Shown: one piece after another, positions 1 to 37,381 of the stretch | Position numbering within the stretch: the first letter of the stretch is position 1 | How the letters are laid out: every line of letters starts with the position of its first letter | Source: Desulfuromonas sp. | GTDB lineage: Bacteria > Desulfobacterota > Desulfuromonadia > Desulfuromonadales > Geopsychrobacteraceae | DNA length: 37,381 nucleotides | Reading direction: 5' to 3' | NCBI GenBank assembly: GCA_002869695.1 | Contig: PKUD01000056.1 | Span: 1 to 37,381, forward strand | Translations under genes and position numbers: made by a program | Notes under the pieces: model-generated | What the model was told of the DNA's origin: nothing | Seen by the model: the letters and a program-made list of their open reading frames with translations, nothing else | Databases searched by the model: none

Positions 1-212
1 CAAAAGGGATTCGGTCGACACGGATAAGGCGGCAGCAAATGCGCTACAATTGTTGAAAAAATATAGTGTCACCGACTTCTGTTGGAATTTGCCCTCCACG
101 TGCTTCCGGGGTTATTCTTGATACAGTGCGATTTGACCTGAACATCAATTCTGCCATCGGTTTCTAACGCCCGACAGGAACTCCGGCAAAACATCTGACG
201 AGATATCAACCT

Positions 213-1319
213 ATGGATTCGTTCTTGTGGGACACACATTTTGAAACCGGCCTGTCCACAGTCGATGATCAACATCGCCAACTGGTCGACATCATTAACC
301 AATTTGGCCGCCTGTCTGCAGAGAACGAACTAATTTTTGAGGATATTCAAGAGATCCTAGCCAGGCTTGCCGACTACGCACAGTACCATTTCCAGGAAGA
401 GGAAAAGCTGATGGCCCACGTTGGCGTGGACCAGCGCTTCCAGGAGAGCCACGTCAGAGCACATCAGGCCTTTCTTCAGGAGGTCACAACCATCCATAGC
501 GAGATTACCCCGGAGAATCCCGGGGCCGCCAGACACCTCCTGGAGTTTCTCACCCATTGGCTGGCCTATCACATCCTCGGCACCGATCAAAAGATGGCCC
601 GGCAGATCGCAGCTATTCAGACGGGGAAAAATCCGGAGGCAGCCTACGAAGCGGCGGATATGCAGGAAGACAGCGCGACAAAAGCATTACTGGTCGCGCT
701 CAACAACCTGTTCCAGATGGTTTCATCACGAAATAACGAACTGGTCCAGCTCAACCTGTCCCTGGAAGCCAAGGTCGCCAGACGCACTGAAGCGCTTTCA
801 CATGCCAACCGCCACCTTGAGGAGCTCGCCTTAACCGATGTTCTGACAGGGATTCCGAACCGGCGTCATGCAATGCGCAGTCTGGCAAGCAGATGGGAAG
901 AGTCGGTAAGAAACAAGACCCCTCTGGTCTGCACGATGGTTGATGCCGATCAATTCAAAGCGATAAACGACACCTACGGACATGATGCCGGAGATGCCGT
1001 GCTTATTGAACTCTCAAAAACCCTCCAGCTCGCCTTCCGCAGCTATGACATCGTCTGTCGCCTGGGGGGTGATGAGTTTTTGATTATCTGCCCCAACACC
1101 GACCAGGACAGTGGAGTCCGGATTGCCGAACGGACCCGCCAGATGGTATCGAAGCTGCGGGTTCCCACCGGCGAAGGATTCTGGAACGGCAGCATCAGCG
1201 TTGGTGTGGCGGCGAAAAGCGCCGAAATGAATCATTACGAAGATCTGATCAAGCGCGCCGACACAGCCGTCTATGCCGCCAAACAGGCAGGCCGCAATTG
1301 CGTCAGGACCATCGGCTGA
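213..1319 (+). CDS. Bacteriohemerythrin-GGDEF diguanylate cyclase
   Basis: Predicted cytoplasmic O2 or redox-responsive diguanylate cyclase making c-di-GMP from two GTP. Residues 1-130 are a bacteriohemerythrin domain with the full di-iron ligand set: H21, H59-x3-E63, H80-x3-H84 and H120-x4-D125. Residues about 165-205 look like a helical linker. A GGDEF domain follows to the end, with an intact GGDEF at 285-289 and an RSYD inhibitory I-site at 276-279, exactly five residues upstream. There is no signal peptide or membrane segment. The ATG at 213 begins directly with the conserved hemerythrin W-x-x-x-F-x-T-G stretch. Only 14 nt separate it from the next gene, so the two are probably co-transcribed. 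The domain assignment is secure; the actual ligand (O2 or NO) is inferred. Confidence 0.95.
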   Translation: MDSFLWDTHFETGLSTVDDQHRQLVDIINQFGRLSAENELIFEDIQEILARLADYAQYHFQEEEKLMAHVGVDQRFQESHVRAHQAFLQEVTTIHSEITPENPGAARHLLEFLTHWLAYHILGTDQKMARQIAAIQTGKNPEAAYEAADMQEDSATKALLVALNNLFQMVSSRNNELVQLNLSLEAKVARRTEALSHANRHLEELALTDVLTGIPNRRHAMRSLASRWEESVRNKTPLVCTMVDADQFKAINDTYGHDAGDAVLIELSKTLQLAFRSYDIVCRLGGDEFLIICPNTDQDSGVRIAERTRQMVSKLRVPTGEGFWNGSISVGVAAKSAEMNHYEDLIKRADTAVYAAKQAGRNCVRTIG

Positions 1320-1333
1320 CCGGGGAGAGAACC

Positions 1334-2023
1334 ATGCATGTCTCACAGCTCAAGCCGCTACGCGATGCCGATGTTCGACACTTCATCTACACCCGTTTTG
1401 CGGTCAGCGCCCGCCCGCCAGGCAGCGGCGAAATCGCTGAACACTTCTCCGGCAGCATCGCCCAAATCGAAAAATCCCTGACCCGTCTGGCCGATGCCCA
1501 TCAGATTGTGCTCGCCCCCGGCTCCCATGCGATCTGGATGGCCCATCCCTTCTCCGCCATCCCGACCAACTACATCACCGAAGTCGGTGGTAAAAAGTAC
1601 TGGGGAAACTGAATCTGGGATCTCTTCGGCATCTCGGCGATAATGCAGCAAGAGGCCAGAGGGCATGCCCCGTGCGGGTGTGGCGAGTGCGATGCAAAAC
1701 TGGACCTGACCTTTCGGCCCAATCAGCCGCCCCAGTCTGACTGGCTGGTACACTTCGTGGTCCCGGCCAAGTATTTCTGGGACGACATCGGCTACACCTG
1801 AGCGACCATCCTCCCCTTCAGTTCGAAGGCCCATCTCGAAAACTGGCTGACCAGGCGAAATCTCTCCCCCGGCTACGACATGCCTATCCAAACCTGCTGG
1901 GAGCTCGCCCAAAAATGGTATGCCGACCGCCTTGAGCGGGACTGGCAACGTCCGGATGCGGGAAAAATCCGCAAAATTTTTGTTAGTCTTGGACTGGAAG
2001 ACCAATTCTGGAATCTTTTCTGA
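1334..2023 (+). CDS. MerB-like alkylmercury lyase family protein, candidate double-selenocysteine protein
   Basis: One frame runs from the ATG at 1334 (preceded by GGGGAGAG) to a TGA at 2021, 229 codons, if TGA at codons 93 and 156 is read as Sec. The N-terminal ~75 residues look like a winged-helix region. The rest matches the alkylmercury lyase family: HPFSAIP, then VGGKKYW, U93-I-W-D96, CGCGEC, VVPAKYFWDD, U156, and a conserved tail ending LGL-x4-FW. In MerB the catalytic residues are Cys96, Asp99 and Cys159; here U93, D96 and U156 keep identical spacing. Apart from the two TGAs the frame has no stop and keeps family-like sequence throughout, which argues against a pseudogene. MerB cleaves the C-Hg bond and hands over Hg(II). 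No merR, merA or merT is nearby, so the substrate is uncertain. The alternative is a gene with two independent nonsense mutations at its two catalytic cysteines. Confidence 0.85.
1610..1612 (+). other. In-frame TGA, predicted Sec codon 93 (MerB Cys96 position)
   Basis: The TGA falls where MerB-family proteins have the first catalytic cysteine, followed by two residues and the conserved Asp (here I-W-D). The frame continues with family-like sequence on both sides. A cysteine-to-TGA change needs only the third base (TGC or TGT to TGA), so an independent mutation is possible, but two such changes at both catalytic positions would be a coincidence. Confidence 0.8.
1621..1655 (+). promoter_or_regulatory. 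SECIS-like hairpin after Sec codon 93
   Basis: A two-part fold can be drawn here. The lower stem pairs CTCTT (1622-1626) with AAGAG (1650-1654), plus a possible U-G pair at 1621/1655. The upper stem pairs GCAT (1629-1632) with ATGC (1643-1646) around a ten-base loop that contains GG. The loop starts 20 nt after the TGA, within the range known for bacterial SECIS elements. The loop does not open with G, so this is the weaker of the two SECIS candidates in this gene. Confidence 0.45.
1799..1801 (+). other. In-frame TGA, predicted Sec codon 156 (MerB Cys159 position)
   Basis: The TGA follows W-D-D-I-G-Y-T and precedes A-T-I-L-P-F. In MerB-family proteins the residue at this point, after the Asp-Asp-aromatic stretch, is the second catalytic cysteine. 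It lies 63 codons after the first TGA, the same separation as Cys96 and Cys159 in MerB. Confidence 0.8.
1815..1829 (+). promoter_or_regulatory. SECIS-like hairpin after Sec codon 156
   Basis: CCTTC (1815-1819) pairs perfectly with GAAGG (1825-1829) around the loop AGTTC. The loop begins 18 nt after the TGA and has G as its second base followed by T. This fits the usual bacterial SECIS rule of a short stem, a small loop with an early G, and roughly 16-37 nt from the UGA. Confidence 0.55.
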
Positions 2024-2071
2024 GCGGTTACAGTTGACACACCCTAGAAGCAAAGGTTACGGGAGAAAAAC

Positions 2072-3238
2072 ATGGGCCATCATCTTGGCAGCAAGAGCAG
2101 TATTGTTCCGCTGATCGACCGGCTGAACAAGTACCCGATCGGCCTGGTGGACAACGAAAAGCTGCGGCAGATTCTGGCGATCCTCTTTACCGAGGAGGAA
2201 GCCTATATCGCCTCGCGCTTCCCGCTGGAAGAAGCGACCCTGGCGGAACTCGCCAGGGTCACCGAAGTGGACGAGACGCGCCTGGAGCCAATTCTCAATG
2301 TCATGGCCGACAAGGGGCTGGTCATGGACCTGCCCTACGGCAAACAGACCTACTACCTGCTGATGCCGGGTCTGATCGGTTTTTTCGAGTTCACCTTCAT
2401 GAAACAGCGCGCCGATCTTCCGGTGGCGGAACTGGCCCGGCTGATGCACGAGTACCTGCACGACGATCCGCAGACCGGCCAGGCGAAAGAGTTCTTCGGC
2501 AGCAAAACCCAGTTGACCCGCGCCATCCCCTACGATGAACATATCCCGGTGAGTTCTACCGTAACGACCCATGAAAGCGCCCGCGAGATCATCAAGAACG
2601 CGACGTTCGGTGCAGTGGGCATGTGCTACTGCAGGCATAAGAAAGAGCATCTCGGCGAAACCTGTAAAAAAGGTGCACCGCTGGAAAATATCTGTATATC
2701 CCTCGGCACCGGGGCCAGGTTTCTGGCCAGGCGCGGTTTTGCCGAGCAGAAAAGTACCGAGGAACTGCTGGCGATCATCGATCGGGCCCACGAACTCAAC
2801 CTGACTCATATCACCGATAACATCCGCCACCAGCCTTCTTTCATCTGCAACTGCTGCTCCTGCTGCTGTGAACTGCTGGCCGGCATCCACGAGGGTTACA
2901 GTGAAGGCGTCGCCAAGGCAAATTTTATCGTGCATGTCGATGCAGAGTCCTGTACCGATTGTGGTCTCTGCACCCAGGCCTGCAATGCCAAAGCTCTTGA
3001 ACTCCGTGAAGCGAATAAAAAGAAACTGAAGGTCCTGGAAAAGGTCTGTCTCGGCTGCGGGGCCTGTATCAGCAGTTGTCCCAGTAGTGCCCTGTCGCTG
3101 GTTCCGATGCAGCGACCCGACCCGCCGCACAAGAAGAAGGATCTGTTTTTCAGCATTCTGAAAGAGAAGAAGCGGCTCAAGCCATTTGTGGTCGGACGGG
3201 TGAAGAAGACCTTGCGCAAACCGTTTGCCAAAAGCTGA
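2072..3238 (+). CDS. 4Fe-4S dicluster protein with N-terminal winged-helix-like domain
   Basis: 388 residues. The first ~110 look like a winged-helix module (helices with T-L-A-E-L-A-R-V and a Y-G-K-Q-T-Y-Y-L-L wing-like strand). The middle carries unusual cysteine clusters: C-Y-C-R-H-K-K-E-H-L-G-E-T-C and C-N-C-C-S-C-C-C. Near the C-terminus are two ferredoxin motifs, C-x2-C-x2-C-x3-C (CTDCGLCTQAC) and CLGCGACISSCP. The tail is Lys/Arg-rich. It begins 48 nt after the MerB-like gene on the same strand and may share its transcript. The layout matches 4Fe-4S proteins common in anaerobic Deltaproteobacteria. It probably carries electrons or acts as a redox-sensing regulator. The specific role is not known. 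Confidence 0.9.
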   Translation: MGHHLGSKSSIVPLIDRLNKYPIGLVDNEKLRQILAILFTEEEAYIASRFPLEEATLAELARVTEVDETRLEPILNVMADKGLVMDLPYGKQTYYLLMPGLIGFFEFTFMKQRADLPVAELARLMHEYLHDDPQTGQAKEFFGSKTQLTRAIPYDEHIPVSSTVTTHESAREIIKNATFGAVGMCYCRHKKEHLGETCKKGAPLENICISLGTGARFLARRGFAEQKSTEELLAIIDRAHELNLTHITDNIRHQPSFICNCCSCCCELLAGIHEGYSEGVAKANFIVHVDAESCTDCGLCTQACNAKALELREANKKKLKVLEKVCLGCGACISSCPSSALSLVPMQRPDPPHKKKDLFFSILKEKKRLKPFVVGRVKKTLRKPFAKS

Positions 3239-3370
3239 TCGAGCAAATTGTTGTTGCCAGATCATTTTCTTGTGGATACTTTTCCGGACGCTTATGTTTT
3301 CTCACACTCGCCGGGGATCATTGACTCTATTGGACGCGTCTGAACCAACCTCGACAGAAACGGACACACC

Positions 3371-4684
3371 ATGGCAGTAACCACCGATACAGCGCTCAGG
3401 TTTCACCCCCTGCGCGAAACGCTCTACAACGAACTTCACGCCCGCCCCTTCTTTGCCGTGGCCACGCCGCAGCAGTATTCCTACCTGGCAATCAGCGCAC
3501 ACTCACAGGAACAGGACCAGGCATTCGAACTGCTCTGCCAGCTTTGCCAACAGCACGACGTGGAGGAGCCGGTCCCCAAGAGCACCTGCTTTCGCAAGAG
3601 CTTCGGCACCTTCACCCTCAAATGGGAACGACATGCCGAGTTCTATACAATCAGCGTGATTAATCCCGAACCACCCTCCGACAACCCCTTCGCCGAACCG
3701 GCCATCAAGCTGTTGCCCGACGAATGGCTCGCCCAGTTACCCGGAGAGGTGGTGGCCGCCTTCCACCTGGTGCTGGTTGGCGCCGACTATCCCACTGCAG
3801 AGGAAGACCTGATCCGCTATTTCGAGGGGTATCGCATCTCGATCAGCAAGACCAGACAGGACAAGGCCACCCTCTACAACGCCTTCCGGTTGCACAGCGA
3901 CGGCTTCGGCCGTCTGCTGATCCACAACCAGGGAATGTCCGCCGCCCAGACCGGACGCCTGATCCGCCGTCTGATCGAGGTCGAAACCTACCGGCTGTTT
4001 GCCCTGATGCCCCTGCCGCTCGCAAAGCAGCTGATGCCGCAGCTGGCGGAGATGGATCGCGCCCTGGCGAACTATCTGACCGAGCTGTCGAAGTTGGCGG
4101 CCGATGAGGATGAGCGGGGGCTGCTACAGGAGCTTTCCAATATAGAAGCGCGCCTTGAGACCTGGCGCACCCAAACCAACCGGCGCTTCTCTGCCGCCAA
4201 GGCCTATCACGAGATGCTCCTGGACCGGCTGGAACGGATCGGCGAAGTGAAGATCGAAGGTTATACCACCCTCGGCGAGTTCATGCGCCGCCGTCTCGAC
4301 CCGGCGCTGCGCACCTGCGCCTCGGTGCATACCTGGATGGACGACCTGTCGCAGCGCATCAAGCGCGCCAGCGATCTGCTGCGCACCCGCGCCAACCTGA
4401 CCCTGCAGGAACAGAACCGCAGCCTGCTGGGGGCCATGAACCGCCGCAGCCGGCTGCAGTTCCGCCTGCAGGAAACGGTGGAAGGTCTATCGGTGGTGGC
4501 GATCAGCTATTACCTGGTGGGCCTGCTCGGCTATCTGCTCACCGGTTTTCCGCTCGACGAGTGGGGGATGAGCAAACAGGTGCTGGTCGCTGCCTCCGTG
4601 CCCCTGGTCTTGGCTTACGTGCTCTGGCTGACGCGCCGCATCAAGCAGCGGCTGATCAAGGCTCCGATCGACGAGGAAAGCTAG
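3371..4684 (+). CDS. DUF3422 family protein
   Basis: 437 residues. It opens with the family signature F-H-P-L-R-E-T-L-Y-N-E-L-H-A-R-P. Residues about 245-345 are helical and probably coiled coil. Two hydrophobic segments near residues 375-395 and 400-420 anchor the C-terminus, followed by a basic tail (R-R-I-K-Q-R). The fold suggests a large cytoplasmic domain on a C-terminal membrane anchor. The function of DUF3422 is not established. The start at 3371 puts the conserved motif about ten residues in, as usual for the family. There is no close operon partner: 132 bp upstream and 112 bp downstream are open. Confidence 0.9.
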   Translation: MAVTTDTALRFHPLRETLYNELHARPFFAVATPQQYSYLAISAHSQEQDQAFELLCQLCQQHDVEEPVPKSTCFRKSFGTFTLKWERHAEFYTISVINPEPPSDNPFAEPAIKLLPDEWLAQLPGEVVAAFHLVLVGADYPTAEEDLIRYFEGYRISISKTRQDKATLYNAFRLHSDGFGRLLIHNQGMSAAQTGRLIRRLIEVETYRLFALMPLPLAKQLMPQLAEMDRALANYLTELSKLAADEDERGLLQELSNIEARLETWRTQTNRRFSAAKAYHEMLLDRLERIGEVKIEGYTTLGEFMRRRLDPALRTCASVHTWMDDLSQRIKRASDLLRTRANLTLQEQNRSLLGAMNRRSRLQFRLQETVEGLSVVAISYYLVGLLGYLLTGFPLDEWGMSKQVLVAASVPLVLAYVLWLTRRIKQRLIKAPIDEES

Positions 4685-4796
4685 CACAGATCAATAAAAG
4701 GGGGCACGAGCCATTCCATAAGAAGTGCTTTTTTTTCTGAATATCTGCTATGATAATAGCCGGTTAACACATTTAACTCGTAAAGGGGATCCAACC

Positions 4797-5498
4797 ATGT
4801 TCGAACAGCAAAATGCTTACTCCTCACTGCCGACCGCCACGGTCGCCAGCGGCTTCTTTTCCAAGGTTTACGGCTGGATGACCGCCGGGCTGGCGCTCAC
4901 CGCCCTGGTCTCAATGTTCACCCTCTCCAGCGAGGCGATGCTGCAGTTGATCTTCGGCAACAAGCTGGTCTTCTACGGCCTGATCTTCGGCGAACTTGGC
5001 CTGGTCATCGCGCTCTCCGCCGCCATCAACCGTATCAGTGCGGCCACCGCGACGCTGATGTTTCTCGGCTACTCGGCTCTGAACGGGGTCACCTTCGCGG
5101 CGATCTTCCTGGTCTACACGCAAAGCTCCATCGCCAGCACCTTTTTCGTCGCCTCGGGCACCTTCGCCGCCATGAGTCTCTACGGCTACGTTACCAAGCG
5201 CGACCTGACCGGCTGGGGCATCTTTTTATTCATGGGCCTGATCGGCATCATTATCGCCTCGGTGGTCAACATCTTCCTGCAGAGCGAGATGATCTACTGG
5301 ATCACCAGCTACATCGGCGTGTTCGTCTTCGTCGGGCTCACCGCATACGACACGCAGAAGATCAAGATGATCGGCCAGGCGGGTTTTGCCGATGCTGAAC
5401 AACAGAAGAAAGCGGCAATCCTCGGCGCCCTGCGTCTCTACCTCGACTTTATCAACCTGTTTCTTATGCTGCTGCGGGTGATGGGGACCCGGCGCTGA
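4797..5498 (+). CDS. BAX inhibitor-1/YccA family membrane protein
   Basis: 233 residues, seven predicted membrane helices. It carries the family features: an early F-x-x-K-V-Y-G-W-M-T-A-G helix 1, a central G-Y-x-T-K-R-D-L-T-G-W, and a C-terminal T-A-Y-D-T-Q-K-I-K-M followed by L-D-F-I-N-L-F-L-M-L-L-R. These proteins (E. coli YccA, YbhL; bacterial BsYetJ) are inner-membrane proteins tied to FtsH regulation or to pH-dependent Ca2+ leak. The ATG at 4797 is chosen because AAAGGGG lies about 9 nt upstream and the protein then starts with M-F-E-Q-Q-N. The open frame extends 24 codons further upstream without a ribosome site. A strong terminator follows. Confidence 0.95.
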   Translation: MFEQQNAYSSLPTATVASGFFSKVYGWMTAGLALTALVSMFTLSSEAMLQLIFGNKLVFYGLIFGELGLVIALSAAINRISAATATLMFLGYSALNGVTFAAIFLVYTQSSIASTFFVASGTFAAMSLYGYVTKRDLTGWGIFLFMGLIGIIIASVVNIFLQSEMIYWITSYIGVFVFVGLTAYDTQKIKMIGQAGFADAEQQKKAAILGALRLYLDFINLFLMLLRVMGTRR

Positions 5499-5525
5499 AA
5501 CCACCCCCGCCCTATGAATCGACCA

Positions 5526-5561
5526 AGAGGTCTGATCGTCGCGATCAGACCTCTTTCTTTT
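5526..5561 (+). terminator. Intrinsic terminator after the BAX inhibitor-1 gene
   Basis: A perfect 13-bp stem (5526-5538 with 5542-5554) with a three-base loop is followed by TTCTTTT. Confidence 0.92.
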
Positions 5562-5658
5562 GCACATCACCACCCTGTGTCTTTTCACGCGCAACGCGGA
5601 TGGGTTAGAATAACGGCATCACTCACGGGTTTAAACACTGGCCCCTGCGGGGGGAATT

Positions 5659-6198
5659 ATGAAGATCTTGCTGACGATCATGGTCCTTGTGCTGACGGGC
5701 TTGGCGCTGGCCAACTGTACCTCCAACAACGACTGGCGCACCGCCAGCCGCGAGCCGGCGGGGATCGCACCCGATCCCGCCACAACGCGTGAACCGGTCC
5801 TGCACGTCTACGGCGCAGACGCCTGGAGCTGGCGGGGCTGGTTTGCCATTCACACCTGGATCGCGGCCAAGCGGTCCGGCGAAGACTCCTACACCGTCTA
5901 CGATGTTGTCGGCTGGCGCGGTTACCGGGGCCAGCCGGTGCTGAGAATCTCGCACGACGTTCCAGACCGCTACTGGTTCGGGGAACGACCCAGACTGCTC
6001 AAAGAGCACAAGGGCGCGGGGGTTGATGCCCTGATTGATGCCGTTGACGAGGCGGCTCAGACCTACCCCTGGAAAACCACCTATAAGGCGTTTCCTGGGC
6101 CCAACAGCAATACCTTCACCGCCTGGGTCGCTAAGCAGGTCCCAGAGCTGGAACTGGAACTGCCCTTTACTGCCATCGGCAGCGGCTACGTGGACTAG
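5659..6198 (+). CDS. DUF3750 domain protein, membrane-anchored or exported
   Basis: 179 residues with an N-terminal hydrophobic segment (3-20) ending L-A-L-A-N-C. That could be an atypical lipobox, as Asn at -1 is unusual, or a signal anchor. The rest matches DUF3750: W-S-W-R-G-W-F-A-I-H-T-W-I, V-G-W-R-G-Y-R-G, and G-P-N-S-N-T-F-T-A-W-V near residue 150. The role is unknown, though a periplasmic location is likely. The ATG at 5659 is preceded by GCGGGGGGAATT. The gene stands alone between a terminator and a 294-bp gap. Confidence 0.88.
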   Translation: MKILLTIMVLVLTGLALANCTSNNDWRTASREPAGIAPDPATTREPVLHVYGADAWSWRGWFAIHTWIAAKRSGEDSYTVYDVVGWRGYRGQPVLRISHDVPDRYWFGERPRLLKEHKGAGVDALIDAVDEAAQTYPWKTTYKAFPGPNSNTFTAWVAKQVPELELELPFTAIGSGYVD

Positions 6199-6492
6199 TC
6201 ATTTCCGCGCGGAGATAATCGTTGATTAATGTGCCTTGCAAAAATAAGATATTCACATCACGGGGATTGAACCAGTGATGCCGGCCGACAACCTAAAGAG
6301 AAGAGGAACGAACTCAGCCGGTTGCTCCCTCATGGCATCTTAGTCTGAACAGCGTTCCCCAGCTATCGCAGTCATTGCTCTGTGCTTCATCGCCAAGCAT
6401 GCCGGTGCGGAAACACCGAAAGAGGTCGGGGCAAAGGTTCCCTTCGGGACCGATGACCACAACTGTTGCAAAACAACCGAGGAGGGTTCCAT

Positions 6493-6768
6493 ATGCTCTA
6501 CGTTATTCACTGCTTTGACAAAAAAGACTCCCTGCAAATCCGCATGGACAATCGCCCGGCCCATGTCGCGTATCTGAAAAGTTTTGGCGACAAACTATAT
6601 GCCGCGGGCCCGACGCTTGACCCTGCTGAAAACATGAACGGTTCGGTGGTCATTCTCGATCTTGAGAACTTGACGGAAGCGGAGGCTTTTGCAGGCAACG
6701 ACCCTTACGCCAAGGCTGGCCTCTTCGAGAGGGTCAGTATTCAGCCATGGAAGAAAGTCCTGCCATAG
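6493..6768 (+). CDS. YciI family protein
   Basis: 91 residues, a ferredoxin-like-fold YciI protein. Visible family features are R-x3-R-x2-H-V-A-Y-L-K near residues 18-28, G-P near 40, and G-N-D-P-Y-A-K-A-G-L-F near 70-80 (the conserved His and Asp pair). YciI proteins act in varied small-molecule conversions and no substrate can be assigned. The ATG at 6493 has a perfect GGAGG seven bases upstream. It lies 6 nt ahead of the LUD gene, so the two are one operon. Confidence 0.93.
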   Translation: MLYVIHCFDKKDSLQIRMDNRPAHVAYLKSFGDKLYAAGPTLDPAENMNGSVVILDLENLTEAEAFAGNDPYAKAGLFERVSIQPWKKVLP

Positions 6769-6774
6769 ACCACT

Positions 6775-7401
6775 ATGGACTCCCTTGAAACGACAAAGCG
6801 CGCCCTGTCCGCCAACGGCTTCGACGTCTATGCCGCCGCCGACCCGCAGCAGGCACGACAGATCTTTCACGAGCAGATTCTGCCGCAACTGGAGGTCACT
6901 TCCGTCTCCTGGGGAGATTCGATGACCATGCGTGAAACCGGCGTATTGAACGATCTTTTGCAGGACGAACGCTTCGAGGTGATTGAAACGTTTGATAAAA
7001 CCATTCCACGCGGTGCGGTCATTGAGCGGCGCCGGCAGGCCCTACTGGCTGACCTGTTTCTGAGCGGCTCCAACGCTGTCACCGCCTGTGGGAAATTGGT
7101 CAACCTGGACATGATCGGCAATCGAACCTCAGCAATCGCGTTCGGCCCGAAAAAGGTGGTCATTTTTGCCGGGCGCAACAAACTGACGGCTGATCTGGCG
7201 ACCGCCATGGCCAGGGTGCGCAATGTTGCGGCACCCCTAAACGCGAAACGCCACGACTTTCCGACTCCCTGTGCAAAAACGGGTCTCTGTCATGACTGCA
7301 GTTCGCCGAAACGGATCTGCAATACCTGGACGATCGTCGACAAGTGCTATCCGCCGGGACGGATCAAAGTGGTCCTAATTGATCAGGAGTGGGGATTATG
7401 A
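6775..7401 (+). CDS. LUD domain (LutC/YkgG-like, DUF162) protein
   Basis: 208 residues. The LUD fold is visible from the helix A-R-Q-I-F-H-E-Q, W-G-D-S-M-T-M-R-E-T-G, S-G-S-N-A-V-T-A-C-G-K-L-V-N-L-D, G-N-R-T-S-A-I-A-F-G-P, to V-V-I-F-A-G-R-N-K-L. It ends in a Cys-rich segment with C-A-K-T-G-L-C-H-D-C-S and a later R-I-C-N, which could bind a metal or cluster. LutC works with the LutA and LutB Fe-S proteins in lactate oxidation. Neither is here; instead a two-cluster ferredoxin overlaps the 3' end. A redox role is plausible, but lactate is not proven. Confidence 0.9.
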   Translation: MDSLETTKRALSANGFDVYAAADPQQARQIFHEQILPQLEVTSVSWGDSMTMRETGVLNDLLQDERFEVIETFDKTIPRGAVIERRRQALLADLFLSGSNAVTACGKLVNLDMIGNRTSAIAFGPKKVVIFAGRNKLTADLATAMARVRNVAAPLNAKRHDFPTPCAKTGLCHDCSSPKRICNTWTIVDKCYPPGRIKVVLIDQEWGL

Positions 7402-7586
7402 GCCTGCAAATCTTTTCCTTCTGCACCGGCTGCGGAAACTGTATCTCAGCCTGCCCGGAAAAAGCATTGAACCTGGAGACCGAGTTCTCTCATGGATGGG
7501 GATCAAAAAAAGCGGTCCTCGATGAGGAACGATGTAAAGACTGTGGCACTTGCTCCCCGGCCTGCCCACACGAGGCCATCGGCTGA
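7398..7586 (+). CDS. Small 2[4Fe-4S] ferredoxin
   Basis: 62 residues with two cluster motifs, C-T-G-C-G-N-C-I-S-A-C-P near the start and C-K-D-C-G-T-C-S-P-A-C-P at the end. The ATG at 7398 overlaps the LUD stop (ATGA), giving translational coupling. A GTG three codons upstream is possible but has a poorer fit. It probably passes electrons to or from the LUD partner. The stop is a TGA-TAA pair and a bidirectional terminator follows. Confidence 0.93.
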   Translation: MSLQIFSFCTGCGNCISACPEKALNLETEFSHGWGSKKAVLDEERCKDCGTCSPACPHEAIG

Positions 7587-7632
7587 TAATAGTGGCTGCC
7601 GGGATGCCCCCTCGCCCTGGGACAGAAAAAGA

Positions 7633-7664
7633 AAAAGGGAGGCCCATAATGAACCTCCCCTTTT
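7633..7664. terminator. Bidirectional terminator
   Basis: GGGAGG (7637-7642) pairs with CCTCCC (7654-7659), flanked by an A-run on the left and TTTT on the right. It serves the plus-strand ferredoxin operon and the converging msrB operon. Confidence 0.8.
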
Positions 7665-7724
7665 ACCGACACAGGCGAATGATCCTGCCTCTGCTTCAGA
7701 CCTCATCCGGCAACCGGACCTGCC

Positions 7725-8288
7725 CTATTTCTTCTTCAGCGGGTGGAAAATCAGCGATGCCGAGTTAATGCAGTGCCGTTGGCCGGTCGGCGGGGGACCA
7801 TCGTCGAATACGTGCCCGAGATGCGACTCGCAACGGCTGCAGATCAGCTCATTACGGACCATGAAGAAGCTGCGGTCGGTGCGGGTGGCGACGTTTTCCG
7901 GCGCGACCGGTTGATAGTAGCTGGGCCAGCCACTGCCAGATTCGTATTTATGATCGGAGTGATAAAGATCCTGCCCGCAGGCGGCGCAACGATAGACGCC
8001 ATGCTCCTTATGCTTGGCGTACCTGCCGGAGAAAGCAGGCTCGGTTCCCTGCTTGCGCAGGATTTTGTAGGCCATCGGCTCATACTCAGGCTGTGCAAGC
8101 TGCTGTTTCCACTCCTCTTCGCTCTTGGCCACCCTGTCAGTCATGACGTAGTCACCCTTTTCCACCGAGTAGACCTTGATCTGCTTCATCTCATCCGTCA
8201 TCATCTCATCCTTGGCAAAGCCGCTGGTCACCAGCATGAACAGTCCGGCCACTGCCAGCAAAAGTGTGAAAATAGTCCAAGCTCTCAT
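7725..8288 (-). CDS. msrB: Exported peptide-methionine (R)-S-oxide reductase MsrB
   Basis: 187 residues. Residues 1-25 are a signal peptide or anchor (R-A-W-T-I-F then a hydrophobic core, ending S-G-F-A-K-D). The MsrB domain follows. It has both zinc CxxC pairs (C-A-A-C and C-S-R-C), the Y-E-S-G-S-G-W-P-S-Y core, H-L-G-H-V-F-D-D-G-P, and the catalytic Cys in R-H-C-I-N-S-A-S-L. It reduces methionine-R-sulfoxide in proteins, here probably in the periplasm. The start is one base after the stop of the upstream candidate Sec gene (TAA-G-ATG, ribosome site AAGGAG inside that gene), so the two form a tight operon. Confidence 0.95.
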   Translation of the reverse strand: MRAWTIFTLLLAVAGLFMLVTSGFAKDEMMTDEMKQIKVYSVEKGDYVMTDRVAKSEEEWKQQLAQPEYEPMAYKILRKQGTEPAFSGRYAKHKEHGVYRCAACGQDLYHSDHKYESGSGWPSYYQPVAPENVATRTDRSFFMVRNELICSRCESHLGHVFDDGPPPTGQRHCINSASLIFHPLKKK

Positions 8289-8289
8289 C

Positions 8290-8595
8290 TTACTTCTCCT
8301 TCACCTTTTTCGCTTCGAAGGTAAATCGATAGGTATCGGCCTTCTTCAGCCAACCCTCCATATCCCCCATTGTAACCTGCTGCGGATTATAAATCACCCT
8401 GTTGACCTCGTATCGTCCCTGCCAGCCGTTGCTGACCGACTGAACACCCGGCCGCCCCTCCAGGGCCGCTCTGCCGACGTCGTATCAGTAGACGGCAAAC
8501 GTAGCCTTGGCCGTTACGGGTGCCGTGTTCTTGGCCAGGACAACCGGACTGAAAGCAATCAGCAAAACAGTCAGTAATACAAATATTTGTTTCAT
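8290..8595 (-). CDS. Exported MsrA/HMA-like small protein, candidate selenoprotein (Sec37)
   Basis: 101 residues if TGA codon 37 is Sec. The ATG at 8595 has GAGGAGG just upstream. Residues 1-21 are a Sec signal peptide (hydrophobic core ending V-V-L-A). The mature part reads A-T-F-A-V-Y-U37-Y-D, then L-E-G-R-P-G-V-Q-S-V, G-W-Q-G, Y-E-V-N-R-V-I-Y-N-P. This parallels the MsrA pattern (A-T-F-x-G-G-C-F-W, G-V-x-S-x-x-x-G-Y, V-x-V-x-Y-D-P), with Sec at the catalytic Cys. The length and beta-alpha-beta-beta-alpha-beta order equally suit a ferredoxin-like HMA domain with Sec at the first metal Cys. Context beside msrB favours methionine-sulfoxide or thiol chemistry. The alternative is a nonsense-disrupted gene, but the 64 codons after TGA stay open and patterned. 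Confidence 0.82.
8451..8469 (-). promoter_or_regulatory. SECIS-like hairpin after Sec codon 37
   Basis: Read on the minus strand, GCCC (8466-8463) pairs with GGGC (8457-8454) around the loop TGGAG. Two more pairs (8469-8451 and 8468-8452) lie beyond one G-G mismatch. The loop begins 22 nt after the TGA and its second and third bases are G, as in many bacterial SECIS elements. Confidence 0.6.
8485..8487 (-). other. In-frame TGA, predicted Sec codon 37
   Basis: This is the only stop in the frame between the ATG at 8595 and the TAA at 8292-8290. It sits at the presumed active-site Cys position (after A-V-Y and before Y-D-V). Confidence 0.78.
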
Positions 8596-8624
8596 GGCGG
8601 CCTCCTCGGTGGATTAATGGCCAA

Positions 8625-8679
8625 ATAATAGCAAAGCCGTATCAAGAGAAGGTCAAGACAAGATAAAGATCAGGTAAAG
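8625..8679 (-). promoter_or_regulatory. Tandem OmpR-type operator and -10 of the Sec protein-msrB operon
   Basis: On the minus strand four hexamers stand exactly 11 bp apart: CTTTAC (8679-8674), CTTTAT (8668-8663), CTTGAC (8657-8652) and CTTGAT (8646-8641). Ten bases after the last one is TATTAT (8630-8625), a good -10. There is no matching -35. This is the layout of class II activation by OmpR/PhoB-family response regulators. The regulator is not identified; the response regulator at 10735-11433 is a nearby candidate. Confidence 0.6.
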
Positions 8680-8723
8680 ATTATCGGCAACAGAAAGTTC
8701 CCAGCGGCGAGAGAGAGGTTTCA

Positions 8724-8756
8724 TTTGCTTGTCGCAACAAGCAAACCTGCTAGAAT
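8724..8756 (+). promoter_or_regulatory. Promoter and inverted repeat of the DagK-PAP2 gene
   Basis: An extended -10 TGcTAGAAT (TAGAAT at 8751-8756) lies 16 nt after TTGTCG (8729-8734). A perfect 8-bp inverted repeat, TTTGCTTG (8724-8731) and CAAGCAAA (8738-8745), covers the -35 and could be a repressor site. Confidence 0.55.
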
Positions 8757-8798
8757 TACAACGTTAACTGATTTTATACGGACAGCTAGCGGGGACTC

Positions 8799-9497
8799 AT
8801 GAAACCAGTCAACTGGTTTGAACGGATCAACTGCGCGATCGACGGCATCCTCTGGGCGGTTAAAACCCAGCGGCACCTGCGCTATCATTTTCTGGCGGCC
8901 CTGCTGGTTCTCTTCTGCGCTTTTATTTTCAAAGTCTCGACGCTCGAGTTCTTTCTGCTGGTCCTTGCCGCCCTGCTGGTTATTTTCGCCGAACTGATCA
9001 ATACCGCCATTGAAACCCTGGTCGACCTGGTCACGCAGGAGTATAACGAGCTGGCCAAGCGCGCCAAAGATATCGCCGCCGGTGCCGTGCTGGTCACCAG
9101 CGTCGGCGCAATCATTTTTGGTTACCTGGTGTTGTCCAGGCACTTCTTCCACATGCTCGACGGCGAACCGTCCTTGCAGGCGGAACCTTTACATAATCTG
9201 CCCCTGGGTGCGTTGCTGCTGGTGATCATCCTGATCATTCTTCTTAAGGCATTATCCGGCAAGGGCACGCCGCTACAGGGGGGCATGCCGAGCGGACACG
9301 CGGCTGTCAGCTTCTCCGTGGCCACATCGGTGATCCTCTCCGGAGCCGGCCTGGTGACCAGTCTGCTGGTGCTGGGACTGGCGCTGATGGTCAGCCACAG
9401 CCGTCTGCTGCTTAAAATACACAATTTCCGTGAAGTCCTGCTGGGTGCGGTGCTGGGCAGCGGAGTGACCCTGCTGCTCTACCAGCTGCTGAAATGA
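8799..9497 (+). CDS. DagK-type lipid kinase fused to PAP2-like phosphatase domain
   Basis: 232 residues, all-helical membrane protein. Residues 1-120 are a diacylglycerol/undecaprenol kinase: R-H-L-R-Y-H, F-A-E-L-I-N-T-A-I-E-T-L-V-D (the E-x-x-N-T-A-x-E signature) and A-K-D-I-A-A-G-A-V-L. After a linker, residues about 130-232 form a reduced PAP2 module with G-M-P-S-G-H-A-A-V-S-F and S-R-x5-H-N-F-R-E-V. The classical third-motif Asp is Glu here and motif 1 (K-x6-R-P) is not evident. Both activities act on lipid (pyro)phosphates at the inner membrane, so the fusion could phosphorylate and dephosphorylate undecaprenol or diacylglycerol. The phosphatase activity is less certain. Confidence 0.93.
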   Translation: MKPVNWFERINCAIDGILWAVKTQRHLRYHFLAALLVLFCAFIFKVSTLEFFLLVLAALLVIFAELINTAIETLVDLVTQEYNELAKRAKDIAAGAVLVTSVGAIIFGYLVLSRHFFHMLDGEPSLQAEPLHNLPLGALLLVIILIILLKALSGKGTPLQGGMPSGHAAVSFSVATSVILSGAGLVTSLLVLGLALMVSHSRLLLKIHNFREVLLGAVLGSGVTLLLYQLLK

Positions 9498-9504
9498 TGA
9501 TTGA

Positions 9505-10575
9505 TCATTTGAGTGAGGGGAACCGTAGCCAGATGCGGGTCAATCCGTCGCTGCTTTCCGCACCGACCTGACCGCCGTGTGCTTCAACCAGCTCCCTGAC
9601 GATGGAGAGACCGATGCCGGCGCCACCATGCTCGCGCGAGCGGGAACGGTCGGCGCGGAAGAATCGCTCAAAGATAAAAGGCAGGTCGCCTGCTGCGATC
9701 CCTTCACCGCTGTTACTCACTGACAGTTCAACCCCGTTAGCCAGCTGCCCCCCCCGGATGGTCACCGCGCCCCCCTGCGGGGTATAGCGCAGGGCGTTTT
9801 CCAGCAGGTTGCGCAACGCCTGGAGCAACTTGTCGAGATCGGCATGAACGGACAGATCCGGCGGATCGATCGCCACCTGGACACGGATCTCTTTAGTCTG
9901 CAGCCGCAGCTCGAACAGGCTGAGCAGTTGCTCAACCAGGGTTGAGACCGAGAGGTCCCGACGTTTCAGGAAAGCCTTGGCCGATTCGGCCTTGGTCAAC
10001 TGCTGCAGGTCATCGACCAGATGCACCAGGCGCAGAATTTCACTCTCCAGCATCCGAAAGGTTTTCTGCGAGGGGGGCACCACCGCATCACTGAGACCTT
10101 CCAGGTAGCCGCGCAGGTTGGTCAACGGAGTGCGCAGTTCGTGGGCCACGTCAGTGACCATGTTCTTGCGCAGCTGTTCCAGCCGTTCCAGCCCGTCGGC
10201 CATCCGGTTAAAGGCATCCCCGAGCTGACCTACCTCGTCCCTGGTAACAACTTCGACCCGACTGGAAAAATGACCGGCGGCCAGCTCGCGGGAGATCCGG
10301 GTCATCTGCGTAAGTGGCCGCAGCACCCGCTTAGTCATCAGATAGCTGAGCAGCAGGGCCAGCGCCAGCGCTGCCAATGCCGCCCAGAGCAGGTACCGGT
10401 GCACCGCCTCGATAAACATCTGGTGGCTGTCGTGCGGCGCGATCTCGTAGTTCTCCATCAGCCGCATGAAATAAACCGCAGCCAGGTTGTCGATCGCCAG
10501 CCAGACCACCAGGATGGTCACACCGATCACCGGCACGATGTTGAGCAGCAGTTTCCACAACAGTCTGTTTTTCAT
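9505..10575 (-). CDS. Membrane sensor histidine kinase
   Basis: Start set at the ATG 10575 (M-K-N-R-L-L-W-K-L-L), because the 16 extra codons back to a GTG at 10623 fall in the flanking repeat and are not membrane-like. It has two membrane segments (about 8-30 and 58-80) flanking a short ~27-residue periplasmic loop. A HAMP domain follows, then HisKA with D-V-A-H-E-L-R-T-P-L-T-N-L-R-G-Y, and an ATPase domain (N-L-L-E-N-A-L-R-Y, G-E-G-I, F-F-R-A-D-R-S-R). The short sensor loop and BaeS-like core suggest envelope-stress or metal sensing. It is paired with the response regulator gene upstream on the same strand, separated by 159 bp that hold a repeat. Confidence 0.93.
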   Translation of the reverse strand: MKNRLLWKLLLNIVPVIGVTILVVWLAIDNLAAVYFMRLMENYEIAPHDSHQMFIEAVHRYLLWAALAALALALLLSYLMTKRVLRPLTQMTRISRELAAGHFSSRVEVVTRDEVGQLGDAFNRMADGLERLEQLRKNMVTDVAHELRTPLTNLRGYLEGLSDAVVPPSQKTFRMLESEILRLVHLVDDLQQLTKAESAKAFLKRRDLSVSTLVEQLLSLFELRLQTKEIRVQVAIDPPDLSVHADLDKLLQALRNLLENALRYTPQGGAVTIRGGQLANGVELSVSNSGEGIAAGDLPFIFERFFRADRSRSREHGGAGIGLSIVRELVEAHGGQVGAESSDGLTRIWLRFPSLK

Positions 10576-10618
10576 AGACGATCCAAAGTCAAAATCTGTC
10601 TCACGCCTGTTCGCTCTG

Positions 10619-10723
10619 CTCACTCAAGTCGCAAAGGCACTAAGAGAATCTAAACCCCGTGTGATGGGTGAAAACAAAAAATCTTTTTTGTCTTTCTTTG
10701 CGTCTTCGCGGTTTTGCGTGAGG
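10619..10723. repeat. Dispersed CGCAAAG-type intergenic repeat
   Basis: About 105 bp between the response regulator and histidine kinase genes. The ends are inverted (CTCAC at 10619-10623, GTGAG at 10718-10722). Both halves carry the elements GTCGCAAAGGC and, inverted, TTTGCGTC and TTTTGCG. Such CGCAAAG repeats recur in intergenic DNA of many bacteria. No second copy lies in this window. Confidence 0.55.
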
Positions 10724-10734
10724 AGGATTTGATC

Positions 10735-11433
10735 TTAATCCATTTCCGCAAACCGGTAACCAAACCCGCGCACCGTCTCGATATAAACCGGCCTGGCTGG
10801 ATCGGGCTCGATCTTCTGTCGCAGTTTGTTGACGTGGACATCGATAACCCGGTCAACCACCGCTTCTTCATGCAGATAGAAATGGCGCAGCAGTTCACTG
10901 CGGCTGAAGACCCGGCCGGGCGAGGCCATCAGGGTGTAGAGCAGCTTGAATTCGGAACCGGTCAAGCTGATCACCTGACCATCACGACTGACCTTATGTT
11001 TTTCCGGATCGAGTTGAAGACCACTATGCTCGAGCAATGCCTTGGCCGGAGAGGCTGCCGGCCGCGCCCGGCGCAGGATCGCCTTGACCCTTTCCACGAG
11101 TTCGCGTGGACTGAATGGCTTCACCACATAGTCGTCGGCACCGAGACTGAAGCCGAGGACCCGGTCGATCTCCTCCTCGCGGGCGGTGAGCATCAGGATC
11201 GGCACCTCGGACTCACTGCGCAGAGAACGGCAGATTTCCAGACCGTCGACCTCGGGCAACATAACATCCAGGATCACTAGATCCAGTTCTGCACTGCGCG
11301 CCGTCTGCAGCCCGCGCTGGCCATCGTGCTCGACCAGGGTGACAAACCCTTCACGCTGCAGATAGGTCTCGATCAGATTCGACGTGTTACGGTCATCCTC
11401 GACAATCAGGATTCTGCGCAGTGTTTCATTCAT
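10735..11433 (-). CDS. OmpR-family response regulator
   Basis: 232 residues. The receiver domain spans 1-120, with the acidic pair E-D-D near 11-13, the phosphoacceptor Asp in L-V-I-L-D-V-M-L-P, Thr in M-L-T-A-R-E, and Lys in V-V-K-P-F-S. A winged-helix effector follows (L-T-G-S-E-F-K-L-L, R-V-I-D-V-H-V-N-K-L-R-Q-K-I, T-V-R-G-F-G-Y-R-F). It is the partner of the histidine kinase downstream. Proteins of this family bind 11-bp direct repeats, such as those upstream of the Sec protein-msrB operon 2 kb away, but that link is only inferred. Confidence 0.95.
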   Translation of the reverse strand: MNETLRRILIVEDDRNTSNLIETYLQREGFVTLVEHDGQRGLQTARSAELDLVILDVMLPEVDGLEICRSLRSESEVPILMLTAREEEIDRVLGFSLGADDYVVKPFSPRELVERVKAILRRARPAASPAKALLEHSGLQLDPEKHKVSRDGQVISLTGSEFKLLYTLMASPGRVFSRSELLRHFYLHEEAVVDRVIDVHVNKLRQKIEPDPARPVYIETVRGFGYRFAEMD

Positions 11434-11593
11434 GGCAGCTCCTTATTTTATCGCCAATCCGCTGCTCTTTCCCATGACTGCTGAGAAGAGATAATAACCT
11501 TGGTCTGTGAACCGAAATTGGGTGAAATGAGAATAATCATCGCCAAGCATCATCTCCACCTTCTCCGCGACCGAACAAACCCCTTAAAGCATA

Positions 11594-12001
11594 TCAGATC
11601 AATCCCAGCGCCCGTTTCATCTCATCCGCTATCGCCACCGGCTTACCCCGCTTTTCATCAAAACAGACCATCACCGTGCTTGCTTCGGCGAAGGTCGTCC
11701 CCTGCCCATCATGTACCAGGTAACCCAGAGTGAAACTGGTCCGCCGGGACTTTTCCAGCTGCATTGTGACGATCACCTGGCCGTTAAGATCCACCGGCTT
11801 CAGATAACGGCATTCAGCCTGAACGATCATCAGCAACAGCCTCCGGCCCATCAGTTCAAGAAAGGGTTCCTTGAAAACAAGAGTTCTGGCCGTTTCGAGA
11901 AAGGTGAAAAAGGTGGCGTGATTAACATGCCCGTAAGCATCCAGGTCGGCAAACCGAACCTGGATTTCAGTTGAAAAGTCCACTCCGATTATCTCCCGCA
12001 A
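11594..12001 (-). CDS. Acyl-CoA thioesterase, YbgC/4HBT hotdog family
   Basis: 135 residues, full hotdog length. It has the catalytic signature V-R-F-A-D-L-D-A-Y-G-H-V-N-H-A near residues 15-29 (Asp nucleophile or base in D-A-Y-G-H-V-N) and the following F-x-x-F-L-E-T-A-R helix. It probably hydrolyses short or medium acyl-CoA, or supports envelope lipid turnover. It is cytoplasmic. It is on the same strand as the two-component genes but 160 bp apart, so co-transcription is uncertain. Confidence 0.9.
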   Translation of the reverse strand: MREIIGVDFSTEIQVRFADLDAYGHVNHATFFTFLETARTLVFKEPFLELMGRRLLLMIVQAECRYLKPVDLNGQVIVTMQLEKSRRTSFTLGYLVHDGQGTTFAEASTVMVCFDEKRGKPVAIADEMKRALGLI

Positions 12002-12146
12002 GCAAAAAAATGGTCATTTATCATCTACCCCGTCGCTACAGTATGACTCAGCTTCCTGATCAAGAAAACCATTCCTTCGGCAAACGATTCCCCGCAAGAG
12101 AGAAAGTTCACCCCTGATCAGGCTATCGCCCTGAAAAACAAAACAT

Positions 12147-12175
12147 TTGACAATTTCTCCCACCTATTTTAAAAC
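12147..12175 (+). promoter_or_regulatory. Probable sigma-70 promoter of rnfABCDGE
   Basis: A consensus -35 TTGACA (12147-12152) is followed after 17 nt by TAAAAC (or after 16 nt by TTAAAA). The rnfA start codon is about 40 bp further on. Confidence 0.55.
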
Positions 12176-12215
12176 AACTGGTCTTACCATTTTTAAAATC
12201 CTCGGGAGTTTTTCA

Positions 12216-12797
12216 ATGTTTGAACTGTTTCTGATTTTGATCAGCGCGGTTTTTGTCAACAACTTCGTGCTGGCCCGCTTCCTCGGTATCTGCCCGTTTC
12301 TGGGGGTATCGAAGAAGGTTGAGACGGCACTCGGTATGGGCATGGCGGTTATTTTCGTCATGACCGTTGCTTCCGTGGTCACTTGGTTTATTCAGTATCT
12401 GATTCTGATTCCTTTCGGTATCGAGTACCTCCAGACGATCGCTTTCATCCTGGTCATCGCCTCGCTGGTCCAGCTGGTGGAGATGGTGATACAGAAGACC
12501 AGCCCGGTCCTCTACCAGTCGCTCGGTATATTCCTGCCTCTGATTACCACCAACTGTGCGGTCCTCGGCGTCGCAGTTCTGAATATCCAGAAGAGTTACA
12601 ACTTCCTCGAATCGGTCGTTTTTGCCCTGGGCGCGGGCCTGGGCTTTACCCTGGCCATGGTCCTGTTCGCCGGCCTGCGTGAACGCACCGATCTCTGCCC
12701 GGTACCGAAAAGCTTCCAGGGCACCGCACTGGCCCTGGTCACCGCCGGCCTGCTCTCCCTGGCATTCATGGGATTTGCCGGTTTGGTCAAAGGGTAA
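12216..12797 (+). CDS. rnfA: Rnf complex subunit RnfA
   Basis: 193 residues, six membrane helices. First subunit of the Na+ or H+-translocating ferredoxin:NAD+ oxidoreductase. Typical features are the early [19 protein letters not shown] and the mid-protein [10 protein letters not shown]. RnfA and RnfE are inverted-topology homologues that hold a membrane [2Fe-2S] cluster through these conserved cysteines. The ATG at 12216 follows CGGGAG and gives the usual M-F-E-L-F-L-I-L start. The frame is open 23 codons upstream, but that overlaps the promoter. Confidence 0.96.
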
Positions 12798-12815
12798 TCA
12801 AGAGAGTTATGCAGC

Positions 12816-12838
12816 GGGGAGTCGCTCCCCTGTTTTTT
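12816..12838 (+). terminator. Terminator-like hairpin between rnfA and rnfB
   Basis: GGGGAG (12816-12821) pairs perfectly with CTCCCC (12825-12830) around TCG. This is followed by TGTTTTTT, which runs into the rnfB ribosome site. The downstream genes depend on passing it, so it may attenuate, set stoichiometry or protect the rnfA message. Confidence 0.65.
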
Positions 12839-12848
12839 GGAGTCAAAG

Positions 12849-13697
12849 ATGCTTGCAGCAGTATTAAGTCTCGGTGGCATCGGCCTGGTCGCGGCAGCGG
12901 CTCTAGGGGTCGCCGCCAAAAAGTTTGCCGTTGAGGTTGATCCGCGCGAAGCAGCGATCCTCGAGATCCTGCCTGGTGCCAACTGCGGCGCCTGCGGTCT
13001 GCCCGGCTGCTCCGGCTACGCCAAGGGGGTTGTCGATGGCAGTATCGCACCCAACCTCTGTACCCCGGGCGGCAGCGACACGGTGGAAAAGATTGCCCAT
13101 ATCCTCGGCGTTGAGGCGATCACCGCCGAGCCAAAGGTTGCCGTTGTCTTCTGCCAGGGAGACAACAGCAAGGCCACCGAAAAATACCGCTACCTCGGGC
13201 TGCAAGACTGCAATGCCGCCCAGAAAATTGCCGATGGGCCGAAATCCTGTCCCGGCGGCTGCCTCGGTCTGGGCACCTGCGAGCGGGTGTGCCCGTTCGG
13301 CGCCATCGAGATTACCGCTGAGGGTCTGGCTGTCATCAGCCGCGAAAAATGCACCGGTTGCGAGAAGTGTGTTGGGGTCTGCCCACGTAAGGTGATCCGC
13401 ATGGCCCCCCTTGAAGCCACGACCCATGTCCTCTGCAACAGCCACGACAAGGGCGCGCTGGTGCGCAAATACTGTCAGGTCGGCTGCATCGCCTGTACCA
13501 TCTGCAAAAAGAACGCGCCGGAAGCCTACCAGATCGAAAACTTCCTGGCCGAAGTCATCTACGAGAAGCACAGCGAAGCAGCCGGGGTGCTGGAGAAATG
13601 TCCGACCAAGTGCATCCGGGATTTCACCACCGGCTACCCTGAAGGCAGCAGTTTTGCGCCGCCAACCGTACCGGTCACACCGGCCCAGAACGATTGA
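12849..13697 (+). CDS. rnfB: Rnf complex ferredoxin subunit RnfB
   Basis: 282 residues. An N-terminal membrane anchor (about 3-25) is followed by the RnfB cluster motif C46-x2-C49-x4-C54-x16-C71. Next come several 4Fe-4S motifs: C-E-R-V-C-P-F-G-A-I, C-T-G-C-E-K-C-V-G-V-C-P, and a further C-Q-V-G-C-I-A-C-T-I-C-K-K set with C-P-T-K-C near the end. RnfB takes electrons from reduced ferredoxin and feeds the membrane subunits. The ATG at 12849 is preferred over a TTG four codons upstream, with TTGGAG as ribosome site. Confidence 0.96.
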   Translation: MLAAVLSLGGIGLVAAAALGVAAKKFAVEVDPREAAILEILPGANCGACGLPGCSGYAKGVVDGSIAPNLCTPGGSDTVEKIAHILGVEAITAEPKVAVVFCQGDNSKATEKYRYLGLQDCNAAQKIADGPKSCPGGCLGLGTCERVCPFGAIEITAEGLAVISREKCTGCEKCVGVCPRKVIRMAPLEATTHVLCNSHDKGALVRKYCQVGCIACTICKKNAPEAYQIENFLAEVIYEKHSEAAGVLEKCPTKCIRDFTTGYPEGSSFAPPTVPVTPAQND

Positions 13698-13711
13698 GAG
13701 GCCCTGATTTT

Positions 13712-15031
13712 ATGAACCTGAAAACCTTCGCCGGCGGGCTGCATCCGCCGGACGGCAAACATTATTCAGCACACTGCCCCATCGAAAGCTGTCCGCTGCC
13801 TGATGAATTGATTATCCCCCTGTCCCAGCATATCGGGGCTCCTGCTGCTGCATGTGTCGCAGTGGGCGATCAGGTTAAAAAGGGCCAGGTTATCGCTGAC
13901 GCCAAAGGCTTTGTCTCGGTACCGATCCACGCCTCTACGTCCGGCGAAGTTATTGCCGTCGAACCGCGCCTGCACCCGATGGGCAAAGCCCTGCCGGCGG
14001 TTGTCATCAGGCCGGACGGAGAAGACTGCTGGGATGCATCGTTGCAGGGTGCTGACCCGGCAAACTTAAGTGTCGATGAGCTGAAAGATCGGATCCGTGC
14101 AGCCGGTATTGTCGGGATGGGTGGCGCGACCTTCCCGACCCATGTCAAACTCTCTCCGCCGGAAGAGAAGAAGATTGATACTCTGATCATCAACGGCGTC
14201 GAGTGCGAACCCTTCCTCACCGCCGATCACCGATTGATGCTCGAGCAGAGCGAACGGCTGCTCGACGGCATTGAAATCCTGCGCAAGGTTCTCGGCATCG
14301 AGAGGACGGTAATCGGCATTGAGGCCAACAAGCCTGACGCCATCGAAAAGTTGACTCAGGAAGGCGCCGCCCGCAACATCGAGGTTCAGGCGCTCGAGGT
14401 CAAATATCCGCAGGGTGCGGAAAAACAGTTGATCGATGCGCTGACCGGACGCCAGGTCCCGTCCGGGACGCTGCCGATGGAAGTCGGCGTCGTCGTCCAG
14501 AACGTCGGCACTGCCGCCGCGGTCAGTGATGCGATCCGCCATGGGCACCCATTGGTGGAACGGGTGGCAACCGTCACCGGCCCAGGGGTTCATGCTCCCA
14601 AAAATCTGCTGATCCGTATCGGAACACCTCTGCGACATATGGTTGAGCAGTGTGGCGGCCTCAATGGTGACCCGGCCAAGATCATCATGGGCGGGCCGAT
14701 GATGGGCCAGACCCAGTTGTCTCTGGACATTCCTGCGATTCGCGGGACCTCCGGCCTGCTGATCTTTCGTCGCGAGGATCTGCCAACACGCCTGGAGGCA
14801 GGACCCTGTATCCGTTGCGGACGCTGTATCGGCGTCTGCCCGATCCATCTTCAGCCGACCACCATCGCCGCCTATGCCCGCCTCGACATGATCGACGAGG
14901 CTGAGGGTTACCATGCCCTCGACTGTATCGAATGCGGCTGCTGTACTTATATCTGCCCGGCGACCCTGCCGCTGGTTCAGTCGATCCGCCACGCCAAGGG
15001 CGGTATCATGGCCAAGAAAAGGACGATCTGA
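13712..15031 (+). CDS. rnfC: Rnf complex NADH/FMN subunit RnfC
   Basis: 439 residues, peripheral subunit that exchanges electrons with NAD(H). Visible features are an N-terminal G-G-L-H-P-P-D-G-K, a barrel-sandwich region near 50-90 (G-D-x-V-K-K-G-Q), the flavin-site motif G-M-G-G-A-T-F-P-T near residue 140, and I-I-N-G-V-E-C-E-P. Two C-terminal 4Fe-4S motifs follow, C-I-R-C-G-R-C-I-G-V-C-P and C-I-E-C-G-C-C-T-Y-I-C-P. It lacks the long Ala/Lys-rich C-terminal extension of some gammaproteobacterial RnfC proteins. The ATG at 13712 follows GAGG. The stop is one base before the rnfD GTG. Confidence 0.95.
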   Translation: MNLKTFAGGLHPPDGKHYSAHCPIESCPLPDELIIPLSQHIGAPAAACVAVGDQVKKGQVIADAKGFVSVPIHASTSGEVIAVEPRLHPMGKALPAVVIRPDGEDCWDASLQGADPANLSVDELKDRIRAAGIVGMGGATFPTHVKLSPPEEKKIDTLIINGVECEPFLTADHRLMLEQSERLLDGIEILRKVLGIERTVIGIEANKPDAIEKLTQEGAARNIEVQALEVKYPQGAEKQLIDALTGRQVPSGTLPMEVGVVVQNVGTAAAVSDAIRHGHPLVERVATVTGPGVHAPKNLLIRIGTPLRHMVEQCGGLNGDPAKIIMGGPMMGQTQLSLDIPAIRGTSGLLIFRREDLPTRLEAGPCIRCGRCIGVCPIHLQPTTIAAYARLDMIDEAEGYHALDCIECGCCTYICPATLPLVQSIRHAKGGIMAKKRTI

Positions 15032-15032
15032 C

Positions 15033-16028
15033 GTGGACAACCAGCTGTATCTGTCATCTTCGCCCCACATTCACAGCGGCTAAACCACCGACAAGGTGAT
15101 GCGCATGGTGATCTACGCCCTGCTCCCTGCCTGTGCGGTTTCCATTTATTTTTTCGGCGTGCCCGCCTTGAGCGTGCTGCTCATCTGCACCCTCGGATGT
15201 GTTGCCGCGGAGGCGATCTGCTGCAAGGTCATGGGGCGCAAGATGACCCTGGCCGACGGCAGTGCCGCCCTGACCGGCATCCTGCTCGCCCTCAACCTGC
15301 CACCGTCCGCCCCCTGGTGGATGTCTCTGTTCGGCGCCTTCATCGCCATCCTGATCGGCAAACAGGTTTACGGCGGCCTCGGCTACAATCCGTTCAACCC
15401 CGCACTGGTGGCGCGGGTTGTCCTGCTGATTTCATTCCCGGTACAGATGACCACCTGGACCGCACCGGCCCCGATCGGCTCGGGTCTTGACGCGGTCACC
15501 ACGGCCACCCCGCTGGGTGAGATGAAAACGGCAGTGATGCTCACCGGGAAACTTCCGGAACTGGCCACCAGCGGCTTCAGCAACTATCTGACCGGAAATA
15601 TGGGCGGCTGCCTCGGGGAAGTCTCCGCCCTCGCGCTGCTGATCGGCGGCCTCTACCTGCTCTATAAAAAAATCATTACCTGGCACACCCCGGTGAGCTT
15701 TGCCGGGACTGTCATCATCATCGGCGGGATCTTCTGGCTGATCGACCCGACCAAATATCCCAGCCCTCTCTTTCACCTGCTGACCGGCGGTCTCATACTC
15801 GGGGTCTTTTTCATGGCCACCGACATGGTGTCCTCTCCGGTGACCGACAAGGGGATGCTGATTTTCGGCTTCGGCTGCGGACTGATCACCGTGCTGATCC
15901 GCCTGTTCGGCGGCTACCCGGAGGGCGTCTCTTTCGCTATCCTGTTGATGAATGCCGCGACGCCGCTGATCGACCGTTATACCCGGCCGAAGATCTTCGG
16001 GCAGATTGAGCAGGAGGCGAAATCATGA
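15033..16028 (+). CDS. rnfD: Rnf complex subunit RnfD, with an in-frame TAA at codon 17
   Basis: The conserved RnfD N-terminus V-D-N-Q-L-Y-L-S-S-S-P-H-I-H-S-G is present from a GTG at 15033. A TAA at 15081-15083 then interrupts it, where homologues usually have an acidic residue (S-G-E-S/T). The same frame continues T-T-D-K-V-M-R-M-V to a normal end at 16028, with membrane helices and the flavinylation-type motif V-T-T-A-T-P-L-G. A restart at GTG 15096 or ATG 15105 (AAGGTG six bases before it) would lose the N-terminal stretch but no helix. This is a G-to-T nonsense change, a sequencing error, or a real shortened start. The stop overlaps rnfG (ATGA). Confidence 0.9.
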
Positions 16029-16630
16029 TGAAAGATATGAGTCGCCTGCTGATCACCTTGACCCTGATCGCCGCCGGAGCCGGCCTGATCCTCTCCATGG
16101 TGGAGAGCGTCACCCGCGAACCGATCAAGGAACAGCGCCGCCTGCAGATGCTCAAAGCGCTCAGTGCGGTGCTGCCGGAATTCAACAACAGTCCTGATAC
16201 CGATATCGTCAGCCTGGAGAACGGAGTCGACAAAAAAGGCAATCCGGTCGAGGTTCTCTTCTACCGTGCCCGCAAGGATGGGGAGATCGTCGGAACTGCC
16301 TTCACCGTCGTCGCACCGGACGGCTACAGCGGCAACATCGCCGTAATGGTCGGCCTCAAACCTGACCAGAGCGTCAACGCCATCGAAATTCTCGCCCATG
16401 CTGAAACCCCTGGACTGGGGAGCAAGATAGAGGACCCCGTGTTCAAGGATATCTTCAAAGGGAAGAGCCTGGATAATGCCGACTGGCGGGTGAAGAAAGA
16501 CGGCGGTGAATTCGACCAGATCACCGGAGCCACCATCTCGCCGCGAGCAATTGTCGGTGCGGTGAAAAAGGGGCTGGAGTTCTACCGCGAGAACCGGCAG
16601 AAGATTCTGGCCGAAGGAGGTCAGCAATGA
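16025..16630 (+). CDS. rnfG: Rnf complex FMN-binding subunit RnfG
   Basis: 201 residues, with an N-terminal membrane anchor (about 8-25) and a periplasmic FMN-binding domain. The covalent-FMN motif T-G-A-T-I-S-P-R-A-I-V lies near residue 170. E-T-P-G-L-G-S-K-I-E-D-P before it is also typical. It transfers electrons across the membrane with RnfD. It overlaps rnfD by 4 nt and rnfE by 4 nt, showing tight coupling. Confidence 0.95.
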   Translation: MMKDMSRLLITLTLIAAGAGLILSMVESVTREPIKEQRRLQMLKALSAVLPEFNNSPDTDIVSLENGVDKKGNPVEVLFYRARKDGEIVGTAFTVVAPDGYSGNIAVMVGLKPDQSVNAIEILAHAETPGLGSKIEDPVFKDIFKGKSLDNADWRVKKDGGEFDQITGATISPRAIVGAVKKGLEFYRENRQKILAEGGQQ

Positions 16631-17220
16631 GCCTGGGCAAAGAATTCATCAAAGGGATCTGGAAAGAGAATGCTGTCTTCAAGCTGCTGCTCGGCATGTG
16701 TCCGGTCCTGGCGGTCACCACCAGCGCAGAGAACGGCCTGGGGATGGGACTTGCCTCGACCTTCGTGCTGGTCTGTTCGAATATCGTCGTCGCTCTGCTG
16801 CGGAAACTGATTCCATCCAAGGTGCGGATTCCGGCCTTTATTATCATCATCGCCACCTTCGTCACCGTGGTGCAGCTCAGCATGGAAGCCTGGGTCTACG
16901 ACCTCTACCAGGCGCTCGGCATCTTTATCCCGCTGATCGTGGTCAACTGCCTGATTCTCGGCCGGGCGGAGGCATTCGCCTCAAAACGACCGGTGCTTGA
17001 TGCCGCCGTTGATGGAACCGGGATGGGCCTCGGTTTCACCCTGGCACTTTTTATCCTCGGAGCCGTCCGGGAGATTTTCGGTTCCGGTGAAATTCTCGGC
17101 TTCGCACTTTTCGGACCAGGTTACCAGCCGGTTCTGCTGATGATCCTCCCGCCGGGCGCGTTTATCTCGCTGGGCTTGTTGCTGGCGGCGATGAACAAGT
17201 TTGAGGCGCGAAAAAGCTGA
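16627..17220 (+). CDS. rnfE: Rnf complex subunit RnfE
   Basis: 197 residues, six membrane helices, paralogue of RnfA. Diagnostic stretches are G-I-W-K-E-N-A-V-F-K-L-L-L-G-M-C-P-V-L-A-V, I-V-V-N-C-L-I-L-G-R-A-E-A-F-A and G-M-G-L-G-F-T-L. The conserved Cys residues help hold the membrane [2Fe-2S] centre with RnfA. It is the last gene of the operon and is followed by a strong terminator. Confidence 0.95.
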   Translation: MSLGKEFIKGIWKENAVFKLLLGMCPVLAVTTSAENGLGMGLASTFVLVCSNIVVALLRKLIPSKVRIPAFIIIIATFVTVVQLSMEAWVYDLYQALGIFIPLIVVNCLILGRAEAFASKRPVLDAAVDGTGMGLGFTLALFILGAVREIFGSGEILGFALFGPGYQPVLLMILPPGAFISLGLLLAAMNKFEARKS

Positions 17221-17241
17221 GCGGCGGCAGAGGAGCGAACA

Positions 17242-17272
17242 AAAGGCGACATCCGATCGGGATGTCGCCTTT
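17242..17272. terminator. Terminator of the rnf operon, bidirectional
   Basis: A perfect 13-bp stem (17242-17254 with 17260-17272) has a five-base loop and A/T flanks on both sides. It ends rnfE and also serves the converging M48 gene. Confidence 0.9.
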
Positions 17273-17320
17273 ATAGTTTCTCTTGCGGGGCAAGGCAGAA
17301 ACAAAGAGCTCTCACCTCTC

Positions 17321-18076
17321 CTACAGGCGGCTGATCTCCTTCAGAATGTTGTCGATCCGGTTCTGGTTCGATGGATGGGAACTCAGAAATCCCCCTCCCG
17401 CCCCCCCACCCTTCTGCAAGGTCTCGATGGAACGCTTCATGGCATACGGGTCCTCTCCCATCTCTTTTAACGCCCGCACCGCGTAAGCATCTGACTCCAA
17501 CTCATCAGATTGCGAGAACCGGGCAGCCACCGCCGTGCGTGCCAGGATTCCGAGCTGAGAGGAAGACAAGGCGCCAATGGTTCCACCTACCGAAGCAGCG
17601 GCTTCAAAGGCAACATTGGTCAGCATGATTTCCCTCATCTGCAGGTAGCTGTGCTTGAGCTTGACATGGCCTATCTCATGCCCGATGACCGCCAGAACCT
17701 GGTCGTCGGGCATCACATCCAACAGGGCTGAATGCACCCGGACGGTTCCATCCGCCATGGCGAAGGCATTCACATCCTTCGAGAGATAAACCTTGTAGTT
17801 CAGATTGAGACCATCGTAAGTATTCAGCTTACCGGTGATTTTCGCCAATCGGATGGAATAACTGCTGTTCGCGGGTGCAACCTGGCTTTGAGCGTCCAAC
17901 TCTTTTGCGGACAGCGATGCCGCCTGTTTGACACTCTCTTCATCCAACATCGAAGCCTGCAGGGCTCCGGCCCCGATCGCAAGGGCTTTCCCCGCATCGA
18001 ATTGACCATTAGCAGCGCAGCCACTGAGCAGGGCCGCTGAAAAGAGAACCAGCAATATTTTCAAAGTCATCGTCAT
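17321..18076 (-). CDS. M48 family metalloprotease lipoprotein
   Basis: 251 residues. The signal peptide ends in the lipobox L-L-S-G-C (Cys20), so it is a lipoprotein. The zinc protease motif V-I-G-H-E-I-G-H-V-K-L-K-H is at about residues 133-145, and the third ligand Glu is in D-E-L-E-S-D-A-Y-A-V. It lacks the TPR region of BepA/YfgC and is close in length to the short LoiP/YggG type. It probably acts in outer-membrane or periplasmic protein quality control. It is divergent from the glutaredoxin-like gene. Confidence 0.93.
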   Translation of the reverse strand: MTMTLKILLVLFSAALLSGCAANGQFDAGKALAIGAGALQASMLDEESVKQAASLSAKELDAQSQVAPANSSYSIRLAKITGKLNTYDGLNLNYKVYLSKDVNAFAMADGTVRVHSALLDVMPDDQVLAVIGHEIGHVKLKHSYLQMREIMLTNVAFEAAASVGGTIGALSSSQLGILARTAVAARFSQSDELESDAYAVRALKEMGEDPYAMKRSIETLQKGGGAGGGFLSSHPSNQNRIDNILKEISRL

Positions 18077-18226
18077 GGAAGATCCTTTTCTGCGCTTGCC
18101 GTTAGAGATGGGTGCCGCTAAAAATCTTACCGCATCTTTCCCCCCGGCACAAAAAACTTCATCAACTGACTGCTATACTGACAGACACAACCAATATCTA
18201 TGATCATATCAAAAGTGGTGCCAACT

Positions 18227-18856
18227 ATGAATCCGGTTCGTATCACCCTCTATCGTTGGGCCGGCAGATGGGGCCCGTTCAGCATCAAAATTCCCTGCGG
18301 TGAGTGCTCGCTAACCAAGGATGTACTGCTGGACACCTTCCAGCATGAACTGAAGGGAATTCCGGTTGAACTGGAGATCCTCGACTGGCTGGCGCACTGG
18401 TGGCAACCCCTGCGTCGAGGGGGCTGGCACGCACCGATCGTTATGGTGGAAGGGCGGGTTATCAGCCAGGGGCACGCCCTGAATCGCGGAGTTCTGACCC
18501 AGGCGGTGATCGAGAAATCGGTGCAGCAGCATCCAATCAGCGCTAATCACCTGTTCGGCAAGGAGAGCTGCCCCCATTGCAAACGGGGCAAAGGCTACCT
18601 GGAACATGCCGGGATCAGCTTTACCTACCACGATGTCGTATCCAGCCCACGTGCCCTCTATGAAATGCTTGGCCGGGTCAAACCGCTGATCGGGGCCAAA
18701 ACCCCGGTCACGGTCCCTCAAATATGGCTGGATGGCGTCTATATCGGTGGCGCAGACCAGCTCAAAACGCACGTCAAAGAACACATAGAACCGAACCCGG
18801 AACGAGGCCAATGCTCTCTATCTGCACAAGCCGCAGCCAAGGCGTCAATTCGTTGA
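18227..18856 (+). CDS. Thioredoxin-like (CGEC) and glutaredoxin (CPHC) fusion protein
   Basis: 209 residues from the ATG at 18227. An in-frame ATG nine codons earlier has no ribosome site. The N-terminal ~90 residues form a thioredoxin-like module with a C24-G-E-C27 motif and H-A-P-I-V-M-V-E-G-R-V as the cis-Pro strand. The C-terminal part is a glutaredoxin with C115-P-H-C118, T-V-P-Q-I-W-L-D-G-V-Y-I-G-G and a helical end. It is predicted to be a cytoplasmic dithiol reductase. There are no obvious operon partners. Confidence 0.9.
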   Translation: MNPVRITLYRWAGRWGPFSIKIPCGECSLTKDVLLDTFQHELKGIPVELEILDWLAHWWQPLRRGGWHAPIVMVEGRVISQGHALNRGVLTQAVIEKSVQQHPISANHLFGKESCPHCKRGKGYLEHAGISFTYHDVVSSPRALYEMLGRVKPLIGAKTPVTVPQIWLDGVYIGGADQLKTHVKEHIEPNPERGQCSLSAQAAAKASIR

Positions 18857-18963
18857 AAGACTTCGCCTCTTTGCTTCGCGCAGAAATCGGGTATAATTGA
18901 GACCAGTCAGCACTTAGCGGCAAGGTAGGCCACGGAACGTCAAATCGTGAAACGGAGGCAGGT

Positions 18964-19173
18964 ATGATTATACCGGTGAAGTATTCTGATGGGACCATGG
19001 ACCGGGTACAGTCGATACTCCTAGATACGCTGATTCTGAGTGGCGCCATTACCAAGTTCAAACGTGGCAACGGCTGGGTTACGATCGGGCTGGATCCGAT
19101 TCGCAAGCAGGGCCAGGAGCAACAGATCGTCCAAGACCGCCGTTCAGACCTGCTGACATTCTCTTTTCTGTAA
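18964..19173 (+). CDS. GSU3473 family small protein
   Basis: 69 residues. The start M-I-I-P-V-K-Y-S-D-G-T-M-D and the core K-F-K-R-G-N-G-W-V-T-I-G-L-D-P-I-R match the small GSU3473 family seen mainly in Geobacter and relatives. The function is unknown. It is probably a compact beta-rich cytoplasmic protein. GGAGG lies five bases before the ATG. It supports the Desulfuromonadales assignment. A terminator follows. Confidence 0.88.
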   Translation: MIIPVKYSDGTMDRVQSILLDTLILSGAITKFKRGNGWVTIGLDPIRKQGQEQQIVQDRRSDLLTFSFL

Positions 19174-19202
19174 GATCAACCAAGTAGCATTCTGGATAAT
19201 GG

Positions 19203-19234
19203 AAAAGGCCACCGCCTGTTGACGGTGGCCTTTT
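19203..19234. terminator. Bidirectional terminator
   Basis: A 12-bp perfect stem (19203-19214 with 19223-19234), with A4 and T4 on the outer sides, lies between converging genes. Confidence 0.9.
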
Positions 19235-19248
19235 AATCTCGTGGAATT

Positions 19249-19578
19249 CTATAACGGCAGATGAATAACAATCCCCGGGAACAGCGACACCGGCCAGCGG
19301 TCGCGATAGATAACCCTGGCCCGTTCATAGCGGTGGTTATGCCTGCGCCACTCTTTTTTTGCCCGATGATGCTGTTTGCGATGTTTTTTCCAGGCCTTGT
19401 GTTTGTGCTTGTGTCGATCATACTGCTGATAGCCAAACCCATGATTACGTGAATCGTCGTAACGCTGACTGTAACTCTTCGCGTGATCGTTCTGTTTCCC
19501 TTTATGAGCCTCACTGAGTTGCGGGGTCATCAATCCGAATGCCAGGCCAATCATTAAAACCAGAAGTGTTCTCATCAT
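19249..19578 (-). CDS. Secreted His/Lys/Arg-rich small protein
   Basis: 109 residues. The signal peptide runs to about residue 24 (cleavage after S-E-A). The mature region 25-90 is very rich in His, Lys, Arg and Tyr, with repeated H-K, K-H and H-H pairs. A short hydrophobic tail P-V-S-L-F-P-G-I-V-I-H-L-P-L follows. No family is recognised. The composition suggests binding of metals, anions or nucleic acid outside the inner membrane. The start has AGGAGGAT just upstream, which supports a real gene. Confidence 0.75.
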   Translation of the reverse strand: MMRTLLVLMIGLAFGLMTPQLSEAHKGKQNDHAKSYSQRYDDSRNHGFGYQQYDRHKHKHKAWKKHRKQHHRAKKEWRRHNHRYERARVIYRDRWPVSLFPGIVIHLPL

Positions 19579-19902
19579 ATCCTCCTGTCACTGAAAAAAT
19601 GCGTTGCCCCTCCGTTGTTTACGACCATATCGCAGGGCCAAAACAAATTCATTCGACATCAGGGCGAATACTGGCTGATGTCTATATAAATATCAGTATT
19701 TTCAGTATTTTAAAATGTCAAGCGTCGGGCTCTAAAGTGGTTCATTCCGCCCCATAAAGAGGCAGATTCCTTGACAGCAGATAGCGGAATTGACATGATG
19801 CGACGACGTCACAGGGTGGGGGACTGCACATCGGCTTCAACAACCGAACCACGCGCAGAGACCATGATTGCGAGTGGTTTTTCTTTTCCAGGGGGTGAAT
19901 TC
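19579..19902. other. Intergenic, 324 bp
   Basis: Divergent promoter region between the His-rich gene and the coiled-coil gene. It is AT-rich around 19680-19725 (TCTATATAAATATC), consistent with promoters. An in-frame extension of the downstream gene reaches 19771 but has no ribosome site. Nothing else is recognised. Confidence 0.5.
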
Positions 19903-20439
19903 ATGTATCGGCTACAGCCATTTTTTTCCTTGTTGAGCCTGCTCTGCTTGCTTACATTCGCGCAAGTTGCTCTGGCAGACACAACGGACCAAACAGCTTC
20001 GGACAGCACAGAAAGACTTGCGATTGCGGTTGAAAGACTGGTCCAGCTTCTTGAGCAGGAGTCAGCGGTTGAACATGAAGAAAAGCAGCTGCGTAAACTG
20101 GATATTGCCATTTCCTACCTGAATTTCCGTTCGCGGCGGATCGAAATTATGGATCGTGACTTAAGCATGACCAAAAGTGAACGTGAACGGATTGAGGACG
20201 TGCTGCAACAATGGCAGGAACGCAAGGAACAATTAAAAACGGCGATGGAAGAAGAATCTGGAGAGAAAAAGAAAGAGATGGAGCAGACCCTGCAGGAACT
20301 GGAGTTAAGAGAAAAAGCCATTGAGCTGAGGCGTTCGAGAATCGAAGAAGATATTATCATTATGGAAAACAAGGTTGTCGATCTGCAAAACCAACTCGAC
20401 GCCGTGGAAAGCTATGTTCAAAGACACCTTCAACTGTAA
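19903..20439 (+). CDS. Exported coiled-coil protein
   Basis: 178 residues. The signal peptide ends A-Q-V-A-L-A (about residue 24). The rest is almost entirely charged helix, with heptad-like E-R-E-R-I-E-D, L-Q-E-L-E-L-R-E-K and D-L-Q-N-Q-L-D-A-V-E-S. It is a predicted periplasmic coiled-coil with no known family. It could be a structural or tethering protein. The ATG at 19903 is chosen because GGGGGTG precedes it and a clean signal peptide follows. It lies 8 nt before the yaeQ start. Confidence 0.8.
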   Translation: MYRLQPFFSLLSLLCLLTFAQVALADTTDQTASDSTERLAIAVERLVQLLEQESAVEHEEKQLRKLDIAISYLNFRSRRIEIMDRDLSMTKSERERIEDVLQQWQERKEQLKTAMEEESGEKKKEMEQTLQELELREKAIELRRSRIEEDIIIMENKVVDLQNQLDAVESYVQRHLQL

Positions 20440-20447
20440 ATAAGGCC

Positions 20448-21041
20448 ATGGCTTTAAAATCGACCATATTCAAAGCGACCCTGCAGATCGCCGACATGGA
20501 TCGCGGCCACTACCAGGACCACTCCCTGACCATCGCCAGGCATCCTTCGGAGACCGATGAACGGATGATGGTCCGCCTGCTGGCCTTCGTCCTGCATGCC
20601 GATGACAACCTGGAGTTCACCAAAGGGCTCTGCGTCGATGAAGAACCGGCTCTTTGGCTGAAAGATCTGACCGGCAGCCTCGATCACTGGATCGATGTCG
20701 GTCTGCCGGACGAAAATCGTCTTCGCAAGGCATGCAGTCGCGCTCGCCAGGTTACCCTCTACTGCTATGGCGGCCGCAGTGCCCGCATATGGTGGGAGCG
20801 GAATGCGGAAAAATTGCGCCGATTCGGAAACCTGCAGATTCTCAACCTTCCCGCCGACGTAACCGGTTCGTTGGCGGATCTTGTACGCAGGTCGATGGAG
20901 TTTCACTGCAGCGTCCAGGACGGACAGATCTGCCTTGGTGATGCGACGACAAACCTGGTGATCGAACCTGAAACCCTTCTGCAAGGACATGGAAATGGCA
21001 CTCCCCTGGAAAGTACTCGACAGATTCAGCACCGAAGATGA
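20448..21041 (+). CDS. yaeQ: YaeQ family protein
   Basis: 197 residues. It matches YaeQ: M-A-L-K-S-T-I-F-K-A start, H-P-S-E-T-D-E-R-M-M-V-R-L-L-A-F near 40, W-I-D-V-G-L-P-D near 80, Y-G-G-R-S-A-R-I-W-W near 108. YaeQ has a PD-(D/E)XK nuclease-like fold, with Asp/Glu and Lys in these segments. Its cellular role is not settled. The last 53 bases overlap the next gene in another frame. The C-terminus after residue 180 looks less conserved. Confidence 0.92.
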   Translation: MALKSTIFKATLQIADMDRGHYQDHSLTIARHPSETDERMMVRLLAFVLHADDNLEFTKGLCVDEEPALWLKDLTGSLDHWIDVGLPDENRLRKACSRARQVTLYCYGGRSARIWWERNAEKLRRFGNLQILNLPADVTGSLADLVRRSMEFHCSVQDGQICLGDATTNLVIEPETLLQGHGNGTPLESTRQIQHRR

Positions 21042-21693
21042 GGGGATCCTGGAATTGAGGCAGCGGGGCCCAGGCGATTTTCTCATCACCGTCGGCTCCC
21101 AGATTCTGATGAACAGCAGAGCCCAGCGCTCTGAAATTGCCCTCGGCAAATTCGGCTGCCGCAAGCTGAAAGACCACCCGAGTCCGAAGGTTCTGGTTGG
21201 CGGCCTGGGGATGGGCATCACCTTGCGCGCGGTCCTCGACGAGCTGCCGGAAACGGCCCGGGTTGTCGTCGCAGAACTCAATCCCGCCATTCAGCAATGG
21301 TGCCTGGGCCCCCTCGCCGAATTGACCGAAGGAGCCGCCAGTGACCCCCGCGTCACGATTGAAATCACCGATGTCGCCGAATTGATCCGCCATGCGCAAC
21401 GAGAAAGCTTTGACGCCATCATTCTCGACCTCTACCGCGGCCCCCACCCTCAAACCGACAGAGTGAAGGACCCGATCTACGGCAGCCGTGCCATCGAGAA
21501 CAGTCGCTCCGCACTCAAGCCGGGTGGAATTTTCGCCGTGTGGGGAGAAAATCCAGACGTGGGCTTCGAAGGCCGCCTCGCCTCCGGGGGGTTCAGGGTG
21601 AAGTGCGAACGCCCCGGCAAGGGAGGGTATCGTCATGCGGTCTGGGTGGCGGAAAAGAAGACCGCGGGAAAACCCCAGCGGCAGAGTGTTTAG
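20989..21693 (+). CDS. Spermidine synthase-like Rossmann methyltransferase-fold protein
   Basis: 234 residues from the ATG at 20989 (a second ATG at 20995 is equally possible). The nucleotide-binding core is V-L-V-G-G-L-G-M-G-I-T-L-R followed by V-V-V-A-E-L-N-P, and I-I-L-D-L-Y-R-G-P. These match the spermidine synthase superfamily, though the N-terminal beta-barrel domain is very short. Substrate unknown. It may be a polyamine or SAM-dependent enzyme. The 5' end overlaps yaeQ by 53 nt, so the two are coupled. Confidence 0.85.
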   Translation: MEMALPWKVLDRFSTEDEGILELRQRGPGDFLITVGSQILMNSRAQRSEIALGKFGCRKLKDHPSPKVLVGGLGMGITLRAVLDELPETARVVVAELNPAIQQWCLGPLAELTEGAASDPRVTIEITDVAELIRHAQRESFDAIILDLYRGPHPQTDRVKDPIYGSRAIENSRSALKPGGIFAVWGENPDVGFEGRLASGGFRVKCERPGKGGYRHAVWVAEKKTAGKPQRQSV

Positions 21694-21729
21694 AATCGCA
21701 ACAGAACATTCCGCTCGGAGAGGCAGCCC

Positions 21730-22560
21730 ATGCTCAATTTCGAAATCGATACAGACAAATGTACCAAATGCGGGCTCTGCGCCAAGGACTGTCCGACCAG
21801 CATCATCAGGATGAAGAAGGGTAGCTGTCCTTATATTCCTGCGGAGAAGGAAAAGGAGTGCTTCAAGTGCCAGCACTGCCTGGCGGTCTGCCCGACCGGG
21901 GCACTGTCGATTCTCGGCAGAAACCCGGAGCAGAGCGTCACGCTCAAGGGGAACCTGCCAGATCCCCAGCAGCTTGAAACCCTGATCAAGGGACGAAGAT
22001 CGGTGCGCAGCTACCGGAATGAGAACCTCGACCCTGAACTGCTTCAGCAACTGCTGGACGTCGCCTGGCATGCCCCCACCGGGCACAACGCTTGTCAGGT
22101 CAGGCTGACGGTAATTGATGATAAGCAGGCCATGGAAAGCTTTCGGGATGAAACCTATTCCGGGTTGGCGAGACGGGTGAAATCGGGAAACCTGCCAGCC
22201 GAGAAGGCTTTTTTTGCAGATTTCGTCAATCTTTGGCAGAAGCTGCGTATCGATGTCCTGTTTCGCGGGGCACCCCACCTGGTTGTCGCTTCGGCACCAC
22301 GCGACTGCGCCTCTCCGCTGCCGGACTGCCTGATCGCTCTTTCCTACTTCGAACTTTTCGCTCAGAGCCAGGAGGTCGGAACCCTTTGGAACGGTTTGGT
22401 CAAATGGGCGATCGATGACCTGGTTCCTGAACTGCGCCAGCGCCTGCAACTCCCGTCGCAGCACCAGATCGGCTACGTGATGGTTTTCGGCAAACCGGCA
22501 ATCCATTACCAGCGTACGGTGGAAAAAGGTACTGCCAATATCGTCCGCCTCAAAAGCTAG
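21730..22560 (+). CDS. Nitroreductase with N-terminal 2[4Fe-4S] ferredoxin domain
   Basis: 276 residues. Residues 1-65 hold two cluster motifs, C-T-K-C-G-L-C-A-K-D-C-P and C-F-K-C-Q-H-C-L-A-V-C-P. A nitroreductase/FMN domain follows (R-R-S-V-R-S-Y, W-H-A-P-T-G-H-N, later G-T-L-W-N-G). The fused ferredoxin would feed the flavin, giving a ferredoxin-linked reductase of nitro compounds, quinones or similar substrates. It is soluble and cytoplasmic. It follows the spermidine-synthase-like gene by 36 nt. Confidence 0.94.
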   Translation: MLNFEIDTDKCTKCGLCAKDCPTSIIRMKKGSCPYIPAEKEKECFKCQHCLAVCPTGALSILGRNPEQSVTLKGNLPDPQQLETLIKGRRSVRSYRNENLDPELLQQLLDVAWHAPTGHNACQVRLTVIDDKQAMESFRDETYSGLARRVKSGNLPAEKAFFADFVNLWQKLRIDVLFRGAPHLVVASAPRDCASPLPDCLIALSYFELFAQSQEVGTLWNGLVKWAIDDLVPELRQRLQLPSQHQIGYVMVFGKPAIHYQRTVEKGTANIVRLKS

Positions 22561-22720
22561 CAACTGAACGGCCGACGCAAGCGGGATCGGCAAAAACGAG
22601 CCCCGTACTGCTAAAAGAAATCGAGCCGCTGGTAGAGAAAATAGTTTCCCTGCGCGGTCTCGAAAGGCCCGAGCCAAACCTTGGTTGTCCTGCGAAGAGC
22701 CTTATTTCCGCCAATCAAAC

Positions 22721-22761
22721 AAAAAAATACCCTCTTCGGCAGATAAACGCTTCGAAAAGGG
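22721..22761 (-). terminator. Minus-strand terminator without an assigned gene
   Basis: On the minus strand CCCTTTTCG (22761-22753) pairs with CGAAGAGGG (22738-22730), one mismatch, then TA and T7. On the plus strand the same hairpin is followed only by TTTT. It could end an unannotated minus-strand transcript from the AT-rich region. Confidence 0.5.
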
Positions 22762-22985
22762 GGGGTTTTCGTCTATATACGAGATCGGTCCGTCATTTAC
22801 CAACCTTATGGGCGAACTATTTAAAATATCGATCTATTTTTAAAAGTAACGTAAAAACAATACGTTCTCAGATTAATATCTAAAAATTCCGCCGTTCCCG
22901 TCGCAGATTATTTTCTCACTTCAAACTCGCGGTTTGCCCATCAAAACAAAAACAGGCTAACCCTTTGTTTTTTCGATGTTTTTTC

Positions 22986-23013
22986 TTGCATCGCCGCGGG
23001 AGAGGTGTATAAT
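22986..23013 (+). promoter_or_regulatory. Sigma-70 promoter of the zinc-ribbon gene
   Basis: TTGCAT (22986-22991), a 16-nt spacer, and a perfect -10 TATAAT (23008-23013). The start codon lies 59 bp downstream, preceded by AAGGAGAAG. Confidence 0.75.
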
Positions 23014-23072
23014 CACAACAAATAGACACTTATTGGTAATTTAAACCATATCAAGCAAGAAGGAGAAGCCCC

Positions 23073-23249
23073 ATGAAATGTCCCGTCTGTAAAAAAGAGA
23101 GCCTGTTCGACATCGGTTCCCCCAGTGATGAATTCTCTCCGGAACTGGCAAGCTGTGGTTATTGCGGAGCTTACTGGACCCACAGTCCCCGCCACAACAA
23201 AGCGGTGCTGGTCAATTTCGGGTCAGCCCGCAATACGTCGCTCTACTAG
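23073..23249 (+). CDS. Small zinc-ribbon protein
   Basis: 58 residues. It has a C-P-V-C knuckle at 3-6 and a C-G-Y-C knuckle at 28-31, giving a treble-clef or zinc-ribbon pattern, then A-Y-W-T-H-S-P-R-H. No named family is recognised. It could bind nucleic acid or act as an accessory factor. The strong promoter, a good AGGAG site and the following terminator make it a clear single-gene unit. Confidence 0.8.
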   Translation: MKCPVCKKESLFDIGSPSDEFSPELASCGYCGAYWTHSPRHNKAVLVNFGSARNTSLY

Positions 23250-23277
23250 CCGACTGCTCTAGCAACAGGACAAAACA

Positions 23278-23302
23278 AAAGGCCGCCAGCATGGCGGCCT
23301 TT
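23278..23302. terminator. Bidirectional terminator
   Basis: GGCCGCC (23281-23287) pairs with GGCGGCC (23293-23299), extended by AAA/TTT to ten pairs. It is shared by the zinc-ribbon gene and the converging EVE gene. Confidence 0.88.
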
Positions 23303-23306
23303 GTGT

Positions 23307-23765
23307 TTATTCTCTACTGAGAATAAACTCCCACTGCTCCTCGGTGACCGGGGTGATCGACAGCCGGTTCCCTTTCCGCAGCAGCTGCATCCCCTGCAGT
23401 TCATCGTATTGCTTCAGTTCACTCAGTGAAATCAGTCGCTTCAGGGTTCGTACGAACTTGATATCGACCATGATCCAACGCGGCTTGGCAGGGTCGCTTT
23501 TCGGGTCGAAGTACTTACTCTGCGGATCAAACGCGGTAAAATCGGGATAGCCTTCGCGCACCACCTGCATGATTCCGACGATCCCCGGCTCCGGGCAGTT
23601 GGAGTGGTAGAAAAAAACCAGATCGCCAACTCTCATGTCATCACGCATCATATTGCGTGCCTGGTAGTTGCGCACACCGTCCCAGTGTTCGGTCTGCGCC
23701 GGCATCGCCTGCAGGGCTTCGATACTGAACGCTTCCGGCTCGGATTTCATCAACCAGTAATTCAT
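23307..23765 (-). CDS. EVE domain protein (thymocyte nuclear protein 1-like)
   Basis: 152 residues, the full length of a single EVE domain. Visible marks are the start M-N-Y-W-L-M-K-S-E-P, W-D-G-V-R-N-Y-Q-A-R-N, V-G-D-L-V-F-F-Y-H-S-N, G-I-V-G-I-M-Q-V, and W-I-M-V-D-I-K-F. EVE is a PUA-like fold that recognises modified bases. The target is unknown. It stands alone, divergent from the kinase gene. Confidence 0.95.
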   Translation of the reverse strand: MNYWLMKSEPEAFSIEALQAMPAQTEHWDGVRNYQARNMMRDDMRVGDLVFFYHSNCPEPGIVGIMQVVREGYPDFTAFDPQSKYFDPKSDPAKPRWIMVDIKFVRTLKRLISLSELKQYDELQGMQLLRKGNRLSITPVTEEQWEFILSRE

Positions 23766-23863
23766 CTCCAGCTCCTTCTATTTCCAGGACAATAGGTGTA
23801 TTCTGCAAAACACTCGACAATAGCCCTTACTTTAACCCATTCCGGCAGCGGAAAACGAGACAG

Positions 23864-24853
23864 ATGAGTCATTCTTTAGAGCACCCTTTCGATCGCCTGA
23901 CCCCTGACTTCATCATGGATGCGGTGGAGAGCCAGGGCTATCGCTGTGATTGCCGGACCTTTGCCCTGAACAGTTATGAAAACCGCGTTTACCAGGTCGG
24001 CATTGAAGATACGGAGCCGATCATCGCCAAGTTCTACCGCCCGGACCGCTGGAACGATGCCCAGATTCTCGAAGAACATCTGCTCTGCTTCGAGCTGACT
24101 GATCACGAACTGCCGGTGGTGGCTCCGCTAAAAAATTCTCAGGACGAAAGCCTGTTTGAATATAATGGCTTTCGTTTCTCGCTCTTCCCCCGCCAGGGCG
24201 GCCACGCCCCGGAACTGGACAACCTGCACAACCTGTTCACAATGGGCCGCCTGCTCGGGCGTATCCACCTGGTCGGAGCCAGTCGCCCCTTCCTCCAGCG
24301 TCCCCAGCTCGACAGCCGGAGCTTCGGTCATGAAAGTGTTAAGCTGATCAGCGAGCAGTTTATTCCAGCGGAATACAAGGCTGCCTACGACAGTCTGACC
24401 GATGACCTGCTGAAGGCTATCGACCAGATTATGGCCCGCATCAACAATCCAAGACCAATCCGCGTCCATGGTGATTGTCACTCGGGCAACATCCTCTGGC
24501 GCAGTGAGGCGCCGCATTTAGTCGATTTTGACGATACCCGCTCCGCTCCGGCGATTCAGGATCTCTGGATGCTGCTCTCCGGCGACCGTCAGCGACAGAT
24601 GAACCAACTCAGCGAAATCGTCGAAGGCTACAGCGAGTTCTACGATTTTCATCCCGAGGAGCTGCAGCTGGTCGAAGTACTGCGCACGCTACGCATGCTG
24701 CACTACAGTGCCTGGCTGGCCCGCCGCTGGGAGGACCCCACCTTCCCGCGCAACTTTCCCTGGTTCAACACCCCCAGCTACTGGGGTGAACATATTCTGG
24801 AGCTGCGCGAACAGTTTGCCGCCCTGCAGGAAGAGCCACTGCAGCTCCTCTAA
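23864..24853 (+). CDS. srkA: SrkA/YihE-like stress response kinase
   Basis: 329 residues, APH-type kinase fold. The N-terminal lobe has Y-E-N-R-V-Y-Q-V-G-I and I-I-A-K-F-Y-R-P, with Lys for ATP. The catalytic segment is R-V-H-G-D-C-H-S-G-N-I-L-W and the metal site is L-V-D-F-D-D. This is the YihE/SrkA family, a Ser/Thr kinase linked in E. coli to envelope stress and the Cpx regulon. The last 4 bases overlap the converging MFS gene. Confidence 0.93.
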   Translation: MSHSLEHPFDRLTPDFIMDAVESQGYRCDCRTFALNSYENRVYQVGIEDTEPIIAKFYRPDRWNDAQILEEHLLCFELTDHELPVVAPLKNSQDESLFEYNGFRFSLFPRQGGHAPELDNLHNLFTMGRLLGRIHLVGASRPFLQRPQLDSRSFGHESVKLISEQFIPAEYKAAYDSLTDDLLKAIDQIMARINNPRPIRVHGDCHSGNILWRSEAPHLVDFDDTRSAPAIQDLWMLLSGDRQRQMNQLSEIVEGYSEFYDFHPEELQLVEVLRTLRMLHYSAWLARRWEDPTFPRNFPWFNTPSYWGEHILELREQFAALQEEPLQLL

Positions 24854-26235
24854 GGCATCTCCGGCTCACCTTTAAAACGCCCCACGGAACAGAAAATTCC
24901 CACCACACAAAGGCCGCAAAACACCAAAAGCGCCGTACGCATGCTAGCAAGGAAAGCGCCCTGCGTCTCAACCGTGACCGGATCCCCCCCCATCAGAATT
25001 GAAAAAATGATGGTAATAATAGTCATGCTGGTCATCATACCCAGGGTGCGCATGCTTGAACTGAGACCCGACGCGATGCCGAGGTAGCGAGGTGGAACGC
25101 TGCCCATGATGACACTGACGTTTGGCGAGGAGAACAGGGCGAAACCGACCCCGAGAAAGGCCAGGGTTGCAATAATCATCGCCATCGAGGAAGCCTCCGT
25201 GAGATTCGCCGCTACGCCAAGCCCGCTGGCGCACAGCAGCATGCCGACCGTCGCCACTCGTGCTGCCGGGTAGCGGTCGGCCAGCCGGCCGCAGAACGGC
25301 GACAAAAAGGCCTGCATGATCGGCTGAACAATCAGCAGAGTGCCCGCCTGTTGCGGGCTCATCCCCTTGACATACTGCAGGTAGAGACTGAGAAAAAAGG
25401 TCACCCCGAAGGTAGCGGCGTAATTGAACAGGGCCGCCAGGTTACTCAGGGCAAAGATCCGGTTGCGTCGCAACAACCCGACATTGAGAACCGGGTATTC
25501 GATCCGCGCCTCAAAGAGCAGAAAAAGAATCAGGCCGGTCACCCCGAGACCGACAAGACCCCAGGCCCAAAGACCCTGATCCAGGTTGGAGGCGCCGGAA
25601 ATCAACAGCAGGATTGCGCCGGCATAGAGCAGGCTGCCCTGCCAGTCAAACAACTCGCCCTTGGCATCGGCCCATTCACCGCGAAACTTGGCCAGAGAGA
25701 CCAGGTACGCTACTGTGCCGAAGGGGATACAGAGATAGAAAATCGATCGCCAGCCGAAAGCAGAGACCAGCATGCCGCCGAAAAAAGGCCCGCAGGAAAT
25801 TCCGGCATAGACACTGGCCACCGCAATCCCCAAGGCCCGTCCACGCTCCTCGGGCGGAAAAACAGAGACGACAATCGCCATGGTCGTCGCCATCACCATC
25901 GAACCACCCATCCCCTGCAGAAAACGCAAGCCGATGATCGATTCGATCGACCAGGCCTGGGAGAGCATTCCGCCGACCAGGGTAAACAGGATCAGCCCGT
26001 ACTGAAAAACCCTTCGCCGGCCGTGGATATCGCCAAGACGCCCCATCGCCAGGAGAAAGATTGAGGCGGAAAGGACATAAGTCGTTTCCACCAGGCCCAG
26101 CTGCATGGCACTGGCGTCGAATTCGCGGCCCATGACCGGCAGGGACACCCCGACCGCCGACATCATGAACGGCATCAGGAAATGCGCCACACAGACGACA
26201 AACAGGGTAGCTCGACGGGATATGGCGTTCTGCAT
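24850..26235 (-). CDS. MFS drug:H+ antiporter, DHA2-type
   Basis: 461 residues with about 12-14 membrane helices. Motif A is present as G-R-L-G-D-I-H-G-R-R-R after helix 2, and G-R-L-A-D-R-Y in the second half. The R-F-L-Q-G-M-G-G-S-M of helix 4 and a motif C-like G-x-x-x-G-P-F-F-G-G support a DHA-type exporter. It extrudes small toxic compounds across the inner membrane. Substrates cannot be read from sequence. It has no adjacent regulator or fusion protein. Confidence 0.93.
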   Translation of the reverse strand: MQNAISRRATLFVVCVAHFLMPFMMSAVGVSLPVMGREFDASAMQLGLVETTYVLSASIFLLAMGRLGDIHGRRRVFQYGLILFTLVGGMLSQAWSIESIIGLRFLQGMGGSMVMATTMAIVVSVFPPEERGRALGIAVASVYAGISCGPFFGGMLVSAFGWRSIFYLCIPFGTVAYLVSLAKFRGEWADAKGELFDWQGSLLYAGAILLLISGASNLDQGLWAWGLVGLGVTGLILFLLFEARIEYPVLNVGLLRRNRIFALSNLAALFNYAATFGVTFFLSLYLQYVKGMSPQQAGTLLIVQPIMQAFLSPFCGRLADRYPAARVATVGMLLCASGLGVAANLTEASSMAMIIATLAFLGVGFALFSSPNVSVIMGSVPPRYLGIASGLSSSMRTLGMMTSMTIITIIFSILMGGDPVTVETQGAFLASMRTALLVFCGLCVVGIFCSVGRFKGEPEMP

Positions 26236-26557
26236 CAGCGGAGATCTCCCGACAGGCGGCCAGCCAGGTAAAACATTTCATGGGACAGAAAGGCTTATTC
26301 TGCCCTGTCCATTGGGCCGGGTCGAGAAATTTCTTATGCCTTGAAAAATGGGTCGATATCGCGGAAAAGGGTCGGTCAACTCGAGATCACGGGTTGACCG
26401 ATTGCAATTTAGCGGTTTCAGGAAAACTCAAAAAAAAGACATCGCCATTTTATTCAATTATGAGACCAGCACTCAGGTTAGCCTTGACGAATGTCGTACA
26501 GCCACCCGGATCTTATCCAGAAGATGAGCGGGCTGACACCCAGACAACAAAGACTTA
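26236..26557. other. Intergenic, 322 bp, with a 9-bp inverted repeat
   Basis: It lies between the end of phoU and the start of the MFS gene. TCGGTCAAC (26372-26380) and GTTGACCGA (26393-26401) are perfect inverted arms around 12 bases. No T-run follows on either strand, so this is a hairpin or regulator site rather than a clear terminator. No gene is supported. Confidence 0.6.
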
Positions 26558-27214
26558 TTAGCTCAAATCATGATGGCGGATGATCTCACCGTCAATCAGA
26601 TAGACGACATCCTCGGCGATATTCGTGGCCAGGTCGGCAATCCGTTCCATATAGCGGGAGATCGACAGGTACAATACCAGCGAGTCAATCTGTTCAGGAT
26701 GAGCGCGAATTGCCGCCTTGACGTGGTTGAAGTTGTCCTTGTGCTGAGTATCCACCACGTCATCCATCCGGACAGTCTTGCGCGCCAGTTCACTGTCCTG
26801 CTGGACAAGGGAATCGAGACTCATCTTGAGCATTGTCTGAATTTGGTCAGCCATCTGCTGCAGGTTATAGGGGGCCGGGGTCGGATCTGACGCCAACTCT
26901 GCCGCCCGCTGGGCGATATTCACCGACAGGTCGGCTATCCGTTCCAGGTCATTGTTCATCTTCAACACCGAGACGATCAGCCGCAGATCGGTGGCCACCG
27001 GCTGGTGGAGGGCCAGCACCTTGAGACATTCCTCCTCGAGATCGACCTCCATGCGATCCACCTCGTCATCCCCCGCCAGAACCTTCTCTGCCAACTGGCT
27101 GTCGGCATTCATCAGCGCCTGGATTGCCTGCTGAACCCGTCCCTCGACTACCGCCGTCAGAGAGAGCAGCATTTTTTTCAGTTCATCGAGTTCTTTTTGC
27201 ATCAATACAGTCAT
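26558..27214 (-). CDS. phoU: Phosphate signalling protein PhoU
   Basis: 218 residues, two PhoU helical repeats. Typical marks are D-R-M-E-V-D-L-E-E, A-T-D-L-R-L-I-V-S-V-L-K-M-N-N-D-L-E-R-I-A-D, and the second-repeat R-Y-M-E-R-I-A-D-L-A-T-N-I-A-E-D-V, which form the metal-binding E-x-x-x-D clusters. PhoU links Pst transport to PhoR, keeping PhoB off when phosphate is plentiful. Last gene of the pst operon, 25 nt after pstB. Confidence 0.96.
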   Translation of the reverse strand: MTVLMQKELDELKKMLLSLTAVVEGRVQQAIQALMNADSQLAEKVLAGDDEVDRMEVDLEEECLKVLALHQPVATDLRLIVSVLKMNNDLERIADLSVNIAQRAAELASDPTPAPYNLQQMADQIQTMLKMSLDSLVQQDSELARKTVRMDDVVDTQHKDNFNHVKAAIRAHPEQIDSLVLYLSISRYMERIADLATNIAEDVVYLIDGEIIRHHDLS

Positions 27215-27239
27215 AATTTTCTACTCCTCCAGAGGTCTC

Positions 27240-28013
27240 TTAGCCGAAACGGCCGGTAATGTAGTCTTCCGTCTGCTTTTTGGCTGGTTTGACGAACAGC
27301 TGCTTGGTCACACCGAATTCGATCAGGTCTCCCTCGAAAAGAAACGCGGTAAAGTCGGATACCCGTGCGGCCTGCTGCATGTTGTGGGTGACGATGATGA
27401 TGGTGAAATCCTTGCGCAGTTCACCGATCAGTTCCTCGACCCGGGCCGTCGATTTTGGATCGAGGGCGCTACACGGCTCATCCATCAGGATCACCGACGG
27501 ATTGACAGCGATCGCCCGGGCAATGCAGAGTCGCTGCATCTGTCCGCCGGAGAGTCCCAGCGCGCTGTCCTGCAGACGGTCCTTGACCTCGTCCCAGAGC
27601 GCCGCACCTTTCAGGCTGTTTTCCACCCGTTCGTCGAGAAAAGCTTTGTCTTTTTCCCCGGCAATCCGCAGTCCGTAGATGACATTTTCGTAGATCGACT
27701 TGGGGAAGGGGTTCGATTTCTGAAAGACCATCCCCACCTTGCGCCGCAGTTCAATAACGTCGGTACTCTTATCATAAATACTTTCCCCGTCGAGAATGAC
27801 TTTACCCTCGACCCGGCTGATATCGATCAGGTCGTTCATCCGGTTGAAGCAGCGCAGCAGGGTGCTTTTGCCGCAACCTGAGGGACCGATCAACGCAGTC
27901 ACCTGCTTTTCAGGAAATTTCAGATCGACGCCGTGAATGGCCCGCGATTCTCCGTAGTAGAAGCGCAGGTCTTCGACTTCGATAATCGGATTGTCTATTT
28001 GAATCTGTTTCAT
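27240..28013 (-). CDS. pstB: Phosphate ABC transporter ATPase PstB
   Basis: 257 residues, complete. Walker [11 protein letters not shown]-loop in F-Q-K-S-N-P-F-P, signature L-S-G-G-Q-M-Q-R, Walker B V-I-L-M-D-E-P, H-loop V-T-H-N. The [14 protein letters not shown] stretch is specific to PstB. It drives high-affinity phosphate import with PstA and PstC. Confidence 0.97.
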
Positions 28014-28028
28014 GGTTACAGTCGTCTC

Positions 28029-29645
28029 CTAGAAAGTGCCGAAAGTGTAGCGTTTTTTCATTTTATTGCGCAGCCGGATTGCCACGCTGCTCATGAGCAG
28101 CACGATCAACACCAGCAGAAGTGTGGTGACGAAGACCATCGGCTTGGCCGCCTCGACATTGTGTGACTGGAAGCCGATATCGTAGATATGAAAACCCAGG
28201 TGCATGAACTTGCGATCCAGGTGCAGAAAGGGGAAGTTGCCATCGATCGGCAGGGCCGGAGCCAGCTTGACCACCCCGGTGATCATCAGTGGCGCCACTT
28301 CTCCCGCTGCACGGGCCATGGCCAGAATCAGTCCGGTCATGATGCCTGGGGACGCCATCGGCAGCAGCACCCGGTAGAGGGTCTGGAACTTGGTAGCCCC
28401 CAGGGCGTAGGATCCTTCGCGCATCTCCCGGGGAATTGCTCCCAGCGCTTCCTCTGTAGAAACGATGACCACCGGTACGGTCAACAGCGCCAGCGTCAAA
28501 CTGGCCCAGAGCAGTCCGCCGGTGCCGAAGGTCGGGGTGGGGCTGCGCTCCGGAAAGAACAACATGTCGATACTGTGGCCGATGCCGTAGATGAAGAAGC
28601 CGAGGCCGAAGATGCCGTAGACAATTGAGGGGATTCCCGCCAGGTTGTTGACCGCGATCCTGACGATACGAACCAGCAAACCTTCCTTGGCATATTCACG
28701 CAGGTAGACGGCGGCGATCACCCCGAGCGGGAAGGAGAACAGGCTCATGACGAAGATCAGCATGACCGTGCCGAAGATCGCCGGGAACAGCCCGCCCTCG
28801 GTGTTCGATTCGCGTGGCTCGCCGACGAACAGTTCCACCAGTTTGTGCAGGTAAAACAACGCTTTTTCGCCGGTCGTCATCAGGTTCGGTTCATACACCT
28901 GGAAAATATCGGCCAGGACGATTTCCTTCTCCCGCCCATCCGCATCGGCAAAAACCGCTTTAGCTTTCCGGACCGCGGCAACCCGATTGGTCTGAAGCTT
29001 TATCAGACGACCAAAGTCTTCATTCAATTCCTCCTGCTCATTGAGCAGTTCGATGCGTTTCGGATCATCGGCGGCAAGTTTCCGATAGTCATATTTAAGC
29101 AGGGTCAGGCGCATCTGTTCCATGCGATAGCTGTCATCGTTGAGTTTTTCTTCCAGTTCAGTCAGCTCTTCCTTCTGGGTATTGACCCGTTCGAGTTCCG
29201 ACAACAGTGCATAGGTCGTTGCCGGGACCTGTTGAATGCGGTCGGTTTCGATTTTCTGCAGGGTGCCGTAGAAGTCACCGTGTTCAATTCTTTCCAGCAC
29301 CATGACCTCACCCGGAGCCGTTTCGGTGACGATCTGGGATTCGTCAATCCAGCGGAAATCAAGTCCGTAGAGATCACGATTGGCAATCTTGTATTGACGG
29401 CGAAGCCCCGACTTGTCAGCAGTCTCTTCGATACGCATCTGCTGACCATAGACTCTGCTGCCGTCCTTGAGTTCCAGTTCCTTGATTGCTGACGGCCAGA
29501 ACACGCCCAACCCGTTGGTCATGATCACGACAATCAGGACGATGGCGCTCAGCAGGGTCAATGACAGGGCTGCTCCGGTCAGCCAGACCATCGGCTCACC
29601 AACCCGCCAGAACTTGTTCATCTCTTTATGTTGACGTTTCTGCAT
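28029..29645 (-). CDS. pstA: Phosphate ABC permease PstA, long form
   Basis: 538 residues, nearly double E. coli PstA (296). A first membrane helix (about 18-42) is followed by a large periplasmic insertion to about residue 270. That insertion is rich in charged helix (E-E-L-T-E-L-E-E-K-L-N near 160), probably coiled coil. The permease domain follows, with the G-A-I-P-R-E-M-R-E-G-S-Y-A-L-G-A coupling loop. Long PstA forms are known in Pseudomonas and Vibrio. The insertion has no assigned function. The start overlaps the pstC stop by one base (TGATG). Confidence 0.95.
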   Translation of the reverse strand: MQKRQHKEMNKFWRVGEPMVWLTGAALSLTLLSAIVLIVVIMTNGLGVFWPSAIKELELKDGSRVYGQQMRIEETADKSGLRRQYKIANRDLYGLDFRWIDESQIVTETAPGEVMVLERIEHGDFYGTLQKIETDRIQQVPATTYALLSELERVNTQKEELTELEEKLNDDSYRMEQMRLTLLKYDYRKLAADDPKRIELLNEQEELNEDFGRLIKLQTNRVAAVRKAKAVFADADGREKEIVLADIFQVYEPNLMTTGEKALFYLHKLVELFVGEPRESNTEGGLFPAIFGTVMLIFVMSLFSFPLGVIAAVYLREYAKEGLLVRIVRIAVNNLAGIPSIVYGIFGLGFFIYGIGHSIDMLFFPERSPTPTFGTGGLLWASLTLALLTVPVVIVSTEEALGAIPREMREGSYALGATKFQTLYRVLLPMASPGIMTGLILAMARAAGEVAPLMITGVVKLAPALPIDGNFPFLHLDRKFMHLGFHIYDIGFQSHNVEAAKPMVFVTTLLLVLIVLLMSSVAIRLRNKMKKRYTFGTF

Positions 29646-31861
29646 CAGAACCTTCCGTACTTGGCGCGCAGTCGCTGGCGAACGATTTCGGCAACGGTGT
29701 TAACGATGAAAGTCATTATGAACAGGATGACCGCTGACAAAAACAGGGTCCGGTAAAGCGAGCCGTCCACCGGAGCCTCCGGTATTTCAACGGCGATGTT
29801 GGCCGACAACGGGCGCATGCCGTTGAAAATCGAAAGGTCCATGATTGCCGTGTTGCCGGTGGCCATCAGCACAATCATGGTTTCGCCGACGGCCCGGCCG
29901 AAGCCAATCATGGTGCCGGCAAATATACCCGGCGAAGCCGAGGGCAGGATCACCCGCCAGACGGTCTGCCAGCGACTGGCCCCTAAGGCCAGCGAAGCGG
30001 CTTTAAGATTGGGCGGAACATTGGAGAGAGAATCCTCGGCGATGGTGAAAATGATCGGAATAACCGCAAAACCCATGGCAAAAGCAATGATGATACAGTT
30101 GCGCGGGTCATAGCGAACGCCCATTTCACTGAACAGCCACTGCTTGAGGTTGCCGTCGAAAAAGAGGTTCTCCATGCCTGGGCCAAGCATCGAAGCAACT
30201 GCAACCGCCATGATGATCACCGGGACAACTGCCAGGAACTCAAAACCTCGTTCGACCCGTTTAAGCGGTTCCAGTTTGCGTGCCGCCTGCCAGATCAGGA
30301 TACTGACCATCAACGCTGCGGGAATCAGAATCATACTCAGGAACATCGAACCGAGAGTCCGCTCCACCAGCGGGGCCAGCCAGAGAGCCGCCAGGAAACC
30401 GATGATAACCGTCGGTATCGCCGCCATGACCTCCACCGTCGGCTTTACTATCCCACGTAGCCGCGGGCGAGCGAACTGACTGGTGTAGATAGCACCAAAG
30501 ATTGCCAGCGGTACAGCAAATAGCATGGCGTAAAATGTGCCTTTGAGGGTACCGAAGATTAATGGTGACAAACTCAGTTTCGGCTCGTAATCGTCACTGG
30601 CGGAAGAGGACTGCCAGGCGTAGACCGGTTTGTCGTAACCCTCGTACCAGACCTTGCCGAACAGGGTGCCAAAATTGATTTCAGGGTGAGGGATGTCGAG
30701 CTTCCAGCTGAGCAGTTCCCCTTTGTCGGACAATGCGATTATGGCATCGCCGCGGGTGGTCAGCTGGTAGATGCGGATATCGTCCTGGGGATTTAAAGTG
30801 AGCAGCTCGCGCTCACTGGTCATATGATCGAAATTCAATCCCTGACTACCGAGACTGATCACGGTTTTATCCTGAGATGATCGTGCCAGAGAGCGAACAG
30901 CGCCCTCATGCAGTGACAGATCGTGAATGCGGGTCAGGGTTCTGTTGCCAGTTTCGTCGCGGACCGGGAACCAGGATGTCACCTGACCCGTTTCATCGCC
31001 CACGGCGAGCGAGATATCACCCAGCACCATGTTCAAAGCCGTTATACTACGACCGTCACCGAAGGCCTGAAACGATTCGACCAGCCCGATCTCATCCATG
31101 TCGGAGAGGTCCCAACGCGCCAACTCACCCTGATCGCTACCGGCAAATAACTGCTTACCGTCATCGCTGATCGCCAGAGCACTGATATCTCCCTTGAAGA
31201 TGACTTCGAGCTGCTCTTCAGCTTCGCTGATCTCCTCATCGCCGAACATGCTTTCCGTGACAGCGAGGATCTTCACATGCAGGCTATTGGCGGAAAACAG
31301 ATCAACGCGGGTCTGTTGCCCCTCTTCATCGATCCGGGCCAGAGTTCGCAGCGGCATTCCCTGCGTCGGTGAGTCGAAAACGGCTTGCTGTTCGATGCGG
31401 TGAACGATACTACGCTTGTTGTTGTTCTGCTCGTCGAAAAATGGACTGAACTTGACCTGCTCGATGGTCAGACTGCCGTCATCCCAAAGGAGTGCATGCT
31501 GAAGTCGGCCGAAGGTTTCTACCGAAACCAGGGCCTGCCTGCCGGTATCACTGCTGAGTTGCTCATGATCCAGAGGCGAACCGTCCTTGATGTTGAAGAA
31601 GCTGACCAGCCCGCTCGCATCGATGCTATAGCCAGTTTCCAGGTACTCATCCATTGCTACGGCGCTGACCTCAGCGGCGTTGTCCAGTCTGTTGCTAGCG
31701 TACAGCTCCGAATCAGGTGGCAGAAAAAGCGGCAATGAGACTTTAGCAATCAGCACCAGAATCAAAATGACACTGAAGATAATCGCCATCCCCCCGACGG
31801 TGATTATCCACTTTGCCAGCTGATCGTTCCGTTTGATTTTTTTGCGGAATGCCTGGTTCAT
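29645..31861 (-). CDS. pstC: Phosphate ABC permease PstC, long form with propeller-like domain
   Basis: 738 residues against about 320 in E. coli. After a first helix (about 18-42) lies a ~380-residue periplasmic region with repeated WD-like units, for example A-L-A-I-S-D-D-G-K-Q-L-F-A-G-S-D, A-V-G-D-E-T-G-Q-V-T-S-W, A-V-R-S-L-A-R-S-S-Q and I-A-L-S-D-K-G-E-L-L-S-W. This suggests a beta-propeller. The permease domain spans about 440-738 with the coupling loop A-S-L-A-L-G-A-S-R-W-Q-T. Related long forms occur in other Proteobacteria. The extra domain may touch PstS or PstA. Confidence 0.95.
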   Translation of the reverse strand: MNQAFRKKIKRNDQLAKWIITVGGMAIIFSVILILVLIAKVSLPLFLPPDSELYASNRLDNAAEVSAVAMDEYLETGYSIDASGLVSFFNIKDGSPLDHEQLSSDTGRQALVSVETFGRLQHALLWDDGSLTIEQVKFSPFFDEQNNNKRSIVHRIEQQAVFDSPTQGMPLRTLARIDEEGQQTRVDLFSANSLHVKILAVTESMFGDEEISEAEEQLEVIFKGDISALAISDDGKQLFAGSDQGELARWDLSDMDEIGLVESFQAFGDGRSITALNMVLGDISLAVGDETGQVTSWFPVRDETGNRTLTRIHDLSLHEGAVRSLARSSQDKTVISLGSQGLNFDHMTSERELLTLNPQDDIRIYQLTTRGDAIIALSDKGELLSWKLDIPHPEINFGTLFGKVWYEGYDKPVYAWQSSSASDDYEPKLSLSPLIFGTLKGTFYAMLFAVPLAIFGAIYTSQFARPRLRGIVKPTVEVMAAIPTVIIGFLAALWLAPLVERTLGSMFLSMILIPAALMVSILIWQAARKLEPLKRVERGFEFLAVVPVIIMAVAVASMLGPGMENLFFDGNLKQWLFSEMGVRYDPRNCIIIAFAMGFAVIPIIFTIAEDSLSNVPPNLKAASLALGASRWQTVWRVILPSASPGIFAGTMIGFGRAVGETMIVLMATGNTAIMDLSIFNGMRPLSANIAVEIPEAPVDGSLYRTLFLSAVILFIMTFIVNTVAEIVRQRLRAKYGRF

Positions 31862-31877
31862 ACATCCTCTTTATTAG

Positions 31878-31989
31878 CTTCTCTCGCGGGCTTCGTTGAG
31901 AGAAGAATATCTCTTAATCTTCGCTAGGAAACCACTCTCTAAACACGCGAACAGGCTCTACCCCCATATTTCAGGGGCAGAGCCTCGCG
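31878..31989 (-). other. Two hairpins between pstS and pstC
   Basis: A perfect 8-bp stem (31878-31885 with 31898-31905) lies next to a long imperfect stem-loop (31946-31950 with 31985-31989, and 31953-31964 with 31974-31985 sharing the end base). Neither has a T-run. In many bacteria such hairpins stabilise the pstS message and lower the expression of the permease genes. Confidence 0.6.
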
Positions 31990-32016
31990 TAATCAGGGAC
32001 TTATGCTGACCAGCTG

Positions 32017-32988
32017 TTAGTCCAACTTGGCCAGTTCCTTCTGTGCCAGTTCAGCTGTCAGTGGCAGATAACCGTCCTTGACAACAATCTCCTGACCTTC
32101 CTTAGACAGAGCGAACTTCAGGAATTCCTTGACCAGGGTCGGCAGGGGCTTGTTGGGCTCTTTGGCGACGTTGATGTAGAGCATGCGACCGAGGGGGTAT
32201 TTGCCGTTCATGACATTGGCATAGGTCGGCTCGTACTGGGTATCGCCTTCCTTCTTGCCGAGAGCAACAGCTTTGACGCCGGAGGTCTGGTAACCGATCC
32301 CGGAGTAACCAACGCCGCCCTTGTCTTCGGTGACGCCCAGAACAACTGAAGCGCTACCGGGCTGCTCCTTAACGGTATCTTTGTAGTCGCCCTTGAAGAG
32401 AGCCTTCTTCTTGAAGTAACCGTAGGTACCGGATGCGGAGTTACGACCGTAGAGGCTGACCGGCTTGTTGGCCCACTCTCCAGTCAGGCCGAGCTGACCC
32501 CAGGTGGTGATATCGTTAGCAGCGCCGCCCTTGCGATTCTTGGAGAAGAGCGCATCAACCTGCTGCAGGGACATGCCCTTGATCGGGTTGTCCTTGTTGA
32601 GGAAAACCGCCAGGGAGTCGAGAGCAACACCAATGGTGGTCGGCTTGTAGCCGAACTTGGCTTCGAACTTCTGGACTTCTTTATTCTTCATCTTACGGGA
32701 CATGGGACCAAGCTGGCTGGTGCCCTCGATCAGTGCCGGTGGTGCAGTACTGGACCCCTTGCCCTCGATCTGAATGTTGACGTTCGGATACTTCTTGCGG
32801 AAACCCTCAGCCCAGAATGTCATCATATTATTCAGCGTATCGGAACCGACGCTGTTCAGGTTGCCGGCAACACCCTGAACCTTCACGTAGTCACTGAGAT
32901 TGACATCGACTTCCAGAGCCATCAGGTTGCCGCCAGACAGGACCATCAGGCATGCCGCCAGCAGAATTGTTTTCATCATCTTCTTCAT
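32017..32988 (-). CDS. pstS: Phosphate-binding protein PstS
   Basis: 323 residues. The signal peptide ends near residue 24 (M-A-L-E). The phosphate-site signatures are present: [32 protein letters not shown], and [11 protein letters not shown]. It binds phosphate in the periplasm for PstCAB. AAGGAG lies 7 nt before the ATG. Three Pho-box hexamers lie about 65-90 bp upstream. Confidence 0.96.
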
Positions 32989-33379
32989 TTATTATCTCCT
33001 TGGTTTTGAGTAGCTGTAGTCATCAGATGATGAATAACTTAGATGTACAATGTTAGGCCATTGTTAGCGCCCGGTGAGAAAACAGTAAAAAGCATAGAAT
33101 CCTTATCGAATTAACTTGAATCTCACTCCGCCCTAAAACATTTCCACTATAATGCAACGTCACAATCACATTATTGAGATTTTTTCTAACAGGGAAATCG
33201 AAGCTTGATCAGTCTGTTGCCAGTCGGTCTTCTGATATATGGATTTCCACCCCGACAGAATGCTGCTGATCAACCAGGTTTTCTCCCTGATGCTGGTTCG
33301 GGTCATGGCGATTCTGTTTTCTCCGCAGCAAAGGAATATTGCCGAAGGTCTTTAGTCTTGGTCGTTTATCCGGACCCTC
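32989..33379. other. pstS promoter region, 391 bp
   Basis: Between the end of phoR and pstS. It holds the Pho box described separately. A short open frame on the plus strand at 33205-33402 has no ribosome site and no recognisable family. No other gene is seen. Confidence 0.6.
33051..33078 (-). promoter_or_regulatory. Pho box upstream of pstS
   Basis: On the plus strand TGTTAG (33051-33056), TGTTAG (33062-33067) and GGTGAG (33073-33078) are 11 bp apart. Read towards pstS they are CTCACC, CTAACA and CTAACA. The 11-bp period is that of PhoB boxes, and the same hexamer pair occurs before phoB. Confidence 0.7.
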
Positions 33380-35155
33380 TCACCTGTTCGGCAAAAGGAT
33401 AGTAAACGTACTTCCTGATCCCGGCTGACTGACCACAGTCACTTCGCCACGGTGAGCCTGAACCGCATGTTTGACGATTGCCAGGCCCAATCCGGTTCCA
33501 CCCAGTTGACGGCTACGGGCCTTGTCTACCCTGTAAAAACGTTCGAACAAACGGGCCTGGTGTTTTTCCTCAATGCCGCATCCGTAGTCCTGCACCTTTA
33601 TAATGACCATCTCATCACGAGACAACGCTTCCAGAACAACCCTCCCTCCAGGATTGCTATATTTGATGGCATTAGAAAGCAGATTGACCACCGCCTGTTC
33701 CAGTAAGGGCGGATGAATGCGGGCAACCAACTGCTCCTGACAGGTGCTGGTGATCTCGACATCGGCCTTTTTGGCCAGTGCGTCACAGGCCTGACGGGCA
33801 CTTTCCAGAACAGGGGCAATCGGTTCTCTGGTGAGAACCCAGCCGCCCTCAGCGCCACCCTGCTCTATCCTTGACAGGTCAAGCAGGTCCTCGACCAGGG
33901 CGTTTAAACGATCAGCCTGTTTAGAGGTAATGCGTAGGAATTTTTCTGCTGTATCAGCATCCTCAGCCCCGCCATCAAGAAGCGTCTCGACCGCGCCGGA
34001 TATTGCAGTAATCGGCGTTTTCAGTTCGTGAGAGACATTGGCGACAAAATCCCGCCGCAGGGATTCCAGCCTCCGCAACCGGGTGACATCATGCAAAACA
34101 ACCAAAACCCCGATCCGTTCCCGAGCCGCCGAGTAGAGTGGTGAACCGACAGCGTGCAGATAACATTCCTGCCTCCCTCGAAAAACCAGTTCTTCCTCGG
34201 TTCGTTCTACAGAACTTAAAGCTCTGCGAACAAATAATTGAAGATCAGCCTGGCGGATCACCTCCTGAATCTGCTTTCCCTGGGGTGGATTATCGCTGAC
34301 AGCAAAAAGTGACTTTGCTGCCTGATTTAAACGAAGAATCCGCTCTTCGTTATCAACCGCCAGGACCCCCTCAGACATACTGGCCAGGACAGCCTCAATT
34401 TCATTTCGTTGGTCGCTGACCATTTCAATCCGTTGCGCCAGTTCCTTCGCCATCTGGTTCATAGCTTCACCCAGTCTGCGCATCTCCTTTGAGCCCGAGA
34501 CATTCAAAGGTAAAGCCAGCTCACCCCGAGCAAAACGCTGTGCTCCCATTTCCATCTGCTCCAGAGGTTGACTTAATCGGCGCGACAACCAGAGGCAACC
34601 GATGGCGGCCAGAACCGCGATCAACAAACCGCCACCGGCAATCTTTGGGTAGATTGATGACAAGGTTCTTTCAACAGCCGTCATTGGAATTGCGGTTCTC
34701 ACACAGCCTATGATTCTGCCGTCCACAACCGCCGGTTTAGCAACATACATAAGAGTCTGCCCCAGGGTATTACTGAAACGGATTGACACGCCTTCTTCGC
34801 CCTTGAGGGCCCTGGCAATCTCCGGCCGAGTACGATGGTTGTCCATCAGGTGTGGAGCTTCACGTGAATCGGCCAGGACCTGCCCATCCGGCAGAATAAT
34901 AGTAATTCTGGTTCCAGACTTCTCACCCAAGCGCCGGATCAAGCTGTCAAGCTGACCTCCCTGCGCATGGGCGATACGACTGGCCAACTGCTGCTCGACC
35001 AGAGTTGTTCGTGCCCGCAGGTCAAGCTTGGTTTGCTGATAGTGAAATGCCCTGAGTTCAACCGAGACGTACCAAGTGACCGCCAGCAACAGCAGGAGGA
35101 TCAGCAGCAGGTAAGATGGGTAAAGTTGCCAGAGCAGTCTACGTGCTTTCATCAT
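33380..35155 (-). CDS. phoR: Phosphate regulon sensor kinase PhoR
   Basis: 591 residues. Two membrane helices (about 10-32 and 165-185) enclose a ~130-residue periplasmic domain. HAMP follows, then a PAS domain (about 240-350, M-S-E-G-V-L-A-V-D), HisKA with N-V-S-H-E-L-K-T-P-I-T-A-I, and the ATPase domain (N-L-L-S-N-A-I-K-Y, D-Y-G-C-G-I, G-T-G-L-G-L-A-I-V-K-H). E. coli PhoR has almost no periplasmic part; this Gram-positive-like form has a large one. The start overlaps phoB by 4 nt. Confidence 0.93.
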   Translation of the reverse strand: MMKARRLLWQLYPSYLLLILLLLLAVTWYVSVELRAFHYQQTKLDLRARTTLVEQQLASRIAHAQGGQLDSLIRRLGEKSGTRITIILPDGQVLADSREAPHLMDNHRTRPEIARALKGEEGVSIRFSNTLGQTLMYVAKPAVVDGRIIGCVRTAIPMTAVERTLSSIYPKIAGGGLLIAVLAAIGCLWLSRRLSQPLEQMEMGAQRFARGELALPLNVSGSKEMRRLGEAMNQMAKELAQRIEMVSDQRNEIEAVLASMSEGVLAVDNEERILRLNQAAKSLFAVSDNPPQGKQIQEVIRQADLQLFVRRALSSVERTEEELVFRGRQECYLHAVGSPLYSAARERIGVLVVLHDVTRLRRLESLRRDFVANVSHELKTPITAISGAVETLLDGGAEDADTAEKFLRITSKQADRLNALVEDLLDLSRIEQGGAEGGWVLTREPIAPVLESARQACDALAKKADVEITSTCQEQLVARIHPPLLEQAVVNLLSNAIKYSNPGGRVVLEALSRDEMVIIKVQDYGCGIEEKHQARLFERFYRVDKARSRQLGGTGLGLAIVKHAVQAHRGEVTVVSQPGSGSTFTILLPNR

Positions 35156-35856
35156 TCCTCCCTGAAGCGATAACCGACGCCACGGACGGTTTCAATGTAT
35201 GGACCACAATGCCCAAGTTTTTTCCGCAAGCCGACGATCTGCACATCGACCGCCCGGTCAGTCACTGCATAGTCATCCCCCCGAACGGCATTAACGATCT
35301 GGTAACGGGTAAAGACCCAGCCCGGTTGGCGGGCAAGAAAATGAAGAACCCTGAATTCGGTAAAAGTCAGATCCACTGGCATGCCTGAGACGAGAACCTG
35401 ATTGCGACCCGGATGAATACTCAAGTCACCACGGACCAGCAGATCTTCAGTTGCGGCTGCTTTTTCACTGGTTTCCTGTCGCCTCCTGAGAACGGCCTGA
35501 ATACGCGCAAGGAGTACCTTGATGCTGAAAGGCTTTGGCACATAATCATCGGCACCGAGCTCCAGGCCACGAACAACATCTGCCTCTTCACCGCGTGCAG
35601 TCACCATAATAATCGGCAAATTCTCAGTCTCAGGATTAGATCGTACTCTCCGACAAATTTCCAGCCCATCTATTCCCGGCATCATCAGATCCAGAATCAT
35701 GAGGTCGGGGGGGGTCTCTGCAATCTTCTTCAGAGCTTCCTCTCCACAGACCGCACACTCAACCCGATATCCCTCCTTGATCAAATTAAAATGAAGCAGG
35801 GCGAGAATATCTTCTTCATCCTCAACGACCAGGACAGATTTACTCTGATTTATCAT
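35152..35856 (-). CDS. phoB: Phosphate regulon response regulator PhoB
   Basis: 234 residues. The receiver has E-D-E-E-D near 11-15, Asp in M-I-L-D-L-M-M-P-G, Thr in M-V-T-A-R-G and Lys in V-P-K-P-F-S. The winged helix follows (L-T-F-T-E-F-R-V-L, D-V-Q-I-V-G-L-R-K-K-L-G, T-V-R-G-V-G-Y-R-F). The position directly before phoR and pstS, together with Pho boxes in both promoters, makes PhoB rather than another OmpR-type regulator the best name. Confidence 0.94.
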   Translation of the reverse strand: MINQSKSVLVVEDEEDILALLHFNLIKEGYRVECAVCGEEALKKIAETPPDLMILDLMMPGIDGLEICRRVRSNPETENLPIIMVTARGEEADVVRGLELGADDYVPKPFSIKVLLARIQAVLRRRQETSEKAAATEDLLVRGDLSIHPGRNQVLVSGMPVDLTFTEFRVLHFLARQPGWVFTRYQIVNAVRGDDYAVTDRAVDVQIVGLRKKLGHCGPYIETVRGVGYRFREE

Positions 35857-35903
35857 AAGGCCTCACACTCAATATTATTTCCTAACTTAACATCTATTCT
35901 TTT

Positions 35904-35921
35904 TGTTAGGTTTTTGTGAGT
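35904..35921 (-). promoter_or_regulatory. Pho box upstream of phoB
   Basis: On the plus strand TGTTAGG (35904-35910), four bases, then TGTGAGT (35915-35921), an 11-bp repeat. Towards phoB this reads CTCACA and CTAACA, the same hexamers as at pstS. It sits within a larger nested inverted repeat (CTCACA 35862-35867 with TGTGAG 35915-35920; CCTAAC 35881-35886 with GTTAGG 35905-35910). Confidence 0.65.
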
Positions 35922-36013
35922 ATATTAGATTTTGATGCTTTGCGCATGAGATCGCACATCCCCTCTTTTCCTCGAGGTCAACGGACTGTTTAAAAAATTA
36001 CATAAGGTCGCCA

Positions 36014-36298
36014 CTAAATGTAGCTTAGTAATCGGTTTATTTTCCCGCAGCTGAACGGGAAAGAGGCCACATATGTGGCCTTCGGTAATAATGTCGAGAC
36101 GGCTATATCCCGCCAGCCAAGGGACCTTCGGATGAACGTTTCATGGAGGTGATTTTCCCCTTCCGGCCAGAACTCCAGAGATTCAGGAATAACCCGATAG
36201 CCGCCCCAATGCAGGGGTCGAGTCACATCTGCCCCTGGGCATGAAAAGAGTGTTGAATCCCAAGTTGTCCTTGACGGATCAAATCCTGCTTTTAATGG
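36014..36298 (-). pseudogene. pdxH: Remnant of pyridoxamine 5'-phosphate oxidase (pdxH) 3' end
   Basis: The minus-strand frame contains T-R-P-L-H-W-G-G-Y-R-V-I-P-E-S-L-E-F-W-P-E-G then N-H-L-H-E-T-F-I-R-R, which is the PdxH C-terminal pattern (P-H-W-G-G-Y-R-V, E-F-W, R-L-H-D-R). The active-site Arg of R-L-H is His here, and the sequence after I-R-R no longer looks like PdxH. A TAG at 36301-36299 closes the frame upstream and the N-terminal two thirds are missing. PdxH makes pyridoxal phosphate. This fragment cannot. Confidence 0.65.
36064..36081. repeat. 18-bp perfect palindrome
   Basis: AGGCCACAT is followed directly by its reverse complement. A second hairpin (TTTCCCG with CGGGAAA) lies just left. 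It falls in the decayed pdxH region. It could be a hairpin or a dimeric-regulator site. Confidence 0.6.
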
Positions 36299-36368
36299 CT
36301 ACCAGTGCCTCAGATGTCGGAGTTAATGAACTAAGGAGTTGGGCTGATTAAAGAACAAATCCTATTCC

Positions 36369-36491
36369 ATGAGGAATCTTCGCAAGCTCCACGCAAATCG
36401 TTTTATCAAGTTAAGCTCCGACGAAACCATTGTCCTAATACTCCCTCCTGGTTCTCACTACATCGAAAACATGATTCAATCGGGGCGATAA
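36369..36491 (+). CDS. Possible 40-residue open frame
   Basis: ATG at 36369 to TAA at 36489-36491, ending inside the left arm of the terminator at 36481. The predicted product starts M-R-N-L-R-K-L-H-A-N-R and ends M-I-Q-S-G-R. There is no clear ribosome site and no family is recognised. It may be a short gene, a gene remnant, or part of a noncoding RNA. Confidence 0.2.
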   Translation: MRNLRKLHANRFIKLSSDETIVLILPPGSHYIENMIQSGR

Positions 36492-36517
36492 CCTTTGTTT
36501 TGGTTATAGCCCCGTTT
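36481..36517 (+). terminator. Plus-strand terminator without a clear gene
   Basis: CGGGGC and ATAACC (36481-36493) pair with GGTTAT and GCCCCG (36502-36514, one internal mismatch) around a TTTGTTTT loop, followed by TTTTA. It is strong, yet no convincing plus-strand gene precedes it. Confidence 0.75.
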
Positions 36518-36673
36518 TAAAAAAGGCTCCTCGCCAACTATTTCATCCATGGAATAAATGAATAAAACAAAACCCAAGACAACCCATCTGGCGGGCTTGC
36601 CCCGTCGGATCATTCATTTTACATCTCAAAAACAGAGTTTTTTTGTCTGAAGGCTGCTCCCTTTGAGCATCAA

Positions 36674-37381
36674 CTAAAAGGGACACATAGCCTGGACAGA
36701 GAGAAACAAACCTTCCCCCAGATCCTGTTTCTGCGTCTCACGATATAGTGCTCGTCCGTCAAAAGCGTAACCAGCGGTAATTTTCAGCACAGAGACATCG
36801 ACTGCAGCGAATATGGAATTGTAGTGTACCTCCAGGGTTTCGTCTTCTCCTTCATTTCCCAGATTAAACGCGCCGTAATTGTCGTTTTTCACTCCAATCG
36901 ATACTCCGGCGAAGTCGCCTCGTTTATCCTGCTCGGAGTAAGGGCGATATTCCAGAGCAACTTCGTAGATGAGGTCGCGTGAATCCCGGGATTGGTCCAT
37001 ACGAAAGTCTCCGTTAAGACGCATTCGGCTTTTGGGTGCCATGGTGAAGCTAAGAGTGGGTGAGGTTAAAAATTCAAACCTGGTGTCGAGCCAATCCGTA
37101 TGATAGTTCACACGCACAAGAGGCACGGGGATCAACGGCCAGTTTTCTCCATCGGATGTTTCTACGCCGAAATTGCCCACGGCGATTCCACCGCCAAGAA
37201 CCAAAGACAGATCGGGTTTGTCTATCACCTCATAACCGTAGACCGCAGCGGTCTGATAGGTGTTGATCCCACCGCTTACGGGTTGATCCGATTCGCTCTT
37301 AAAAATCCCGAGATATTGATGACGGCCTTTTTCCCCATCCAGCAACATATCGATGCTGTGATAACGGCTCGGGAAGCCATA
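36674..37381 (-). CDS. Outer-membrane beta-barrel-like protein, 5' end cut by the window
   Basis: 235 residues visible, open to the window edge, so the N-terminus and signal peptide are missing. The sequence alternates hydrophobic and polar residues in strand-length stretches (T-A-A-V-Y-G-Y-E-V, L-S-L-V-L-G-G-G-I-A-V-G, I-Y-E-V-A-L-E-Y-R-P-Y, F-A-G-V-S-I-G-V-K) and ends in Phe, like BAM-assembled barrels. No specific family is named with confidence. It may be a DUF6268-type barrel. Confidence 0.7.
   Translation of the reverse strand, partial: YGFPSRYHSIDMLLDGEKGRHQYLGIFKSESDQPVSGGINTYQTAAVYGYEVIDKPDLSLVLGGGIAVGNFGVETSDGENWPLIPVPLVRVNYHTDWLDTRFEFLTSPTLSFTMAPKSRMRLNGDFRMDQSRDSRDLIYEVALEYRPYSEQDKRGDFAGVSIGVKNDNYGAFNLGNEGEDETLEVHYNSIFAAVDVSVLKITAGYAFDGRALYRETQKQDLGEGLFLSVQAMCPF

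Follow-up and report, generated by a model that had tools for sequence, protein, structure and literature searches.

The available part of PMC8261052 treats Cys96, Asp99 and Cys159 as strictly conserved in MerB and asks how MerB catalysis could proceed without MerA as the metal acceptor. In the accessible sections of a 2026 review (PMC13188914), which gives 119 prokaryotic selenoprotein families or subfamilies, the MerB-like entry is SaoL, with one selenocysteine (Sec) in a CU motif, and PMC9312934, in the portion available, lists an alkylmercury lyase MerB-like protein. Those sections of the review also contain the NF041115 metal-binding protein (UxxU), which resembles the protein described here in carrying two Sec per chain and, by its name, in handling metal, but proteins of this type belong to other families and have the Sec pair in a short motif rather than 63 residues apart. 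Among the titles and abstract openings of the literature on selenocysteine or selenoproteins together with MerB, SaoL or organomercurials, we found no double-Sec MerB, and two papers by Haft cited in PMC13188914 may mention one. In these sources, a single-Sec MerB relative (SaoL) is already in print, and a description of the double-Sec form was not found.

A MerB-like gene with two internal TGA codons

The window, by which we mean the whole stretch of 37,381 nt that was analysed, contains a gene at 1334-2023 (plus strand) for a 229-residue MerB-fold double-Sec protein, as judged from the reading frame, Pfam, alignment and homologs; the gene and its product are called the window gene and the window protein below. 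The frame runs from an ATG at 1334 to its own terminal stop, a TGA at 2021-2023, and the only internal stops are two TGA codons, codon 93 (1610-1612) and codon 156 (1799-1801). A sequence just upstream of the ATG, GGGGAG (1322-1327, plus strand), is a probable ribosome-binding site, and an antisense ORF of 231 aa (1358-2053), for which we came upon no support, overlaps the gene. With TGA read as Sec, the window protein matched the Pfam MerB family (PF03243) with 71.4 bits (cut-off 27) over residues 73-196, a segment that spans both TGAs. Profile alignment with MerB R831b (PDB 1s6l), together with a check of the numbering, and the codon alignment for the TGAs, placed Sec93, Asp96 (codon 96, 1619-1621) and Sec156 in the columns of Cys96, Asp99 and Cys159; the metal-ligand columns 96 and 159 therefore hold Sec in place of Cys, and column 99 holds Asp. 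An earlier note, made from the letters of this DNA, had proposed the 229-codon frame with TGA at codons 93 and 156, membership of the MerB family, catalytic Cys in both TGA columns of MerB, and a constant offset of three between the residues of this protein and those of MerB; the reading frame, the Pfam score and the alignment to 1s6l bear out all four. A structure prediction from the window protein and one homolog only (L022) was poor, with a mean pLDDT of 37.9.

The window protein shares with canonical MerB (PDB 1s6l, 5c17) the Pfam domain and columns 96, 99 and 159, but differs from it in having Sec for both Cys, a CGCGEC motif and a C-terminal extension past the MerB domain. The motif (C114, C116 and C119; 1673-1690, plus strand), a candidate metal relay, was found in the proteins of group 1 (defined below), with the variant CGCGDC in L037. 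Membership of the canonical MerB equivalog NF009710 was rejected at 20.1 bits, far under the cut-off of 193. SaoL, too, is related to MerB and has Sec in column 159, but its single Sec lies in a CU motif, Cys96 is kept and it belongs to another clade of the tree; the window protein, in which the second site reads TU and column 96 holds a further Sec, does not show the CU/single-Sec pattern and scored 18.5 bits against the SaoL model (NF040728, cut-off 140). None of five double-Sec proteins that were compared with NCBIfam reached the cut-off of a model. The same genome also carries a second MerB relative, L004 9494-10138 on contig C148, in which a TGA directly follows a Cys codon and which is a SaoL-type single-Sec gene by NCBIfam (169 bits, cut-off 140). 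This gene is followed by a long ORF (10188-12683) with iron-sulfur-like Cys motifs and, by eye, membrane segments.

Conservation of the TGA pair in homologs

We found exactly two in-frame TGAs in all 56 distinct homologs that were extracted, one from each of 56 genomes. In a codon alignment of the first 30 homologs, the TGAs occupied the same two columns and no others, and in the protein alignment with 1s6l, Sec stood at 96 and 159 in 56 of 56, including L121, whose N-terminal part is about 20 residues short. The TGAs were 63 codons apart in seven genes, the window gene among them (group 1), and 65-68 codons apart in the other 49 (group 2). For example, L022, from a Desulfobacterales MAG, was 61% identical to the window protein; its two TGAs lie at the same codons, and further internal stops are absent.

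The same pair predominated in the genome searches, in which all stops were read through and counted, so that Cys forms could be found, and the queries were the Sec forms and two Cys forms in alignment A3. Four of 195 relatives of the genome under study matched the window protein, that genome included, the other three matches being weak (two with one TGA and one without TGA). In the class of L022, 31 of 389 genomes matched, and 30 of 33 match rows had two TGAs, one of them with an additional TAA that is the gene end. The window's own class (277 genomes) is a different one, since that of L022 holds more than 389; here 17 of 277 genomes matched, all five rows above 190 bits had two TGAs, and the remaining rows comprised L100 (188 bits, one TGA) and 13 weaker ones that were SaoL-like or MerB-like. 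Across the phylum, 43 of 395 genomes matched, and all 27 rows above 150 bits had two TGAs, to which one row adds a TAG. Genomes reached via L022 are listed without kinship, and a check of the listed selB genes found no pair of genomes with the same selB position and score.

Outside the 56 stand four rows with a double TGA (G801:C177, G746:C100, which also has a TAG, G746:C133 and G740:C123), a contig-end copy that has double Sec when read (G536:C87, which is L070), a fragment with one TGA (G536:C347), a fragment without TGA (L040), a weak match without TGA (G246) and three fragmentary or broken genes (L124, L126 and L127). The copies in G1024:C115, G1036:C33 and G746:C100, which are split over frames or contain a TAG, may represent decayed genes or assembly faults.

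Selection was examined in the segments before, between and after the TGAs. Comparing the window gene with the other six group-1 genes gave pN/pS values of 0.35-0.49 upstream of the first TGA, 0.31-0.42 between the two and 0.26-0.56 downstream of the second, figures that are rough because synonymous sites were near saturation; for six closer pairs of group 2, dN/dS could be computed in 17 of 18 segments and was 0.04-0.26 there. These ratios indicate selection on all three segments of the protein.

Two in-frame TGAs, and the few broken copies elsewhere (the three just named), are what one would expect if the gene were a decayed merB with TGAs arisen as chance nonsense mutations. The same pair was present in 56 of 56 homologs, however, selection continues past both TGAs, and the codons that follow them are locked (see below), so that we reject a pseudogene and consider such decay very improbable. 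The earlier note had likewise argued against random decay, and the conservation in the same columns together with the continued selection agrees with it; the TGA pair for which it suggested searching related genomes recurred in 55 homologs from other genomes, without another internal stop. This recurrence excludes a sequencing error, and the scattered frameshifts and stops in close relatives that the note named as contrary evidence were not seen, the few broken copies being in other genomes. Judging from the sequences, the MerB family includes a genuine double-Sec branch that has been conserved.

Selenocysteine machinery and constraint on the codons after the TGAs

Profile matches to selA (594 bits), selB (368 bits) and selD (355 bits) were located on contig C196 of the same genome, and a tRNA-Sec with 76.6 bits on contig C182 (gathering score 47, a threshold passed by 5 of 14 control genomes), so that all four components for which the earlier note advised looking are present. 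The selD gene (L003 514-1569, minus strand, on C196), located beside selB and selA, is itself a selenoprotein gene with a TGA at codon 16. SelB exceeded the cut-off in 50 of the 56 double-Sec carriers, leaving six without it, compared with 176 of 198 genomes of the phylum, which is no enrichment and uninformative. No second TGA-interrupted selenoprotein gene was recognized in the window in a scan by eye, which was non-exhaustive, the overlap filter hiding even the window gene. The frames would also be open under any other sense reading of TGA, as with a reassigned code or plain readthrough that inserts another residue, but TGA terminates both the window gene and the preceding GGDEF gene and is thus an ordinary stop here too, the genome has the Sec machinery with a Sec-type selD, and it is Cys that takes the place of Sec in relatives. 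A reassigned code was rejected on these grounds, and we give very little credence to UGA being read as any residue other than Sec.

Putative SECIS-like hairpins follow both TGAs. The first (1623-1662, plus strand) derives from the group-1 consensus, with arms at +13 to +23 and +42 to +52, three of its pairs failing in two or three of the seven group-1 genes; the second, CCUUC-AGUUC-GAAGG (1815-1829, plus strand), is paired in all seven. Their loop and distance may resemble those of the SECIS element of Escherichia coli formate dehydrogenase. In consensus folding with alifold in 27-nt windows, the first and second TGAs ranked 7 and 2 of 186 positions in group 2, and 38 and 8 of 167 in group 1; in 57-nt windows, where neighbouring windows holding the same hairpin were tied or ahead, the ranks were 5 and 36 of 194 in group 1, and 27 and 12 of 199 in group 2. 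In folding energies of individual genes, the window gene's own hairpins were no more stable than shuffled sequences (z of -0.11 and 0.21; -0.65 and -1.00 when cut shorter), those of L022 had z values of -3.68 and -1.03, and single 48-nt hairpins were weak over 30 genes, with mean percentiles of 0.29 and 0.31. A search of Rfam with 1300-2100 returned no match up to E 5.

At conserved residues with four- or sixfold codons in 23 group-2 genes, mean codon identity was 0.79 in the seven columns lying 3-11 codons past a TGA, compared with 0.32 in 36 columns elsewhere (Mann-Whitney p 1.6e-4); the same test in group 1 gave 0.50 (4 columns) versus 0.31 (49 columns), with p 0.03. After the second TGA of group 2, Arg at +7 was encoded by CGG and Ser at +8 by TCG in 49 of 49 genes, although CGG accounts for 22% of Arg codons and TCG for 16% of Ser codons elsewhere. 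The hairpin loop here was GGUC in all 49, and after the first TGA it was GGUC in 34 and AGUC, CGUG or AGUU in 15. This lock on Arg and Ser codons within a hairpin loop is consistent with the requirement of a SECIS element. At PCGCGEC (1670-1681), outside the SECIS stretches tested, the Pro codon CCG and a Gly codon GGG were invariant in all seven group-1 genes, possibly reflecting a further RNA constraint.

Cysteine relatives, gene neighbourhood and possible function

The nearest Cys forms found were two Cys/Cys homologs on plasmids of Paraburkholderia (L023, 33% identity) and Sphingomonas (L024, 31%), aligned over 95% of the query. Like the window protein, they fall on the same branch of the tree as group 1, but they have Cys in both metal-ligand columns, Cys at the Asp99 column and no CGCGEC motif. 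Longer Cys/Cys relatives of MerB (L125, L128, L129 and L130), with Glu at the Asp99 column, were akin to group 2. L100, from genome G609, is group-1-like, with Cys at the first site and Sec at the second; in the alignment with 1s6l, column 159 is written as Cys for L100 and the SaoL rows, the codon in the DNA being TGA. The genome of L100 also has a double-Sec gene of group 2 (L087). In a tree of 51 proteins, group 1, group 2 and SaoL each lay on one side of a well-supported branch, and the window protein paired with L037, from the class of L022, which suggests gene transfer between the classes. Conservation in 56 of 56 homologs, the machinery, the selection, the codon lock and the existence of Cys/Cys and Cys/Sec relatives all argue for the central proposal of the earlier note, and codons 93 and 156 almost certainly both encode Sec.

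No conserved operon was detected across the family in 20 stretches, the window and the SaoL locus. The widest cluster of neighbours (8 loci) consisted of paralogs resembling sensor kinases and regulators, whose position varied, and flanking genes were shared in one pair of group 2, L071 and L074. Downstream of the window gene, 48 nt from its 3' end, lies a gene (2072-3238, plus strand) for a protein with an HTH-like N-terminus, a CNCCSCCC motif and two [4Fe-4S] sites, possibly a partner of the double-Sec protein. A homolog of it (E 3e-40) is encoded 790 nt from the gene of L038, a member of group 1, a relative of the CNCCSCCC-type protein of L038 lies 1.0 kb from the gene of L039, and a CNCCSCCC-type protein was present at 4.4 kb in L075 of group 2. 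We recognized no mer genes in the window, whose ORFs were read by eye with Pfam searches of three neighbours and whose contig begins 1.3 kb upstream of the gene, and relatives of the window protein were not found on viral contigs. Farther away, 12147-17220 resembles an Rnf electron-transport gene cluster in our reading of the ORFs.

The data as a whole may be best explained by a double-Sec selenoprotein of the MerB fold that catalyses carbon-mercury or other carbon-metal cleavage with two selenolate ligands, an explanation that we consider reasonably probable. In such an enzyme, SelB and tRNA-Sec would decode the two UGAs, each with a SECIS-like hairpin downstream; one selenolate would capture R-Hg+ or another organometal, as in MerB, the second would also bind the metal, and Asp96 (Glu in group 2) would donate a proton, with release of the hydrocarbon. 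The tightly held metal could then move to the CGCGEC/CxxC cysteines close by, from which sulfide or an acceptor protein would take it over; these cysteines and the adjacent CNCCSCCC [4Fe-4S] protein are candidate metal acceptors. In anaerobic cells, the likely substrate would be methylmercury or another organomercurial. The Asp99 column holds Asp in 7 of 7 group-1 proteins, Glu in 48 of 49 group-2 proteins and Cys in the plasmid Cys/Cys forms, so that proton transfer may differ among them.

Cleavage of a carbon-metal bond by the window protein is deduced from the MerB family and the active-site columns, and we regard it as somewhat more probable than its absence. A double-Sec MerB-fold protein might instead be a selenol redox enzyme, or a protein for metal(loid) binding or relay, which would be in keeping with a solo gene lacking conserved neighbours, the Glu in place of Asp99 throughout nearly all of group 2, the extra Cys motifs and the fact that the known Sec relative SaoL is itself merely presumed to be an organometallic lyase. 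However, Sec, Asp or Glu, and Sec fill the three catalytic columns of MerB at the spacing of a metal site, and Asp is kept throughout group 1; a role without cleavage is a possibility of some weight that we do not expect to prevail.

If the lyase reading is correct, replacement of both metal-binding Cys of a metal-cleaving enzyme by Sec would be a striking use of selenium, and one that is not rare, the double-Sec form having been extracted from 56 genomes. A gene caller that ends the frame at the first UGA would leave a stub of about 92 residues that lacks the metal site, so that annotation would show such genes poorly, and surveys of annotated proteins for Cys96, Asp99 and Cys159 would tend to miss the double-Sec form. 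We tentatively raise the possibility, on balance a doubtful one, that these genes constitute a widespread family of bis-Sec organomercurial lyases in bacteria related to sulfate reducers, and that they explain part of the methylmercury demethylation in anaerobes that lack canonical merB. If methylmercury is cleaved, they would provide testable genes for demethylation by anaerobes, and a family in which one active site occurs with Cys/Cys, with Cys/Sec and with Sec/Sec offers a natural test of the contribution of selenium.
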